Origin: Candidatus Gastranaerophilales bacterium
GTDB lineage: Bacteria; Cyanobacteriota; Vampirovibrionia; Gastranaerophilales; Gastranaerophilaceae
DNA: 64,000 bases
Assembly (NCBI GenBank): GCA_944324865.1
Contig: CALUXW010000006.1
Span: 1-64,000, forward strand
Reading direction: 5' to 3'
This document shows positions 1 through 64,000 of this stretch, in pieces (the first letter of the stretch is position 1; every line of letters starts with the position of its first letter). The notes beneath the pieces are model-generated. The model was given only the letters and a program-made list of their open reading frames with translations, ran no database searches and had not been told where the DNA came from. A program made the translations under genes and the position numbers.

Positions 1-192
1 ATTTGTCGTTTGTAAACCTGCAATTAGTTAGGTTACTAATTGCATTTGCGTTATTCTATTTTCAATGTTCAGACTTAGAATTTCACATAAACTTTCCAGT
101 TTTACAATCAAAGTTAACAATTCCGAAGAAAATAAACTTTGAAGAACCATTCCAGTTTATTTAAGCGTTGTTAACGCCGTATTTATAATGTT

Positions 193-225
193 AACACTTG
201 AATTTTTAATGTCAAGCGTTTTTTT
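193..225 (+). terminator. Possible rho-independent terminator for a gene left of the window
   Basis: Arms 193-201 and 212-220 pair over nine positions with one A-C mismatch and are followed by a run of seven T at 219-225 on the plus strand. The stem is AT-rich, so strength is doubtful. On the minus strand the mismatch becomes a G-U pair. Confidence 0.3.
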
Positions 226-261
226 AAATTTTTTTTTAACTTTATTAAGTTAAACCAAAAG

Positions 262-315
262 ATTTCAGGAACTCTAATTAACTGGTTCCGAAGGGTCTTT
301 AGTTATTCCTGAAAT
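262..315. repeat. Bulged long hairpin, unknown function
   Basis: Arms ATTTCAGGAA (262-271) and TTCCTGAAAT (306-315) are perfectly complementary. After a 7-base bulge a second 5-bp helix pairs 279-283 with 301-305, leaving a 17-base loop containing TTCCGAAGGG. No T-run follows, so it does not look like a terminator. It could be a structured RNA element or a REP-like palindrome; I do not recognise it. Confidence 0.45.
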
Positions 316-480
316 TTTCAATGTGCGTGACATTCACTTTAATTAATTTACAACTTAAAAATTTTTTTGCAAGTATTTTTTTCAAGTTAAATTTACAAAA
401 ATTAATATACATTAAAACCTGTCGCACCAGAGCACTTAAGCTATGACGAATAACATATTTTTTAGTTCCCAAAAAAACTA

Positions 481-1254
481 TTAAACTTCAATAACACCAT
501 GATTTATGGCATGCAAATTCTCAATAACTAAATAATCGTCACTTAGATCAAAATCTATAGTTGGCTTAAGCAAAAAATAAGTAGGGCCACTTCCGGACAT
601 TTGCAAACCAAGATTGTGCATTTTTTTCAATTCTTGATAACTATCCAGCAGCGCAAATTCTAAATCATTTGGCATGTCAGAAACGGACGAAATTTTATCA
701 AATTTTTCGTAAGCCAATTTAGTTGATATTTTTAAATTTTTAGGCTTAACAAGACAAAGTGAAAAATCGCTAAATTCAAGAGGGGTAATATCATCACCCT
801 TACCACAGCAAAGACATTTAGAGCCCTTTAGACAAAAATTTAAATCAGAGCCCAAAAGAGCACACAGATTGTGAATTTGTTTTATATCTAGAATATTATT
901 ATGCATTTTATTTAGTGCAAAAACAACACCTGCAGCATTTGTTGAACCACCTGCTAGTCCGGCACAAACCGGAATATTTTTTTCTATATAAATATTTACA
1001 TCAAACTTTAAATTTGAAACATCCATAAATTTTTTTGCAGCTTTATATGCAATATTATTTTCATCATATGGGATTTCTTTACTTGTACCGCTTACAGTAA
1101 TTTGTCCATCACCTTCAACTACTTCTATATCAACATAGTCAACAAGACTTATAGCTTGCATAATACTTTCAATAGGATGATAACCATCAGGACGCCTCTT
1201 TCCGACTTTCAAAGATAGATTTATTTTTGCTGGCGTTTCAACTTTCATTTTCAT
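481..1254 (-). CDS. ispE: 4-diphosphocytidyl-2-C-methyl-D-erythritol kinase (IspE)
   Basis: A GHMP-superfamily kinase that phosphorylates CDP-methylerythritol in the non-mevalonate (MEP) isoprenoid pathway. The N-terminal KINLSL segment, the glycine-rich ATP loop near residues 95-108 (PVCAGLAGGSTNAA) and the C-terminal MSGSGPT motif are all visible. At 257 aa it is slightly shorter than the usual ~280. The ATG at 1254 overlaps the rsmA stop as ATGA, which supports this start over the in-frame ATG at 1248 and implies translational coupling. The ispE-after-rsmA order is common in bacteria. Confidence 0.93.
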   Translation of the reverse strand: MKMKVETPAKINLSLKVGKRRPDGYHPIESIMQAISLVDYVDIEVVEGDGQITVSGTSKEIPYDENNIAYKAAKKFMDVSNLKFDVNIYIEKNIPVCAGLAGGSTNAAGVVFALNKMHNNILDIKQIHNLCALLGSDLNFCLKGSKCLCCGKGDDITPLEFSDFSLCLVKPKNLKISTKLAYEKFDKISSVSDMPNDLEFALLDSYQELKKMHNLGLQMSGSGPTYFLLKPTIDFDLSDDYLVIENLHAINHGVIEV

Positions 1255-2090
1255 TTATTAAACTCCTCAAGTGCGCATGCCAGTTTATTAAATTCATATA
1301 TAGAAAGCTTTTCACCTCTTATATTATAATCCCAACCCAATTTTTCTAAAGCATCATTTACCCCTAGCATTCCTGCAGACAGGAGTGAATTCTTGATATT
1401 TTTTCTCCTTGTATTAAAAGCGGCTTTTACAGTCTTTTTTAATAAAAAAGAAGGATTTTCAACTCTTGGTTTAAAGTTATTTTTAATTCTCACAATAGCT
1501 GAATCAATCTTTGGAGAAGGATAAAAAGAACGTTTTGAAACTTGCCTTATTGTTTGAGTGTCACAGAAAAATTGGGACAAGATAGAGAGCATGCCATATT
1601 CTTTGTTTTGAGAATTTTCATTTGCACAAATTCTTTTTGCAACTTCATACTGTACCATAAGGATTATCTCGTCAATATGATAACGATTTTTATTTTCAAA
1701 ATCATCAATTTCACCCAACAAATGAACCAAAATTGGACTTGTAATATAATAAGGAATATTTGCAATAATTTTTATTTTCTTATCCCTAGGGTATATTTCA
1801 TCTAAATTTACCTTTAAAATATCATTTTCAATAAGGGTAAAATTTTTCTTACCGACAAGACTTTTATTTAAAATTTGAATTGCATCCTTATCTATTTCAA
1901 CAGCAACCACCTCTTTTGCCACATTAACAAGGCGCTCTGTGACAAACCCAAGCCCTGGGCCAATTTCAAAAATACAATCATTTTCATTAACACAAGATAA
2001 AATATCTTCAATAACCTTTTCATCAATAAGAAAATTCTGCCCCAAGCTTTTTTTTGCTCTAAACTGTTTTGCACGAAAATAATAATCCAT
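1251..2090 (-). CDS. rsmA: 16S rRNA (adenine1518/1519-N6)-dimethyltransferase RsmA (KsgA)
   Basis: Dimethylates two adjacent adenines in the 3' hairpin of 16S rRNA during small-subunit maturation. Visible are KKSLGQNFL near the N-terminus, the SAM-binding EIGPGLG (residues 43-49) and the catalytic NIPYY (111-115). The frame stays open further upstream to a TTG at 2111 and an ATG at 2105, but ATG 2090 lies exactly six bases after a TATAAT and gives a normal 279-aa protein, so I choose it. The gene lacks a Shine-Dalgarno, starts the rsmA-ispE unit and is divergent from gshA. Confidence 0.93.
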   Translation of the reverse strand: MDYYFRAKQFRAKKSLGQNFLIDEKVIEDILSCVNENDCIFEIGPGLGFVTERLVNVAKEVVAVEIDKDAIQILNKSLVGKKNFTLIENDILKVNLDEIYPRDKKIKIIANIPYYITSPILVHLLGEIDDFENKNRYHIDEIILMVQYEVAKRICANENSQNKEYGMLSILSQFFCDTQTIRQVSKRSFYPSPKIDSAIVRIKNNFKPRVENPSFLLKKTVKAAFNTRRKNIKNSLLSAGMLGVNDALEKLGWDYNIRGEKLSIYEFNKLACALEEFNK

Positions 2091-2096
2091 AAATTT

Positions 2097-2148
2097 ATTA
2101 TACATAAACAATCAGCTAGGTGCCAATTATTTTTGAGTTTGGTAAAAT
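2097..2148. promoter_or_regulatory. Divergent rsmA/gshA promoters with overlapping -35 boxes
   Basis: Leftward: -35 TTGGCA (2126-2121), 18-base spacer, -10 TATAAT (2102-2097), then six bases to ATG 2090. Rightward: -35 GTGCCA (2120-2125), 17-base spacer, -10 TAAAAT (2143-2148), then six bases to ATG 2155. The two -35 boxes occupy the same DNA, so the promoters should compete for polymerase. Both transcripts would start at or within a base or two of the ATG. Confidence 0.6.
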
Positions 2149-2154
2149 TAAAGC

Positions 2155-3468
2155 ATGCTAAATTACAAAAATGCAAAAACCGAAACAAAACCTCTTGATA
2201 TTAGGCAAATAAGGGAGTATTACGAAAACTCCTGCAAAGAAGAATCAAAATTTGGGCTTGAATACGAGAGAATTTCTATAGATTCCGCAACATTAAAAAC
2301 TGCAAACTATTACTATATACAAAAAATTATAAAAAACTTTGCACATATAAAAGGTTGGGGGCTTTTATACGACAAGGAAACGTTAATAGGAGCGATTGGG
2401 AAATGTTCATCAATTTCTGTTGAGCCCGGATGTCAATTTGAATTAAGTCTTGAACCAAAAAAAGAAATTTGTGAAATTGAGAAAGATACAAAAGAAAATT
2501 GTATACTTTTAAATAGAATTGCAGGATTTTATAATATTGAATTTTTACCTCTTGGTATAACTCCATATTCAACATACCAAAATATAGATATTGTAAAAAA
2601 ACAAAGATATGAAATTATGGCAAAATTTCTGCCTGAAAATGGAAAATTTGCACCAATTATGATGAGAGAAACAGCAGGAGTACAGCTAAACATTGATTAT
2701 AAAAACGAAAAAGATGCAATTAAAAAAATCAAACTGCTTTCCTACATTTCTCCTTTTTTAACAGGTTTTTTTGCAAATTCTCCTATTCGAAACAATAAAC
2801 TAACAAATTACAAAAGTTTTAGAGCACTTGCCTGGAAATATACAGGAAAAGAACGTTGTGGATTATTTTATAAAAATCTTTTAAACAATAAAACCTCAAC
2901 TTTTGATGATTATATTAACTCAATTTTAGATATACCTATGCTTTTTATAGAGAGGGATGAAAAAAGAATAATCATAGGTCAAAAAATTACATTTAGAAAG
3001 TACATGCAAGATGGATATCAAGGCTATAGTGCAAATTTAAATGACTATATTCTACACTCAAGCCTTTGTTTTCCTGATATTAGATTAAAAAACTGCATAG
3101 AAATCAGAAATCACGACAGTCAAAACATCGGTTTAACACTTGCTATGTGTGCTTTTTACAAAGGAATTTTACAAAGCGATTTTAAAGAAATTTTAAATAA
3201 TTTGAAAGACCTAACTTGTTTTGACATTAACAAAATGGGTTTATTAGCAGCCAAACACGGCACAAATTTTATATATAAAAACATAGATGCAAAAACTTTC
3301 ACAAAAAAACTTTTTGAAATATCTAAAAATTGTCTAAATACAAAGGAAAAAAACTATCTTGACCCTGCATTTAAAATTTTAAATAAAGATGAATGTATAG
3401 CAGATAGAATCATTAAAAAGCAAATTAAAAATGCAAATAATCTTATTGACTACCTTAAAAAAGAGTAA
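2155..3468 (+). CDS. gshA: Glutamate-cysteine ligase, GCS2 family
   Basis: Probably catalyses ATP-dependent gamma-glutamylcysteine formation, the first step to glutathione or another low-molecular-weight thiol. The 437-aa protein resembles the plant/alphaproteobacterial GCS2 type rather than E. coli GshA. A central block (MMRETAGVQLNID, then FFANSP and DIPMLF) matches the substrate-binding core of that group, and a conserved EIRNHDSQ segment lies in the C-terminal half. No glutathione synthetase (gshB) is visible in the window. The gene is monocistronic, lacks a Shine-Dalgarno and has a -10-like TAAAAT six bases before its ATG. A carboxylate-amine ligase acting on another substrate cannot be excluded. 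Confidence 0.82.
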   Translation: MLNYKNAKTETKPLDIRQIREYYENSCKEESKFGLEYERISIDSATLKTANYYYIQKIIKNFAHIKGWGLLYDKETLIGAIGKCSSISVEPGCQFELSLEPKKEICEIEKDTKENCILLNRIAGFYNIEFLPLGITPYSTYQNIDIVKKQRYEIMAKFLPENGKFAPIMMRETAGVQLNIDYKNEKDAIKKIKLLSYISPFLTGFFANSPIRNNKLTNYKSFRALAWKYTGKERCGLFYKNLLNNKTSTFDDYINSILDIPMLFIERDEKRIIIGQKITFRKYMQDGYQGYSANLNDYILHSSLCFPDIRLKNCIEIRNHDSQNIGLTLAMCAFYKGILQSDFKEILNNLKDLTCFDINKMGLLAAKHGTNFIYKNIDAKTFTKKLFEISKNCLNTKEKNYLDPAFKILNKDECIADRIIKKQIKNANNLIDYLKKE

Positions 3469-3503
3469 ATAATTGTTAAAAACTGGCACAAAAATAACCT
3501 GTT

Positions 3504-3518
3504 TGCTAGAATTTTAAT
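3504..3518 (+). promoter_or_regulatory. Extended -10 promoter of the sensor-kinase operon
   Basis: TGC followed by TAGAAT (3507-3512) forms an extended -10, with six bases to ATG 3519 and no Shine-Dalgarno. A CTGGCA at 3483-3488 could be the -35 (18-base spacer). Confidence 0.5.
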
Positions 3519-5549
3519 ATGTCTAAAGTATTAATAATATCCGAGTTATCGCAATTTGAACAAGAAATAGCCGAAGAAATACAAAAAAACGGCATAGAGT
3601 ATTTATTAAGTGAAAAAAATCCGGAAAATATTTTGCGTCAAGTTGAGATTTTTAAACCTGATATAATTTTAACAGATACAAACTTTGATAACTGTGAACT
3701 AATAACAAAGCAGTTAAAAATCAAAACACAACAGCAAAATATACAAATACTTTTATTACTTGAAAAAGACAAAGCGATTGATTTTTTAAACTTTGCTGAT
3801 GGGTTTATCTCAAAACCTGTCTGTAAAAACATTTTAATACATACTATAAACTCGCATATCAAAATTAAAAAATCACTTGAACAACTGGGCGAAAACAATA
3901 GGGAGCTTGCAAGAAGCTTATACCAACTTAATGTTTTATATAATACAAGTTCGCAATTTGCAGGCACACTGGACAAAGATAAATTATATAACATTATGCT
4001 TGAAGCTCTTGAAAAAACTCTTAGTTTTGATATTTCTTGCGCCCTTGTCTTTAGTACACAAGGTGACAATAAGTTATACATAAATTCACTTTGCGAACCA
4101 ACAGAAAGTTTAAAGGAAGCTCTTGCCCTAAGGGCTGTATTGGAATATAAAAATCTTTTTGTAGATCAACCCTTGCCACACAAAACAGACTTGGAGGGGC
4201 TTGAAATCATAAAAAATGTTAAACCTTCACATATACAGAACATTTTTGACTTAAGGGCATTAAATTATGATTCACTTTTTGCACCAATTAAAGTTGGGGA
4301 ACATTTCTTCGGAGTAATTGAACTTTTCAGAAAAACACCCTTTGCAAAAGAAGATGTTACTTGTTTCCAAACAATTGTTCATCAGGTAGCGTTACCGCTT
4401 AGAAGTGCAACACTCTACGAAGAAATTAAAAATACAAATATTAAACTTGAAAAACTTGAAAGGCTAAAATCTGAATTTGTTTCAATAGTCTCTCATGAAC
4501 TAAGAACACCGCTTACCCCTATAAACAACTCCCTGGAAATAGTTTTGAGCGAACAAACTGGCCCAATTTCAGATGATGCAAAAAATTTTATAAATATGGC
4601 AAAGAGAAACGTGACAAGACTTTCAGGAATTATAGAGGACTTACTTGATTTATCACGAGTACAAACAGGTAAACTTGATTTTAAATATAAAATGACCAAC
4701 CTTACTCCATCACTTGAGCTCATACAAAAAACTTTCGAACAAGTCGCAGCGCAAAAGGACATAGAAGTAAATTTAGAAATTGAAAATAATTTAAACGAAG
4801 TATACGCTGATAGTCACAGGATTGAACAAATAATTTCAAATCTTGTAACAAATGCGTTAAAATTTACTCCAAAAGGAGGCAAGGTAAATATAAGTGCAAA
4901 AAAAGTAAGCGAAAATGAAATCAACAAAACATTATTAGTTGCGCCAATCTGTGACATTAGCGGAGATTATATCAAAATTTCAGTAAAAGACACCGGTATA
5001 GGAATTAAAAAAGAAGACATACCAAAAATTTTTGAGAAATTTTTACAAATCGAAAATTCCCTTACAAGAAACATAGGGGGCGTGGGTCTTGGCTTGTCTA
5101 TTACAAAACAACTTTTAGATGCGCATTTAGGAGCAATTACAGTAGAAAGCAAAGAAAATGAAGGTTCTGATTTTTCATTTTATATTCCTATTGCAGACAA
5201 GAAAAAAATTTTCATAATGGATATAAATCATGCTTTAAGTTCTTGTGAAGATGTAGGAATAATAAGTATTAAAGAAAAAAATGAGTGCAATTTTATAAAT
5301 GAAATTATAAAAGAAAATATAATAAAACTAACAAAAAAATCCAAAGAATACAAAAAAAATAACGAATACATCGTATTGTTGCCTGATACCGTCCAAAGTG
5401 CAGTAGACTTAATGGAAAAATCAATTATAGCAAAAATACAAAAACATAATGTCAAAAATTGTGATATAGTATTAAGAAAGGCCCATACCAAAAAAGATGG
5501 TAAAGAACTTTTAAAAATTTTAGACAAAATAAATATAGCCTCACTTTAG
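3519..5549 (+). CDS. Hybrid sensor histidine kinase (receiver-like + GAF + HisKA + HATPase)
   Basis: A soluble 676-aa histidine kinase with no membrane segments. Residues 1-115 resemble a receiver: D53 in TDTNFD and K99 in the SKP motif are kept, but the usual acidic pair is S8-E9. A GAF-like domain spans about 145-295. The HisKA phosphoacceptor is H326 in SHELRTPL. The ATPase domain has N441/N445, DTGIG (491-495) and a glycine-rich GVGLGLS box (521-527). About 110 C-terminal residues (565-676) form an extra domain I do not recognise. It leads a four-gene unit, ten bases before a single-domain receiver that is its likely partner. The signal sensed is unknown. Confidence 0.88.
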   Translation: MSKVLIISELSQFEQEIAEEIQKNGIEYLLSEKNPENILRQVEIFKPDIILTDTNFDNCELITKQLKIKTQQQNIQILLLLEKDKAIDFLNFADGFISKPVCKNILIHTINSHIKIKKSLEQLGENNRELARSLYQLNVLYNTSSQFAGTLDKDKLYNIMLEALEKTLSFDISCALVFSTQGDNKLYINSLCEPTESLKEALALRAVLEYKNLFVDQPLPHKTDLEGLEIIKNVKPSHIQNIFDLRALNYDSLFAPIKVGEHFFGVIELFRKTPFAKEDVTCFQTIVHQVALPLRSATLYEEIKNTNIKLEKLERLKSEFVSIVSHELRTPLTPINNSLEIVLSEQTGPISDDAKNFINMAKRNVTRLSGIIEDLLDLSRVQTGKLDFKYKMTNLTPSLELIQKTFEQVAAQKDIEVNLEIENNLNEVYADSHRIEQIISNLVTNALKFTPKGGKVNISAKKVSENEINKTLLVAPICDISGDYIKISVKDTGIGIKKEDIPKIFEKFLQIENSLTRNIGGVGLGLSITKQLLDAHLGAITVESKENEGSDFSFYIPIADKKKIFIMDINHALSSCEDVGIISIKEKNECNFINEIIKENIIKLTKKSKEYKKNNEYIVLLPDTVQSAVDLMEKSIIAKIQKHNVKNCDIVLRKAHTKKDGKELLKILDKINIASL

Positions 5550-5559
5550 AAAGAAAGTT

Positions 5560-5922
5560 ATGAAAAAGATTTTAATAGTTGATGACGAAAAAGATATAGT
5601 TGAAACACTGGCTTTTATGTTAAAAACAAAAGGTTTTGATTGCATTTGCGCTTATGATGGTGAAGAAGGTTTGAAACTGGCTAAGGAAACTTTGCCGGAT
5701 TTAATCATACTTGATGTTATGATGCCAAAAATAAACGGATACAAAATTTGCCGTCTGTTAAAATATGACAGTAAATACAAAAATATTCCAATTATTATGG
5801 TAACTGCCCGAAGTCAAGAGGAAGATAAACTCATAGGCGAGGAAACTGGAGCAGATGAGTATATCACAAAACCATTTGAATTTAATGATATAATTGATGC
5901 AATTAATAGGTATATAGGCTAA
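5560..5922 (+). CDS. Single-domain response regulator (CheY-like receiver)
   Basis: A 120-aa receiver with no output domain. All functional residues are present: acidic pair D8/D9, phosphoacceptor D52 in LDVMMP, T82 and K104 in ITKPFEF. It probably receives phosphate from the kinase encoded ten bases upstream and acts through protein contact, as in CheY-like or phosphorelay proteins. The stop overlaps the start of the next gene (TAATG), so the ATPase-like protein downstream is a plausible interaction partner; that last point is inference. Confidence 0.9.
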   Translation: MKKILIVDDEKDIVETLAFMLKTKGFDCICAYDGEEGLKLAKETLPDLIILDVMMPKINGYKICRLLKYDSKYKNIPIIMVTARSQEEDKLIGEETGADEYITKPFEFNDIIDAINRYIG

Positions 5923-7313
5923 TGTATTCTGATACTAAAGTAGATAATAAAACTATCGATAAATTAAAATATGACCTTGTTCGCGATAATATTGTGAGTT
6001 TTGAAGATTTAGAACATGCACAGGAAATTGCTATCGCACAAAATACCAACATTGGACAGGTTTTAATATCCTCCTCTATGATTAGCGAGGAAAAACTATT
6101 AAAATTTCTGCAAGATAAATTGCATATACCATCAGTAAATTTAGATGATTACGAAATAGATAAAAAATGTTTAAGTTTAATAAATTATCAAGAAGCCATA
6201 AACTATAAAATTTTACCTTTGTTTCTAATTGAAGATACCCTTTCTGTTGCAATGGCAGATCCGCTTGATTTATTTGCAATAGATAAAATTATTGAACGTA
6301 CAGGCAAAAATATTGATCCAATTATTTCAAGCGAAAAAAGCATAATCAAAAAAATTAACGAATACTATGAAACAAAGGGTAAAGTTGCAGATATTAACAT
6401 AGAAAAAAATAAAAACTATCACTGGCAAGATGAATTGCACAAAGAAGACTTAAGCGAAGAACACATAAGAGCACTTTTTCGCGCAATATTAAAGCATGCA
6501 ATTATTAATAATATTCATGAACTATATTTCGAGTCAACTCCCGAAGGTTTGAGTGTTTTTTTTAAAAGCACACAAGAAGTCTATTCAACAGGTTCTATAC
6601 CTGAATTACTTATAAATCCGTTTATACAAATTTTAAAAACTTTATGCGGATTAGATCCTAATGTTTATGAAATACCCCAACTTGGAAAATTAAATTTTAA
6701 TGTTGATGGTTCAGAACTAACAGCCAGCATATCCGCATTCCCTACAATTAACGGTGAAAGAATTTCGCTTAAAATATATCACCCGCCAAAAAATCTTTCC
6801 GAGCTTGGCATATCACCTGATAAAATAAATATCTTAAGTACAAACTTAAATAAGCCCGGTGTTATTTTAATATGTGGCTCATCTTTAAGTGGCAAAACTC
6901 ATCTTATATATTCAATTTTATCTTCAGGTATAATACCAAAAAATAAAACTGTTATGACATTGGAATCTATTGCAAAATATAAACTCAATAATGTTTCACA
7001 GTGCGAATTAAATGAGAATATAGGTTTTAATCTTGACAAAGCAATGAGATTTATAGAATTTCAAAGTCCAGATATTATATATTTCGAGGGCATAACAACA
7101 AAAGAAGGATTGGACTTTTTTACATCTTTGACCCTTAAAAATAAAACGCTTATAACAGAATTTCTTGCAGACAACATGGGGGACTTAAGAAGAAAGTTTG
7201 AGTTTAGCGAATTCTCAATGTTTAAATCAGTAATATCATGCTTAATATTTATACACAACAAAGAAAGTATTGAATTTTTTGACAAAGAAGAACTTGAAAG
7301 GTATTTAGTATGA
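5922..7313 (+). CDS. Degenerate PilB/GspE-like ATPase with N-terminal MshEN-type domain
   Basis: The first ~150 residues match the MshEN/T2SSE N-terminal fold of type II secretion and type IV pilus ATPases (LPLFLIEDTLSVAMADPLD is typical; MshEN domains often bind c-di-GMP). Residues ~180-450 resemble the RecA-like ATPase core: the Walker A GSSLSGKT (319-326) is intact, but the Walker B region PDIIYFEG (383-390) departs from the usual DPD..MVGEIRD, and the tetracysteine zinc motif is absent. It is 463 aa against ~550 for PilB. It is translationally coupled to the receiver upstream and to bioD downstream (ATGA). Possibly a regulatory relative rather than a motor. Confidence 0.72.
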   Translation: MYSDTKVDNKTIDKLKYDLVRDNIVSFEDLEHAQEIAIAQNTNIGQVLISSSMISEEKLLKFLQDKLHIPSVNLDDYEIDKKCLSLINYQEAINYKILPLFLIEDTLSVAMADPLDLFAIDKIIERTGKNIDPIISSEKSIIKKINEYYETKGKVADINIEKNKNYHWQDELHKEDLSEEHIRALFRAILKHAIINNIHELYFESTPEGLSVFFKSTQEVYSTGSIPELLINPFIQILKTLCGLDPNVYEIPQLGKLNFNVDGSELTASISAFPTINGERISLKIYHPPKNLSELGISPDKINILSTNLNKPGVILICGSSLSGKTHLIYSILSSGIIPKNKTVMTLESIAKYKLNNVSQCELNENIGFNLDKAMRFIEFQSPDIIYFEGITTKEGLDFFTSLTLKNKTLITEFLADNMGDLRRKFEFSEFSMFKSVISCLIFIHNKESIEFFDKEELERYLV

Positions 7314-7948
7314 ATTTCTTTGTAACAGCAACAGATACCGATGTTGGCAAAAGTTATATTTGCAAATATCTTGCAAAAGAATTTATAAAACTAAACAAAA
7401 AAACAGCCTACTTAAAACCTTTTCAAAGTGGCATTGAAAGAAATGTTGATTCCGATGCAAAACAAATTGAGATATTGGCAAAAAATGTCATTGCAAAAAG
7501 TTCTTACACAACAAAAACACCTTGCACCCCTCTTGTAAGTGCACAAATAGATAATGTTGATTATGATCTCGAAAAAATAAAAAATGATTATAACGAACTT
7601 GCAAAAAAGTGTGACATTACAATTGTTGAAGGTTCAGGTGGGCTTTATGTTCCTGTCAAAAGAAATATTTTAATGAGTGATGTTATAAAATTTTTGAATT
7701 TACCCACCATAATTGTTGCAAGACCAAACCTTGGTACAATTAACCATACATTAATGACTGTAAAATGTGCACAAAACGATGGTATAAAAGTAATCGGAAT
7801 AGTAATAACAAATTACCCGCAAAATAGCGATGACCCGGTTATCTTAAGAGCGCAAGAAATGATTGAAAACTATTGCAATGTAGATGTAATTGGTATTGTT
7901 AAACACAATCAAACAGACTTATCATGTCTTGCCAAAAAATTAATTTAA
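7310..7948 (+). CDS. bioD: Dethiobiotin synthetase BioD
   Basis: ATP-dependent closure of the ureido ring of dethiobiotin from 7,8-diaminopelargonate and CO2, the penultimate step of biotin synthesis. The N-terminus (FVTATDTDVGKS) is the BioD P-loop with Ala replacing the first Gly, and the EGSGGLYVP motif is also typical. The 212-aa length fits. It overlaps the preceding ATPase-like gene by four bases although no metabolic link is evident. bioB sits about 52 kb away at 59808. The stop overlaps the convergent mrcA stop by three bases. Confidence 0.9.
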   Translation: MNFFVTATDTDVGKSYICKYLAKEFIKLNKKTAYLKPFQSGIERNVDSDAKQIEILAKNVIAKSSYTTKTPCTPLVSAQIDNVDYDLEKIKNDYNELAKKCDITIVEGSGGLYVPVKRNILMSDVIKFLNLPTIIVARPNLGTINHTLMTVKCAQNDGIKVIGIVITNYPQNSDDPVILRAQEMIENYCNVDVIGIVKHNQTDLSCLAKKLI

Positions 7949-10065
7949 TTACCCGGGAGTGGGGCACTTTCCTGATGAGCATTTGGCAATGGGGCAGATT
8001 GAGGCTTTTGGGGCTCATCTGTTACAAAAGGTCTTTGTGGCTTTTGTATTTCAGTATTATTTGCAGGTAACTGTACATTAACACCAGCACTTTCTACTTG
8101 AAGGTTTTGAGTATTTTGATTATCGCTAAACCCCTCTTGCAAATCGTCAAACTCTGAATCATCCTGTCCTTGCCCATCTTCAACATCTTTTATTTCTTTT
8201 GGCAATTCATCAGTTCCGTTTAATTTTGGATAATCAAATACCGAATCTGCAAAATTTGTCGTAGCAACTTTCATATAATCAGCCCACACTTTCGCAGGTA
8301 AGCCGCCACCAGTAATCCCCGGCAACTTTGTGTTGTCATCATTTCCTAACCAAACACCCACAACTATATCAGGGGTATATCCCATAAACCAAGCATCATG
8401 GTAATCATCTGTTGTCCCAGTCTTGCCTGCTACTGCTTTTGAAATATTAGCAGCTCTACCCGTGCCGACCTCAACTACTTTTCTAAGCATATATGTCATA
8501 CCTGCAGCAGTATCAAAACTTATAACTTTTACTATTTTTGGTCCTGAATTTTCATATATAACAACACCACGTGAATTTTCAACTCTTTCAACCGCATATG
8601 GTTTTACCCTAAAACCACCATTTGCAAATGCACCGTATGCAACTACCATATCATATAATTTAACACCATTTGAACCTAAAGCAATTGTTAAATCATTCTG
8701 TAAGGGAGTTGTTATGCCCATTTCTCTTGCGGTTGTAATAACTGCATCAGTACCGGTTTTTTTAATAAGCCTTACCGCTGCAACATTTGATGATATAGCA
8801 AGTGCTTTCCATATTGGTATCTTGCCTCTATACTTACTACCATAATTGCGAGGGGACCAATTTTTAAAAGTAATCGGAGAGTCATCAATTATATCATCTA
8901 CACCAACTCCCTGTTGTAAAGCGGCAGTATAAACAAAAGGTTTAAAAGCAGACCCGGGAGGTCTAATAGCATTTACAATTCTATCATATTGACTTTGTTC
9001 ATAATTTTTACCCCCAACATAAGAATAAATTCTACCTGTCGTAGGTGAAAAAGAAAAGAGAGCCATCTGTGTTTTATTCGCCTTAAGCCCATAAGCATTT
9101 AAATCATTGACGATAGCATTTTGTGCCGCCTCTTGTGATTTCATATCAAGGGTAGTATAAATTTTAAGACCACCCTGAGAGATCTCCTGTTCTTCAAAAC
9201 CTAAATGCTCGAGCTCATTTAAAACAAAATCAATAAAATAAGGGGCTTTATTAAACGAATATAAACGAGGTTTATTACTCAAATGGAGTTGCTCATTTTT
9301 AGCCTGTTCATATTGTTCTTTTGTAATACAGCCTGTTTTATACATCCTTTTTAAAACTTGATTTCTGCGATTAATTGCGGCATCAGGATTTTGAAATGGC
9401 GAGTATACACTTGGCGCCTGGGGTAATCCGGCAATAAGTGCAGTTTCTGCAAGAGTAAGCTCATCAAGATCTTTGTCAAAATATGTCTTAGAAGCACTTA
9501 ATACTCCATAAGTACCAGAACCTAAGTATACAGAGTTTAAATATAATTCGAGGATTTCATCTTTTGAAATTGTTTTTTCGATTCTATGTGCAATAATTAA
9601 TTCCTTTATTTTTCTGTCAAAGGTTCTTTCGTTTGATAAAAATAAAATCCTTGCAAGCTGCTGTGTAATTGTACTGGCGCCTTGTTTTAAAGAGCCTGCA
9701 CGGATATTTGCAAATATTGAACGCACTAAGCCTAATGTGTCAAATCCTCTGTGTTTATAGAAATTTTTATCTTCAGTGGAAATAACTGCATTTTTTAAAT
9801 CAGCAGGAATATCATTTATTGAAATTTTCTCAAATCTAAAAACCGTAAATGTTTTTATAACTTCACCATCAAGAGAATAAATACTGGTAACCGGGTTTGG
9901 TTTAATATCATCAAAATTCGAAATAGGTGGCAATGATGCAAGGTAAAGATTAAAAGCTGCAACCGCTGCCAAAAAAGCTGATAGAGCCATCATAGAAAAA
10001 TATAAAAATATATTTCTCTTTTTTACCCCCCTTTTTGTTTGTTTTTTCCTAATTTTTCCAGCCAT
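7945..10065 (-). CDS. mrcA: Class A penicillin-binding protein (PBP1A-type)
   Basis: A bifunctional peptidoglycan synthase anchored by one N-terminal membrane segment (about 19-43). The glycosyltransferase domain (~80-250) has the catalytic E98 in STEDKNFYKHRG and the QGASTITQQ motif. The transpeptidase domain (~330-600) has the SxxK nucleophile (S372, K375), SSN (425-427) and KTGT (548-551). The last ~90 residues are acidic then Pro/Gln-rich, probably disordered. The promoter reads TTGCAT-17-TAAAAT-6-ATG, with no Shine-Dalgarno. The gene occupies the place where rpsE would normally follow rplR, but a terminator separates it from the ribosomal operon. Confidence 0.95.
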   Translation of the reverse strand: MAGKIRKKQTKRGVKKRNIFLYFSMMALSAFLAAVAAFNLYLASLPPISNFDDIKPNPVTSIYSLDGEVIKTFTVFRFEKISINDIPADLKNAVISTEDKNFYKHRGFDTLGLVRSIFANIRAGSLKQGASTITQQLARILFLSNERTFDRKIKELIIAHRIEKTISKDEILELYLNSVYLGSGTYGVLSASKTYFDKDLDELTLAETALIAGLPQAPSVYSPFQNPDAAINRRNQVLKRMYKTGCITKEQYEQAKNEQLHLSNKPRLYSFNKAPYFIDFVLNELEHLGFEEQEISQGGLKIYTTLDMKSQEAAQNAIVNDLNAYGLKANKTQMALFSFSPTTGRIYSYVGGKNYEQSQYDRIVNAIRPPGSAFKPFVYTAALQQGVGVDDIIDDSPITFKNWSPRNYGSKYRGKIPIWKALAISSNVAAVRLIKKTGTDAVITTAREMGITTPLQNDLTIALGSNGVKLYDMVVAYGAFANGGFRVKPYAVERVENSRGVVIYENSGPKIVKVISFDTAAGMTYMLRKVVEVGTGRAANISKAVAGKTGTTDDYHDAWFMGYTPDIVVGVWLGNDDNTKLPGITGGGLPAKVWADYMKVATTNFADSVFDYPKLNGTDELPKEIKDVEDGQGQDDSEFDDLQEGFSDNQNTQNLQVESAGVNVQLPANNTEIQKPQRPFVTDEPQKPQSAPLPNAHQESAPLPGN

Positions 10066-10071
10066 GACAAT

Positions 10072-10100
10072 ATTTTATATAGAAATTAATAAATATGCAA
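10072..10100 (-). promoter_or_regulatory. mrcA promoter, leaderless geometry
   Basis: Minus strand: TTGCAT (10100-10095), 17-base spacer, TAAAAT (10077-10072), six bases, ATG at 10065. Confidence 0.55.
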
Positions 10101-10108
10101 CTTTTCAT

Positions 10109-10146
10109 AAAATAAGCCCGCAATAATTATCTTGCGAGCTTATTTT
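10109..10146 (-). terminator. Terminator of the ribosomal protein operon
   Basis: A 15-bp hairpin with one mismatch pairs 10109-10123 with 10132-10146 (core AATAAGCCCGCAA) around an 8-base loop. AT-rich flanks give U-tracts in both directions. It lies just after the rplR stop and upstream of the mrcA promoter. Confidence 0.8.
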
Positions 10147-10159
10147 ATATTTAATAATC

Positions 10160-10522
10160 TTAAAATTCAAGACCATTTTCACGTGCAGCATCAGCTAATG
10201 CTTCAACTCTACCATGGAACAAAAAACCACCTCTGTCAAATACTACAGCTTTTATGCCCTTTGCCAGTGCTTTTTTTGCAAGGTCAGCACCTACTACTTT
10301 TGCAGCTTCAATATTTCCACCATGCCCTAAGCCCAAATCTTTGATTTTAGAAGATGATGAAACCAAAGTCACACCTTTTGTATCATCAATTATTTGAGCA
10401 TAAATATGCTTAATTGAACGATATACAGCTAATCTTGGACACTCTGAAGTACCTGCAATTTTTAGTCTTACACGTCTGTGTCTTTTTTGCGTCTGCTCTT
10501 TTCTGTTAATTTGTTTAATCAT
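10160..10522 (-). CDS. rplR: 50S ribosomal protein L18
   Basis: 120-aa 5S rRNA-binding protein of the large subunit, with the typical [11 protein letters not shown]-terminus and [13 protein letters not shown]-terminal motif. The frame is open up to 10558, but ATG 10522 has a good AAAGGAA Shine-Dalgarno and matches the family start. It is the last gene of the operon here; rpsE, rpmD, rplO and secY, which normally follow, are absent. Confidence 0.97.
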
Positions 10523-10581
10523 TTTTTTTCCTTTCACCAAAACCGATGTCTTATTCAAGCTCGGTTCATATTGGCTTTACA

Positions 10582-11121
10582 CTATTTTTTACCTGCTTTT
10601 CCGGCTTTACGTCTTACATATTCACCTTCGTAACGGACACCCTTTCCTTTATAAACTTCCGGAGGACGTTTAGAGCGAATTTGAGCCGCTACATCACCAA
10701 CCATTTGTTTATTTGAACCTGTTACAGTGATTTTCGTATTTGCTTCGACAGCAATTTTAATACCTTGTGGCGGTTCTATGATTATAGGGTGTGAATAGCC
10801 CAATTGCAAATTTAATGCAGTTCCTTGCATTTGAGCCCTGTAACCAACACCTTGAATTTCAAGTTTCTTAGTAAAACCTTCCTTCACACCTGTTATAACA
10901 TTTTGAACAAGTGTCCTTGAAAGCCCATGTAAAGAACGAGATTTTCTATCATCATTTTTTCTTGTCAAGACAATTTCTTTACCATCAAGCTTAACTTCAA
11001 TTTCATCCCTTACTTGTACCGATTCTGTACCCATCGGACCTTTTGCCGTAACTAGATTATTTTCGATTTTAACGTCTACTCCATCCGGGATAATTACTGG
11101 CAATTTTCCTATTCTGGACAT
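10582..11121 (-). CDS. rplF: 50S ribosomal protein L6
   Basis: 179-aa large-subunit protein near the factor-binding site; MSRIGKLPV at the start and KRPPEVYKGKGVRYEGE near the end are diagnostic. ATG 11121 is chosen for its AAAGGAG Shine-Dalgarno; the open frame to 11139 adds only six residues. Standard spc-operon position between rpsH and rplR. Confidence 0.97.
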   Translation of the reverse strand: MSRIGKLPVIIPDGVDVKIENNLVTAKGPMGTESVQVRDEIEVKLDGKEIVLTRKNDDRKSRSLHGLSRTLVQNVITGVKEGFTKKLEIQGVGYRAQMQGTALNLQLGYSHPIIIEPPQGIKIAVEANTKITVTGSNKQMVGDVAAQIRSKRPPEVYKGKGVRYEGEYVRRKAGKAGKK

Positions 11122-11196
11122 ATTTTTCTCCTTTTGCAATTATGCGGGACCGCTTCGTTGTAATTACAACAAATCAACCCAGTAAATAAATATTAA

Positions 11197-11592
11197 CTAC
11201 CAAACGTAACAAAGAACTTCGCCGCCTAAATTTTGAGTACGAGCAGCCTTATCTGTCATCAGGCCTTTGCTTGTAGAAATTACTGCAATACCCATACCAT
11301 CAAACACTCTTGGCAAGTTTTTTGCCTTTGAATAAGTTCTCAAACCCGGTGTAGAAACTCTTTTTAAATTAGTAATAACCGGCTTTTTGTTATAATACTT
11401 CAAAGTGACATCAATAACCTTAAAACCATTCTCATCTTTTAGCTCAAAATCTTCAATATAACCTTCTTCTTTGAGAAGTTTTATTAGTTCAACTTTTAAT
11501 TTTGAAGCGGGGATTAAAACATTTGAATGATTAACTTGATTAGCATTTCTAATACGAGTCAATGCATCGGCGATTGGATCTGTAACTGTCAT
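11197..11592 (-). CDS. rpsH: 30S ribosomal protein S8
   Basis: 131-aa primary 16S rRNA-binding protein; MTVTDPIADALTRIRNA and the C-terminal GGEVLCYVW are family hallmarks. The frame is open to 11691, but ATG 11592 has AGGAAGGAA upstream and is the family start. In E. coli S8 represses its own operon by binding spc mRNA; the structured spacer just upstream here is a candidate equivalent site (inference). Confidence 0.97.
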   Translation of the reverse strand: MTVTDPIADALTRIRNANQVNHSNVLIPASKLKVELIKLLKEEGYIEDFELKDENGFKVIDVTLKYYNKKPVITNLKRVSTPGLRTYSKAKNLPRVFDGMGIAVISTSKGLMTDKAARTQNLGGEVLCYVW

Positions 11593-11610
11593 TTTTATTT
11601 CCTTCCTACT

Positions 11611-11698
11611 TGCAAGCTTATCTTGCAGTTTAGTGTAATACATATGCACATCGTGCAAAAAAATTTTATTATAAAAGCGCAGCAAATGCAAACTGCGC
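11611..11698 (-). promoter_or_regulatory. Three tandem hairpins between rpsZ and rpsH
   Basis: Three hairpins lie in a 111-base spacer: GCGCAG/CTGCGC (11677-11682/11693-11698), TGCAC/GTGCA (11645-11649/11653-11657) and TGCAAG/CTTGCA (11611-11616/11622-11627). Read on the minus strand, the GC-rich first hairpin is followed by TTTTATAATAAAA and a run of T, which resembles an attenuator and also contains a TATAAT. Confidence 0.5.
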
Positions 11699-11703
11699 CG
11701 ATA

Positions 11704-11910
11704 CTACCAAGAAGATTTTGTTACGCCTGGCAATAAACCTCGATGGGCGAACTGTCTGAGACAGATTCTGCAAAGACCAAAATCTCTATGAAAACCATGG
11801 GGTCTTCCACAGATTGAACAACGATTATGAAGTCTTACCTTGGGATACTTACCCTTTGCAGCAAGCATTTCACGTGTTCTTTCTTTGTTTATCATTGCTT
11901 TTTTAGCCAT
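11704..11910 (-). CDS. rpsZ: 30S ribosomal protein S14, zinc-binding type (S14Z)
   Basis: 68 aa with two CxxC pairs (C31/C34 and C47/C50) that would bind zinc, and the [14 protein letters not shown] core. This is the short zinc-containing form placed between rplE and rpsH, as in Firmicutes. Slightly longer than the common 61 aa because of an insertion around residues 12-22. Confidence 0.95.
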
Positions 11911-11935
11911 TTTTTTAATTTCTCCTGTTATTTAC

Positions 11936-12490
11936 TTATTTTTTAAACGGCATACCTAAAGCTGCAAGCAAACTTCTTGCTTCTTCATCGGTAGTTGCTG
12001 TTGTTATAATTGAAATATTCATACCCTTAACAATATCAACTTCTTCATAGTGTATTTCAGGGAATAGAGCTTGTTCTTTTAAACCAAAAGTATAGTTACC
12101 ACGACCATCAAAGGAATTTTTAGAAATACCTCTAAAGTCACGAATTCTTGGCAATACAACGCAGATTAACTTTTGAAGAAAATCATACATTTTTTCGCCC
12201 CTCAATGTAACCATTGAACCAACAGGCATTCCTTCTCTTAATTTAAAGGCAGAAATTGACTTTTTAGCTTTTGTAACAACAGCTTTTTGGCCTGCAATTT
12301 TGGTTAGCTGATTAACTATTGTTTCAGCAAGTTTAGAATTGTGGCAAGCTTCGCCTACGCCCATATTAATAACAATTTTACTTAATTTTGGTATTTGAAG
12401 ATCATTTGCATAATTAAATTCTTGTTTTAACTTTGCACGAACTTCTTCATTGTATTTATCTTTTAAATTTCTAGTGACTGTTTTTGCCAT
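11936..12490 (-). CDS. rplE: 50S ribosomal protein L5
   Basis: 184-aa protein contacting 5S rRNA and P-site tRNA. Recognisable by [23 protein letters not shown] and FPEIHYE(E)VD. It is preceded by a 73-base spacer with two hairpins rather than the short gap usual in this operon. Confidence 0.97.
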
Positions 12491-12512
12491 TTCTTTTTCC
12501 TTTACTTAGCCT

Positions 12513-12562
12513 TTGAGATTTTGCACAAATGCCTGTCAAATCTCAATGCCCCGCAAATGCGG
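12513..12562 (-). promoter_or_regulatory. Two hairpins in the rplX-rplE spacer
   Basis: TTGAGATTT (12513-12521) pairs with AAATCTCAA (12538-12546) over nine bases, and CCGC (12551-12554) pairs with GCGG (12559-12562) around an AAAT loop, immediately after the rplX stop. In E. coli the S8 repressor site of the spc operon lies at the rplE start, so this position is suggestive; the identity is inference. Confidence 0.45.
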
Positions 12563-12563
12563 T

Positions 12564-12911
12564 CTAAACATCTATTGTTTCATTACATTTCTTACAAACA
12601 CGAACTTTTTTATTATCTCTTACTTCATGCTTAATTCTTGTAGCTTTTTCACATGCAGGACAAACAAGCATAACTTTTGCAGCATTTAAGGGAGCTTCAA
12701 TTTTATTTAAACCACCCTGAATACCAGCCATTGGGTTTGCTTTTTGCGCTTTGGTTACAATGTTTACACCCTCAACAATTACTGTAGAGTCTTTTGTAAT
12801 AACTTCTTTAACATTACCCATTTTACCTTTGTCTTTTCCTGAAGTGACAACGACTCTATCGCCGACTTTTGCGTGAATTGAAGCTTTCTTATCTGAATTG
12901 GTTTTTGACAT
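12564..12911 (-). CDS. rplX: 50S ribosomal protein L24
   Basis: 115-aa assembly-initiator protein with the KOW motif (VGDRVVVTSGKDKGKMGNV). The C-terminus carries C84/C87 and C106/C109, a zinc-ribbon-like extension seen in some bacterial L24 proteins. Confidence 0.96.
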   Translation of the reverse strand: MSKTNSDKKASIHAKVGDRVVVTSGKDKGKMGNVKEVITKDSTVIVEGVNIVTKAQKANPMAGIQGGLNKIEAPLNAAKVMLVCPACEKATRIKHEVRDNKKVRVCKKCNETIDV

Positions 12912-12941
12912 TTTTATATTTCCTATTTTTATTAATTACCG

Positions 12942-13310
12942 TTAAATTACTTCGGGAGCAAGAGAAACTATTTTCATATAGTTTTTGTCTCTTAATTCTC
13001 TGGCAACCGGTCCAAAAACACGTGTACCTCTTGGATTGCCATCTTTATTTATAATGACTGCCGCATTGTCATCAAAGCGAATAACAGAACCGTCGTTACG
13101 CTTAATATCTGCCTTAGTCCTAACAATAACAGCACTTACAACATCAGACTTTTTAACAGTCATATTAGGAGTCGCAACCTTAACCGTTGCAACAACAACA
13201 TCACCTACTGATGCATATTTTTTATTTGAACTACCCATAACACGTATAACTAAAAGTTCTTTAGCACCTGTATTATCAGCAACTTGTAATCTTGTTTCTT
13301 GTTGTATCAT
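12942..13310 (-). CDS. rplN: 50S ribosomal protein L14
   Basis: 122-aa subunit-interface protein. [19 protein letters not shown] and [14 protein letters not shown] are diagnostic. Standard position after rpsQ. Confidence 0.98.
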
Positions 13311-13347
13311 CTCTTTATTACCTTATATATTAATACTGCCCTTTAGT

Positions 13348-13593
13348 TTATTTAGCTTCTTCAACAACTTTATCAAGAACAAATCTAACAGAAGACGAAA
13401 TTGGTCTTGATTCAACAATTGAAACTACATCTCCAACTTTTGAAGTGTTGTTTTCATCATGCACTTTATAGTTTTTTGTAAAAACCATAGCTTTTTTGTA
13501 TTTTTTATGAGTTTTGTGTTCAGCAACTTGGACCACAACGGTTTTGTCCATTTTATCGCTTACGACTGTACCTTGTTTAACTTTCTTGGGCAT
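13348..13593 (-). CDS. rpsQ: 30S ribosomal protein S17
   Basis: 81-aa OB-fold primary rRNA-binding protein. Recognisable by [14 protein letters not shown] and [13 protein letters not shown]. Standard position between rpmC and rplN. Confidence 0.97.
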
Positions 13594-13620
13594 TTTATTA
13601 TTTCCTTTGTTATTTATAAC

Positions 13621-13827
13621 CTATACATTTAATTCTTTTTGTTTTAAAATAGTTTTCAATCTTGCAATTAAACGTTTTGTTTGTCTAATTTGAGCAGGAT
13701 TTTCAAGTTGATTCATTTTATTATGTTTCATTCTTAAGGCAAATAATTCTTTTTTATAATTAAGAATTAACTCCTTAAGCTCAGAAACTGTTTTATCTTT
13801 TATTTCCTGAAGTTTCATTTTATTCAC
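13621..13827 (-). CDS. rpmC: 50S ribosomal protein L29
   Basis: 68-aa helical hairpin protein near the exit tunnel. [21 protein letters not shown] and the [14 protein letters not shown] helix fit the family. It ends one base from the rplP stop side of the operon junction, so the two are tightly linked. Confidence 0.96.
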
Positions 13828-14232
13828 CTATTTTTCTACCACTCTAACCTTGATAGGCAATTTTTGTGCTGCTAACTCAAGCGCTTTTATTGCATCTTCT
13901 CTGACTGAGTATTCAATTTCAAAAAGCATTCTGCCGGGCTTAACAACAGCAACCCAGTATTCGGGGTTGCCCTTACCTTTTCCCATACGAGTTTCGGCAG
14001 GTTTTGCGGTAATCGGCTTGTCGGGGAAAATTTTAATCCAAACATTACCACCACGTTTAATTTGTCTTGTCATTGCACGACGAGCTGCTTCTATTTGTCT
14101 GCTTGTAATCCAAGCAGGCTCAAGAGACTGCAATCCATAGCTACCGAATTCAAGAGTTGTGCCTCTTGTTTCGGTTCCCTTCATATTGCCTTTCATTTTT
14201 TTTCTGAATTTAGTTTTTTTAGGCATTAACAT
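13828..14232 (-). CDS. rplP: 50S ribosomal protein L16
   Basis: 134-aa protein at the A-site of the large subunit. [12 protein letters not shown] and the [17 protein letters not shown] segment are diagnostic. Two nearby ATGs exist (14232 and 14226); the GGAG at about nine bases favours 14232, giving the common MLMPKK start. Confidence 0.97.
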
Positions 14233-14259
14233 TTTGATTTGCTCCTATTAATTAAAGAA

Positions 14260-15006
14260 CTAGGCTTCAACCTTGTCCTGTTGTATTTCTTCATTACGTT
14301 TTCTTCTACTATTAAAACGCGCATTATCTTTATTTGTTGCTTTCTTTGTTTTAATATTTTGATCAGCCTTTTCACCGGGCATCAAATCACCCTTGAATAC
14401 CCAGACCTTGACACCGATTTTACCCATTACTGTATCAGCTTCAGCAAAACCGTATTGAACATCGGCCCTTAAAGTTTGTAGAGGAATTCTACCCTCTTTA
14501 GCCCACTCTGAACGAGCAATTTCAGCACCGCCTAAACGACCTGAAACCATGACCTTAATACCTTGAACACCAGCACGCATTGTTCTTTGCATTGCTTGCT
14601 TCATTGCACGTCTAAAAGCAATACGTTTTTCCAATTGTAGTGCAATATTTTCTGCAACTAATTGTGCATCAACATCAATTCTTGCAACTTCAACAACATC
14701 AATTGACACGTTTTTGTTGTTAATAAGGTTTTGAACTGCAACTCTCAAGTCGTCAATACCTTGACCACCTCTACCCACAACAATACCGGGCTTAGCAGTA
14801 ACAACAGTAATGTTAACATTTTGTGCTTTTCTTGCAATGTTAATTCTTGATACACCTGCTGCGTACAATTTCTTCTTAACAAACTTTCTGATTTTTGCAT
14901 CTTCAGCAATAAATTCAGCGTACTTCTTTTTATTAGCAAACCAAGTACTTACCCAAGGTTCGATTATTCCGATTCTAAATCCGGTTGGATGTGTCTTTTG
15001 TCCCAA
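14260..15006 (-). CDS. rpsC: 30S ribosomal protein S3
   Basis: 248-aa mRNA-entry-channel protein with KH domain ([12 protein letters not shown]). The [14 protein letters not shown] start is typical. The C-terminal ~30 residues are a basic, Lys/Asn/Arg-rich tail. Confidence 0.98.
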
Positions 15007-15016
15007 AGTTCTTCTC

Positions 15017-15352
15017 CTAGTTTCTTGTTAACTTAACTGTTAAATGTGATGTTCTTTTAAATCTCTTGTACATTCTGCCTTGTGCACGAGGCCTTACTCT
15101 TTTATAAGTTACACTCTCGTCGGCAAATATTTCAGAGATTTTTAATGCGTCAGCATTTGCACCGAACTTTTCAGATGCGTTTGCAATTGCTGCGTTGAGG
15201 TTTTTTTCAACAACTCTTGCTGCAAAATAAGGCATAAATTTTAGCATTTTTTTAGCTTCGAGTGCATTTTTACCTCTTACAAGATTAATTACTCTACGTA
15301 ACTTTCTTGCCGTCATTTTTATATTCGTTTGTTTCGCTGTCGCTTCTTGCAT
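15017..15352 (-). CDS. rplV: 50S ribosomal protein L22
   Basis: 111-aa protein whose hairpin lines the exit tunnel. [15 protein letters not shown] and the C-terminal [10 protein letters not shown] are characteristic. AAGGAA lies about nine bases before the ATG. Confidence 0.97.
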
Positions 15353-15382
15353 AATTTGTATTCCTTATGGCTTACTTAAAAC

Positions 15383-15664
15383 TTATTTCCTTTTAGCTGT
15401 TTTATCTTGACCGGCATGACCTCTGAACGAACGTGTTGCAGCAAATTCGCCCAACTTATGACCGACCATTTGTTCTGTAACATAAACTGGAACATGAGTC
15501 TTACCGTTATGAACAGCAATTGTATGACCTAACATAGCAGGTACAATCATAGATGCTCTGGACCAAGTTTTAATTACTTTCTTTTCCTGAGTTTCATTTA
15601 ATTTATTTATTTTCTTTTCTAAAGATTCATGTACAAATGGACCTTTTTTTAATGAACGAGCCAT
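15383..15664 (-). CDS. rpsS: 30S ribosomal protein S19
   Basis: 93-aa head protein of the small subunit. [11 protein letters not shown], the [21 protein letters not shown] core and [14 protein letters not shown] are diagnostic. Confidence 0.98.
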
Positions 15665-15688
15665 CTAGTCGTGTTCTCCTTACTTATT

Positions 15689-16516
15689 TTATTTTTTTCT
15701 TCTTCTTACAATTAATTTAGATGATGCTTTATTTGGGTTTCTGGTTTTTTGACCAAGAGCCGGACGACCCCAAGGAGTTTTGGGATTACCACCTGGACCC
15801 GTTTTACCTTCACCACCACCATGTGGGTGATCTACAGGGTTCATTGTAACACCACGAACTGTAGGTCTTACACCAAGATAACGAGTTCTTCCGGCTTTAC
15901 CTGTTGAAAGGTTTTTAAATTCCGAATTACCCAGAGTACCCACTGTTGCATAACATTCTTTTCTAACCATTCTCATTTCTGAGGAGGGAAGTTTTATAGT
16001 AACATAGTCACCTTCTTTTGCCATTAATTGAGCACCCATACCAGCCGAACGTACCATTTTGGCACCACGTCCCGGGAAGAGCTCAATGTTATGAACAATT
16101 GTACCTAAAGGAATAGCTTCAAGAGGAAGTGCATTTCCCGGTTTAATGTCAGCATCAGGACCTGAAATTACAGTATCACCTACATTTAAATTTTCAGGTG
16201 TTAAAATATATCTTTTCTCACCGTCAGCATAAACTACAAGGGAAATCCTGACATTTCTGTTAGGATCATATTCAACAGTCTTAACAAATCCTACAACGCC
16301 CACTTTGTTTCTTTTGAAATCAATTACGCGGTAAGCTTGTTTATGTCCTCCACCTTGATGTCTTGTTGTTATTCTACCTGTATTATTTCTTCCGCCTTTT
16401 TTTCTTAAAGGTTTTAATAGTGATTTTTCAGGTGTATCAGTTGTAATTTCAGAAAAATCAGCTCTTGTCATACCTCTTTGACCGGGGGAAGTTGGATTAA
16501 TCTTACGAGTTGCCAT
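15689..16516 (-). CDS. rplB: 50S ribosomal protein L2
   Basis: 275-aa protein required for subunit joining and peptidyl-transferase structure. The strictly conserved [17 protein letters not shown] segment carries the functional histidine. Confidence 0.98.
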
Positions 16517-16522
16517 TGTTAT

Positions 16523-16831
16523 CTACACTCCTGTCAATTCTTCAATAGGATCGCCAACGATTGTAACGATGGCTTTCTTACCTGATTGTGTTCTACCGAA
16601 CTTTAAGCCCATTCTTTTTTGGTGAGAGGGCATATATACAGTCCTTACTTTCTTAACTTTGCGATTCGGATAAGCAAGTTCGATTGCTTGTGCGATCTCT
16701 ACTTTTGAAGCAGTTTTTGCTACTTCAAAAGTGTATACGTTATTAGCTACATTAGCCATGGACTTTTCAGTAATTATTGGCTTTTTAATAATATCGTATA
16801 ATTTTTCTTTGTTGGTTCTTGTATTTGCCAT
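16523..16831 (-). CDS. rplW: 50S ribosomal protein L23
   Basis: 102-aa exit-site protein that docks trigger factor and SRP. IIKKPIITEKSM and KVKKVRTVYMP fit. Its ATG overlaps the rplD stop (TAATG). Confidence 0.97.
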   Translation of the reverse strand: MANTRTNKEKLYDIIKKPIITEKSMANVANNVYTFEVAKTASKVEIAQAIELAYPNRKVKKVRTVYMPSHQKRMGLKFGRTQSGKKAIVTIVGDPIEELTGV

Positions 16832-17481
16832 TATTTCGCCAACCTTTCAGTTATTTCATTGATTGCAGCCTCTGTAACTATCAAGCTGTTTGCTTCAATT
16901 AAATCTTTAACGTTTAAATTGGATGGCAATAACAACTTAACATTTGCCAAGTTTCTTGCGCTCAATTCAAGATTTTTATTTTCATCAGCTTTCAAGTCTG
17001 CAATAACTAAAATCTTGCCTGTAGCATTCAAATCTTTAAGGATTTTTGCCATTGCTTTTGTTTTTACTTCTTTTAGTTCAGAGAAATCTTTTACAACAGT
17101 CATTGCTTCCAATTTAGCACTAAGTGCAGACTTGAGCGCAAGCTTTCTTGCCTTTTGGGGCATATTTGTTTCATAGCTTCTCGGTTTTGGTCCGAATACT
17201 ACACCACCGCCTGCAAACAACGGTGAACGGATTGAACCTGCACGAGCTCTACCTGTACCTTTTTGTTTCCAAGGTTTTTTACCGCCGCCTGAAACTTCAG
17301 CTCTTGTTTTTGTACAAGCTGTGCCTCTGCGAGCATTATTTAGCTGTCTTTTAAGAGCTAAGTGCATAACGTGGATATTGGGTTCAACGCCAAACACTTT
17401 GCCGTCAAGACTCAATTCGCCAAGCTGGCTTCCTGAAGTGCTTAATAATTTTACTGTTTGAGTTTTTGTATTTTCAGTCAT
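16831..17481 (-). CDS. rplD: 50S ribosomal protein L4
   Basis: 216-aa exit-tunnel protein. The tunnel loop GGKKPWKQKGTGRARAGSIR is intact. In E. coli L4 autoregulates the S10 operon; I do not see a recognisable equivalent leader here. Confidence 0.97.
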   Translation of the reverse strand: MTENTKTQTVKLLSTSGSQLGELSLDGKVFGVEPNIHVMHLALKRQLNNARRGTACTKTRAEVSGGGKKPWKQKGTGRARAGSIRSPLFAGGGVVFGPKPRSYETNMPQKARKLALKSALSAKLEAMTVVKDFSELKEVKTKAMAKILKDLNATGKILVIADLKADENKNLELSARNLANVKLLLPSNLNVKDLIEANSLIVTEAAINEITERLAK

Positions 17482-17490
17482 TTTATACCT

Positions 17491-18126
17491 CTAATTCCAT
17501 TTTGTTCTTGAAGGTTTAACTGTGACCAATTTACCTTCAGGACCCGGAACTGAGCCCTTGATTAATAACAGATTTTTATCAGCATCAACTTTTACAACCG
17601 TAAGTTTTGAAACAGTAACTCTTTGATTGCCCATGTTGCCTGCCATTTTCTTACCCTTAATTACACGACCGGGAGTAGTACCTGCACCGATAGAACCGGG
17701 TTCTCTGTGGTTTTTAGAACCATGAGCCATAGGTCCTCTGCCGAAGTTGTGTCTTTTAACGGTACCTTGAAAACCTTTACCTATTGATTTACCTGTAATA
17801 TCAACTTTTGCTACTTCAGATAAGACAGTTAAATCAATTTTTTGACCAACAGTATAATCTTGAGGATTATCTACTCTGAATTCTTGCAAATGTCTGAAGT
17901 TTTCAAGATTATTCTTTTTGAAATGACCAATTTGAGCCTTTGTTAAATGTTTTTCCTTAGCAGGAACCACGCCTACCTGAATAGCATTGTAACCGTCTGT
18001 TTCAACAGTTTTAACTTGAGTTACAACGGCAGGGTCAACTTTTATCACCGTAACTGGGATGCAAAGTCCTTGCTCGTTATAAATTTGTGTCATTCCAAGT
18101 TTTTGTCCAATAACACCTAATGTCAT
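17491..18126 (-). CDS. rplC: 50S ribosomal protein L3
   Basis: 211-aa early assembly protein. LGVIGQKLGMTQIY and the HNFGRGPMAHGSKNHREPGS loop are diagnostic. An AAAGG Shine-Dalgarno precedes the ATG. The 126-base spacer to rpsJ is the longest in the operon. Confidence 0.98.
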   Translation of the reverse strand: MTLGVIGQKLGMTQIYNEQGLCIPVTVIKVDPAVVTQVKTVETDGYNAIQVGVVPAKEKHLTKAQIGHFKKNNLENFRHLQEFRVDNPQDYTVGQKIDLTVLSEVAKVDITGKSIGKGFQGTVKRHNFGRGPMAHGSKNHREPGSIGAGTTPGRVIKGKKMAGNMGNQRVTVSKLTVVKVDADKNLLLIKGSVPGPEGKLVTVKPSRTKWN

Positions 18127-18252
18127 TTTCTACCTTTCTGTTGTGAGAGCTTGCGTTCTCGGTTGTTTCACTTTTGGCTTTGTTTAAAATAAACTCTGCC
18201 TATTTGCCAGATCACATTCAATATTCAATTTTGATTGTGCTAAAGCTTCTAA

Positions 18253-18573
18253 CTAAAGTTTAATTTCGATGTCCACGCCTGATGGCAAGTCCATTCTAGT
18301 CAATTCTTCAGTTGTTTGTTGTGTGGGATCATAGATATCTATGATTCTCTTGTGTGTTCTCATCTCAAAGTGTTCACGAGATTTTTTATCTACGTGAGGT
18401 GAGCGAAGAACACAGTATACTCTGCGCTTTGTAGGCAGAGGAATCGGACCTGATACGCTTGCTTCAGTTCTTTTTGCAGTGTCAACAATTTTTTGAGCAC
18501 TTAAATCAATAAGCTGATGGTCGTAAGCTTTCAGGCATACTCTTATTCTTTGTCTTTTTGCTGTTGTAGTCAT
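18253..18573 (-). CDS. rpsJ: 30S ribosomal protein S10
   Basis: 106-aa S10, first gene of the operon; S10 also takes part in transcription antitermination with Nus[16 protein letters not shown] and [20 protein letters not shown] are characteristic. AAGG lies five bases from the ATG. tuf and fusA, which often precede rpsJ, are not adjacent; crcB is divergent. Confidence 0.98.
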
Positions 18574-18694
18574 ATTTGCCTTACTTCTTCTAGTTTCTTT
18601 CAGTATTCATAAACTTATTACAAACAAAATTTCTCGTCAACACTAAATTTTTAATGTTTTAAATTTGTTACAATACTTCAAATTTCATATATTG

Positions 18695-18709
18695 TGTTAA
18701 AATAAAAAT
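18695..18709 (+). promoter_or_regulatory. crcB promoter with extended -10, leaderless geometry
   Basis: TGT-TAAAAT (hexamer 18698-18703) is an extended -10 with six bases to ATG 18710. An alternative promoter TTGTTA (18665-18670), 17 bases, TATATT (18688-18693) would give a leader of about ten bases. No fluoride riboswitch is visible. Confidence 0.5.
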
Positions 18710-19081
18710 ATGTTTAAATTTGTTGCAATATTTTTAGGAGGAGGGCTTGGTGCAACAGGTCGTTATTTGATGACTTTAGCATGCTCTAAATTCTGCAATT
18801 ATTTTCCAATAGGAACGCTCAGCGTTAATATAATCGGCAGTTTTATTATGGGCTTTGGCTTTTTATTATTTATGGAAAAAATCGATATATCTAATGAGTT
18901 CAAATTGTTTCTAACAGTCGGTTTTTGTGGTGGACTTACAACATTTTCAACATTTTCACTTGATGTATGGAATATGTTTTTTGCGGGTGAAATTTTAAAA
19001 GCAGTACTTTATATATTATTAAGTATAATTTTATCTTTAGGAGCACTTTTTGCGGGGGTAATTATTGCAAAACAGTTCTAA
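18710..19081 (+). CDS. crcB: Fluoride channel CrcB/Fluc
   Basis: A 123-aa membrane protein with four hydrophobic segments that assembles as a dual-topology dimer exporting fluoride. The GGGLGATGRY start, NIIGSFIMGF and GGLTTFSTFS motifs are the family signature; the TFSTF threonine/phenylalanines line the pore. It has no Shine-Dalgarno. It overlaps the downstream formyltransferase gene by 17 bases. Confidence 0.95.
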   Translation: MFKFVAIFLGGGLGATGRYLMTLACSKFCNYFPIGTLSVNIIGSFIMGFGFLLFMEKIDISNEFKLFLTVGFCGGLTTFSTFSLDVWNMFFAGEILKAVLYILLSIILSLGALFAGVIIAKQF

Positions 19082-20000
19082 AAAAATTAAAATAATTTTT
19101 TGCGGCATGCCTGATATGGCAACACTTTGTCTTAACTCCATTGTAAGCGAAGGCTTTGAGGTAGTAGGGGTCATACCCCCGCCAAATTTTAACCCAACAG
19201 CAAAAAATTTTATAACATTTGCAAAAAATTTAAATCTTGAAGTTTTTGAATACGATAAAAATCCTAATGACAAAGATATGATTGAAAGAATTGCACAAAA
19301 AAATGCTCATATCGGTGTAATTTGTTCTTTTAATCATAAATTAAACAAAGATTTTTTAAGTACAACCAAAATGGGGTACATCAACTGCCATCCCTCATTT
19401 TTGCCTATGTATCGAGGCGCAAACCCGTATTTTCACATAATTAAAAATGGTGAAAAAACAAGTGGAGTTACACTACACTTTGCAGATGAAAACTTTGATA
19501 CAGGGGAAATTATAGCCCAAAAAAGCTTTCTTTTAAACGAAAAAGAAACCATAGGAACACTCTTTAACCGCACAAATTTTATGATTAACGACATGCTTTT
19601 AAATGTTTTAAATATTTACAATGACACAGGTAAAATAAATTCAAAACCACAACCTGAAGGTGAATATAAAAAAGCACCAAAAGTTCAAAATGATATAAAA
19701 ATAGATTTAAATCAAGGTGTAGTTATGGCAGAAAGACTTATAAGAGCTGCAAATCCTTTTTACAACACTTTTTTAAACTTTAGAGGTGCTCCTGTAAGAA
19801 TTTTATTTGCAGACTATAAAATTCAAGAACATAACATAGAACAAGGAATTATAACAAAAATACAAGGTGCAATGCTTGAAATATCAGCAAAGGACGGTTT
19901 TATTTATCCAAAATGCCTACAATGTGGAAGCTGGGGCATTTTTGATACAGAAAATTTCATAAAAGCATTCAGACCAAATATAGGAGAACTTTTTAACTAA
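19065..20000 (+). CDS. Formyltransferase family protein, methionyl-tRNA formyltransferase-like
   Basis: A 311-aa protein with the formyltransferase catalytic triad N107-C-H109 and D145 (INCHPSFLPMYRG, then NFDTGEII) and a C-terminal domain resembling Fmt_C. It would use 10-formyltetrahydrofolate. Methionyl-tRNA formylation is the likely role if no other fmt exists, but HPSFLPMYRGANPYFHII and SGVTLHFADE are also close to sugar-nucleotide N-formyltransferases, so I leave the symbol blank. The start is taken as TTG 19065, inside crcB, because the core strand KIKIIFCG begins directly after it and no ATG is available. The stop overlaps the next start (TAATG). Confidence 0.75.
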   Translation: MQNSSKKIKIIFCGMPDMATLCLNSIVSEGFEVVGVIPPPNFNPTAKNFITFAKNLNLEVFEYDKNPNDKDMIERIAQKNAHIGVICSFNHKLNKDFLSTTKMGYINCHPSFLPMYRGANPYFHIIKNGEKTSGVTLHFADENFDTGEIIAQKSFLLNEKETIGTLFNRTNFMINDMLLNVLNIYNDTGKINSKPQPEGEYKKAPKVQNDIKIDLNQGVVMAERLIRAANPFYNTFLNFRGAPVRILFADYKIQEHNIEQGIITKIQGAMLEISAKDGFIYPKCLQCGSWGIFDTENFIKAFRPNIGELFN

Positions 20001-20821
20001 TGGATAAACTAAACTTCCTGACAGCCGGCATACCAACAGTAGCAAAAGATTACTACGATGCATTTTCAACATTAAAAAATATGCAGCTGGACGGACTCGA
20101 AATAGAGTTTGTCCATGGAGTAAGAATGAGTGAAAAAACTCAAAAAACAGTATTAGACAACAAGGATAATTTAATTTTAACATCACATGGTCCATATTAT
20201 ATTAATCTGAATTCAAAAGAAAAAGAAAAAAAGGAAGCAAGCGTCACAAGAATTTTAGATACTGCAAGAATGGCAAACAAGCTTGGTGCATATTCTATTG
20301 TCTACCATGCAGGTTTTTATATGGGCGAAAGTAAAGAAAATACCTTTAAAACAATTCTTGAAAAACATAGCGAAATTGTTGAAATTCTCGAAAAAGAAAA
20401 TAACAACATTTGGATAAGGCCGGAAACGACAGGTAAAGGCACACAGTGGGGCGATATAGACGAAATTATCGAGCTTTGCAAAAACTTTAAAAATGTACTT
20501 CCCTGTGTAGATTTTGCACATATTCATGCTCGTACAAATGGGCTTTTCAATACTTATGACGAATTTTGTTTGATATTGGATAAAATAGCAAAAAACTTAG
20601 GCGACAAGGCTCTTAAAAACTTTCATGCGCATATGGCAGGAATTGCATACTCACAAAAAGGTGAAAAGCATCATCTGGTATTTAAGGATAGCGATTTCAA
20701 TTACAAAGATCTGCTGAAAGCATTTAAAACCTTTAATGTCACAGGAGTTATAGTTTGCGAAAGTCCAAATATTGAGGTTGATTGCAAAATACTTAAAGAC
20801 TACTGGCTTTCAATTAATTAG
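20000..20821 (+). CDS. TIM-barrel endonuclease IV (Nfo) family protein
   Basis: 273 aa with an AP-endonuclease-2/xylose isomerase-like barrel. Metal-binding type residues appear in order: HGPYYIN, YHAGFY, RPETTGK, CVDFAHIHAR and HAHMAGIAYS. This matches deoxyribonuclease IV, which nicks DNA at abasic sites using zinc. The histidine/aspartate/glutamate pattern is closest to archaeal and deep-branching bacterial members. It is coupled by TAATG to the formyltransferase gene. Confidence 0.8.
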   Translation: MDKLNFLTAGIPTVAKDYYDAFSTLKNMQLDGLEIEFVHGVRMSEKTQKTVLDNKDNLILTSHGPYYINLNSKEKEKKEASVTRILDTARMANKLGAYSIVYHAGFYMGESKENTFKTILEKHSEIVEILEKENNNIWIRPETTGKGTQWGDIDEIIELCKNFKNVLPCVDFAHIHARTNGLFNTYDEFCLILDKIAKNLGDKALKNFHAHMAGIAYSQKGEKHHLVFKDSDFNYKDLLKAFKTFNVTGVIVCESPNIEVDCKILKDYWLSIN

Positions 20822-20847
20822 ACAAAAAAAAATGTTTATGGTATAAA
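20819..20847 (+). promoter_or_regulatory. secG promoter
   Basis: TAGACA (20819-20824), 17-base spacer, TATAAA (20842-20847), followed by an AAGGA Shine-Dalgarno before ATG 20877. Confidence 0.5.
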
Positions 20848-20876
20848 ATCTGATTATAAAAAGTAAGGATTTGACA

Positions 20877-21101
20877 ATGGTAACATTTTTTTACGTAATT
20901 CAAATAATTTCAGCACTTTTACTTATAATATTAGTGCTTTTACATTCTCCAAAAGGAGATGGCATAGCTTCAATCGGATCTGCGAGTCAACTTTTTTCAT
21001 CCCAGAAAAGTGCAGAAAAAGGTCTAAATAAAGTTACATATATTGTAGGTGGAATTTTTATCCTGACTACATTGCTTTTGGGTTTTGGCATAATAAGATA
21101 G
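20877..21101 (+). CDS. secG: Protein translocase subunit SecG
   Basis: 74 aa with two transmembrane helices flanking LLHSPKGDGIASIGSASQLFSSQ, the conserved SecG loop, which assists SecYE/SecA export. ATG 20877 is preferred to the in-frame TTG at 20871, because AAGGA lies seven bases before the ATG and only one before the TTG. A strong terminator follows. Confidence 0.93.
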   Translation: MVTFFYVIQIISALLLIILVLLHSPKGDGIASIGSASQLFSSQKSAEKGLNKVTYIVGGIFILTTLLLGFGIIR

Positions 21102-21114
21102 ACCACTCAATAAT

Positions 21115-21150
21115 AAAAAATGAAAGGTCAAAATAACCTTTCATTTTTTT
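21115..21150. terminator. Bidirectional terminator between secG and yqeG-like gene
   Basis: A perfect 14-bp stem pairs AAAAAATGAAAGGT (21115-21128) with 21136-21149 around a 7-base loop, with a T-run on the plus strand and A-run upstream. Its right arm overlaps the last codons and stop of the minus-strand gene. Confidence 0.9.
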
Positions 21151-21620
21151 ATACTTAAACGCTCCAAATACCTGACAAAACGAACAATCTTTTTTTCATC
21201 GGCAGCACTAATAGAATCAACAAGAATAGAAAGCATTCCCGCTCGTTTAGCACACAATATATCAGTTAACGGTCTATCTCCAACAAAAGCGCAATTAAAT
21301 GGGTTTACATTAAAATCTTTGCAAACTTGCAAAAGAACTTTTATGTCAGGTTTTTTTGCATTCCCCATAATCGGGAAATTTACCTGAGATTGAGCTTTTT
21401 TAATGTATTCGGTATTTTTATTATTAGAAATTATTGCTATTTTAAAATGATTTTTAAGCAAATTTAAGAACTCTAGAGTTTCTTTTTCAAAAATGCCACT
21501 TTTGGAACGCATTACTGTAGAATCCAAATCAAAAAAAATAGCCTCTATTTCACAAGCTTTTAAATTAAAAACACTAATATCGTAAATTGATTTAATATTT
21601 ATATCAGGCCTCAATCTCAT
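21141..21620 (-). CDS. YqeG family HAD-IIIA phosphatase
   Basis: 159 aa with HAD motifs: FFDLDST (D31, D33), the ISNN motif II, K in AKKPD and VGDRPLTDILCAKRAGM motif IV. The YqeG family is related to mitochondrial PGP phosphatase Gep4, so phosphatidylglycerophosphate phosphatase is a possible activity; the substrate is not certain. It overlaps the upstream U32 peptidase gene by 17 bases. Confidence 0.85.
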   Translation of the reverse strand: MRLRPDINIKSIYDISVFNLKACEIEAIFFDLDSTVMRSKSGIFEKETLEFLNLLKNHFKIAIISNNKNTEYIKKAQSQVNFPIMGNAKKPDIKVLLQVCKDFNVNPFNCAFVGDRPLTDILCAKRAGMLSILVDSISAADEKKIVRFVRYLERLSIKK

Positions 21621-22833
21621 TTTTTATACCAAGCGTCCTTCCAAGCGCCCAATTCCATTCAGTATCCCAATTGCCAGTACTACACAGTTGCATCCAAACT
21701 TCATCGTTTGTATTTGCTGTGTCAGTCAACTCACCGTCTTTATTAATAATTTTACATACATTAGCTCTTGCGGTAAAACTGGGAGTAATAATTTCAAACT
21801 CATCGCCTAAAAGCATTTTATTTTTAATGACAACTTTGAACAAGTTTTCGTTTTTTTCCAAAAAAATGCAGAGAAAATCAGCTCCTGCAAGTCCTTTTGA
21901 GATTTCATAACTGTAACTTGAAGAATTGTTGTTGCCCATAAAAAACCCTTCGGTAAAGCCACGATTGCCAACTTTTTTTAAATCACTATATGCTTTTTTG
22001 CTGTCGATTTTTCCATCCATAACAGCCCTGTATGCCTTCGTCGTAGCACTCACATAATACATGCTTTTTGTCCTGCCCTCAACTTTAAAAGAATCTATAC
22101 CTATATCCTGTAATTCTTTTATATATCTGATAAGGCACAAGTCCTTTGGGGATAATATGTGCGACCCTCTCTCATCTTGTACTATTTCATAATATTCTCC
22201 AGGACGGGTCTCTTCTAAAAGCTTATAACTCCATCTGCATGGCTGAGCACAACCGCCATGATTTGCCTTTCTTTCCCCATTGGTCATATAATCACTTAAA
22301 AGGCAACGACCTGAATATGACATACATTGAGAGCCGTGTACAAAAATTTCAACTTCGATATCAGGAACAGCTTTTTTAATTGCCTCAATTTGTTTTAAGG
22401 ATAATTCTCGAGCAAGAATAACTCTTGCAGCACCCATATCACGCCAAAACTTAACAGCTTCAATATTTAAAATGTTTGTCTGGGTTGAAATGTGTATATC
22501 GATATTCGGCAAATATCTTCTAACTGTTTTATAGACTCCAAAATCACTTAAAATTATGGCATGGGGATTTGCATCTTTTATAATGTTAATACTTTCCTCT
22601 AAATTTTTTATATCCTCGTCATATGCAAAAATATTCAAAGTTAAATATGCCTTTTTATTTAGCGACCTTGCGCAATCTATTGCAAACTTTAAGTTCTCCC
22701 TTGTTATTAATTCACCCTTTCGCATGGTACGCAAAGAAAAATCAACAAGACCTAAATAACATGCATCTGCACCATAAGCATATGCATATTTCATTTTTTC
22801 TATATTGCCCGCAGGCATCAAAAGTTCACTCAT
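21604..22833 (-). CDS. Peptidase U32 family protein (TrhP/YegQ-like)
   Basis: 409 aa with the family signature: the VEIFVHGSQCMSYSGRC segment followed by NHGGCAQPCRW, whose cysteines are thought to bind an iron-sulfur cluster. Characterised relatives (TrhP, RlhA) are needed for prephenate-dependent hydroxylation of tRNA or rRNA, so RNA hydroxylation is more likely than proteolysis. Between it and the upstream gene lies a terminator, so it has its own promoter; GATAAT sits ten bases before the ATG. Confidence 0.88.
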   Translation of the reverse strand: MSELLMPAGNIEKMKYAYAYGADACYLGLVDFSLRTMRKGELITRENLKFAIDCARSLNKKAYLTLNIFAYDEDIKNLEESINIIKDANPHAIILSDFGVYKTVRRYLPNIDIHISTQTNILNIEAVKFWRDMGAARVILARELSLKQIEAIKKAVPDIEVEIFVHGSQCMSYSGRCLLSDYMTNGERKANHGGCAQPCRWSYKLLEETRPGEYYEIVQDERGSHILSPKDLCLIRYIKELQDIGIDSFKVEGRTKSMYYVSATTKAYRAVMDGKIDSKKAYSDLKKVGNRGFTEGFFMGNNNSSSYSYEISKGLAGADFLCIFLEKNENLFKVVIKNKMLLGDEFEIITPSFTARANVCKIINKDGELTDTANTNDEVWMQLCSTGNWDTEWNWALGRTLGIKNEIEA

Positions 22834-22850
22834 AAAACATATATTATCAT

Positions 22851-22874
22851 AAAAAAAGGGCTTTTTAAAAGCCC
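22851..22874 (-). terminator. Terminator downstream of the 22880-23143 gene
   Basis: GGGCTT (22858-22863) pairs with AAGCCC (22869-22874); on the minus strand the stem is followed by seven T (22857-22851). Confidence 0.8.
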
Positions 22875-22879
22875 AAAAT

Positions 22880-23143
22880 TTATCTTACGCAACATTTAAG
22901 TGTAAATGCTACAATCTTTCTTGATGGGATATTGAGCCACTTATATTCACGAAACTGACATCCGTCACTGTGTGTACAATCTTCTACAACAGCATCTTGC
23001 AAAGTGACTATATCATCCAAACATTTCCCATCCTCACAAGTATAAAGTCTGCCCGAAATTTTTTTTAATCCGACCCATACAACAATAGAATCAGAATCCA
23101 TGCTTTTTGCAAGTTTATGTATAGCATCAAAAGTTTTGCACAT
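22880..23143 (-). CDS. Small cysteine-rich protein of unknown function
   Basis: 87 aa, not recognised. The start is ATG 23143, with AAGGAG seven bases upstream; the open frame to 23215 lacks a signal. Nearly all cysteines are in pairs or near-pairs (C2, YTCEDGKC, EDCTHSDGC, KCC near the C-terminus), which suggests metal binding or disulfides. The middle (KKISGRLYTCEDGKCLDDIVTLQDAVVE) reads like a short beta-barrel with a polar loop. No signal peptide. It is monocistronic, with its own terminator. Confidence 0.7.
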   Translation of the reverse strand: MCKTFDAIHKLAKSMDSDSIVVWVGLKKISGRLYTCEDGKCLDDIVTLQDAVVEDCTHSDGCQFREYKWLNIPSRKIVAFTLKCCVR

Positions 23144-23249
23144 GGTTTGCTCCTTTCTTTTAATGTTATTTTGAGCAATTTTAAAATATTTTTTATCAGA
23201 CATAAAACTAAACATGTTAACAATTATTAATAAATTTAAAATATGATGC

Positions 23250-23279
23250 TTGAAATTTTTTTTTATGGTATACTATACA
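23250..23279 (+). promoter_or_regulatory. Promoter of the 23309 gene
   Basis: TTGAAA (23250-23255) with an 18-base spacer to TATACA (23274-23279); overlapping this is an extended -10, TGG-TATACT (23266-23274). Confidence 0.5.
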
Positions 23280-23308
23280 CCTAATCTTAAAATAAGAGGA
23301 TAAAAAAA

Positions 23309-23764
23309 TTGGAAAAAAGCTTTATGCGAGTTAGTTTAAACTCGAGTAAACCACCAATCACATTTCGAAGTAAAAACCATTCTGTTTACGTAACAAATAG
23401 TGGTCCTGTAAGTACAGAAGAATCGCAAATTATTATGCGAAGTTTGTTCCGAGAGACAAAAGCAAAACAAAGTGATAATAAAATTGCACTCGACACATCA
23501 AAAGATGACGTCTTTATACTTAGGGGTGAAAGTGCCCATAGTGCAAAAGTGAGCAAAGAGCCATACAGCAATTTGCACCACGATAATAAAAAAGAACACA
23601 ATTTAACACAAATAATATTGCAGCCTAAAAAAGCAAAAAGACAGGCTGCAATTTATTTTGATGCCACATCTATGCAGGGTAAAAAATTATCTGTAGTAAA
23701 TGTAGATAAATCAGAAAAAGGTAGAGTAAAAATAAAAGTAAAAGCCCTTGATGTAATGGCATAG
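23309..23764 (+). CDS. Hypothetical protein, basic, probably soluble
   Basis: 151 aa, not recognised. TTG 23309 is taken as the start because AGAGGA lies eight bases upstream; the next ATG (23324) is 23 bases from it. The N-terminal third is polar, the middle (about 70-105) is His/Lys/Ser-rich and probably disordered, and the C-terminal half ends in alternating beta-like stretches (KLSVVNVDK, GRVKIKVKALDV). There are no cysteines, signal peptide or membrane segments. It has its own promoter and terminator. Confidence 0.65.
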   Translation: MEKSFMRVSLNSSKPPITFRSKNHSVYVTNSGPVSTEESQIIMRSLFRETKAKQSDNKIALDTSKDDVFILRGESAHSAKVSKEPYSNLHHDNKKEHNLTQIILQPKKAKRQAAIYFDATSMQGKKLSVVNVDKSEKGRVKIKVKALDVMA

Positions 23765-23770
23765 AACAAT

Positions 23771-23799
23771 AATTTTGCGCCCTTTATGGGCGCATTTTT
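23771..23799. terminator. Terminator between the 23309 gene and uvrA
   Basis: TGCGCCC (23776-23782) pairs with GGGCGCA (23788-23794) around TTTAT, followed by five T on the plus strand and with A/T upstream serving uvrA on the minus strand. Confidence 0.9.
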
Positions 23800-26626
23800 A
23801 ATTTAAATATTTTTTCAAATATTTACCGGTATATGAATTTTCGCATTTTACAACCTGCTCCGGAGTACCCTTTGCAATTACCATGCCACCATCCTGACCA
23901 CCTTGCGGTCCAAGGTCTATAATATAGTCGGCACATTTTATAATATCTAAATTGTGTTCAATAATTAACACAGTGTTGCCATTATCAGCAAGCTGATGAA
24001 GAATTTTTACAAGTTTATCAATATCCCACCAATGTAGACCAACTGAAGGCTCATCCATCAAATAGAGTGTTTTACCCGTCGCACGCTTATTTAATTCAAG
24101 TGCCAGTTTAACCCTCTGTGCCTCACCGCCTGAAAGAGTTGTTGCACTTTGCCCTAATTTAATATAATCCAATCCCACATCATATAATGTTTGCAATCTT
24201 GTTGCAATTTTTGGTACATTTTTGAAAAATTCTAAAGCCTCACCTACAGTCATTTCCAAGACATCAGCTATACTTTTTCCTTTATATTTTACCTCGAGCG
24301 TCTCTTGATTATATCTTTTACCTTTGCAAACATCACACTTTACATAAACATCAGATAAGAAATTCATTTCAATTTTTAAAACACCATCACCCTTGCACTT
24401 TTCGCACCTTCCGCCCTTGACATTAAAAGAAAATCTACCCTGTTTATATCCTCTAACTTTTGCTTCGTTTGTCTGAGCAAAAAGGTCACGAATATGTGTA
24501 AAAACATCCGTATATGTTGCAGGGTTAGAGCGTGGTGTTCTACCAATAGGACTCTGGTCAACACATACAATTTTATCAATATATTCAAATCCTTTTATTT
24601 CGTCCACACCTTGAGGTTTAGGACGATTTGAACGCAATTTATGCATTGCATACTCGTTAACTAAATCTTGTACCAAGGTTGACTTACCACTACCTGAAAC
24701 ACCGGTAACCGCTACAATTTTTCCCAGGGGAATATTTACATCTAAATTTTTCAAATTATTCAAATGTGCATTTTTGATTTCTAAAAAATTTCCACTTCCC
24801 AATCTTCTTTCTTTTGGTACAGGTATTTTCAATTCTTTACTTAAATACTTGCCTGTAATGGATTCTTTTGCGTTTTCAATATCTTTTTGCGTGCCAAAAG
24901 CAACAATTTTTCCACCTTCAACACCAGCCTTTGGACCAATATCAACAATATAGTCAGCAGCTTTAATTGTATCTTCATCATGTTCAACAACAATTAAAGT
25001 ATTGCCGAGATTTCTTAATTTTAAAAGTGTATTTATAAGCATATCATTGTCTCTTTGATGCAGACCAATCGAAGGCTCATCTAAAACATAAAGTACACCT
25101 GATAAACCTGAACCAATTTGAGTTGCGAGCCTGATTCTCTGAGCTTCACCACCCGAGAGTGTACCAGCATTTCTTGCAAGATTTAAATAACCCAATCCTA
25201 CATCAATTAAAAATTTTAAACGTACACGAATTTCATCTAAAATTTGCTTTGCAATAGTTAATTTAAAATCATCCAAATTTAAATAAACTTCTTGAATAAA
25301 TTCATATGCCTCACTAACAGGCAACAAACAAAACTCATAAATATTTTTATTCAAAATTGTCACTGCAAGTGCAAACTGATTTAAGCGTGCGCCATTACAT
25401 GCCTTACAAGGAATTGAGGTCATATATTTTTGTATTTCAGTACGAATTAAATCAGAATCAGAACTTTCATATTTTTTTGTTAAATAAGGAATAACACCTG
25501 GATACGGGATATAGTGAGTATGATAATTTTTAGTACCAAAATCAGCATAACGCATTTTAATTTTTTCATCATCATTACCGTATAATATTATACCTTTTTG
25601 GGATGGACTAAGACTTTTAAAAGGAATATCAGGGTCAATTTCATAATATTCGCAAACACTATTTAAGATGTCATAATAATACTGATTACCTGTTTTTGCC
25701 CATGGGTAAATTGCACCTTGATTTATAGATTTTGACGGGTCCGGAACTACAAGTTCCGGTGTTATTTCAAAATGCGCCCCCAAACCGTTACAAACCTTGC
25801 AAGCTCCGTAGGGATTATTAAAACTAAGCATTCTGGGTGTTAATTCTTCAAAACTTAAATTGCACTTTGGGCATGCCAATTTCTCGGAAAATATTTGCTC
25901 TCCTTGTCCAATTACATCAAGTACCATAAGCCCGTCAGAACGTTGCAATGCAATTTGAGAACTGTCAAAAATACGAGACTTTGCTGATTCTTTTACAACA
26001 ATTCTATCAATTACAACTTCAATCGTATGTTTTTTTGTTTTATCCAGCTCAATTTCATCCTCATCAAGATTATAAATTTTACCGTCTACTCTGACTCTTA
26101 CAAAACCCTCGGACTTTAAACCCTGCAAAGTTTGAATATATTCTCCTTTTTTACCTCTTATAATAGGCGAAATAATTTGAATTTTTTTGCCTTCGCCCAA
26201 TGACATAATTTTAGTAACAATTTCATCAATTGTTTGCGGAAGTATTAAATCCCCACAATTTGGACAATGAGGAGTGCCTACACGAGCATATAAAAGTCTT
26301 AAATAATCATATATTTCAGTAATTGTACCAACGGTTGAGCGTGGATTGTTTGTTGTGGATTTTTGATCAATTGAAATAGCAGGCGAAAGTCCATCAATAT
26401 GTTCAACATCAGGCTTATCCATTTGTCCCAAAAATTGACGTGCGTATGTAGAAAGACTCTCCACATAACGCCTTTGTCCCTCAGCAAAGATTGTATCAAA
26501 AGCAAGTGAACTTTTACCAGAACCGGAAACACCTGTAAAAACGATAAGTTGATTTTTTGGTAATTCTAAAGAAACATTTTTTAAATTGTGTTCTTTTGCA
26601 CCATTTATAACAATTTTGTCATTCAT
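23798..26626 (-). CDS. uvrA: UvrABC excision nuclease subunit A
   Basis: 942-aa dimeric ABC ATPase that recognises bulky DNA lesions and loads UvrB. Both Walker A motifs (GVSGSGKSSLAF and GVSGSGKSTLVQ), two ABC signatures (LSGGEAQR) and the zinc fingers (CPNC...CPKC, CEKCKGDG...CDVCKGKR) are present. The start is ATG 26626, preceded by CATAAT at exactly six bases; the frame is open to a TTG at 26644. No Shine-Dalgarno and no LexA-type GAAC-N4-GTTC box is seen upstream. Confidence 0.97.
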   Translation of the reverse strand: MNDKIVINGAKEHNLKNVSLELPKNQLIVFTGVSGSGKSSLAFDTIFAEGQRRYVESLSTYARQFLGQMDKPDVEHIDGLSPAISIDQKSTTNNPRSTVGTITEIYDYLRLLYARVGTPHCPNCGDLILPQTIDEIVTKIMSLGEGKKIQIISPIIRGKKGEYIQTLQGLKSEGFVRVRVDGKIYNLDEDEIELDKTKKHTIEVVIDRIVVKESAKSRIFDSSQIALQRSDGLMVLDVIGQGEQIFSEKLACPKCNLSFEELTPRMLSFNNPYGACKVCNGLGAHFEITPELVVPDPSKSINQGAIYPWAKTGNQYYYDILNSVCEYYEIDPDIPFKSLSPSQKGIILYGNDDEKIKMRYADFGTKNYHTHYIPYPGVIPYLTKKYESSDSDLIRTEIQKYMTSIPCKACNGARLNQFALAVTILNKNIYEFCLLPVSEAYEFIQEVYLNLDDFKLTIAKQILDEIRVRLKFLIDVGLGYLNLARNAGTLSGGEAQRIRLATQIGSGLSGVLYVLDEPSIGLHQRDNDMLINTLLKLRNLGNTLIVVEHDEDTIKAADYIVDIGPKAGVEGGKIVAFGTQKDIENAKESITGKYLSKELKIPVPKERRLGSGNFLEIKNAHLNNLKNLDVNIPLGKIVAVTGVSGSGKSTLVQDLVNEYAMHKLRSNRPKPQGVDEIKGFEYIDKIVCVDQSPIGRTPRSNPATYTDVFTHIRDLFAQTNEAKVRGYKQGRFSFNVKGGRCEKCKGDGVLKIEMNFLSDVYVKCDVCKGKRYNQETLEVKYKGKSIADVLEMTVGEALEFFKNVPKIATRLQTLYDVGLDYIKLGQSATTLSGGEAQRVKLALELNKRATGKTLYLMDEPSVGLHWWDIDKLVKILHQLADNGNTVLIIEHNLDIIKCADYIIDLGPQGGQDGGMVIAKGTPEQVVKCENSYTGKYLKKYLN

Positions 26627-26668
26627 TATTATATTATGGCACAAAAAATTATTAAGAATATTAAAATG

Positions 26669-26701
26669 TTGTTATATATTTGTTATATATTTGTTATATA
26701 T
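26669..26701. repeat. Three perfect 11-bp tandem repeats
   Basis: TTGTTATATAT occurs three times head to tail (26669-26679, 26680-26690, 26691-26701) without a mismatch, just upstream of a plus-strand TATAAT and about 45 bases upstream of uvrA on the other strand. The 11-bp period puts identical faces on one side of the helix. Confidence 0.9.
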
Positions 26702-26706
26702 GGAAT

Positions 26707-26712
26707 TATAAT
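26707..26712 (+). promoter_or_regulatory. Consensus -10 of the candidate small RNA
   Basis: A perfect TATAAT. The TTGTTA units lie 10 or 21 bases upstream, neither ideal; TTATAT at 26683-26688 would give an 18-base spacer. Confidence 0.4.
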
Positions 26713-26718
26713 AGTAGA

Positions 26719-26800
26719 TTAGTTCTTCTCTTTCCACTCCTTCCTCCATATACAGATTAGATTTTTATTCTCGTCGCCCTCAAAAAGGCGGCTTTTTTTT
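26719..26800 (+). ncRNA. Candidate pyrimidine-rich small RNA
   Basis: Intergenic plus-strand unit between two minus-strand genes (uvrA, aroE), so its promoter and terminator belong to neither. It consists of TATAAT (26707-26712), a 25-base stretch with 24 pyrimidines (26723-26747) ending in ACTCCTTCCTCC, and a rho-independent terminator. No ORF. ACTCCTTCCTCC can pair with Shine-Dalgarno sequences, and ACTCCT is shared with the conserved core of the cyanobacterial small RNA Yfr1 (ACUCCUCACAC); homology to Yfr1 is only a suggestion. The 5' end is estimated from the -10 position. Confidence 0.5.
26773..26800 (+). terminator. Terminator of the candidate small RNA
   Basis: GTCGCC (26773-26778) pairs with GGCGGC (26787-26792), including one G-U pair, followed by eight T (26793-26800) on the plus strand. 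Confidence 0.8.
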
Positions 26801-26835
26801 GCACGAAGTTGGTACTCCCAATGACGGCTATTATA

Positions 26836-27693
26836 TTACATCAAACTCTCGAGTGCAGCTATTTTCATAGCAGCAACGTCCGGGGTGCTTCCTGTCCAAA
26901 TTTCAAAAGCTTTTTGTGCTTGAAACACCAACATATCCAAACCACCAACACATCTTATATTGCACTCTTGTGCATACTTAATTAATTTTGTCTTAACAGG
27001 ATTGTACACAATATCATAAATGAAAGCATCATCATCTAGGGTTTTTACTTTATTAAAATCAATCGGGCAAACACCTTCAAGGAAATTTTTCATACCTGCC
27101 GGTGTAGTATTTACAAGTATTTTATTGCCCCTTAATGTATCCATTAATGTATATGGGTTTAGTTCTATTTTAATTTTTGGAAATTTTTGTCTTAACAACT
27201 CTATGTTTGAATGAGAATCAATAACATTTCTTGAATAAAAAGTAATTTTAGAAACTCCAAGGCTCACCAATCCCGCACATATTGCACGGGCAGCACCACC
27301 TGTGCCTAAAACAACCGCGCATTTATCTTTAATATTTAATTTAATATCATCAGGGATGGGTTTAACAAAACCGTAAATATCAGTGTTTGAACCTTCAAGA
27401 TTTTTATCAGCTGTAATCTTTACGGTATTTACTGAACCAATCAAATTTACATTAGCATCAAACTTAGATAAAAAAAGCGTAATCGGAACTTTATGAGGAA
27501 TTGTAACATTAAAACCATTATAACCTTCCACCTTAAGTTTTTTAATTCTTGAAACTAAATTTTCAGGCTCAGTAGGCAAAACATCATAAACACCATCAAA
27601 TCCACAAGTTTTCAGTGCAGTCTCGTGTATCACCTTGCTTAAAGAATGCGAAAGCGGATAGCCAATTACTGCAAATTTATAACTTTCGCTCAT
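26836..27693 (-). CDS. aroE: Shikimate dehydrogenase
   Basis: 285-aa NADPH-dependent enzyme reducing 3-dehydroshikimate to shikimate in aromatic amino acid synthesis. The shikimate-binding GYPLSHSLSK and NVTIPHK (catalytic Lys) motifs and the nucleotide-binding GTGGAARA are intact, with GSNTDIYGF between. It is last in the fixC-aroE unit and overlaps the topA stop as ATGA. Confidence 0.95.
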   Translation of the reverse strand: MSESYKFAVIGYPLSHSLSKVIHETALKTCGFDGVYDVLPTEPENLVSRIKKLKVEGYNGFNVTIPHKVPITLFLSKFDANVNLIGSVNTVKITADKNLEGSNTDIYGFVKPIPDDIKLNIKDKCAVVLGTGGAARAICAGLVSLGVSKITFYSRNVIDSHSNIELLRQKFPKIKIELNPYTLMDTLRGNKILVNTTPAGMKNFLEGVCPIDFNKVKTLDDDAFIYDIVYNPVKTKLIKYAQECNIRCVGGLDMLVFQAQKAFEIWTGSTPDVAAMKIAALESLM

Positions 27694-29972
27694 TGTTCAT
27701 CCTCTTTCATATCACGAGAATATTTGCACTCTTTATTTGAACAAGCAATTTTATTACCTTTTTTAAGGAATTTTTTAACAAGCAAACTACCACAGTCAGG
27801 GCATTTTTCTCCTGTCGGTTCAGACCAGAGTACAAAAGTACAGTCGGGATATTTGGAACAACCCCAGAAAAGTTTACCATATCTTGATTTTCTTTGTATT
27901 AATTCTCCGTCTCGTCCTTCTTTTTCACAAACCGGGCACTTCACACCTGATGAAATTACAATACCTTTTCTGGCCTTGCAATTTTCATTTAAACATTGGT
28001 AATATTTACCATATGGTCCTGTTTTAATTACTGTTTCAGCGCCACACTTTTCGCATTTATAATCTGTAGCCTCGTCTTGCGGTTTTTCTTTTACTTCGCC
28101 GTCAAGAGGAAGGGCTGTTTTACACTCGGGATAACCTGAACAAGCCAAAAATTGCTTGCCAAACCTACTGGTTTTAACGACCATTTTGCGACCACAATTC
28201 GGACAGTTAATTTCAGACTCTATTACAACATTTTCCATATTTTGCTTTGCATTATCAACCGTTTTTGAAAAGGGCTGCCAAAATTCTTTTAAAACTTTTA
28301 CTGATTCTGCTTTATCTTCAGCAATTTCATCCAATTTTAACTCCATGCCTGCCGTAAACTTGTAATCCATAATATCGCTAAAATGTTTTACAAGCTGAGT
28401 GCAGACTGTTCTGCCTAAAATTGTAGGTTTAAGTGCCTTATCAAGCTTTTCTACATAACCTCTTTGCTGAATTTTTGTGATAATCGGAGCATAGGTAGAG
28501 GGTCTTCCAATACCGTATTCCTCAAGAGCTTTAACAAGACTTGCCTCACTATACCTTGGCGGAGGCTGTGTAAAATGTTGCTCTGGATTTAATTTAACAA
28601 GCTCAAGCTCATCACCCATATTTAATTCGGGGAATTTTTGAATTACTTCTTCCTCGTCATCCTGATAAACCTTTAAAAATCCATCGAAAACAACTTTTGA
28701 AGAACCGATTTTAAAAATGTAATCATTAGCTTGAATATCAACCGTTAAATTTTTAACTTGGGCATTTGACATTTGAGATGCCATAAACCTTGACCATATA
28801 AGCTTATAGAGTTTGTATTGTTCTGAGGTTAAATATTTTTTTATGCTATCGGGTGTTTTTTCAACGTATGAAGGACGAATCGCCTCGTGAGCATCTTGCA
28901 CATTTTTCTTTTTAGTTTTTGCATAGTCATTTGGTACTGAGGGATAATATTTTTCACCAAAATTATATGTAATATATTCTTTTGCGGCAGCTTGAGCATC
29001 GTCCGAAATTCTTGTCGAGTCAGTTCTCATATAGGTAATTAAACCAACTGCACCGTCTTCGCCGAGCTCAATACCTTCATAAAGCTTTTGTGCTATCTGC
29101 ATAGTCTTAGATACGCCATAGCCGAGTTTTGAGCTTGCTTCCCTTTGCAGAGTTGAAGTTATAAAGGGAGCTTGCGGTTTTCTTTGAGAATCCCTCGGGG
29201 TAATTTTTGAGACTTTATATTTCGCCCCTTCAAGCTCTTTTAGAATTTTATCAATTTCTTCTTTATTTTTTATTTCAAGCTTTTCGTCTTTGTCTTTTTC
29301 GTTTACCTTTCTCGCAAGCTGTGCTTCAAATTCAAAATTGTTTTTTGATAAGATTGCACCTAAACTCCAATATTCAACAGGAATAAATGCCTCTATCTCA
29401 TCTTCTCTTTCACAAATCATCCTGAGTGCAACAGATTGAACTCTGCCTGCCGACAATCTGTAGTTTCTTAATTTCTCCCATAAAATCGGACTAATTTTAA
29501 AACCTACGAGCTTATCAAGAATTTGTCTCGTCTGTTGAGCTTTAACTTTCAACATATCAATTTGCCCGTAATTTTCAACAGCTTCTTTAATCGCTTTTGG
29601 AGTAATTTCATTAAAGACAATTCTAAAAACTCTATCTTGAGGAACCTTCAACACCTGACTTACATGCCATGCAATAGCTTCACCTTCTCTATCAGGGTCG
29701 GATGCAAGATAAACTCTGTCAACCGTTTTTGCAAGCTTGTTTAAATTATCCACAACTTTTTTCTTTTCAGGAATAATTTCAAAAGTAGCCTTAAAGTCAT
29801 TATCAATATCAAAGCCCAAACCCTTTGAAGGCAAATCACGAATATGCCCCATAGAGGCTTCAATTATAAAGTCATTTCCAAGGATTTTTTTAATTGTTTT
29901 AGATTTTGCAGGAGACTCCACTATTACAAGTGATTTCCCATTTGTTTTCTTTGCTGTTTTTGCAGGCATCAT
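27690..29972 (-). CDS. topA: DNA topoisomerase I
   Basis: 760-aa type IA topoisomerase relaxing negative supercoils. The Toprim domain (VIVESPAKSKTI; SDPDREGEAIAWH with metal-binding acidic residues) and the active-site Tyr314 in GLITYMRTDSTR are present. The C-terminus carries four zinc-ribbon repeats (pairs such as CPNC/CSGYPEC, CEKC/CLNENC, CPVC/CSKYPDC, CPDC/CSNKEC). It lies nine bases after dprA, a common gene order. Confidence 0.97.
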   Translation of the reverse strand: MMPAKTAKKTNGKSLVIVESPAKSKTIKKILGNDFIIEASMGHIRDLPSKGLGFDIDNDFKATFEIIPEKKKVVDNLNKLAKTVDRVYLASDPDREGEAIAWHVSQVLKVPQDRVFRIVFNEITPKAIKEAVENYGQIDMLKVKAQQTRQILDKLVGFKISPILWEKLRNYRLSAGRVQSVALRMICEREDEIEAFIPVEYWSLGAILSKNNFEFEAQLARKVNEKDKDEKLEIKNKEEIDKILKELEGAKYKVSKITPRDSQRKPQAPFITSTLQREASSKLGYGVSKTMQIAQKLYEGIELGEDGAVGLITYMRTDSTRISDDAQAAAKEYITYNFGEKYYPSVPNDYAKTKKKNVQDAHEAIRPSYVEKTPDSIKKYLTSEQYKLYKLIWSRFMASQMSNAQVKNLTVDIQANDYIFKIGSSKVVFDGFLKVYQDDEEEVIQKFPELNMGDELELVKLNPEQHFTQPPPRYSEASLVKALEEYGIGRPSTYAPIITKIQQRGYVEKLDKALKPTILGRTVCTQLVKHFSDIMDYKFTAGMELKLDEIAEDKAESVKVLKEFWQPFSKTVDNAKQNMENVVIESEINCPNCGRKMVVKTSRFGKQFLACSGYPECKTALPLDGEVKEKPQDEATDYKCEKCGAETVIKTGPYGKYYQCLNENCKARKGIVISSGVKCPVCEKEGRDGELIQRKSRYGKLFWGCSKYPDCTFVLWSEPTGEKCPDCGSLLVKKFLKKGNKIACSNKECKYSRDMKEDEQ

Positions 29973-29981
29973 TCTCTCTTT

Positions 29982-31088
29982 TTAGTTTGAAATATAGTAT
30001 TTTGCATTAATTTGTTTAATTAAACCCTTTAATTCCATTCCTGTCAAGCACACCATAAGCTCACCTGATTGAATATCCAGTTTTGAACATAAAGAGTCAA
30101 AACTTAAGGGTTCAATTTGTATTGTATCAAAAACATTTTTTTCAACACCCTCTAATTTATTTTTTTTATTATTTTGTTCAAGTGTCCAATTAAGACACTC
30201 ATAAATATCATTTGCACAAGTAACAATAGAAGCACCATTTTTAATTAGATGATAAATTCCTTCACAATTAGGATTTGATATAAGACCGGGCATACACATA
30301 AGTTCTCTTCCTTGTTCAAGTGTTAAATTTGCACTAATCATGGCACCACTTTTTAATGCTGCTTCTGCAACCAGCGTAGCAAAACACATACCCGTAATTA
30401 TTCTGTTTCTTTGAGGAAAATTACGTGCGATGGGAGCAACAGGAGGAGCAAATTCGCTTATTACAACTCCATTGCCATCTTCAATCTGCCTATATAATCC
30501 CTTATTAACCGAGGGATACTCAAAATCAAGTCCTGAACCAATTACTCCTATTGTTTTAAGCCCGTTTTTAATAGCGCAAATATGAGCTGCAGTATCAATA
30601 CCATATGCCAACCCCGAAACTATTACAACATCAGTATTTTTCATTTGAGAAATTATTTTTGCCAAAGACTCCTTTGCATTTTCACTAGCTTTTCTTGAAC
30701 CGACAACTGCAAAAGTGCGATTTAAATTTATACCATCAAAATTGCCCTTGTAGTACAACGCAAGAGGATAGTCAGGAATTTGTTTTAAAAGTTTTGGATA
30801 ATTTTCATCTTCAAAAGTTAAGATTTTATATCCCTTTCTAACTGCATTTTCATACTCAAAATCGGGACTAATTTTTTCTTTTTTGGATAAAAAAGTTCTA
30901 GGAACAGTTATGTCAGGATTTTTAAATGAAAATTCTGCCAAATCAGTTTTCTTGCATTGCCAAAAGGACTGAATATCAAAGTCAAAAAATTCAAATAGCT
31001 TTGCTTTAAAAAATGTCGAAACATCACCCAATGCTATCGCCGCAGCATAAAACATATTTTTGTTTTCATTGATTAATCTTTGCTGCAT
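29982..31088 (-). CDS. dprA: DNA-processing protein DprA
   Basis: 368-aa protein that loads RecA on incoming single-stranded DNA in natural transformation. The Rossmann-like DprA core is visible (FAVVGSRKASENAKE, SGLAYGIDTAAH, PQRNRIITGMC), followed by a C-terminal winged-helix region. ATG 31088 is used; a GTG at 31097 and an ATG at 31055 are alternatives. The start overlaps the upstream TPR gene by about 20 bases. Confidence 0.92.
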   Translation of the reverse strand: MQQRLINENKNMFYAAAIALGDVSTFFKAKLFEFFDFDIQSFWQCKKTDLAEFSFKNPDITVPRTFLSKKEKISPDFEYENAVRKGYKILTFEDENYPKLLKQIPDYPLALYYKGNFDGINLNRTFAVVGSRKASENAKESLAKIISQMKNTDVVIVSGLAYGIDTAAHICAIKNGLKTIGVIGSGLDFEYPSVNKGLYRQIEDGNGVVISEFAPPVAPIARNFPQRNRIITGMCFATLVAEAALKSGAMISANLTLEQGRELMCMPGLISNPNCEGIYHLIKNGASIVTCANDIYECLNWTLEQNNKKNKLEGVEKNVFDTIQIEPLSFDSLCSKLDIQSGELMVCLTGMELKGLIKQINAKYYISN

Positions 31089-32022
31089 CTTTTGCACTCT
31101 TCCTGTATTTTATAAGCTCATTATGAACAGCGCCATGATTATAACTTAAACTCTGAAGACAACTCAGCGCATGTTCCAAATTTTTTTCATATAAATCCAT
31201 ATTTCCAATTGCTTCATAAGCTTTTGCTGCAAGGTAATATATATCGCCGTTGGCGCCAAATTGCTTTAATACTGCCCCTATAAATCTTAATGCTTGTTTT
31301 TCTTCTCCTGTGGCTATGTATATATTTACCAAGAGTTTACAGGCATCAATATCTTTTTTGTTTTTTTCTATTGTTTTTCTTAACATGGCAATTGAATTTT
31401 GAATATCTTTCCTTTCCCAATATATTTGAGCAATATTATAATATGCCCATGAATAATCCGAAGAAAGTTCTATGACTTTTGAATATTCCTCAATAGCCTT
31501 ATCCGTTTCATTTATTTTTTTGTACTCTTGCGCAAGATAAAAATGAGCAAAATAGTCACTGTAATTATTTTCAATAGCCTTTTTAAAACACTTTATTGCA
31601 TTTTCGGATTCACCTTTTTTAGCATACAAGACGCCTATTGAGAAAAAGGCGTTTGAATCATCATTATTTATACAAATTACTTTTTTAAAATTAAGCATAG
31701 CTTCATCATCCATGCCATTTGCTTCGTAAGCTAAAGCAAGATTGTATAGAAAATCAGGATCATCACCTTTTAGCTCAACTGCCTTTTTATAAGCATTTAG
31801 CGCATACTTAGGATGTTTTAACTTTTCCCAACAGATACCTGCATTAAAATACAAATTGGCGTCATTTGGAAAAATGTTTATAAGATAGCTTAAATGTCTC
31901 ATTGCTACCTCATCAAATCCTAAATCCAGACACAAAACCGCAAGTTCACGTCTTGCCTGAAAATTTGCAGGATTATTTTCAATGGTTTTTTTTAAATTTT
32001 CAAACCTTTGAATATCATTCAT
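31066..32022 (-). CDS. TPR-repeat protein
   Basis: 318 aa made almost wholly of tetratricopeptide repeats (for example LYFNAGICWEKLKHPKYALN, FLYNLALAYEANGMDDEAML), roughly eight units, with no signal peptide or catalytic domain. It would act as a cytoplasmic protein-protein scaffold; partners unknown. It overlaps the upstream 151-aa gene by eight bases, so the two are translationally coupled. Confidence 0.85.
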   Translation of the reverse strand: MNDIQRFENLKKTIENNPANFQARRELAVLCLDLGFDEVAMRHLSYLINIFPNDANLYFNAGICWEKLKHPKYALNAYKKAVELKGDDPDFLYNLALAYEANGMDDEAMLNFKKVICINNDDSNAFFSIGVLYAKKGESENAIKCFKKAIENNYSDYFAHFYLAQEYKKINETDKAIEEYSKVIELSSDYSWAYYNIAQIYWERKDIQNSIAMLRKTIEKNKKDIDACKLLVNIYIATGEEKQALRFIGAVLKQFGANGDIYYLAAKAYEAIGNMDLYEKNLEHALSCLQSLSYNHGAVHNELIKYRKSAKDAAKINQ

Positions 32023-32470
32023 TGTTATTTTCTAATTCCGCATCCAAATCAAGTATAGTACTGCCATCTTCATCTATTGTAACAGTTGAAGGTTTGTCTT
32101 GTTCTATTTTTTCCGAGTCTTCATCATCTACATCCTGAATAATTTTTTCTATAACAAGTTGTGCCATATCTAGCGCAACTTTTTGCTTTGTTTCCGGGGA
32201 ACACTTCTCCAACATTTGTATTGCAGTCCTAACAGTAGAATCTATATCATACCAACGTCTTTGTCCTCTTTGTATTCTTCCGTCTTCAACAGCGTTCATA
32301 ATATCTTCAACATTTTCATATTTGTGATCATGAATATTGTGTTCGATAATTACTTTAATTAAATTAAGCGCAACTGCAATCTGACTTGGCTCGTCTGATG
32401 TTGATAATGTACGCATAGACATCGAAAGAACCGGATCTTTGTCATACCAACGTGAAAAATGTTCGTTCAT
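32015..32470 (-). CDS. Unknown protein with duplicated RWYD motif
   Basis: 151 aa, not recognised. It contains two tandem copies of a ~40-residue helical unit, each opening with RWYDxD (residues 7-12 and 72-77) and ending in an amphipathic helix (LNLIKVIIEHNI; MAQLVIEKIIQD). The last ~40 residues are strongly acidic (DVDDEDSEKIEQD). No membrane segment or cysteine cluster. It sits 14 bases after fixX and overlaps a TPR gene, which suggests a link to that electron-transfer pair or to protein assembly; that is inference. Confidence 0.75.
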   Translation of the reverse strand: MNEHFSRWYDKDPVLSMSMRTLSTSDEPSQIAVALNLIKVIIEHNIHDHKYENVEDIMNAVEDGRIQRGQRRWYDIDSTVRTAIQMLEKCSPETKQKVALDMAQLVIEKIIQDVDDEDSEKIEQDKPSTVTIDEDGSTILDLDAELENNNE

Positions 32471-32484
32471 CTCTACTCCTTTAT

Positions 32485-32784
32485 TTAACTCTGCTTATAA
32501 ATTACACCATGACCTGCTCTAGGATATTGCCAATTAATTGCTCCATACGGACAAGCTATACGACAAGCACCGCACTCCAGACAGTTTTCATAATCTACAT
32601 TAATTATATCTTTTTCCTCATCATATGTGTACACTTTTGCAGGACAAATATATGTACAACAACGAGATTCGCATTTTTTACACATCTGTGTATCTAAAAT
32701 AAGATGTGACTCACTATCACAATTATACTTGATTGTGGTTAATTTGTCCTCTACTGATTTTTTTTTATTATCATCACCGTTCAT
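32485..32784 (-). CDS. fixX: FixX-like ferredoxin
   Basis: 99 aa with two cysteine clusters: C35xxC38...C43xxxC47P and C68xxC71xxC74xxxC78P, enough for two iron-sulfur clusters. FixX is the ferredoxin partner of FixC and passes electrons between flavoprotein and quinone or other carriers. The ATG overlaps the fixC stop (ATGA), deciding this start over the open frame to 32820. Confidence 0.88.
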   Translation of the reverse strand: MNGDDNKKKSVEDKLTTIKYNCDSESHLILDTQMCKKCESRCCTYICPAKVYTYDEEKDIINVDYENCLECGACRIACPYGAINWQYPRAGHGVIYKQS

Positions 32785-34097
32785 TTTAAAACTCCGAAAA
32801 CACTTGAAATAAAAGCCCAAATATCTTTTAAAAGCTCTCTTAAATTTCTGTCTTTTACAAAATCAACCAGAAATTTTCTAAATTCATCACGTTTTGCAAT
32901 ACAATTTGCACCTGTAAATATACTAAAAAATTCAGATGCTTTTTTGGGATAATATTCCATAAGTGAATTCTTCCTTGAATACAAATTATCCATAACATCT
33001 TGATAAGATTTTAAATCTTTTAAAATAAAACTGTTGTTTAACTTCTTTCTATATAACTTTAAAGTTTTTTTAGAATAATCTTTAATTTTTAATGCCAAAA
33101 GTGCTGTTTCACCAGCCAGTTTACCACTTATAAATGCAAAATTAGTACCTTCAAAATGTATACCGTTAACAAAACCTGCAGCATCACCTACCAACATAAC
33201 ACCATTATCATATAATTTGGGAAGTTTTTTATATCCGCCCTCAGGTATTAAATGTGCACTATATTCAATCAGCTCACCATTTTCAATTAAGGGTTCCAGT
33301 ACCGGATGTTCCTTGAGTCTGTTAAGTAAATCAGAAGGGTTTAATTGATATTTGTTTAAGTCTTCAAGATTAACACCAAGACCTATTGAAATACAATCCG
33401 TATATGTGTACAAAAAACCAAGAGCAAAGGGGGCTTTTTCAAGCTTTAAACCACCTAAAAAATTTATTGAAACGCCATTATTTGTATCTTTTTTTATATT
33501 AAAACGTTCTTCTATGGTTTCTCTTGAAAGCTTGATTGTCTCTTTTACACTAAGAACAATATCTTTTGGTTCATAGTCATATCTTAAACCATATTTTCTT
33601 GCTAGCAGTGAGTTCACACCGTCTGCAAGAATAATAATGTTTGCTTCAATTCTTTCCAATTCTGTTTCAATAGCACAATAACGACCATTTATTTTAATTA
33701 AACGCTTAACCAGAGTCGATGGTGCAAAATAAACCCCCTCTTGCTTTGCAGCTTCCACTAACCAATTATCAAACTTAGAACGGTATATACTTGCACTTTT
33801 TGGGTTGTTAGGAAAATCACAAGATAATTCAACAGCCGAATCATCAGTTAATAGGGACCAGGTATGTTTATTTATATACCTTTCAAATGGTGCTTGTTGC
33901 CAATTACTTGGAAAAATCTGTTTAAAAGCGTCTAAAAAAACAGCACCACCTATCATATTCTTTGTACCTGCTATTTGTGAACGCTCAACAAGGAGCACTT
34001 TTGCTCCTCCACGTGCAATTGTAACTGCAGCAGCAACCCCCGCAGGTCCTGCCCCGATTACAACTGCATCAAACTTTTGAGTTTGAATTTCCTCCAT
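32781..34097 (-). CDS. fixC: FixC/ETF-quinone oxidoreductase-like flavoprotein
   Basis: 438-aa FAD enzyme: dinucleotide-binding GAGPAG (15-20), a central substrate/quinone domain and the FAD-binding VGDAAGFVNGIHFEG motif. FixC with FixX accepts electrons from the electron-transfer flavoprotein FixAB. No fixA/fixB or etfAB is in the window, so a different electron donor, or a geranylgeranyl-reductase-like role, remains possible. It begins the fixC-aroE unit. Promoter TTGTCA-17-TATAAT-6-ATG with no Shine-Dalgarno; the frame extends to TTG 34112, but ATG 34097 fits promoter and family. Confidence 0.85.
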   Translation of the reverse strand: MEEIQTQKFDAVVIGAGPAGVAAAVTIARGGAKVLLVERSQIAGTKNMIGGAVFLDAFKQIFPSNWQQAPFERYINKHTWSLLTDDSAVELSCDFPNNPKSASIYRSKFDNWLVEAAKQEGVYFAPSTLVKRLIKINGRYCAIETELERIEANIIILADGVNSLLARKYGLRYDYEPKDIVLSVKETIKLSRETIEERFNIKKDTNNGVSINFLGGLKLEKAPFALGFLYTYTDCISIGLGVNLEDLNKYQLNPSDLLNRLKEHPVLEPLIENGELIEYSAHLIPEGGYKKLPKLYDNGVMLVGDAAGFVNGIHFEGTNFAFISGKLAGETALLALKIKDYSKKTLKLYRKKLNNSFILKDLKSYQDVMDNLYSRKNSLMEYYPKKASEFFSIFTGANCIAKRDEFRKFLVDFVKDRNLRELLKDIWAFISSVFGVLK

Positions 34098-34103
34098 AAA
34101 ATA

Positions 34104-34132
34104 ATTATACAAACTTAGATGAAAGCTGACAA
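34104..34132 (-). promoter_or_regulatory. fixC promoter, leaderless geometry
   Basis: Minus strand: TTGTCA (34132-34127), 17-base spacer, TATAAT (34109-34104), six bases, ATG at 34097. The best-formed example of this layout in the window. Confidence 0.7.
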
Positions 34133-34141
34133 CGATTTAAT

Positions 34142-34180
34142 AAGTAAATCATCAGAGTAATTTACTTTTTTATTTTTTTT
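34142..34180 (+). terminator. Terminator-like hairpin upstream of alaS
   Basis: AAGTAAAT (34142-34149) pairs perfectly with ATTTACTT (34160-34167) around a 10-base loop, followed on the plus strand by 13 bases that are T with a single A. No plus-strand gene ends here, so it may be an attenuator in the alaS leader or simply an AT-rich inverted repeat. Confidence 0.35.
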
Positions 34181-34203
34181 GTTTGTGATAAATTAAGCAT
34201 ATT

Positions 34204-36822
34204 ATGAAAACAGTTGATGAAATTAGAGAAGAATTTTTAAGTTTTTTTGAAAAAAAGCATAACTCAAAAAGGGTAAAAAGTTCATCACTTATACCTGATA
34301 ACCCTACAATATTACTTACAACAGCAGGTATGGTGCAATTTATTCCATACTTTTTAGGGTTGGAAAAATTCCCCTATGAGCCCGCCAGGGCAACGTCTTG
34401 TCAAAAGTGCGCAAGGGCAGGTGGTAAAGATTCTGACATTGAAAATGTAGGTAGAACACCAAGACATCATACATTTTTTGAAATGTTAGGAAACTTTAGC
34501 TTTGGTGATTATTTTAAAGAAGAAGTAATTCCTTGGGCATGGGATTTTGTAACTAATTATTTAAAATTGGATAAAAATCGTCTTTGGATAACTATTTATG
34601 AAGAAGATGATGAAGCTGGAGAAATATGGCAAAAAGTTGGTGTAGCGAAAGAAAGAATTATAAAAAAAGGTAAAAAAGATAACTTTTGGGGACCAGTAGG
34701 TATTTCAGGATCTTGTGGCCCCTGTACTGAAATCCACTATGATTTAGGTGAACACTTAAAATGCTCTGATAATTGTTCAATCGCCACTTGTGAGTGTGAT
34801 AGATGGGTTGAAATTTGGAACCTTGTATTTACAGAACTTTTTCAGGATGAAGAAGGGAAGTTAACCCCGCTTGAAAAGAAAAATGTCGATACCGGCATGG
34901 GTTTAGAACGTATTGCAATGGTTTGTCAAGGAGTAGATTCAACATTTGAAACTGACTTGCTAAAGCAAATTTTGGGAAAAGTATCGGAAATAACAGGTAA
35001 AAAGTACAAAGAAAACGATAAAACAGATATTTCACTCAGAATAATAACCGACCATGCACGTTGTGTAAGTTTTATGATAGCCGACGGCATTTTACCTTCA
35101 AACGAAGGTAGGGGCTATGTTCTTAGAATGATACTACGTCGCGCATTACGCCATGGATATATCTTAGGGCTTGAATTGCCTTTTATGCAACCAATTATTA
35201 ACAAAGTAATTGATATATATAAAAGTGCATACCCCGAATTAGAGCAAAATAGGGCAAAAATACAAGATACCATCAGAAAAGAGGAAGAAAAATTTAATCT
35301 TACATTAAAGCGTGGCTGGGCACACATTGAAGAATTAATAAAAAAAATAAGAACAGAAGAAAAAAATGAAATCTCAGGAGAAGAAGCATTTAAACTCTAC
35401 GATACTTACGGTTTCCCACTTGAGTTAACAAAAGAAATAGCGGATGAAAATAATTTAAAAGTTAACGAAAAAGATTTCGAAAAAAATATGCAGGAACAAA
35501 AAGAACGTGCAAGAGCATCAGTTCAAAAGATTAGCCTTGTTGATGACCTTGTGTATATTGATAATCCTGCAACAGAATTTTTAGGATATGAACAGAGCAC
35601 CTGCATGGCAAGAATTATAAATGTAATAGAAAATGATGAAACATTGGATGTAATTCTTGATAAAACTGTTTTTTATGCTCAAAGCGGCGGACAAGTAGGT
35701 GACAGCGGAGTATTTATAAAAGATGATGGCACAAAAATAAAAGTACTCGAAACTTTTAAAGTTCAAGATGTCTTTGCACACAGAATAGATAAAAAATCTA
35801 AAATTGCAATAGGTGATAATATTACAGCAATAATTGATTTAAAAAGGCGCAAAGAAATTGAAAAACACCACTCTTTAGCGCATTTACTACAAGCAGCACT
35901 CATAAAAGAACTCGGCAATGAAGTACATCAAGCGGGTTCTCAAGTTGAACAAAACCGCACCAGATACGATTTTTCTCTCTCACGTGCAATGACAAAGGAT
36001 GAAATTAAAAATGTTGAAAAAACAATAAATGATTGGATTAATGAAGGCATAGAATGCAAAACCGATATTATGGGCATTGAAGAAGCAAAACTTACTGGTG
36101 CTATGGCACTTTTTGGCGAAAAATACGGAGAGAAAGTTAGAGTAGTGAGTTTTGGTAGTGAAAATTGCATTTCAAAAGAACTATGCGGTGGTTGTCATGT
36201 TAAAAACACAAAAGACATAAGACTTGCAAAAATAGTATCCGAAAGTGCAATTGCCGCAGGAGTAAGAAGAATCGAGATTTTATGTTCAAATGCGGCTTTT
36301 GACTACTTAGATGAAAAAGCAAATGTTATTGATGAAATAGCCCATAAAAACAAACTCCCATTCACACAAATTGAGGATAAAATTGAAAAAATTGAAACTC
36401 AAAACCGCGAATTAAATACTAAAATAGATGAACTGGAGGCAAAAATTGCTCAGTCAAGTTTCTCAACTTTTATCTCAAAAGCTCAAGATATTCCAGGGGG
36501 CAAACTTTTTATTTCAAAAATCGAAGACTTTGCTCCAAACGCGATTAAAAGCGGAATTGAAATACTGTCTAAAAAGCTAGGTGAAAGCATTATCATTTTA
36601 TGCTCAATAAAAGAAGATAAAAGCGCATTTGTTATAGCTCAAGTAAGCGATACTTTTATTAAAAAAGGTATTCAAGCAGGTAAAATAGTAAACGAAATAA
36701 CTAAAAAAATGGGTGGAGGCGGAGGTGGCAGACCTCAGCTAGCTCAAGGCGCCGGAAAAGATACAAGCAGGATTGATGAGATTCTAAGCGAAATTGAAAA
36801 ATCAATAAAATCTATAGTTTAA
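34204..36822 (+). CDS. alaS: Alanyl-tRNA synthetase
   Basis: 872-aa class II synthetase. The catalytic core begins with EEFLSFFEKKHNSKRVKSSS-type sequence, motif 2 GRTPRHHTFFEMLGNFSFGDYF is intact, and the editing domain has HHSLAHLLQ and the C-terminal CGGCHVKNT zinc ligands. A coiled coil at about 725-760 and the DHHA1 oligomerisation domain with its GGGGGGRPQLAQGAG glycine run follow. Convergent with rsmI, overlapping it by 11 bases. Confidence 0.98.
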   Translation: MKTVDEIREEFLSFFEKKHNSKRVKSSSLIPDNPTILLTTAGMVQFIPYFLGLEKFPYEPARATSCQKCARAGGKDSDIENVGRTPRHHTFFEMLGNFSFGDYFKEEVIPWAWDFVTNYLKLDKNRLWITIYEEDDEAGEIWQKVGVAKERIIKKGKKDNFWGPVGISGSCGPCTEIHYDLGEHLKCSDNCSIATCECDRWVEIWNLVFTELFQDEEGKLTPLEKKNVDTGMGLERIAMVCQGVDSTFETDLLKQILGKVSEITGKKYKENDKTDISLRIITDHARCVSFMIADGILPSNEGRGYVLRMILRRALRHGYILGLELPFMQPIINKVIDIYKSAYPELEQNRAKIQDTIRKEEEKFNLTLKRGWAHIEELIKKIRTEEKNEISGEEAFKLYDTYGFPLELTKEIADENNLKVNEKDFEKNMQEQKERARASVQKISLVDDLVYIDNPATEFLGYEQSTCMARIINVIENDETLDVILDKTVFYAQSGGQVGDSGVFIKDDGTKIKVLETFKVQDVFAHRIDKKSKIAIGDNITAIIDLKRRKEIEKHHSLAHLLQAALIKELGNEVHQAGSQVEQNRTRYDFSLSRAMTKDEIKNVEKTINDWINEGIECKTDIMGIEEAKLTGAMALFGEKYGEKVRVVSFGSENCISKELCGGCHVKNTKDIRLAKIVSESAIAAGVRRIEILCSNAAFDYLDEKANVIDEIAHKNKLPFTQIEDKIEKIETQNRELNTKIDELEAKIAQSSFSTFISKAQDIPGGKLFISKIEDFAPNAIKSGIEILSKKLGESIIILCSIKEDKSAFVIAQVSDTFIKKGIQAGKIVNEITKKMGGGGGGRPQLAQGAGKDTSRIDEILSEIEKSIKSIV

Positions 36823-37624
36823 AGAGAACTTCCTTAATTTTATTTTTTGGAAACTCAAAAAAGACATGTAAAATATTAACAATGTCCTTATCGCAAATTT
36901 TTAAACTTTTTAAAGTTTGGACTTTTTCAATTATTTGATTATCAATTTTTATATCTTGTTCCATATGCACTAAACATACAAATTCACCCTTTGGTATTAA
37001 ATTTTGTATAATATCTGCAATGGGAGCAGTTTTTATTTCTTCAAATTTTTTAGTTAGTTCTCTCCCAATACTTGTTAATGCTTGCGGACGAACTTTTGCA
37101 AGGATTTTTAAAGTTTCTTCCATCCTATTTGGACTTTCATAAAAAACAATGTTTTCTGTTTTATTTTTCAAAAACACATTTTCAATTTGTCCTTTAATAC
37201 GAGGTAAAAAACCGATAAATTTAAAACTTTCACCAGTCCTTTGCACTGACTGCAGTAGGGTGATTACAGCACATGCTCCGCAAATCGGAATAACATTAAA
37301 CCCTGCCTCGACTACTCTTTTAACAAGAATTTCACCGGGATCAGAAATCAATGGAGTTCCTGCATCAGATACAATAGCTACGCTTTTTCCTTCTTTTAAA
37401 TAATCCAAAAAGAGCTCTGCACGCTTTGTTTCACTAAATTTATGATAACTTATCAAACGAGTTTTAATTCCATATTTCTCACAAAGCTTTACAGTGTTTC
37501 TTGTATCTTCACAAGCAATCACATCTACATTTTTTAAAACATCAAGTGCGCGAAAGGTTAAATCACCCAAATTACCAATAGGGGTAGCAACTGTGTAAAG
37601 CGCTGTTTCTATTTCACTTGCCAA
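36812..37624 (-). CDS. rsmI: 16S rRNA (cytidine1402-2'-O)-methyltransferase
   Basis: 270-aa tetrapyrrole-methylase-fold enzyme that 2'-O-methylates C1402 in the decoding centre. The TPIGNLGDLTFRALDVL, EDTR and VSDAGTPLISDPG motifs are diagnostic. It overlaps the cysS stop by 16 bases, and its own stop lies inside the 3' end of alaS on the other strand. Confidence 0.95.
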   Translation of the reverse strand: MASEIETALYTVATPIGNLGDLTFRALDVLKNVDVIACEDTRNTVKLCEKYGIKTRLISYHKFSETKRAELFLDYLKEGKSVAIVSDAGTPLISDPGEILVKRVVEAGFNVIPICGACAVITLLQSVQRTGESFKFIGFLPRIKGQIENVFLKNKTENIVFYESPNRMEETLKILAKVRPQALTSIGRELTKKFEEIKTAPIADIIQNLIPKGEFVCLVHMEQDIKIDNQIIEKVQTLKSLKICDKDIVNILHVFFEFPKNKIKEVLFKL

Positions 37625-39015
37625 GTCGTACCTTCTTTTGAATCCTTAAGTATAATACCGCATTTGTCTAATTCATCACGTATCAAGTCTGATTTTGACC
37701 AATCCTTATTATCACGCGCATGTTTTCTTATTAAAATTATTCTCTCAATGGCTTCTGCGGGTTTGATAGCACTATCAATTTGAAAAATATTATAAAGAGG
37801 CAAAATTATTTCTCTAAGTTCATTTTCATTAATTTCTTTTTTTACAGTCGAAAAATTAAAACCTAAAACTTCACCAAGAGTAATTAACGTACTTACATAC
37901 AATTCAATTTCCTGTTTATTGGCAGTTTTTTTAATTTTATCTACAAGAGAAAAAAGTACTGCAAGAGCTTTTGATGTATTTAAATCATCATTCATCGCCT
38001 CTTTAAAAGCATCAACAGTTTCAGGGTCAATATTTTGAGTTTTTACATAATTACATGTACTGCTAATCAACCTTTTTGCTCCAGCTGCAGCAGAACTCAA
38101 AGCCTCATCATTAAATTCAACAGGCATCCTGTAATGATTTGTCAAAATAAAAAATCTAATTGTATTCGAGTCATATTTTTTCATTAAATCATCGATGGTT
38201 AAAAAATTATTTAACGACTTTGACATTTTTTCTTTATTTATAGTTACAAAGCCGTTATGTAACCAAAAATTAACAAACTTACACCCATTAGCACATTCGC
38301 TTTGCGCAAGTTCATTTTCATGATGAGGAAAAGTTAAATCAGCACCGCCCGCATGAATATCAATTCTATCACCAAGAAACTTTTTGCTCATAGCAGAACA
38401 TTCTATATGCCAACCAGGACGACCAAGCCCCCATGGACTTTTATAGCCATGTTTTTCATCCTTTTTCCATAGAGCAAAATCAAGCGGTGATTTCTTCTTA
38501 TCATCAGTTTCAACTCTTGCACCTGCCATCAAATCATCCAAGGGTTGCTTTGATAGTTGCCCATATTTTTTATATTTTTGGACCTCGAAATAAACATCGC
38601 CTTCGACAGTATAAGCAAAGCCTTTCTCAATAAGTTTTTTAATCATTGCAATCATATCACCGATACTCTTAGTTGCTCGTGGCTCAACATCTGGCCTTAA
38701 ACAATTTAAACTTTTCATTGAATTTGAAAAAGATTCATAAAATTCTTTTGTTATGACCTCAGGCAAAACACCCTGAGAGTCTGCTTTTTTGAGAATTTTA
38801 TCGTCAACATCAGTTACATTTCTGCAATATGTGGCATTAAACCCTAAGAACTTTAAATAACGATACAAGACATCCCAGGTGATATAGCATCTTGCATGAC
38901 CCAGATGCGCTTTGTCATACACAGTAGGACCACAAACATACATCTTTACAGTATTGTTTTCAAGCGGTATAAATTCCTCAAGTTTATTTGATAATGAATT
39001 ATAAAATTTAAGCAT
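37609..39015 (-). CDS. cysS: Cysteinyl-tRNA synthetase
   Basis: 468-aa class I synthetase with the HLGH signature (37-40, a HIGH variant), MYVCGPTVYDKAH, the GWHIECSAMS zinc region and EKMSKSLNNF (KMSKS loop). ATG 39015 is chosen over 39021 because TAAAAT ends six bases before it and the product starts at the conserved LKFYNSL. No T-box leader is seen. Divergent from purA across a symmetric element. Confidence 0.96.
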   Translation of the reverse strand: MLKFYNSLSNKLEEFIPLENNTVKMYVCGPTVYDKAHLGHARCYITWDVLYRYLKFLGFNATYCRNVTDVDDKILKKADSQGVLPEVITKEFYESFSNSMKSLNCLRPDVEPRATKSIGDMIAMIKKLIEKGFAYTVEGDVYFEVQKYKKYGQLSKQPLDDLMAGARVETDDKKKSPLDFALWKKDEKHGYKSPWGLGRPGWHIECSAMSKKFLGDRIDIHAGGADLTFPHHENELAQSECANGCKFVNFWLHNGFVTINKEKMSKSLNNFLTIDDLMKKYDSNTIRFFILTNHYRMPVEFNDEALSSAAAGAKRLISSTCNYVKTQNIDPETVDAFKEAMNDDLNTSKALAVLFSLVDKIKKTANKQEIELYVSTLITLGEVLGFNFSTVKKEINENELREIILPLYNIFQIDSAIKPAEAIERIILIRKHARDNKDWSKSDLIRDELDKCGIILKDSKEGTTWQVK

Positions 39016-39021
39016 ATACAT

Positions 39022-39051
39022 ATTTTAATATAAACAATTTTATATTAAAAT
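39022..39051. promoter_or_regulatory. Inverted repeat carrying mirrored -10 elements (cysS/purA)
   Basis: ATTTTAATATA (39022-39032) and TATATTAAAAT (39041-39051) are exact inverted repeats eight bases apart between divergent genes. The left arm contains the cysS -10 (TAAAAT on the minus strand, 39027-39022); the right arm offers TATATT or TAAAAT for purA. Confidence 0.55.
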
Positions 39052-39079
39052 AGCAATAGATATTAAGTTGGGAGTAATT

Positions 39080-40369
39080 ATGAAAAATACGGTAGTTGTA
39101 GGAGCACAGTTCGGCGATGAGGGTAAAGCCAAAATAACTGACTTGCTTGCTCATCAGGCTGATTTTATTATCAGATATCAGGGTGGCTCAAATGCTGGAC
39201 ACACTGTTGTTGTAGATAATAAAAAATACAAATTTCACTTAATACCATCAGGTATTTTATACCCAAATAAAATTTGTTTTATGGGGGCAGGTGTTGTTAT
39301 TTGCCCAGAAGACTTTAAAAAAGAAGTTGACGAAATTATTTCGCAAGGTGTCAGCTTTGATCAAATAAGAAAAAGTTTAAGGATTAGTCCATTAGCACAC
39401 ATTACAATGCCTTACCATAGAGCTATTGATGGCTGGTGCGAAACAGACTTAGGAGAAAAGAAAATTGGAACTACAAAAAAGGGCATAGGTCCAACTTATA
39501 CCGATAAATATGCTCGTTGCGGGATAAGAGTTGAAGATTTATTTGATGAAAAGCTTTTGTCAGATAAACTCGATATTATTTTGCCAATGAAAAATAAGGA
39601 ATTGCAGTATGTTTATGGGCTTAAAACATACACAAAAGACGAAATCTTAAAAATTTGCAAAGAATACAAGGAAATATTCACACCATATGTTTGTTTTAAC
39701 TGGCAAGAAGTTATATCAGATGCCAAAAAAAACAAAACAATACTTTTTGAAGGCGCACAAGGCGTTATGTTAGATATAGATTATGGTACATACCCATTTG
39801 TTACCAGCTCAAATCCTGTTGCAGGAGGTGCAGCAGTTGGTGGTTCAATGGGACCGCTCGCAATTGAGGAAGTAATTGGAGTGTTTAAGGCATACACAAC
39901 ACGTGTTGGAGAAGGTCCTTTTATTACCGAATTAACAGATGATACAGGAAAAGCAATCCAACAAATAGGTGTTGAATATGGTGTTACTACCGGCAGGGCA
40001 AGACGTTGCGGTTGGTTTGATGCAGTATTTGCAAAATACAGTGTACTTGTGGGAGGCCTAAGTGCTGCTGCAATAACAAAACTCGATGTATTTGATACCT
40101 TTGACGAAATAAAACTTTGTACAGGGTATAGGAATAAAAAAACTTGTGAAATAATCAAACAATACCCGACAAAAGTTGCATCACATTATAATTATGAACC
40201 TGTATATGAAAGATTCAAGGGTTGGAAAACAAACATTTCAAACATAAGAAAATATGATGATTTACCTGAGGCTGCAAAAGTATATCTCAACAAACTTGAA
40301 GAAATACTTGAGGTTCCAATAAAAATTATAAGTGTTGGACCAAACAGAGATCAAACGATTTTTAAATAA
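39080..40369 (+). CDS. purA: Adenylosuccinate synthetase
   Basis: 429-aa GTP-dependent enzyme converting IMP and aspartate to adenylosuccinate. GAQFGDEGKAKITD (P-loop and catalytic Asp), NAGHTVV and the C-terminal GPNRDQTI motif are typical; family consensus GDEGKGK has Ala here. ATG 39080 has GGGAG five bases upstream, so the in-frame TTG at 39068 is not used. Convergent with the TPR gene, overlapping by eight bases. Confidence 0.97.
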   Translation: MKNTVVVGAQFGDEGKAKITDLLAHQADFIIRYQGGSNAGHTVVVDNKKYKFHLIPSGILYPNKICFMGAGVVICPEDFKKEVDEIISQGVSFDQIRKSLRISPLAHITMPYHRAIDGWCETDLGEKKIGTTKKGIGPTYTDKYARCGIRVEDLFDEKLLSDKLDIILPMKNKELQYVYGLKTYTKDEILKICKEYKEIFTPYVCFNWQEVISDAKKNKTILFEGAQGVMLDIDYGTYPFVTSSNPVAGGAAVGGSMGPLAIEEVIGVFKAYTTRVGEGPFITELTDDTGKAIQQIGVEYGVTTGRARRCGWFDAVFAKYSVLVGGLSAAAITKLDVFDTFDEIKLCTGYRNKKTCEIIKQYPTKVASHYNYEPVYERFKGWKTNISNIRKYDDLPEAAKVYLNKLEEILEVPIKIISVGPNRDQTIFK

Positions 40370-40952
40370 ATTCATAATTTGCAATCAAACGTTTAATATC
40401 AGAACTTATAACCAAATCGGGGTTTTGCGAACAAAATTCATCTAAAATAGTAACAGCAGCCCCGATCTTATTTTGTTTTAAATATATTAAACCTACAGTA
40501 ATTGCATTATAAGGGTTCTCACTTCTTTTAGACAAATGATACCTTGCCCTGGCAGCTAAATTATCACGTGCTTCGTATACATTTACAAGGTTTTTATAAT
40601 AAGTCAAATTTAAACAATCGCCAACAAGAGCATTTTCAAAACAGTTTTGCGCCAAAATAAGCAAAAATCTACTATTGCACTGAAAATACATTTTCATATA
40701 TGCTTGACCTAAATTATTATAATAAACACTTGTAGACTGAACGTTGGGATTTATTCCGATAGCAATTTTAAATTCTTTCGCAGCAGCGCTATAATCACCT
40801 TCACGCATATAAATAACGCCTTGATTATTATGTTCTTTTGCGTTTTTTGCAGCATCAAGCGGTGCAGTAACACAATATACTTTATTGGACATCAAAAATA
40901 AAGCAAAAATAAAAAATATTTTAAAGTATAATTTCCATACCTTCTTTTGCAA
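40362..40952 (-). CDS. Exported TPR-repeat protein
   Basis: 196 aa: an N-terminal hydrophobic stretch (residues ~8-21) looks like a signal peptide, followed by two or three TPR units (HNNQGVIYMREGDYSAAAKEF; YYNNLGQAYMKMYF). Role unknown; probably periplasmic or membrane-attached. It overlaps the MBL-fold gene by 32 bases and is last in the malQ cluster. Confidence 0.75.
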   Translation of the reverse strand: MQKKVWKLYFKIFFIFALFLMSNKVYCVTAPLDAAKNAKEHNNQGVIYMREGDYSAAAKEFKIAIGINPNVQSTSVYYNNLGQAYMKMYFQCNSRFLLILAQNCFENALVGDCLNLTYYKNLVNVYEARDNLAARARYHLSKRSENPYNAITVGLIYLKQNKIGAAVTILDEFCSQNPDLVISSDIKRLIANYEFI

Positions 40953-41853
40953 ATTCTACTCCACCTTCAGGGTTTGAAAATTCATCCTCAAGCATTTCAA
41001 GTGTTGCATCGTCATAATTAGGATCATAATGAAAAAAGAATACTTTTTTAGCCTTTGCAAGCTTTGCACTCTCAAGCGCCATTTGATAAGTCGAATGTCC
41101 ATAACCTTGTTTTGGTGCAACAGGAGAAACATAATCTTGATGTGTATACTGTGCATCATGTATAAGAACATCACAACCATACGCAAATTCTATAAATCGT
41201 TTATCTGAACCAATATATGTTTCCTTATCAGTTGCGTACACCAATACTTTATCATTATAATTAATTTTCATACAAAGACAACCATTTTTAGGGTGTGCTT
41301 GTGTTTTATGAAAAGTTATCAGGGCATCATCTTTTGTATAGTCATCACTATTAAAATCACTTACATCAATTATTTTTGCATCATTGTCTTTTTTTATAAC
41401 TACAATTTTAGAATCGTTTAAATTTTGAATATTAAAACTGCATTTTACATCATCTATTCCCAGGGGAAAAACTCTGTCAAATAAAACATCTTTTAAAGTA
41501 TCAACCAAGTCTTCATTACTAACATTCAAACCAAAAACATTAATTTTTGAACCCTTGACAAAAACCGGCTTAAAAAATTGCAATCCTTGTATATGATCTT
41601 GATGAACATGGCTTAATAATATTGTTGCTTCAACAGGTTTTCTCTCCCTAGCATCACCTGAACTTAAAATATACTCTCTGACTAATTCAGTTCCCAAATC
41701 AACAATACCTGTACCTGCATCCAGCACAACAAGCCTATTATCAAGGTTAATTTCCACACAAGATGTATTACCACCGTATTTAAGGAAGTTAGCCCTTGGT
41801 GTAGGATAAGAACCTCTCACCCCTCTAAATTTTAATTTAAATTTGTTGTTCAT
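40921..41853 (-). CDS. MBL-fold metallohydrolase
   Basis: 310 aa. The metal-binding HVHQDH motif is a variant of HxHxDH; the N-terminal RGVRGSYPTPRANFLKYGGNT and CVEI strand match the phosphodiesterase-like subgroup near RNase Z and PhnP, and FFHYDP near the C-terminus gives a further histidine. Substrate unknown; cyclic nucleotide or phosphodiester hydrolysis is typical of relatives. It overlaps the phosphoesterase gene upstream by 17 bases. Confidence 0.8.
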   Translation of the reverse strand: MNNKFKLKFRGVRGSYPTPRANFLKYGGNTSCVEINLDNRLVVLDAGTGIVDLGTELVREYILSSGDARERKPVEATILLSHVHQDHIQGLQFFKPVFVKGSKINVFGLNVSNEDLVDTLKDVLFDRVFPLGIDDVKCSFNIQNLNDSKIVVIKKDNDAKIIDVSDFNSDDYTKDDALITFHKTQAHPKNGCLCMKINYNDKVLVYATDKETYIGSDKRFIEFAYGCDVLIHDAQYTHQDYVSPVAPKQGYGHSTYQMALESAKLAKAKKVFFFHYDPNYDDATLEMLEDEFSNPEGGVEFAKEGMEIIL

Positions 41854-43042
41854 CTTGCATCATATCCTCAAGCAAATCCTTCACATCAGTATTTGGCTTT
41901 TCATCAGCAGGAGCATTTTGTTTGAAATTTTCCTCCGAGTATTGCTCACTTTCAGGCATTTGTTCCATTTGGTTTAAATCAAGCGCTTCTGGTTCAGCAT
42001 TTTTATTTTTGCGCTTTCTTTCTTTTTTTACTTTTTCTTTTTTAGGTTGCTTTTGAGGCTTTACATAGGACTTTCTTATTACAAAAGATAAATCCCTATC
42101 CTTTTGAGTACCAAAAAACGTAGTTGCAGCAATAGTGTTTAATCTGGCTTTTTCTTGAATATCCTTCAAATTTGTTTCGTAATATTTTGTACTAAACTCT
42201 GTACGATCACGGTAATTTGTAATTTTAATTTGCCTGTATGCATTAGGATAACTTACAAGTGAAGGTGTATTAATAAAAACAATATTCTTATCCCTTATAA
42301 TTTTTGTTGCATGGTAATGACCGGATAATATAAAAATCGGATTTTTGTATTTTTTCACAATTTGCAAATACTTATCTGCATTTATAATACTATGATCATC
42401 ACTTTTAAAAGGCTCAATAGGAGGATGATGCTGGAAAATTACAACAACTTTATCTTGATTTTGATTTAATTCATTATCTAAAAACTCAAGTTGTTCATCA
42501 CTTAAATAACCGTTTGATGTAACTTCATTTCTTATTACTGTATCCAAAACTACAATCCTAAAATCGGTTTTAGGAGTAAAGGCATAATAAGTATTATTAA
42601 ACATGTAATTTCTGTTGCATTTTTTAATGAAATCTAAAACTTCCTCTATCTTGAGCCCTAAAGTACACTCAGCACTATCAGCAATACAGACAGCACTGTC
42701 ATGGTTACCAAAAGCATTGAGCGAGGGATAATCTAAATTAGAAAGTATTGTAAAAAAGTTTTTATAATTATCTGTTGTTGCACTATCTACCATATCGCCT
42801 GTAAACATCACAAAATCCAGACCTGCAATAGAATTTACAGTATTAACAGCATCTTTCAGCAAATCTTTAGAGGATGACAGCATTTTATAAGAAGTATCCT
42901 CTCTGTCAGATATATGAGCATCACTTATTTGAACAATATTTAATGTCATGTTTCTGAACGAAAATGCACTTGAGGGCATAACGCACATAAACACAAAAAA
43001 CACTATTAAAGTTATATTCCTGACAGTTTTTTTAAAATTCAT
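41837..43042 (-). CDS. Exported calcineurin-like metallophosphoesterase
   Basis: 401 aa with an N-terminal signal peptide (about 1-26). Metal ligands appear in order: SDAHISD, FTGDMVD, GNHD, QHHPP and SGHYHA. The last ~100 residues are Lys-rich then Gln/Glu-rich and probably disordered. It would hydrolyse a phosphoester outside the cytoplasm; the substrate is unknown. It starts two bases after malQ ends. Confidence 0.82.
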   Translation of the reverse strand: MNFKKTVRNITLIVFFVFMCVMPSSAFSFRNMTLNIVQISDAHISDREDTSYKMLSSSKDLLKDAVNTVNSIAGLDFVMFTGDMVDSATTDNYKNFFTILSNLDYPSLNAFGNHDSAVCIADSAECTLGLKIEEVLDFIKKCNRNYMFNNTYYAFTPKTDFRIVVLDTVIRNEVTSNGYLSDEQLEFLDNELNQNQDKVVVIFQHHPPIEPFKSDDHSIINADKYLQIVKKYKNPIFILSGHYHATKIIRDKNIVFINTPSLVSYPNAYRQIKITNYRDRTEFSTKYYETNLKDIQEKARLNTIAATTFFGTQKDRDLSFVIRKSYVKPQKQPKKEKVKKERKRKNKNAEPEALDLNQMEQMPESEQYSEENFKQNAPADEKPNTDVKDLLEDMMQDEQQI

Positions 43043-43044
43043 TA

Positions 43045-44934
43045 TTATACAAGTTTTTCCAATCTTTCCAATAAATCTGCATTATTACTTGCAAAGTCCT
43101 TGCCTCTAGCTTTTATTGCGTATAAAAGTGCAAGAGGCAAATTAAGAGCTTCACCTGATTTTACTTTATCAAAATAGAAATCCTCAAAATTATCAGGAAG
43201 CCTAAGTGTCCAATTTGGATCACCCGAGGTACCTGGAACATTGTAAACTTCATTTATGCCAAAGAAATCAGTGAAAAATATTTGTAAATTTTGGGCTTTT
43301 GAAGCAAAAATTTCAACAAGTTTAGAGAAAGCAAGAAACTTTTCATCAGTATACAGTTTATGACGAATCATATCTTGTCCTTCAAACTCGCTGTACAAAT
43401 CCTCCATTAAATTGCGAACATGTGGATGCATTTTATCAGTATTAACCATTTTTGATGCCCACATTCTAATTGGTTCATTATCGTGAGTACCAACCATTGC
43501 CCAAGAATTAGCAACAATATTTTTGCAGCGATACGGATGATCTTCTTCTTCAGGTACAACAAACTGCACAAGTTTCATACCTTGTAGAGCATATTTTTCC
43601 ATAACTTGCTCAACAGGATAAGTCAAAGTTCCCAAATCCTCTGCAACAATTGCATCTTTATCGAGCCCCGCCTCTTTTGCAGATGCTATTACAATCTTTT
43701 CAATCATAGCACCATAAAGTTTAATTTGCTCGTCATTCAATTGCTTAATCCATTTTTCTTCGTCAGGATCATACTCTTCATCAATATCATTTAGAGTTGC
43801 TATTGAATATTTTTTTAATTCATCATGTTGGGGTGAAGAATATAATCTGCCAGCACCCTCATCTACCTTTGGAAGTGAACCTTGTTTGTATACCCATGGA
43901 TCAATTAAACCCACGGTGTGATCAATCCTAACCCCACCAGGATTTTCTTTAAACATTTTCAGATAAAGCTTGTATAAAAGCTCACCGGCAGGTCCCAAAG
44001 TGCCATCTTTATTAAAAAGTTTCTCGGGATCAACAACGCTAAAACCCCATGCCTGTCCATCTTTTGAGAAATAATCGGGCGGACAGCCTAAAGACCACCC
44101 TTTTTTAAACAAAGCTTGATATGCCCAGTTATCTCTATCAGAAAATGCAACTTGCCTGTCTGCAATTAGCTTTATACCCTTACTTTTTGCATATTCAAGA
44201 GTACTTTCACCTTGCTGTGCAACAATGAATTGCCCTAGTTTATAACATTCAATTTCATCCTTATATTTTTTCGAAATTTCTTCAATTCTTTTTTTTGATT
44301 CTTTTTTATCAGCACTGGAAAAAATTATTTTATCTGTCTCACTTTGCCAATGAGGCCAATAATCACTACCATGCTCAATACAAAAAGCTTCATACAGAGC
44401 ATCGTTATCAAGCCAAAAGGCGTTATCTTTTTTAAATTTATCAAACTTTCTTTTTAAATTCCAAGAAGCTTTCTTTTTAAAATTTCCATAAACTTCCTTC
44501 ATTGCAGCATCACATCTTTCAATTGCATACACATAGGATGCCCTGTTTGTACCTTTAGATGGATTATTTTCAACAATATTATTAAGAGTTTTCTCACTTA
44601 ACAAGTGTTCCCATTGTGCTGTTGTAAGGGCTTTAAGGTTTATAAAAAGAGGATTTTTTGAAAAAACCGTACCACAATAAGGTGAAGGATCAGAAATTTT
44701 TGTTTTTCCTGCAGGTCCTAATTGCAAAGCATTAAAAATTCCACTCATAAAATCAAAAACTCTCTTTGCACCTTGTGAATTATAAGTACCAAAGCCTGTA
44801 TTTTCACCTTCAGATGAAGGAAAACTTACACCATGAAGAATTAAAGCAAGGTTCTTTTTGTCTAATACCTTTAGTGCTTCAGCAACCGCATCTTTGTACT
44901 CTTGCGATAATATTGAATTTTCTTTACACAACAT
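43045..44934 (-). CDS. malQ: 4-alpha-glucanotransferase (amylomaltase), GH77
   Basis: 629-aa disproportionating enzyme acting on maltodextrins and glycogen. GH77 landmarks are the nucleophile Asp in GVRIDHTVGL, the acid/base Glu in AEDLGTLT and GTHDNEPIRMW. An AAAGG Shine-Dalgarno lies upstream. With glgA at 61334 it points to glycogen or starch-like storage, though the two genes are 17 kb apart. First gene of a four-gene unit. Confidence 0.95.
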   Translation of the reverse strand: MLCKENSILSQEYKDAVAEALKVLDKKNLALILHGVSFPSSEGENTGFGTYNSQGAKRVFDFMSGIFNALQLGPAGKTKISDPSPYCGTVFSKNPLFINLKALTTAQWEHLLSEKTLNNIVENNPSKGTNRASYVYAIERCDAAMKEVYGNFKKKASWNLKRKFDKFKKDNAFWLDNDALYEAFCIEHGSDYWPHWQSETDKIIFSSADKKESKKRIEEISKKYKDEIECYKLGQFIVAQQGESTLEYAKSKGIKLIADRQVAFSDRDNWAYQALFKKGWSLGCPPDYFSKDGQAWGFSVVDPEKLFNKDGTLGPAGELLYKLYLKMFKENPGGVRIDHTVGLIDPWVYKQGSLPKVDEGAGRLYSSPQHDELKKYSIATLNDIDEEYDPDEEKWIKQLNDEQIKLYGAMIEKIVIASAKEAGLDKDAIVAEDLGTLTYPVEQVMEKYALQGMKLVQFVVPEEEDHPYRCKNIVANSWAMVGTHDNEPIRMWASKMVNTDKMHPHVRNLMEDLYSEFEGQDMIRHKLYTDEKFLAFSKLVEIFASKAQNLQIFFTDFFGINEVYNVPGTSGDPNWTLRLPDNFEDFYFDKVKSGEALNLPLALLYAIKARGKDFASNNADLLERLEKLV

Positions 44935-44965
44935 TTTTAACCTTTCTTCCCAAATAATTTAACAT

Positions 44966-45640
44966 TTAATAACTAGTCAGACCTCTTTTTTGTAAATATT
45001 CCCTAACAGTATTCAAAGAAGCTTGTACAATACGTGTTATCCTGGAACTTGATAAACCAACTTGAGCTGCAATTTGTTTCACTTGCATGTTTCTATAAAA
45101 TCTATATTCAACAATTGTTCTATCTTTTTGCGGCAAAGTTGCAATTGCCTCTCTGATTATTTTACCAAGCTCGCTAATTTCCGCCCTTTCATCAGGAGTA
45201 GCAGAGTTATCTTTTATAAAATCAAATGGCGAATCATTATCAGAAGATGCAGCCGCAATGGAATCTATTGAAAGAATTGTTTCATAAATTGCTTCCCTGA
45301 CTTTTGAAGGAGAAACGTCCAAGCTGGAATTATCCTTTACATAAATTTCCTCGTCATCATCCGTTTCTTCTTTTTTATGTTTAAAAGTATACCATTTATA
45401 ACGGTTTCTTAATTCATTCCTTATTGCCCATCTTACTGCAGTTGCGATATAAGAGGTATTATATCTTTGCAGTTGCTCCGGGGTTTTATTTTTTATTAAA
45501 GCTTGTATAGCAATAATGCCGATAGAAACAAGTTCTTCGCATTCCACCATATGTGATGGTATCCTCTTGTATTCTACCCGTGCTACTTTTTGAATAATAT
45601 CTATGTAGTCATTAAGATTTGATTGCAAAGTTGTTGCCAT
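44966..45640 (-). CDS. Sigma-70 family RNA polymerase sigma factor
   Basis: 224 aa with region 2 (about 34-100, including CEELVSIGIIAIQALIK and YIATAVRWAIRNELRNRYKWY) and region 4 (about 165-215, LPQKDRTIVEYRFYRNMQ, then an HTH VKQIAAQVGLSSSRITRI). Region 1.1 is absent, as in group 3/4 sigma factors. Neighbouring flhB suggests a FliA-like flagellar role, but a sporulation/stress-type sigma is equally compatible. Upstream GGAAAA could be a weak ribosome-binding site. Confidence 0.88.
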   Translation of the reverse strand: MATTLQSNLNDYIDIIQKVARVEYKRIPSHMVECEELVSIGIIAIQALIKNKTPEQLQRYNTSYIATAVRWAIRNELRNRYKWYTFKHKKEETDDDEEIYVKDNSSLDVSPSKVREAIYETILSIDSIAAASSDNDSPFDFIKDNSATPDERAEISELGKIIREAIATLPQKDRTIVEYRFYRNMQVKQIAAQVGLSSSRITRIVQASLNTVREYLQKRGLTSY

Positions 45641-45698
45641 TTTTCCGATTACATCTCAATAAGTAAATTTTACTATCTTTTAACTATAAATGCAAACT

Positions 45699-46802
45699 CT
45701 ACACTTTATCTGTAGGATTAGTATTTTCAACAGAAGGATTTTGCCCTTTTTTCTTCTTAAGATTATAAACAAATATAAGAATTTCTGCTACAGCCTTATA
45801 CAAATCAGGAGGTATTTCATGGTCAATTTCAACAAAACGAAAAATTGCACGTGCCACCGGGGGATTTTCTATAACAGGAACTCCATGCTGTTGTGCAATT
45901 TCTTTTATCTTTTTTGCAAAAAGCTCAGTTCCTTTTGCAACAAGCTTTGGAGACTGCATGGTCTTTTGGTCATACTTTAATGCACAGGCAATATGTGTTG
46001 GATTTGTAACAACAAAGTCAGCATCAGGCACTGCATCCATCATCTTTTTTTGCAAAAGCTGCTGACGTCTTTGTCTAAGTGCAGCTTTAACATGCGGATC
46101 ACCTTCAGTATTTTTATATTCGTCTTTCACTTCTTTAAAAGACATCTTCTGATCTTGTAAAAATTTCCACTTTGTCACCCCATAATCAGCAGCGGCAATA
46201 ATCAAAAACGCAATACCTGCCTTTATAACGAAATCCACAATTAATTTTCCAAATTGTATTAATACTGCAAACTGATTATCAATAGCAGCAAGCATTATAA
46301 TAGATTCAAAATGTTGCATATATACCATATAGCCAACTATACCAAGTATCGCAACTTTTAAAATATTCTTGACAAGCTCAAATAAAGTTTTAGGACTCAT
46401 GAGATTTTTAAAATATTTTGTAGGATTTAATTTGTCAAATTTAGGTGCAAGCGGTGTCATTGTAAATAAAGGTCCAACTTGAATTAAATCACCAACAATT
46501 CCCATAAACCATGCAAGTATCAATATTGGGCCAATTATTAATATAGCAGGCATGACTGTTATAAAAAGCAAATAAGAATATCCTATTTTATCAACATGTG
46601 CTATTGGAATTTGTTCGTACATAAGGGTAAAAAGACCGGAAATTTGTTCCCAGATGAATGGTGCAAGAGCATATATGGCACTAAACATAACAATCAGACC
46701 AAGTGCAGTTGAAAAATCTTTTGATTTTACAACCTGCCCTTCTTTCCTTGCTTTGTTCAGCTTCTGCTGCGAAGCCTCAAACTGCTTATCTTCATCAGCC
46801 AT
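45699..46802 (-). CDS. flhB: Flagellar export protein FlhB (or type III secretion SctU)
   Basis: 367-aa export-gate protein: four membrane helices in the first ~210 residues, then a cytoplasmic domain with the NPTH self-cleavage site (267-270). The DEYKNTEGDPHVKA linker is typical of flagellar FlhB. It switches export from rod/hook to filament substrates. No other flagellar or secretion gene is in the window. The promoter has TATAAT (46814-46809) six bases before the ATG, with no Shine-Dalgarno. Confidence 0.93.
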   Translation of the reverse strand: MADEDKQFEASQQKLNKARKEGQVVKSKDFSTALGLIVMFSAIYALAPFIWEQISGLFTLMYEQIPIAHVDKIGYSYLLFITVMPAILIIGPILILAWFMGIVGDLIQVGPLFTMTPLAPKFDKLNPTKYFKNLMSPKTLFELVKNILKVAILGIVGYMVYMQHFESIIMLAAIDNQFAVLIQFGKLIVDFVIKAGIAFLIIAAADYGVTKWKFLQDQKMSFKEVKDEYKNTEGDPHVKAALRQRRQQLLQKKMMDAVPDADFVVTNPTHIACALKYDQKTMQSPKLVAKGTELFAKKIKEIAQQHGVPVIENPPVARAIFRFVEIDHEIPPDLYKAVAEILIFVYNLKKKKGQNPSVENTNPTDKV

Positions 46803-46836
46803 ATTTTAATTATACCCTATACAAATTTAAGGGACA

Positions 46837-47355
46837 TTAATATCTTACTAATGACGAGATTTTTACATTAGGCGGAAGTTTTTCCCTGCCTTTTAAATCT
46901 TCCAATTCAATTAAGAATGAAATTCCTACAAGTTCACCGTTTGCACTTTGAACAAGTTTTGCTGCTGCTGCTGCAGTTCCCCCTGTTGCAAGTAAATCAT
47001 CGACAATAAGAATTCTATCACCTTTTTTAATTGCATCTTTGTGAATTTCAATTTTGTCAGTACCATATTCAAGAGAATACTCTTGAGAAATAGTTTGCGC
47101 AGGTAATTTTCCAGGTTTTCTAATTGGAATAAAGCCACAACCTAATTTGTATGCAATAGGCATACCAAAAATAAAACCACGAGATTCTATACCTGCAACA
47201 TAATCTATTTTTTCATTTTCATATTCTGCTGCCATAAAATCGACAATATTTTTCATCGTCTGCGCATCTTTTATAGCAGTTGTAATATCTCTAAAGATTA
47301 TTCCTTGTTTTGGAAAATCTTTAATATTGCGTATCATCTTTTTTATATCATCCAT
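46837..47355 (-). CDS. apt: Adenine phosphoribosyltransferase
   Basis: 172-aa purine salvage enzyme making AMP from adenine and [19 protein letters not shown] at the N-terminus, ESRGFIFG and the PRPP loop [11 protein letters not shown] are diagnostic. The frame is open to 47586, but that extension would run antisense through the start of prfB and has no homology; ATG 47355 has AAGGAG upstream and gives the family length. Confidence 0.96.
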
Positions 47356-47419
47356 TTTCCCTAACTCCTTGTGACCGTTTTTTATTTTATCAAAAACATT
47401 TTTATAGTAAAATAATTTT

Positions 47420-48524
47420 ATGTCCGAAATTAAAGAAGAATTAAAACAAAAATTGACACTTACAAAGCCACGCCTCGAAGTGGCAAGAAGGTGTCTTTGA
47501 CCTTGAAAATCTTGAAAAAAGCATGCTTGAGCTTGATAAAAAACTGCAATCACAAAATATATGGGACAATCAAGAACTTGCATCAAAGCTCCTAAAGGAG
47601 CAAAAAGAAATAAAAACTACACTTGAGCAGTATAAAAATTGGAATGCAATTTTTGAAGATGCGCAGTTAAGTCTTGAATTAGATGACGAAAGTCTTATTG
47701 CAGAAAGCTTTGAAAGCATTAAAAGGTTGGAATACGGGCTTGATAAGTTTGACTTGGAGCAAATGTTAAGTGGCGAGTATGACAAAAATGATGCTATTTT
47801 AACAGTTAACTCCGGTGCTGGCGGTACAGATGCGCAAGATTGGGCACAAATGTTGCTTAGAATGTATATGCGCTGGGCACAAATTCACAATTATGAATGT
47901 GAGCTTTTAGATAAATCTGACGGAGAAGAAGCAGGAATAAAATCTGCTACAATCAAAATTTCAGGCAAGTGGGCTTACGGTTATACAAAAGCCGAAAAAG
48001 GGGTGCACAGACTAGTCAGAATTTCCCCCTTCAACGCAAATGGCAAAAGACAAACTAGCTTTGCATCGCTTGAAGTTACACCTGTTATAGAAGATTTTGA
48101 AAAGAAAATAACAATACCCCCTGATGAGATTGAAGTTGAAACAATGCGCTCAGGCGGTGCAGGCGGTCAAAACGTAAATAAAGTAGAAACAGCGGTAAGA
48201 ATTTATCACAAACCTACAGGAATAGTCGTAAAATGCCAACAAGAGCGCTCTCAGCTACAAAACAAAGAAACTGCAATGCAAATGCTTGCCTCAAAACTGC
48301 TTGCAATGAAACAACTTGAACACGAGCAAAAACTTCAAGGACTAAAGGGTGAAGTTATGGATGTAAATTTTGGCTCACAAATTCGCTCTTATGTTTTCCA
48401 TCCTTATAAACTTGTAAAAGACCACAGGACAGGGTTTGAAATGGGTAATGTTGATGTTGTTATGAGTGGCGAAATAGATGGTTTCATTGAGGAATATTTA
48501 AAGTTTGGAAATAAAAAGAATTAA
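47420..48524 (+). CDS. prfB: Peptide chain release factor 2, with programmed +1 frameshift
   Basis: A 26-codon first frame (47420-47497) ends at an in-frame TGA (47498-47500). Reading shifts +1 at CTT-TGA-C, giving a 367-aa RF2. The site is AGG TGT CTT TGA C, with a Shine-Dalgarno-like AGG three bases from the slippery codon as in E. coli. Domain landmarks are SPF (tripeptide for UGA/UAA recognition) in [15 protein letters not shown] and GGQ in [19 protein letters not shown] lies six bases before the ATG and no Shine-Dalgarno is present. Confidence 0.97.
47489..47501 (+). promoter_or_regulatory. RF2 autoregulatory frameshift site
   Basis: AGGTGTCTTTGAC: internal Shine-Dalgarno-like AGG, slippery CTT and UGA stop followed by C. 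Low RF2 slows termination at UGA and raises frameshifting, as known for this family. Confidence 0.95.
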
Positions 48525-48548
48525 AAAAGCGGGCTTTGTGCCCGCTTT
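48522..48548. terminator. Bidirectional terminator between prfB and the 48567 gene
   Basis: AAAGCGGGC (48526-48534) pairs perfectly with GCCCGCTTT (48540-48548) around TTTGT; the minus strand has a T-tract of six. Confidence 0.9.
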
Positions 48549-48566
48549 AAATATTTTATTTGACAA

Positions 48567-49478
48567 TTAAGCAATATTTATTATCCTTTGGAAAAAAGGA
48601 GCATCAGCATATTGAACTTTTATTTGCCTTGAACCGTCAGCATTAACAACTGTTGTTTGTTTTGCATAAGGAAATCCGTTTTTAAATATTTCCACAGTTT
48701 TATTTCCATCCTTATCTACATATTTATTTTTACTCTTTACAACAGTTTTTGACTCAAATGGTTTTGGTGTTAAATCCTTGTATTTTAAATATTGTTTTCT
48801 AACATTTAAAATTTCCCCGGCATCACTTGTTTCTACTATATCTGCACGGCAATATTTATCAGTTAACTGAACTAATCTCTTATCGGCAAGTCCGCAAGAT
48901 TTTTTTTGCCAAACGCCATTGTTTTGTTTTTCAAAAATCACACTTTCAAAAGGTACACCACTGTATTTTTCGATTCTGCCATCTCCAATTAACAACCTTT
49001 CACCTTTTGAAAGCCATTTTGGTCTATTGAGTCCATCTGTACTAATGCCTGCTTGATTGTAAACAAAACGCTCTATTGTTTTTATTCCGTCATTTTCCGA
49101 ATAAACCTTTTTAAAACAAGGGTGTCCTCCCAACCATTTTGTTGAAGTTCTTAATACTCCGTCCAAATATTCAAGAGCATAATCACCACTCGTATTTGTA
49201 ACATTTATAACTCCGCTAAAAGGTTTTTTGTCAATTGCAGCAAAACCATTTTTAAAACTGCCTATTTTACTAAAATCGTCTATATTAATTTCTACAGGAA
49301 TCTTTTTTCCCTTTGCCATCCTGACTGCAACAATTCCTGCAGCCGCTAAAGCACCCATGCCTGCAGCTAAAGTTCCTGCAGTGCTATGATGGTCAATATT
49401 TATACTTTCTGTTTTATTTGTACTATTATTTTTAACACCTGTAAAATGGTTTAATGATGAAATTTTGTTGATTTGCAT
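48567..49478 (-). CDS. Hypothetical protein with toxin/MORN-like beta repeats
   Basis: 303 aa, not recognised. The first 17 residues (MQINKISSLNHFTGVKN) form a short polar motif; a hydrophobic Ala/Gly-rich segment follows at about 35-54 and could be a membrane helix. The rest is rich in short beta-strand repeats with G-x-[IV] and F/Y positions (for example KPFSGVINVTNTSGDYALEY, NKTVEIFKNGFPYAK), resembling surface or repeat-barrel proteins. AGGAAGG lies upstream of the ATG. Function unknown. Confidence 0.7.
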   Translation of the reverse strand: MQINKISSLNHFTGVKNNSTNKTESINIDHHSTAGTLAAGMGALAAAGIVAVRMAKGKKIPVEINIDDFSKIGSFKNGFAAIDKKPFSGVINVTNTSGDYALEYLDGVLRTSTKWLGGHPCFKKVYSENDGIKTIERFVYNQAGISTDGLNRPKWLSKGERLLIGDGRIEKYSGVPFESVIFEKQNNGVWQKKSCGLADKRLVQLTDKYCRADIVETSDAGEILNVRKQYLKYKDLTPKPFESKTVVKSKNKYVDKDGNKTVEIFKNGFPYAKQTTVVNADGSRQIKVQYADAPFFQRIINIA

Positions 49479-49640
49479 ATTGCCTTCCTATTATTTTTGT
49501 TTGTCAGTACAAAAAACATAATTAATTTTTTTTGTCACATAAAGAAAAGTTCTTAAAATATTGTTACAATAGAAAAGAACTATTTTACGAATTAATTATA
49601 ATTTTATAGTAAGATAATCATATAATTTAAGGAAGAAAAT

Positions 49641-50864
49641 ATGATAAAGGCACAACGCGGGACAAAAGATATAATAGGACTTGACACACTAACTTGGCAA
49701 AAAATTCAACAAAATGCGCAAGATATTTTTCAAAATGCCAATTATAAAGAAATAAGAACACCAATTTTTGAAGCAACAGAACTCTTTAAAAGAGGTGTTG
49801 GAGATTCAACAGACATTGTTAACAAAGAAATGTATACCTTTTGTGTTGGCGGGAAAGATAAAAACGAAAGTTCGATCACCCTTCGTCCGGAAAATACTGC
49901 AGGAGTAGTAAGAGCATATATTGAACATAATATCTCAAGACAATCACCACCGCAAAAATTCTGGTACTTTGGTCCTATGTTTAGATATGAGCGTCCGCAA
50001 GCAGGCCGTCAAAGGCAATTTCATCAAATTGGTATCGAACTTTTTGGTATAGAAAACTCAAGTGCTGATGCCGAGGCAATACTTATGGCGCAAGAATTTT
50101 TAAAATCTTTAGGATTAGATGACTTGGAGGTAGAACTAAATACTCTTGGTTGTCCAAAATGCAGAGAAAATTACAGAAATTCCATAAAAGAAGTTTTGAA
50201 ACCTTATCTTAAAGATTTATGTGAAGACTGTAAAATAAGGTATGAGAAAAATCCTCTTAGAATGCTTGACTGTAAAGATGAAAACTGTCAAAAAATTTTT
50301 GAACAAGATGAAATTAAAAAAGTTATATTAAATGATTTTATTTGTGACGAATGTTCGCAACATTTTGACGAAGTACAAAAATATCTAAAGGCGCTAAATA
50401 TAAAGTACACACGTAATAAAATGCTCGTAAGAGGACTTGATTACTATAACAGAACAGTATTTGAAATAAAAAGTAGCTCACTTGGCTCACAAAGTGCTGT
50501 ATGTGGAGGAGGAAGGTATGACGGACTTGTAGAAATGCTTGGTGGCACAGCGACACCTGCTGTCGGTTGGGCAATGGGCGTTGAAAGACTTTTTGAACTT
50601 ATAAAAAAAGTAGAAAATAAAAAACTTGAATACTATGTGGTTTCAAAATATCCTGAAGAAGCAATAAAATTATGTCAAAAAATAAGACAGAAGGGGATTT
50701 CTTGCGATTTTGACATGCAAAATAGAAAATTTGCAAAACAACTGGAAAAAGCGGCAAAAATTGCAAATTACGCAATTATCCTAGGTGAAGATGAAATAGA
50801 AAAAGGGTTTTACACTATTAAAAACTTGTCTGACGGCACGCAAGAGCAAAAAAACGAAATTTAG
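49641..50864 (+). CDS. hisS: Histidyl-tRNA synthetase
   Basis: 407-aa class II synthetase with RGTKDI, the motif 2 FRYERPQAGRQRQFHQ and the histidine-specific LVRGLDYYNRTVFEI, plus a C-terminal anticodon-binding domain. An AAGGAAG Shine-Dalgarno precedes the ATG. TATAGT at 49605-49610 with TTTTAC/TTTACG upstream may be the promoter. No T-box leader is visible. Confidence 0.97.
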   Translation: MIKAQRGTKDIIGLDTLTWQKIQQNAQDIFQNANYKEIRTPIFEATELFKRGVGDSTDIVNKEMYTFCVGGKDKNESSITLRPENTAGVVRAYIEHNISRQSPPQKFWYFGPMFRYERPQAGRQRQFHQIGIELFGIENSSADAEAILMAQEFLKSLGLDDLEVELNTLGCPKCRENYRNSIKEVLKPYLKDLCEDCKIRYEKNPLRMLDCKDENCQKIFEQDEIKKVILNDFICDECSQHFDEVQKYLKALNIKYTRNKMLVRGLDYYNRTVFEIKSSSLGSQSAVCGGGRYDGLVEMLGGTATPAVGWAMGVERLFELIKKVENKKLEYYVVSKYPEEAIKLCQKIRQKGISCDFDMQNRKFAKQLEKAAKIANYAIILGEDEIEKGFYTIKNLSDGTQEQKNEI

Positions 50865-50938
50865 ATTTTTAAAAAACTTTTCTTATAAAATAAATATGCC
50901 ATAATGTTTTGTAAGTAAATTTTTTGAGGATGAGTATT

Positions 50939-51607
50939 ATGGAAAAATGCAAAAAAAATGCACTGTACGGAGCTTGTGCACTAATAATATCTTTTATGAC
51001 AATATCATATGCGGCTGCAATTGTTGAACCTCCAAAAGTCCCAAGTGCACCTATTAGTGAAGAATTATCTAAAATTTATAAAAAAAGCACACAAGATACA
51101 AATGTAATTGAAGCACTTGAGCTTTTAAAAGAAACAAGTGGAGAATACTCCAGAAAAGCAATTCTCGGAGAAAACTTAACATCAAAACCAATAAAAATAG
51201 AATTCAAAAATTTATCTCAAATAAATCCTGTATATGCAAATTTTGATGCATTAGGTTGGAAAAAATCAGGTAAATTATATATATATATAAATAATAAACA
51301 TCAAAATGCTCCCAAAGAAGCACTTGCAGCACTTTTAGCACATGAAGCAATTCATCAGGATGAATTTAATTCACTAAATGAAGAAACTTATGCTTGGACA
51401 CTGGAAGCTGCAGTATGGACACAATTAAGTGAAGGAAAGACTGAATTACAGGCAATTTCACATCCGCTTATTGAAAGAGAAAACGTAATAAAGAAATTAT
51501 TTGAAAAAGGCAACTATACAAGTGCATACATAAGAAAGTTCGTTGTTTCAAATAAAGGGTATCAGAATTTGCCTGAGCGTTCTCCCGGTTTTGAAGAAAA
51601 TTTATAA
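50939..51607 (+). CDS. Exported HExxH putative metalloprotease-like protein
   Basis: 222 aa. Residues 1-28 are a signal peptide (basic start, hydrophobic core, SYAAA cleavage region). A zinc-binding motif HEAIH (135-139) is followed by NEET (147-150), which could supply the third glutamate ligand. The rest has no recognised domain. ATG 50939 has GAGGA eight bases upstream; the frame is open to TTG 50924. Could be a small secreted peptidase; activity is not shown. Confidence 0.72.
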   Translation: MEKCKKNALYGACALIISFMTISYAAAIVEPPKVPSAPISEELSKIYKKSTQDTNVIEALELLKETSGEYSRKAILGENLTSKPIKIEFKNLSQINPVYANFDALGWKKSGKLYIYINNKHQNAPKEALAALLAHEAIHQDEFNSLNEETYAWTLEAAVWTQLSEGKTELQAISHPLIERENVIKKLFEKGNYTSAYIRKFVVSNKGYQNLPERSPGFEENL

Positions 51608-51608
51608 T

Positions 51609-51992
51609 CTACATATTGCCCGTCAAATATCTGACGGGCTTTGTTTTATTCTCGTCAACCCAAATTTGAGCACTTACAAAATCTAATAATTCAGGACTAA
51701 CAACTTCTTTGGTGTGAATTGCATAAGGAATATCTATAAAACTTATTTTATCCAGTTTTTCAACATAAAATTCTTTTGAACCACAATTGGTACAGAATTT
51801 TTCTTCAGGTAAAACATCGCCAAAAAAAATCTTTGCCTCTCTTTTTAAATCACACCTTGAACAACGAACAATGTAAAAATATTTTTTTAAAAATGCTCCA
51901 CAATCAGGGCAATATCCCTCGTTTGTATTTATTAGTGCATGGGTATGTAAACAGGTTGATTTTTTAAAAAATAAATTAAACAAACTTTTCAT
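51609..51992 (-). CDS. Zinc-ribbon protein of unknown function
   Basis: 127 aa with three CxxC pairs (C28/C31, C44/C47, C67/C70) plus C14, fitting one or two zinc ribbons in the first 75 residues; the remainder is probably helical. Could bind nucleic acid or protein; no family recognised. A TAAAAA lies six bases before the ATG and there is no Shine-Dalgarno. Its last codons overlap the terminator of the convergent gene. Confidence 0.7.
   Translation of the reverse strand: MKSLFNLFFKKSTCLHTHALINTNEGYCPDCGAFLKKYFYIVRCSRCDLKREAKIFFGDVLPEEKFCTNCGSKEFYVEKLDKISFIDIPYAIHTKEVVSPELLDFVSAQIWVDENKTKPVRYLTGNM
51618..51650 (+). terminator. Terminator of the 50939 gene, inside a convergent coding end
   Basis: GCCCGTCA (51618-51625) pairs perfectly with TGACGGGC (51632-51639) around a 6-base loop, followed by TTTGTTTTA. 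The hairpin encodes the final residues of the minus-strand zinc-ribbon protein. Confidence 0.85.
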
Positions 51993-52026
51993 AGCTTGTT
52001 TTTAAGGTTTTAAAAAATAAAGTCAA

Positions 52027-52332
52027 TTATTTTTTTATAAATTCATCATTAGTTTTTTTTATTTCAGGTGTAAAAAATTTAACAATATTTTTCCACAATT
52101 TCTTTAAAAAGGCTGATATTTTTGTAAATAAATTAAAAGACAACTCAGTATCAAAAGATTCATCAACTGATTTTTCAAAAGAATCTTCTTCACCATCATC
52201 ACTAAATTTTATAATAGCATCACTATCATCTCGCATAAAATAACCCAAATTTCCACCACCACCATTATTCATCATACTCTGTGGCTCTTGTATTGACGGA
52301 ATATTAGAAGGTCCATTAATGTTAAAAGACAT
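52027..52332 (-). CDS. Small acidic protein of unknown function
   Basis: 101 aa, not recognised. The N-terminal half is Asn/Pro/Gly-rich with a GGGG run, the middle acidic (FSDDGEEDSFEKSVDESFD), and the end an amphipathic or weakly hydrophobic helix (FTKISAFLKKLWKNIVKFF) that might touch a membrane. ATG 52332 follows GGGTGA; TATAAT about 25 bases upstream is a plausible -10. The real status as a gene rests on codon usage and these signals. Confidence 0.6.
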   Translation of the reverse strand: MSFNINGPSNIPSIQEPQSMMNNGGGGNLGYFMRDDSDAIIKFSDDGEEDSFEKSVDESFDTELSFNLFTKISAFLKKLWKNIVKFFTPEIKKTNDEFIKK

Positions 52333-52402
52333 ATTCACCCAAACTTAATTAAACTTTACATTTATATTATATCTTATTTTTTACAAATGTAGTACATTTT
52401 CA

Positions 52403-53287
52403 TTAAGTTTTATTAAGCTTATAAGCAAGTTTAATTGCTTCCACCATACCTGTTGCATCAGCAACACCTTTTCCTGCAATATCATATGCAGTACCACAAG
52501 ATGGGGATGTTCTTATTACATCAAGCCCTATTGAAGTATTAACTGCCTTATCAAAAGCAAGTGCTTTCACAGGACATAACCCCTGATCATGATAACAGGC
52601 AATAATTGCATCATAATCTTGCTTTTCCCCTTTTAGATATCTTTTTCCAACACCAGCAAATAATGCATCGGCACTTTTTGGTTCACCGACATTAATTCCA
52701 GTATGTTGCAACTTTTTCACAGCCGGGATAATTATTTCTTTTTCTTCACTGCCTAGCATTCCGTTTTCACCAGCATGGGGATTTAGTGCACAAAATGCAA
52801 TTTTTGGTTTTGCTATTTTGCAATAATTAATTAAAAAACTGTTAACTCTTTTAACCTTTTCACATATAAGTTCACTTGTAAGTCTGATATCTTTTAATGC
52901 TAAATGACGAGTTAGTAATACAACCCTAAAATCATCTGCAATAAAAAGCATCTCTGCTTTTTTGTTAAAAAAATTCTCAAGAACCTCCGTCTGCCCAGAA
53001 AAATTATAACCTGCTTGCAATAAGGCAAACTTAGAAACAGGTGCTGTAACAATAGCACCTATTCTACCTTGTTTTGCTAAATTTGCAGCAATTTCCAATG
53101 AGCGATAACAAAAACGACCATTTACTGTTGTATCCACCTCTATCGTGTCGTATTTTTCATCGATTTTTTGACCAATAACAAGAACTTCACTTTTATTTAA
53201 AGATAAAAAATCAAGTGCTTTTTTTGTAATTTCAAACCCAATTCCACACAAATCGCCGGTTGTTATAGCAATTTTATAAGTTTTCAT
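52403..53287 (-). CDS. PdxA family dehydrogenase (4-phospho-hydroxythreonate type)
   Basis: 294-aa NAD-dependent metal enzyme. The substrate/metal-binding segments NPHAGENGMLG and CYHDQGLCPVKALAF and the N-terminal TTGDLCGIG are intact. PdxA itself acts in vitamin B6 synthesis, but this gene overlaps by 14 bases with a four-carbon acid sugar kinase. That pairing is known for PdxA2, which oxidatively decarboxylates 4-phospho-D-threonate or -erythronate to dihydroxyacetone phosphate. I favour the catabolic assignment and leave the symbol blank. Confidence 0.85.
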   Translation of the reverse strand: MKTYKIAITTGDLCGIGFEITKKALDFLSLNKSEVLVIGQKIDEKYDTIEVDTTVNGRFCYRSLEIAANLAKQGRIGAIVTAPVSKFALLQAGYNFSGQTEVLENFFNKKAEMLFIADDFRVVLLTRHLALKDIRLTSELICEKVKRVNSFLINYCKIAKPKIAFCALNPHAGENGMLGSEEKEIIIPAVKKLQHTGINVGEPKSADALFAGVGKRYLKGEKQDYDAIIACYHDQGLCPVKALAFDKAVNTSIGLDVIRTSPSCGTAYDIAGKGVADATGMVEAIKLAYKLNKT

Positions 53288-54593
53288 GGTGCTCCAAATA
53301 CTGAACTATTTCAACAAGAGTTGATGCGCTACCCAGGTTACCCGACTTAGTTACAATAAGCTGAGCTGTTGAATCAATACAAAGAGGAATAGCAGGCAAA
53401 ATGGCATCAACCACCTGTAAATATTTTGCACCAATAGCATCACAACACTCATGGGAAGTTTCACCTCCAATTGTAATCAATATAAATTCGCTGCATTTCT
53501 TAATTTCTCTTGCTAATTCTGACAAATAACAAGTTATTTTATATGATAAAGCTTCCTTTGTTATACCTTCATCTATTAATAGATTTTTTGCTTCTTCTGT
53601 TTTAATCTCTTCAGTTATACCTGACACATGCACAGCTACAATATTATCTTGTACCAAATTATCACAAATACGTTTAACTACATTCTCGCTAACACCGTTA
53701 ATTATATCCTTCAAGGTAAGACGTAAAAAATAAGATTTATTTGAGTAATCATCTTCATCCTCCAACTTTTGAAGTTGTAGTGCACTAAGAGAAGTTGCAG
53801 AACCCGATAAAATAAGCTTTGGCAATCTTGGAACAGTCTTTGTTGTTTTGTTAATTTTAATATCATCAAGCCAAACAGAGGCCAAAGCTTGCGCAAGTCC
53901 CGCAGAACCACAAGGCAATATCTCATATGGAGATTTTTGCATCGCAAGCACAATTTGTTCAAAGTCAATCGTTGAAACACAGTCAGCCACAATTATTTTT
54001 TTTCCAGAACCTATAAGTTCATTCAATTTTTGTGCTATGGGGCCTGCACCTTTAGCAACAATATTAAGCTCAATAGATGCGACCATATTTTTTGCATTAT
54101 CACCAAGAGGTTTCTTTAAAATATCGGGCACATAGGATTCATAAATAGGGGCACTTGGGTCTCTGGCCGCATCAGTTCTTTCAATAGGCACACCTTTTAA
54201 AAGCTGATAACCGCCAACAGTAATTCTACCCTCTTGAACATAAGCGGGCGCAACAACTGCAGCATCCTTTCCGGTTGCTTCAAGTGCTGCAAAAATTTCA
54301 TAAGTAATATTTCCACGCAAAGTAGAATCAATTTTTTTATAAAAATGTTCAACATTTAGTTTTTCTTTAAAAACATTTGCTATATCGTAAACTACTTTTG
54401 CAGCATCATTTTTTTCTATATTTCTGGTTTCTGTTGATATCGCCCAGGTGCCAACATTAATGTGGTTTTGCAACTCATCATTATAACTAAGTAGAATTTC
54501 AGTATTTAAACCCTTCAGGAAAAATTGTAATGCAGTATCATTTGCACCGGTCAAATCATCAGCAATAATACCGATTGTACTTGATAAAATCAT
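53274..54593 (-). CDS. Four-carbon acid sugar kinase (DUF1537 / OtnK-DtnK family)
   Basis: 439 aa with the N-terminal domain signature IGIIADDLTGANDTALQF, KKIDSTLRGN, and a C-terminal nucleotide-binding domain with SGSATSLSALQ and ITIGGETSHECCDAIG. The family phosphorylates D-threonate, D-erythronate or related acids, and the adjacent PdxA-like dehydrogenase would finish the route to dihydroxyacetone phosphate. ATG 54593 leaves one base to the ssb stop; the frame is open to 54617. Confidence 0.85.
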   Translation of the reverse strand: MILSSTIGIIADDLTGANDTALQFFLKGLNTEILLSYNDELQNHINVGTWAISTETRNIEKNDAAKVVYDIANVFKEKLNVEHFYKKIDSTLRGNITYEIFAALEATGKDAAVVAPAYVQEGRITVGGYQLLKGVPIERTDAARDPSAPIYESYVPDILKKPLGDNAKNMVASIELNIVAKGAGPIAQKLNELIGSGKKIIVADCVSTIDFEQIVLAMQKSPYEILPCGSAGLAQALASVWLDDIKINKTTKTVPRLPKLILSGSATSLSALQLQKLEDEDDYSNKSYFLRLTLKDIINGVSENVVKRICDNLVQDNIVAVHVSGITEEIKTEEAKNLLIDEGITKEALSYKITCYLSELAREIKKCSEFILITIGGETSHECCDAIGAKYLQVVDAILPAIPLCIDSTAQLIVTKSGNLGSASTLVEIVQYLEHHENL

Positions 54594-54594
54594 T

Positions 54595-54924
54595 TTAATT
54601 CTCGTCTTTTTTAGCACCCATTAAACGGATATTGGTTCCACGAATCAGATATCTTTCAGCCATTTCACCATCAGGTGTTTGCCATTTATTTACCGCTAAT
54701 CTTCCCTCTACTCCAACTAATCTGCCTTTTTTTACCCACTCGCCGGCCACTTCGGCTTGCTTATCCCAAACTTCAACATTAAACCAATCAGTTGTTTCTT
54801 CTTTAGTACGAGGATTCCAGCGATTCACCGCAACAGAAAAGCTTGTACGCACCTTGCCACTTTCAAAATATTTCATTTCCGGGTCTTGTCCGACTCTGCC
54901 AACAATTACAACCGAATTAACCAT
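54595..54924 (-). CDS. ssb: Single-stranded DNA-binding protein, short form
   Basis: 109 aa, a single OB-fold (VGRVGQDPEMKYFESGKVRTSFSVA, then TDWFNVEVW and GRLAVNKWQT). It ends at ...MGAKKDEN, right after the OB-fold. The flexible linker and acidic DDDIPF-like tip that recruit partner proteins are missing, so it may be a specialised paralogue. AAAGG Shine-Dalgarno. It leads the unit containing the kinase and PdxA-like genes, an odd pairing. Confidence 0.92.
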   Translation of the reverse strand: MVNSVVIVGRVGQDPEMKYFESGKVRTSFSVAVNRWNPRTKEETTDWFNVEVWDKQAEVAGEWVKKGRLVGVEGRLAVNKWQTPDGEMAERYLIRGTNIRLMGAKKDEN

Positions 54925-54983
54925 ATATTAACCTTTCAAATTCTTTTGAAAAAATTATATTACGAATAAAAAATATGCGCAAA

Positions 54984-56780
54984 TTATGATTGTTCAAATT
55001 CACCAATAACTCTGTCACGCCCGTCTTGTTTTGCTTTATACAAACACTTATCAGAATATTCAATCAAATCTTCCACACTGTCCCCATTTTCAGGCATGGA
55101 TGCAACCCCAACACTAATTGTCACATTAGCTTTATTCCCATCTGCAAGTTCAAATTTGCGTTCCCTTACAGCACTCCAAACCTTTTTTGCAACAATTATT
55201 GCATCTTCCTTACAGGTATTTGTAAGTATAATAGACATTTCTTCGCCACCGTATCTACAGGCAATATCACTTGTTCTTATATTCTTTTTTATAGTTTGAG
55301 CTACTTGTCTTAAAACTGCATCTCCACTTTGATGTCCGTGCTTATCGTTAAATTTTTTGAAAAAATCAATATCAATTAATATTAGCGAAAAGCATCCACC
55401 ATAACGAACTACATTTTCAACGTTCATAATCATTTGTTCTTGAAAATATCTATGATTATATAGTTCCGTTAAACCGTCTGTTACCGCAAGCTTATAAGTA
55501 TGCTCGTAATCCTTTGATTTTAACAAGTATTTTGTAATATAGGCTGCAATAAAAATAATTGTTGCAGCAACCATAGGAAGAACAATACCAAGCCATACAT
55601 TAAAAAATTCCATTGCTAAAACCGTAATAATAAGATAAGCAACAACTATAGCAATTGAAGAAAATACAGAATACACCACAGAGTCAAATTTTAATATACA
55701 AAAACCTATTAAAAAACAAAGTAATACCGAAATAAATAAATCTGCCCTGTAGCTAAAATGCACAATAAAGTTGTTATCCAAAATATTATTTAAAAAAGTG
55801 GCATGTGTTTCAACGCCCGGATACATAAAAGAAACAGGTGTACTTTTAATATCAGACAAAGCTGTAACTGTTGTACCGATGTATATTATCTTATTTTCGA
55901 ATTTTTTCTTCAAAAAATCAATGTCGTTGTTTTTTATAGCATCATTAACTTCCCATAAGCTAATATGTTCAAAAGTTCCTTCTTTTCCATACCAGTTTAC
56001 AATTGCCCTACCGTCAGGATTTAAAGGAATTTGGTGTCCTTGATCCAATATAAGCTTGTTATTTTTAATCTCCAACTTGCTTGGATCAATATCTAAATAC
56101 TTAAGAGCAATCAATGTTGTAAGGTTTGGGTAATAATTATTTTTATAATAAAACAAAGGTGCTATATATCTTATTATTCCGTCATCATCACGCGTAACAT
56201 TTATAAAACCAAAATTAGAAGTAACATCCAACAATTCATTCATTGCATTTCTACAATTTGTAAAAGTTAAAATGGGGCTTTTTTTAATTATATTGTCATT
56301 TTTAAGTTCGACTTTCAAATTGTCATTCAATACAGGAGGGATTCTTATTTCTTTAGGATAATTATCAAAGTTCATCGATAAATATACATTTTTATTATTT
56401 CTAACCGCTTCAATAAGCTCCTTATCCCCTTTTTCAAGGGCATTAAGATGTTTTGTAAAAAGTAAATCAAATGCAATAAATTTAGGATTTACTACTTCAA
56501 GACCTTTAATTAAGTTTGCCCAAAAATCACGTGGCACAGGCCATGTGCCAAATTTTTCAACAATATATTCATAACTTGGGTCATCAACTGATATTATGAC
56601 AATATCACTGTTATTTTTCTTATGAGGTAATATAATATTTTGTCTAATATCAAAAGTTTTACACTCGACACCCATTACGAACTTGCCAAAAGCATAAAAT
56701 TTACCTGCATAAATTATTGCAGCAAACACGAAAACAAAAATAAAAGCATATATAAAAAAATCGAACTTTTTTTTATTCAT
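54984..56780 (-). CDS. Diguanylate cyclase with CHASE2 sensor domain
   Basis: 598-aa membrane protein. One TM helix (~8-28), an extracytoplasmic CHASE2 domain (~35-330), three TM helices (~345-415) and a GGDEF domain. The active site is GGEEM (511-515) with the substrate Asp in LILIDIDFFKKFND. The inhibitory I-site RTSD (502-505) sits exactly five residues before GGEEM, so product feedback is likely. It makes c-di-GMP in response to an unknown external signal. It overlaps a 62-aa gene upstream by eight bases. Confidence 0.92.
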   Translation of the reverse strand: MNKKKFDFFIYAFIFVFVFAAIIYAGKFYAFGKFVMGVECKTFDIRQNIILPHKKNNSDIVIISVDDPSYEYIVEKFGTWPVPRDFWANLIKGLEVVNPKFIAFDLLFTKHLNALEKGDKELIEAVRNNKNVYLSMNFDNYPKEIRIPPVLNDNLKVELKNDNIIKKSPILTFTNCRNAMNELLDVTSNFGFINVTRDDDGIIRYIAPLFYYKNNYYPNLTTLIALKYLDIDPSKLEIKNNKLILDQGHQIPLNPDGRAIVNWYGKEGTFEHISLWEVNDAIKNNDIDFLKKKFENKIIYIGTTVTALSDIKSTPVSFMYPGVETHATFLNNILDNNFIVHFSYRADLFISVLLCFLIGFCILKFDSVVYSVFSSIAIVVAYLIITVLAMEFFNVWLGIVLPMVAATIIFIAAYITKYLLKSKDYEHTYKLAVTDGLTELYNHRYFQEQMIMNVENVVRYGGCFSLILIDIDFFKKFNDKHGHQSGDAVLRQVAQTIKKNIRTSDIACRYGGEEMSIILTNTCKEDAIIVAKKVWSAVRERKFELADGNKANVTISVGVASMPENGDSVEDLIEYSDKCLYKAKQDGRDRVIGEFEQS

Positions 56781-56961
56781 GACAAAAACCGTAATATTCC
56801 ATTTTGTCGATTATATCATACACCGGATTTTCTTCATTAAACGAAATTTTCACACCAAAAGAATTTAAAAGCTCAATGAGGTTTGAACTTTTGTCTTCAA
56901 CATCAGGATTCGCACTTGATACAAATTTAAGAAGATACTTTTCATTCAAATTCGACAACAT
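56773..56961 (-). CDS. Small protein upstream of the diguanylate cyclase
   Basis: 62 aa, not recognised. Mildly acidic, with two helix-like segments (SSNLIELLNSFGVKI; VYDIIDKMEYYGF). Overlap with the cyclase start by eight bases suggests a coupled, genuine gene, but the ribosome-binding site (AAGAG) is weak. A plus-strand frame over the same DNA has poorer credentials. Confidence 0.5.
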   Translation of the reverse strand: MLSNLNEKYLLKFVSSANPDVEDKSSNLIELLNSFGVKISFNEENPVYDIIDKMEYYGFCHE

Positions 56962-57056
56962 AATTAAAATTCTCTTACACTATCGGGGCAAATAAATCAA
57001 TCATAAGAACAATATTAATGGGAATAATTTCAACCGATCATAGGATTTTTAAGTTT

Positions 57057-58355
57057 TTATGAACCCGCTAATATGACAGTAAAATCCTTTGCAGCTTTAT
57101 TAAATCCTACAGGGTCGTACACTGTTTGTTTTTCTTGCATTTCAGGAATTGACTTTTTAAGTTGTTCTATCGTTTCACCAGATACATCAAGATTATGAAC
57201 AGCGATATGATCATGTGTTAGTTTATTTCTGTTTTGCATTTTTACAATAACGCCATTTTCCTCCAGATGCATTTTTAAGTCTCTTGCAACAGCCTCTTTA
57301 GAAGGTGTATACAAAATTCCTACATTTAAAGCTTCGTTTAAGGGCATAGATTTATCACGATAAACCAATTTATTTATTATTTCTTGCGTTTTATCGGGAT
57401 CTAAAATCCAATAACTAATAATGCCTTTTGTAGAAGGGGTACCAGGCAATGTTGCCACTTGAATTGATGATATATCAATAGCTTTTACCATTGCAGCATA
57501 CTGTGAAAGTTCATAAACAGATAAATCTGTTTTAATGTATTTTGGCATGACTTTTAAAACTTCAGGAATTTTAACTAATACCGAAGGTTCTTTTAATCTG
57601 GCCATGAGAGCATTAAAGAACCATTGTTGACGTCTTATTCTTCCTATATCACCCAGAGCATCTTTTCTAAATCTTAAATATCCCTCTGTTTGTTCACCAT
57701 TTAAAACATGCTGACCTTGTGTTAAATCAATATGTAAACCTGCAGTATTATCATGATAATGCATATCTTTTTCAATATATATTGGCAATCCGCCAATTGT
57801 ATCAATAAATTTAATTAAACCTTCATTGCTGAGCGCAATATAATGATCAATTCTTACGCCAAAGGTTTCCTCAACTGTCTTTACAGACAAATCGGGCCCA
57901 CCATATGCAAAAGCATGATTGATTTTATCAGGCTTGCTTCTGTCTGAAATATAAACCTTTGAATCTCGTGGTATAGAAATAACATTAATATCCTTACCAT
58001 AAGGAGCAATGCTAACTAACAACATTGTATCAGAACGATTACCTTCAAAAGGATCAGATGCATTTGCAGCCACATCTACACCCATAAATAAAATATTTTG
58101 ACGTCTTGGTGAAAACGGTAAACTAAACTCAACTCTTCCGCTGTTTGTGCCGGTAAGCGTTGCGATACATTCCAAAAAAGCATTTTTAAAATCACTCCTG
58201 TAAGTAAAAGCAGCAAGTGAACTAAGTATTACAAGAGTAACCAAAAAAGAACGCAAAAAGCTACTTGCGTTGTTTTGCTTCTTTCTTCTTCTTTGCATTT
58301 TTGGCAAAGGTCTGTATTGTGTTGTTTTGGCCGGTTTTTCAAGCATTCTGTTCAT
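57057..58355 (-). CDS. LytR-CpsA-Psr (LCP) family protein
   Basis: 432 aa: cytoplasmic basic N-terminus, one TM helix (~34-52), then the LCP domain (ILFMGVD, GNRSDTMLLVSI, ISIPRDSKVYI, KINHAFAYGGP, LRFRKDALGDIGRIRRQQ) whose arginines and aspartates bind polyprenyl phosphate, and a LytR_C domain (about 340-430). LCP enzymes attach glycopolymers to peptidoglycan. Divergent from an exported TPR gene across a palindrome. Confidence 0.92.
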   Translation of the reverse strand: MNRMLEKPAKTTQYRPLPKMQRRRKKQNNASSFLRSFLVTLVILSSLAAFTYRSDFKNAFLECIATLTGTNSGRVEFSLPFSPRRQNILFMGVDVAANASDPFEGNRSDTMLLVSIAPYGKDINVISIPRDSKVYISDRSKPDKINHAFAYGGPDLSVKTVEETFGVRIDHYIALSNEGLIKFIDTIGGLPIYIEKDMHYHDNTAGLHIDLTQGQHVLNGEQTEGYLRFRKDALGDIGRIRRQQWFFNALMARLKEPSVLVKIPEVLKVMPKYIKTDLSVYELSQYAAMVKAIDISSIQVATLPGTPSTKGIISYWILDPDKTQEIINKLVYRDKSMPLNEALNVGILYTPSKEAVARDLKMHLEENGVIVKMQNRNKLTHDHIAVHNLDVSGETIEQLKKSIPEMQEKQTVYDPVGFNKAAKDFTVILAGS

Positions 58356-58426
58356 GTCTTGTTTTCTTTTGTATTTGTTTGTAATTGTACTTTAAAAAAA
58401 TAAAAAAATTAATTTTGTTGCAAAGA

Positions 58427-58458
58427 AAACTAAATAAATGTTAACATTTTATTAGTTT
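58427..58458. promoter_or_regulatory. 32-bp imperfect palindrome between LCP and TPR genes
   Basis: Each half reads AAACTAA...TGTT outward from the centre; 28 of 32 positions are palindromic (centre TGTTAACA). A symmetric operator is plausible at this divergent junction. Confidence 0.5.
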
Positions 58459-58482
58459 ATTTCCAACAGGGGAAAAGTATAT

Positions 58483-59103
58483 ATGACAAGTTTAATAAAA
58501 AATCAAACATTAAAATCATCCGTTAGTGGGATTCTTGTAATATTTTTATTTTTTCTTGTACAAAATTCATTCGCATCAGAACTATATAGTGATAAAGATA
58601 TACTGGACATAAAAAATGAAGCATTTGCACTTTATTCTACCAACAACAAAAAAGAGGCTCTGGAAGTGCTTAATCGTATTCCTCAAAATAGGCGTGATGA
58701 AGATGTCTTTATTGTAATTGGAAATATATATGATGATTTAAACCAAAGAGGAATAGCAGTTGAAAATTTTAACAAAGCAGTAAATATAAGTAAAAAACCA
58801 TACAAAGCATATTATAATATTGGCTGCATTCTTTTAAAGAAGAAATCTTATGATCTTGCTGAAAAAAATTTTAAAATGAGTATAAAGTGCAACAAAGAAT
58901 TTTCATACGCATATTACAATCTTGCAAGCTGTTACATTGCAACTCAACAATACTCCAAGGCAAAAAGACAACTTATTAAAGCACTTTCCCTAAAAGCAGA
59001 TGAAAAAGATTTTTATATTAATCTTGCATATTGCTATAAAATGCTGGGAGACAATAAGGCTGCGCAAAAAATCGTAGACTCGTTAAATAAGGTTAAATCT
59101 TAG
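58483..59103 (+). CDS. Exported TPR-repeat protein
   Basis: 206 aa with a signal peptide (about 1-31, hydrophobic core SGILVIFLFFLVQNSFAS) and four TPR units (for example AYYNIGCILLKKKSYDLAEK, AYYNLASCYIATQQYSKAK). Function unknown. AGGGGA about nine bases upstream is a good ribosome-binding site. Convergent with the next TPR gene, overlapping it by 11 bases. Confidence 0.8.
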   Translation: MTSLIKNQTLKSSVSGILVIFLFFLVQNSFASELYSDKDILDIKNEAFALYSTNNKKEALEVLNRIPQNRRDEDVFIVIGNIYDDLNQRGIAVENFNKAVNISKKPYKAYYNIGCILLKKKSYDLAEKNFKMSIKCNKEFSYAYYNLASCYIATQQYSKAKRQLIKALSLKADEKDFYINLAYCYKMLGDNKAAQKIVDSLNKVKS

Positions 59104-59785
59104 ACTTAATTTCAAAAGTAATCTTCATAAAATCAAGCCCTTGGTAATCAGGAAATTTTTTCTTGATTTTATTATAGATTCGCAATGCATCATCTTTTTT
59201 TCCTGCTTTATCATACGTTAAAGCAAGATTTGAATAATATTTCGGAAATTGAGTAGGGTTTAATTTTACAGCTTTTTTAAAATACTTAATTGCATTTTCC
59301 CAATCCTCAACCGAATAAAAAATAAGACCCATTTGATTATTAGCCCTATGAGAACACTCTTGTAATCTTAGAGCTTCCTCGCAATATTTTTGAGAATTTT
59401 CCCACTGGGCAAGACTAGCATAACAAATAGAAAGCGCATAAAATGCATCATAATTTTTATTATCCGTCTTTATAACTTCCATAAAAAGTTTAATTGCCTC
59501 GTCTATTAAATTTTTTGAAAAATAAATACAACCCATATTATATATGGTATCCATATCCCCAGGACAAAGTTTATTTGCACTTTTATAGTATTCTAAAGCA
59601 ACTATATCCTCACCAAGATTTTGATAACATAATGCCATGTTATAAGGAATTTTATAATTCTGCGGTTCTAATTTTTTTGCTTGTTTAAAAAGCTCCAGAG
59701 CCTTTTCATAATTCTTCTTTTTATAAAAATCTAAAGCATCATTGTATATCTTTTTCCAGTTATTTAAAATATTAAGCTTAAACAT
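59093..59785 (-). CDS. Cytoplasmic TPR-repeat protein
   Basis: 230 aa of TPR units (YNMALCYQNLGEDIVALEYY, DAFYALSICYASLAQWENSQ) with no signal peptide. Function unknown. It starts with a TACAAT hexamer six bases before the ATG and no Shine-Dalgarno, and its -10 overlaps that of the divergent bioB. Confidence 0.8.
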   Translation of the reverse strand: MFKLNILNNWKKIYNDALDFYKKKNYEKALELFKQAKKLEPQNYKIPYNMALCYQNLGEDIVALEYYKSANKLCPGDMDTIYNMGCIYFSKNLIDEAIKLFMEVIKTDNKNYDAFYALSICYASLAQWENSQKYCEEALRLQECSHRANNQMGLIFYSVEDWENAIKYFKKAVKLNPTQFPKYYSNLALTYDKAGKKDDALRIYNKIKKKFPDYQGLDFMKITFEIKSKI

Positions 59786-59791
59786 ATTTTT

Positions 59792-59801
59792 ATTGTATAA
59801 T
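59792..59801. promoter_or_regulatory. Overlapping divergent -10 elements (bioB and TPR gene)
   Basis: ATTGTATAAT holds TATAAT for bioB (59796-59801, plus) and TACAAT for the TPR gene (59797-59792, minus), sharing two bases. Each is six bases from its ATG. The -35 regions would lie in the opposite gene; neither matches TTGACA well. Confidence 0.55.
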
Positions 59802-59807
59802 AATTTT

Positions 59808-60716
59808 ATGGATAAACAAACACTATTAAGACTATATTCTATAGAACTTCATAAACTCTTGTCTTTAGCTAAAGAAAAAACAAAAAATGAAGTAGAGTTT
59901 TGCTCTCTTATAAGTGCAAGGACCGGTAAATGTCCTGAAGGCTGTAAATATTGCGCCCAAAGTTCTTATTATATGACCAATATTCCTACCCATCCACTCG
60001 TTGAAACAAAAAAAGTAATAGAAGTCGCCAAAGAAGCAAAAGCTAACGGTGCTACACGTTTTGCAATTGTTACATCAGGTAGAGGTCCTCTTGATAAGGA
60101 TATGCCAAAATTTTGCGAAATGATAAAAGAAATAAACAAACTCGGTCTTAAAAGTTGCGCCTCTATAGGTATTTTGAAAGATGGGCAGGCTCAAATGCTT
60201 AAACAAGCAGGGCTTACAAGGTTTCACCATAATATAAATACCTGTCGCTCTTATCACAGTTCAATTACACACACTCACACATACGATGACAGACTAGATA
60301 CAATCAAAAAAGTTAAAGAAGCAGGCATAGAACTTTGTTGCGGTGTAATTATTGGCATGGGAGAAACCATCGAACAAAGAGTTGAAATGGCACTTGAATT
60401 AGCTCAAATTCAACCCGAATCAATACCTTTTAATATTTTAACACCAATTAAGGGAACACCTTTTGAACATTATGGTAATAAAATTGATGAAGAAAACATC
60501 TTAAGAACAGCTGCTATTTTTAAAATAGCTAATCCACACTCAATTATAAGATTTGCAGGTGGCAGAAAAACTCGCCTGTCAAAGGAAAACATGGAACTCG
60601 CAGTTGCAAACTGTATAGAAGGAATACTTATAGGTAATTATCTTACTACAATAGGTATTACGCCTGAAGAAGACAAAAAAACTCTTGAAAAACTGGGGAA
60701 AACTCTTTGTGTTTGA
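59808..60716 (+). CDS. bioB: Biotin synthase BioB
   Basis: 302-aa radical SAM enzyme inserting sulfur into dethiobiotin. The SAM cluster CxxxCxxC is C42, C46, C49. For the second cluster, E. coli Cys128, Cys188 and Arg260 have clear equivalents (SCASIG, LCCGVI, IIRFAGGR), but the position of Cys97 is Ala86 in RFAIVTSGRGP, and an extra Cys occurs in NINTCRSY. ATG 59808 follows TATAAT by six bases; the frame is open to TTG 59742. First gene of a bioB-ruvA-glgA run. Confidence 0.93.
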   Translation: MDKQTLLRLYSIELHKLLSLAKEKTKNEVEFCSLISARTGKCPEGCKYCAQSSYYMTNIPTHPLVETKKVIEVAKEAKANGATRFAIVTSGRGPLDKDMPKFCEMIKEINKLGLKSCASIGILKDGQAQMLKQAGLTRFHHNINTCRSYHSSITHTHTYDDRLDTIKKVKEAGIELCCGVIIGMGETIEQRVEMALELAQIQPESIPFNILTPIKGTPFEHYGNKIDEENILRTAAIFKIANPHSIIRFAGGRKTRLSKENMELAVANCIEGILIGNYLTTIGITPEEDKKTLEKLGKTLCV

Positions 60717-61323
60717 TTATATTAAAGGAATTTTAATATCAAAAAATCACCCCTATGCTGTCATTGAAAACAACGGCATAGGATACTCAATACTTTGTAA
60801 CACAAGGACTCTAAGTATTTTAGGTGATTTAAATTCAGAAATTAAAATTTACACAAAATTAATTCATAAAGAAGACTCTATGATGCTTTGCGGTTTTTGT
60901 CACAGAGAAGACAGAACAATTTTTGATATTTTAACCTCAGTTTCAGGGATTGGAACAAAAGTAGCCCTTTGCCTTTTAGATGAATTTTCTGGATCTGAAC
61001 TTATTGGGGCAGTTATTGACGAAGACTACAAACTAATCTCACGCACAAAAGGTGTCGGCGCAAAAATGGCTCAAAAAATAATTTTAGAACTCAAAGATAA
61101 ATTAACAAACTTAAATGTAACCTCCGAAGTTACCGCAGGTAAGATTAATACTTACAACATATCAAAAAATACAATTCTTGAAGTACAAACAGTGTTACAA
61201 TCACTGGGATACAACCAGAACGAATACCAAAATGCTCTTGAAATAAGCGCAAAAAAAACTCAAAAGGATGACCCCCAAGAAATACTGAGACAAACACTAC
61301 AAATGTTATCAAACGAAATATAA
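60709..61323 (+). CDS. ruvA: Holliday junction branch migration protein RuvA
   Basis: 204 aa binding four-way junctions as a tetramer with RuvB. The start is GTG 60709 (MFDYIKGILI), inside the end of bioB, with GGGGA upstream; the frame is open to TTG 60685. NGIGYSI, the two helix-hairpin-helix motifs (SVSGIGTKVAL; TKGVGAKMAQKIILEL) and the C-terminal RuvB-contact domain are present. Confidence 0.95.
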   Translation: MFDYIKGILISKNHPYAVIENNGIGYSILCNTRTLSILGDLNSEIKIYTKLIHKEDSMMLCGFCHREDRTIFDILTSVSGIGTKVALCLLDEFSGSELIGAVIDEDYKLISRTKGVGAKMAQKIILELKDKLTNLNVTSEVTAGKINTYNISKNTILEVQTVLQSLGYNQNEYQNALEISAKKTQKDDPQEILRQTLQMLSNEI

Positions 61324-61333
61324 GGATAGAATT

Positions 61334-62767
61334 ATGGCAGAAAAAAAACTTAAAGTGCTCTTTGCAAGTGCAGAAGTTGCACCCTTTTCAAAAGTTGGCG
61401 GACTTGCCGATGTTGTAGGAGAATTACCTCCCTATCTTGAAAAAGAAAACTGCGAAGTAGCGATTTTCACCCCGCTGTATGGCTCAATCAATCAAGAGAA
61501 ATGGAACATAAAAGAACTTGAAAATTCTGAATTGCAAATCGATATGGGTCATACTCGACATGTCTTTAAACTTAAAATGTGCAAACTGCCAAAATCAAAA
61601 AATGTAAACGTATTTTTTATCGATAACCCAAAATATTTCTCTTGCTTTAATGTTGTCTACCCACAATGGGTAGATGAAATGTACGAACAGCAACGTTATG
61701 TTGCTTTTTCGCTTGCTGTTTTAGAATATGCAAAAATGTTAAATTTCCGCCCTGACATAATTCATGCAAATGACTGGCACACAGCAATGATTCCTGTCTA
61801 TATAAAACATAATTATAAATTTGATGAATTCTACTCCAATACAAAAACTGTTTTTGCAATACATAACCTTGCATATCAAGGCTCATGCGATAAATCCATA
61901 ATTGATTTTGCAAATATGCGTTGGGATTGTGTATACAACGATCAATGTCTTGAACACTACGGACGTGTCAACTGGGTAAAAGGCGCTATTTACTGTTGTG
62001 ATAAAATAGTTACAGTTTCCCCTCGCTACGCACAGGAAATTTTAGGTGGCGAATTTGGCGAAGGTATGGACTATACACTAAGAGGTCAAACATACAAACT
62101 TTGCGGAATTTTAAATGGAACAGACTACGATAAAAAAGACTTTGACCCAAAACTAAAGCCTGACTTTAAGACACAAGTACAAAAAATGTTTGGTTTACCA
62201 CAAAACCCACACAGACCTCTTATTGCAATGATTTCAAGACTTGTATATCAAAAAGGTCTTTCCCTTATTGACTTTGCAAAATTTGACTTAATGAATCAAC
62301 CTGCTGACTTTGTATTTTTAGGAACAGGAGAACACGGCTTTGAAAATATGTTAATCTGGGTTTCAAATAACTCGCCCAATATGCGTGCTTGGGTTGATTT
62401 TAAACCCGAATTATCCGAAACAATTTACAAAGGTGCAGACATGTTTTTAATGCCTTCACTTTTTGAACCCTGTGGAATTTCACAAATGATAGCAATGAAA
62501 TATGGCACCCCTCCTATCGTGAGAGCAGTCGGCGGCTTGGATGATACCGTTATTTCTTATCCTAACCAATATGCTAACGGTTTTAAATTCTTGACCTATG
62601 ATGCCCGTTCAATGGTGGATGAAATTAAAAAAGCTATATGGACATACATCGACAGACGCGACGAATTTAATAAAATTATTCACAATGCAATAAAATCAAA
62701 ATTCACATGGCAAGAAAGTGCACTAAAATATAAGCTACTCTACCTCGATGCCCTTGGCAGAAAATAG
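61334..62767 (+). CDS. glgA: Glycogen/starch synthase GlgA (GT5)
   Basis: 477-aa glucosyltransferase using ADP- or UDP-glucose. The N-terminal FASAEVAPFSKVGGLADV (KVGGL loop, 20-24), HANDWHTA, and the C-terminal PSLFEPCGISQMIAMKYGT glutamate-containing nucleotide-sugar motif are intact. AAGGA Shine-Dalgarno. Follows ruvA by ten bases. Works with malQ in polyglucan metabolism. Confidence 0.96.
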   Translation: MAEKKLKVLFASAEVAPFSKVGGLADVVGELPPYLEKENCEVAIFTPLYGSINQEKWNIKELENSELQIDMGHTRHVFKLKMCKLPKSKNVNVFFIDNPKYFSCFNVVYPQWVDEMYEQQRYVAFSLAVLEYAKMLNFRPDIIHANDWHTAMIPVYIKHNYKFDEFYSNTKTVFAIHNLAYQGSCDKSIIDFANMRWDCVYNDQCLEHYGRVNWVKGAIYCCDKIVTVSPRYAQEILGGEFGEGMDYTLRGQTYKLCGILNGTDYDKKDFDPKLKPDFKTQVQKMFGLPQNPHRPLIAMISRLVYQKGLSLIDFAKFDLMNQPADFVFLGTGEHGFENMLIWVSNNSPNMRAWVDFKPELSETIYKGADMFLMPSLFEPCGISQMIAMKYGTPPIVRAVGGLDDTVISYPNQYANGFKFLTYDARSMVDEIKKAIWTYIDRRDEFNKIIHNAIKSKFTWQESALKYKLLYLDALGRK

Positions 62768-62795
62768 TTCAAAAGTCTAAATAACAATTGCTCTT

Positions 62796-62871
62796 TTATC
62801 GGATAACAAAAAAATTCTATTTATATAAACTAAAACATTATGTACGAATTTTTAAAAAATTTATCCGATAA
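62796..62871. promoter_or_regulatory. Pair of palindromic sites flanking the promoter of the hybrid-cluster-like gene
   Basis: TTATCGGATAA (62796-62806) and TTATCCGATAA (62861-62871, within codons 8-11) are inverse copies and each is palindromic apart from the centre, 65 bases apart centre to centre. They bracket the presumed promoter and ATG 62840, as expected for a repressor that loops or roadblocks. Confidence 0.45.
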
Positions 62872-64000
62872 GTCAAATTGCCAAAGTATGGGCATATGTT
62901 CAATTGACCCTACAGTAAGTGCTATTGAAGAACTTTTGCACTCACAAATCCGTGAAACTTGTTTTTATCTTTTAAAACTCCATGATTTAGGACAAACAAA
63001 CAGAAAGATAGAAGAAAACATTATAAAAGCTCTATCTATAATTATGGTTAACACAAGCTTTGATAAAGATGATTTCACAAATTTTTTAATACAACTTCAC
63101 CAAGACAAAATTTCCGCAAAACAAAAATATATCACAACTTGCAAACAAAACCACCAACCATGCGAACTCATAGATTCTGATTTTGATTTTTGTGAAAACA
63201 CAGAACTAAACACAATGATTAAAATTGGAGAAGTAAAACTGCAAAATAAATACAAGGGTGTCGATAATGAAAAACAAAGACTTTTAGAGTTAATCACAAT
63301 TTTTGCAAAAACAAGCTCAATCGTACTTACTCTTTTAAAAAAAGTTAAACCAGATACCGCAAATTATGATTTTGAAATAATAAGATTCTTCTCTCTTACA
63401 AATACCCTTACAACACGCTGTGAAAAACTAAAAAGACGAATTCTTGAATTCTCAAAAATAAGCTTTGAAATACAAGAACAAACTAACGAATATTATCAGG
63501 CACGATATGGCAAAAGGGAATCAGCAAAAATACTTCTAACCCCTCAGGAGGGTAAGGCAATTCTTGTAAGCGGGCCTGATTTATTTGAGCTTGAAAAAGT
63601 TCTTGAAACAATTGCCGATAGAAAAATAAACGTCTACACAAATTCTCTTATGTTTATTGCTCATACCTATCCGAAATTTAAAAAATATAAAAATCTAAAA
63701 GGGCACCTCGGCACGCAAAACCCACAAATTGACTTTGCAAATTTCCCCGGTGCGATACTTTTAACGCAAAATTTTAGTCAAAAAATTGATAATATATTAC
63801 GCGGAGTAATGTACTCAAACAAAATTATTGCACCAAGTCGTGTTTTTAAAATAAAAAACGAAAACTATGAACCACTTATCCAATCTTCCCTCAATCTTGA
63901 AGGATTTGAAAAAACAAAAGAAAGAAAATATCTTGAAATTTCACACAATTATATAAACATAGAAAACACTTTAAACGAAATTAAAAATCAAAGCGTTGTA
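62840..64000 (+). CDS. Hybrid-cluster-protein-like protein, partial, ligands missing
   Basis: Open for 387 codons to the window edge, so the C-terminus is missing. It resembles hybrid cluster protein (hydroxylamine reductase): ILVSGPDLFELEKVL, KINVYTNSLMFIAHTYPKFKKY, LKGHLGTQ and DFANFPGAILLT follow the family. But compared with Desulfovibrio HCP the N-terminal cluster keeps only C14 and C20 (C3 and C6 positions are Glu and Lys), and His244, Glu268 and Cys312 of the hybrid cluster align with Pro, Leu and Phe. It probably lost the redox cluster. No Shine-Dalgarno. Confidence 0.75.
   Translation, partial: MYEFLKNLSDKSNCQSMGICSIDPTVSAIEELLHSQIRETCFYLLKLHDLGQTNRKIEENIIKALSIIMVNTSFDKDDFTNFLIQLHQDKISAKQKYITTCKQNHQPCELIDSDFDFCENTELNTMIKIGEVKLQNKYKGVDNEKQRLLELITIFAKTSSIVLTLLKKVKPDTANYDFEIIRFFSLTNTLTTRCEKLKRRILEFSKISFEIQEQTNEYYQARYGKRESAKILLTPQEGKAILVSGPDLFELEKVLETIADRKINVYTNSLMFIAHTYPKFKKYKNLKGHLGTQNPQIDFANFPGAILLTQNFSQKIDNILRGVMYSNKIIAPSRVFKIKNENYEPLIQSSLNLEGFEKTKERKYLEISHNYINIENTLNEIKNQSVV

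Follow-up and report, generated by a model that had tools for sequence, protein, structure and literature searches.

We identified a candidate small RNA (sRNA) gene at about 26713–26800 on the plus strand of a 64,000-nt stretch of DNA (hereafter, the window) from Candidatus Gastranaerophilales, a lineage of gut bacteria within the non-photosynthetic Cyanobacteriota, and comparison with related sequences leaves us nearly certain that the gene is real and conserved. The unit delineated by this comparison comprises a promoter, a G-free C/U tail of ~30–45 nt, a linker and an intrinsic terminator, set among neighbours that change, and we traced it, inspecting the sequences, to no fewer than 24 genera within a single family. 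It appears to represent an undescribed, family-wide sRNA of gut Gastranaerophilales that is absent from Rfam; Rfam searches of the window at gathering and permissive thresholds returned chance matches only, and a literature search that left most subscription journals outside its scope turned up no report of Yfr1, or of any small RNA, for this lineage. As to function, we lean modestly towards an autonomous, trans-acting sRNA that would pair with Shine-Dalgarno (SD) sequences and be under sigma-B/F-like control.

Locus, conservation and distribution

The gene lies between uvrA (likely start codon at 26626) and aroE (26836–27693), both on the minus strand, and the uvrA of the window matches the closest three Gastranaerophilales MAGs at 89–93%, with Candidatus Galligastranaerophilus intestinavium among the matches. 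The preliminary description of the locus had pointed to 24 pyrimidines among the 25 bases at 26723–26747, ending in ACTCCTTCCTCC, and to a strong terminator with eight T on the plus strand between two minus-strand genes, and we found both in the sequence as described. The pyrimidine tract belongs to a C/U-rich tail with zero G (plus strand, 26723–26754), predicted to be unpaired and proposed here as the binding region, whose SD-complementary core ACTCCTTCCTCC (26736–26747) is invariant in the genus and kept in genera g35, g40, g50 and g52. Downstream of the tail, on the same strand, the intrinsic terminator consists of a GTCGCC..GGCGGC hairpin (26773–26792), with a covarying counterpart in genus g35, and the T-run (26793–26800); TTCTTCTCTTTCCACTCCTTCCTCCATATACA is plus-strand sequence belonging to the predicted sRNA. 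No ATG, GTG or TTG occurs in 26713–26800, and a small protein encoded in the sRNA of the window was rejected for want of a start codon. The single-sequence statistics of the locus are unremarkable, and it is comparison that carries the evidence: 25-base segments this rich in pyrimidines number seven (overlapping) on the plus strand of the window and three on the minus strand, rare and not unique, and terminator-like sites in the region show no excess over shuffles.

Among 14 aligned same-genus sequences, mean pairwise difference over 26723–26754 was 0.004, compared with 0.135 for the first uvrA codons, 0.235 for the uvrA-side spacer and 0.588 for the downstream stretch; values for the −35 region, −10 region and linker were 0.056, 0.077 and 0.055, respectively. 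The block was found upstream of uvrA in every same-genus genome but one (G012, a 75% complete MAG).

Neighbouring genes, which we named by reading translations, were uvrA and aroE in genera g1 and g50, and alaS, ilvC, leuC-like, rplT, ftsZ, dapB-like genes and others elsewhere. Because the loci are unrelated across genera, it is the RNA itself that is under selection. The stems of the terminators change in sequence and keep their pairing. Within g35, where terminator arms were excised by hand for the count, eight distinct stems had 100% of cells paired with both-sided changes at 2/7 pairs, and the covariation score was 0.362 against 0.194 in shuffles, 3/500 of which scored as high. The independent small RNA gene suggested in the preliminary description is strongly supported: core and terminator are both conserved in relatives, and, judged from sequence, the gene recurs in 24 genera as a conserved unit with its own promoter and terminator at non-syntenic loci, with a conserved promoter and covarying terminators.

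Tracing relied on a pattern search and then on three successive sequence-only models, applied to the order, class and phylum and to chosen genomes; the later models were built on model-fitted alignments, since MAFFT, run on the sequences jointly, put the core in the wrong place. Subtype 1, the form found in the window, reads CUUCUCUUUUCCACUCCUUCCUCCAU, subtype 2 reads CUCUUUAUACUUUCUCUUCCACUCCUUUUCUCCAU and similar, and subtype 3 reads ACCAUUUUCUUUUUCUUUAUUUUCUCCUACACACUAACCUUUUACC, the last two being joined by intermediates in g38, g43 and g29 (UUUUCUCCUCCACUCCUUUAUC). Every main subtype retains CUCCU, and the pyrimidine stretch preceding it varies in length and sequence. Members of subtype 3 were first found at marginal scores; they agree with one another over ~50 nt and share the promoter and terminator, and a later model scored them at E ~1e-6 to 1e-8, with some of the scored members having contributed to that model and others (G020, G051 and G100 among them) lying outside its training set. 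The third model gave no match in g3, g8, g9 and g49, each represented by one genome. Two weaker candidates, L229 and L231 (E ~0.007–0.009), come from families f5 and f6; they combine GTTTAG-N14-GGGTAT or GTTTAA-N14-TGGAAC with a C/U-rich RNA and a terminator and are plausible members of the sRNA family.

Marginal matches in f2, f3, f4, f7, f10 and f12 and in one photosynthetic genome were mostly coding-like or without core or terminator and were rejected, as was a 5′ hairpin as a general feature, AGUGG/CCACU being confined to g40 and some g50 members and AGUGA/UCACU to g52. In the g6 subtype (L174, ~585–620), the post-core sequence ATGATGAAAACTTTGCCGGTCGATGTGTAA may form a 9-codon ORF that extends into the terminator; the window and g54 have no counterpart. 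A repeated reading frame, VKRELQRTARNRIRVSRAKRCAT, upstream of the sRNA at a g35 locus (L148, 1–210) probably reflects tandem non-coding repeats.

The C/U-rich tail and its possible targets

In representative sequences the tail is free of G over 27–58 nt, and it is predicted to be unpaired in all subtypes (for the tail in the window, predicted mean unpaired probability over the G-free run = 0.85). Both CUCCUU and CCUCC, complementary to SD sequences, lie in a region of the tail that predicted folding leaves accessible. By analogy with other CU-rich sRNAs, our best guess at the mechanism is SD pairing. The exposed CUCCUU/CCUCC tail would pair, Hfq-free, with the purine-rich SD regions of some mRNAs, and this pairing would block ribosome binding; with no G available, the tail would not form internal structure, and the 3′ end of the sRNA would be guarded by the terminator hairpin. 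Hfq was absent from the 24 relatives searched, with five control genomes positive.

Unpaired C/U-rich stretches are likewise present in LhrC of Listeria, in RsaE and the UCCC-motif sRNAs of Staphylococcus aureus and in FsrA of Bacillus. CU-rich sRNAs of Firmicutes, sometimes present in several copies per genome, have been proposed or shown to bind SD sequences, and LhrC regulates lapB without Hfq (PMC4132741). The RNA described here has one long 5′ tail, whereas the UCCC motifs of the Firmicutes sRNAs lie in loops, and homology is not evident; we regard it as a new RNA family, putatively of the SD-blocking, CU-rich type. Such a family would offer a testable control (the SigB/F-like factor) and a testable site (the CUCCU-bearing, G-free tail) in a lineage where Hfq was not detected.

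Targets were assessed with a duplex-energy scan of ~464 kb of the organism's own genome, about a quarter of it, with gene starts called crudely. AGGAG-type SD sequences were found upstream of 59/422 sampled genes versus 3 at internal control sites, and pairing of the tail at gene starts showed no excess over shuffled tails (mean −9.16 versus −9.03, sd 0.26). Extended pairing at the best predicted target was lost in the sister species; the second-best was a CtpA-like protease, with orthologs located in relatives. A near-complementarity search of 15 genomes returned one near-perfect tail complement per genome, namely the sRNA gene itself. Neither the duplex-energy scan nor the near-complementarity search gave a convincing conserved target. 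The earlier characterization of the RNA as anti-SD-like fits its sequence (unpaired, G-free, with CUCCUU/CCUCC), but the target test of the putative pairing was negative. A partial tail complement with three mismatches, GGAGGAAGAAGTTGCAA, was also seen in nine same-genus genomes (for example, G007, contig C4, 7453–7469) and is possibly conserved coding sequence.

Instead of pairing with mRNAs, the C/U tail could act as a decoy or scaffold by binding another sRNA or a protein (for example, the pyrimidine-binding ribosomal protein S1), which we consider somewhat unlikely. The invariant stretch exceeds the usual length of a seed, and enriched or conserved mRNA pairing was not found, as this reading would have it; however, a constant CUCCU preceded by variable pyrimidines fits SD pairing better than it fits a general pyrimidine-binding protein.

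Promoter and sigma factor

The preliminary description took the TATAAT at 26707–26712 on the plus strand as the −10 element, in which case the housekeeping sigma factor would transcribe the sRNA constitutively. This is unlikely in our estimate. The window has the hexamer in perfect form, and several relatives show TATAAT-like hexamers there, but the sister species have AGTAAT or TATAAA, the columns beneath it carry little information across 82 members, and a scan of the locus gave no acceptable sigma-70 −35 partner for it. The element that is conserved is GTTA-N16-17-GGNAT, represented on the plus strand of the window by a −35-like GTTATA (26682–26687) and a −10-like TGGAAT (26701–26706), the latter invariant in the 14 same-genus sequences, and the TATAAT reading is probably wrong. 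Each of the 82 distinct members (82/82) carries GTTA or GTTT, then GG after 16–17 nt and then mostly NAT, in a search that covered offsets of 16–20 for GG and kept the best; because the members are related, these are not 82 independent observations. An RNA transcribed from the sigma-B/F-like promoter would be ~88 nt long (26713–26800), with a start uncertain by several nucleotides, and the ~82 nt proposed earlier holds if TATAAT is the −10.

The sigma-B consensus has been cited as GTTTAA-12/15-GGGTAT (PMC3313859). The arrangement found here, GTTATA-N13-14-(G/T)GGNAT, resembles these Firmicutes promoters, and differs in that most −35 elements read GTTATA and the base after GG is usually A. In 29/29 relatives searched, a sigma factor was present that matches SigB/F/G best among NCBIfam models, at ~193 bits and below the curated 234-bit cut-off. 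We infer that this SigB/F/G-like factor uses the promoter and would transcribe the sRNA gene; under control of this type, the sRNA would respond to stress or growth phase. A degenerate sigma-B-like pattern gave five sites between genes and the reversed pattern also gave five (~464 kb of genome), and because there is no enrichment, a wider regulon is not supported.

Three perfect 11-bp repeats of TTGTTATATAT (26669–26701, plus strand) overlap the −35 region in the window. At the same place, relatives have a conserved TATATAC/GTTATATA-like, TATATA-rich element upstream of the −35 with weak dyad symmetry, and other genera have an imperfect inverted repeat (in g30, for example, AAGTATATA..TATATACTT); these elements are possibly the site of a regulator (a transcription factor). 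At one g35 locus (L171), the sRNA core at 1561 precedes ilvC, with genes at 1705–3095, and the gene after ilvC starts like a SigB/F/G-like sigma factor (MAEENSLPLEEVNDWLDEYRTTTDEKTKKRLKELVVLA...).

Relation to Yfr1 and remaining explanations

The layout of the locus had been likened to that of cyanobacterial Yfr1. The likeness in layout holds: as in Yfr1 (and Yfr10, which has the same motif), a short RNA carries an unpaired, G-poor CUCCU motif and a 3′ terminator hairpin, the GC-rich hairpin with U-tail of Yfr1 being present in the sRNA family, and Yfr1 belongs to the same phylum and is almost universal in its own group. Homology was tested and is unsupported by the covariance model, with no match to RF01116 in the window at the gathering or permissive threshold and none in genome G000 at E up to 1. 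The core is ACUCCUUCCUCC here versus ACUCCUCACAC in Yfr1, and the ACUCCU of the window, equalled by 33% of shuffles, is at chance level when set against the ultraconserved ACUCCUCACAC. Yfr1 has a stem-loop of 6–10 bp before its motif, whereas no stable 5′ hairpin was predicted in eight representatives; predicted lengths are 82–88 nt in the window and 62–91 nt in other genera, compared with 54–69 nt for Yfr1. Its usual neighbours, guaB and/or trxA, were absent at the loci read. In Yfr1, UCCU is necessary for binding the target ppa (PMC6778093).

We regard it as very improbable that the sRNA is an ortholog of Yfr1 (RF01116). Shared phylum and an unpaired CUCCU region ahead of the terminator are consistent with orthology, and subtype 3 CUCCUACACAC fits the Yfr1 motif better than all but 0.5–0.9% of shuffles, a resemblance that is suggestive only, since seven tails were compared; against this, RF01116 exceeded its cut-off in 0 genomes of the family and in 43/117 sampled phylum genomes, the neighbours differ and the 5′ stem-loop is absent. 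A distant link to Yfr1 through another subtype is conceivable. Descent of the family and Yfr1 from one sRNA already present before photosynthetic and non-photosynthetic Cyanobacteriota diverged strikes us as improbable; the g7/g10 and g38 subtypes (CUCCUACACAC, CUCCUCCAC) would then be intermediates and the ACUCCUUCCUCC of the window derived, and riboregulation of the CUCCU type would predate oxygenic photosynthesis. The sequences assembled here also make it possible to examine whether regulation of the Yfr1 type is older or younger than the divergence from photosynthetic cyanobacteria.

The probability that the element serves uvrA on the minus strand, as a cis element or leader, or is a chance sequence, is practically negligible: it does lie directly upstream of uvrA in the window, where the minus strand reads GGAGGAAGGAG, but a cis role for uvrA is excluded since neighbours change between genera, most of which have others, the T-run is functional on the plus strand only, and a chance sequence is excluded because 26723–26754 was conserved while its flanks diverged.

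Duplicate copies of the gene were observed in two settings. Downstream of rplT in genus g54 (L178, genome G256), tandem copies at 501–593 and 711–804, 210 bp apart, each carry a separate promoter and terminator, an arrangement like that of multicopy sRNAs. In genome G006, contig C1 carries the sRNA region twice (274645–274790 and 282418–282563; L014, L015, L173), at a distance of 7.8 kb and each time adjoining a uvrA start, reflecting either tandem duplication or faulty assembly.
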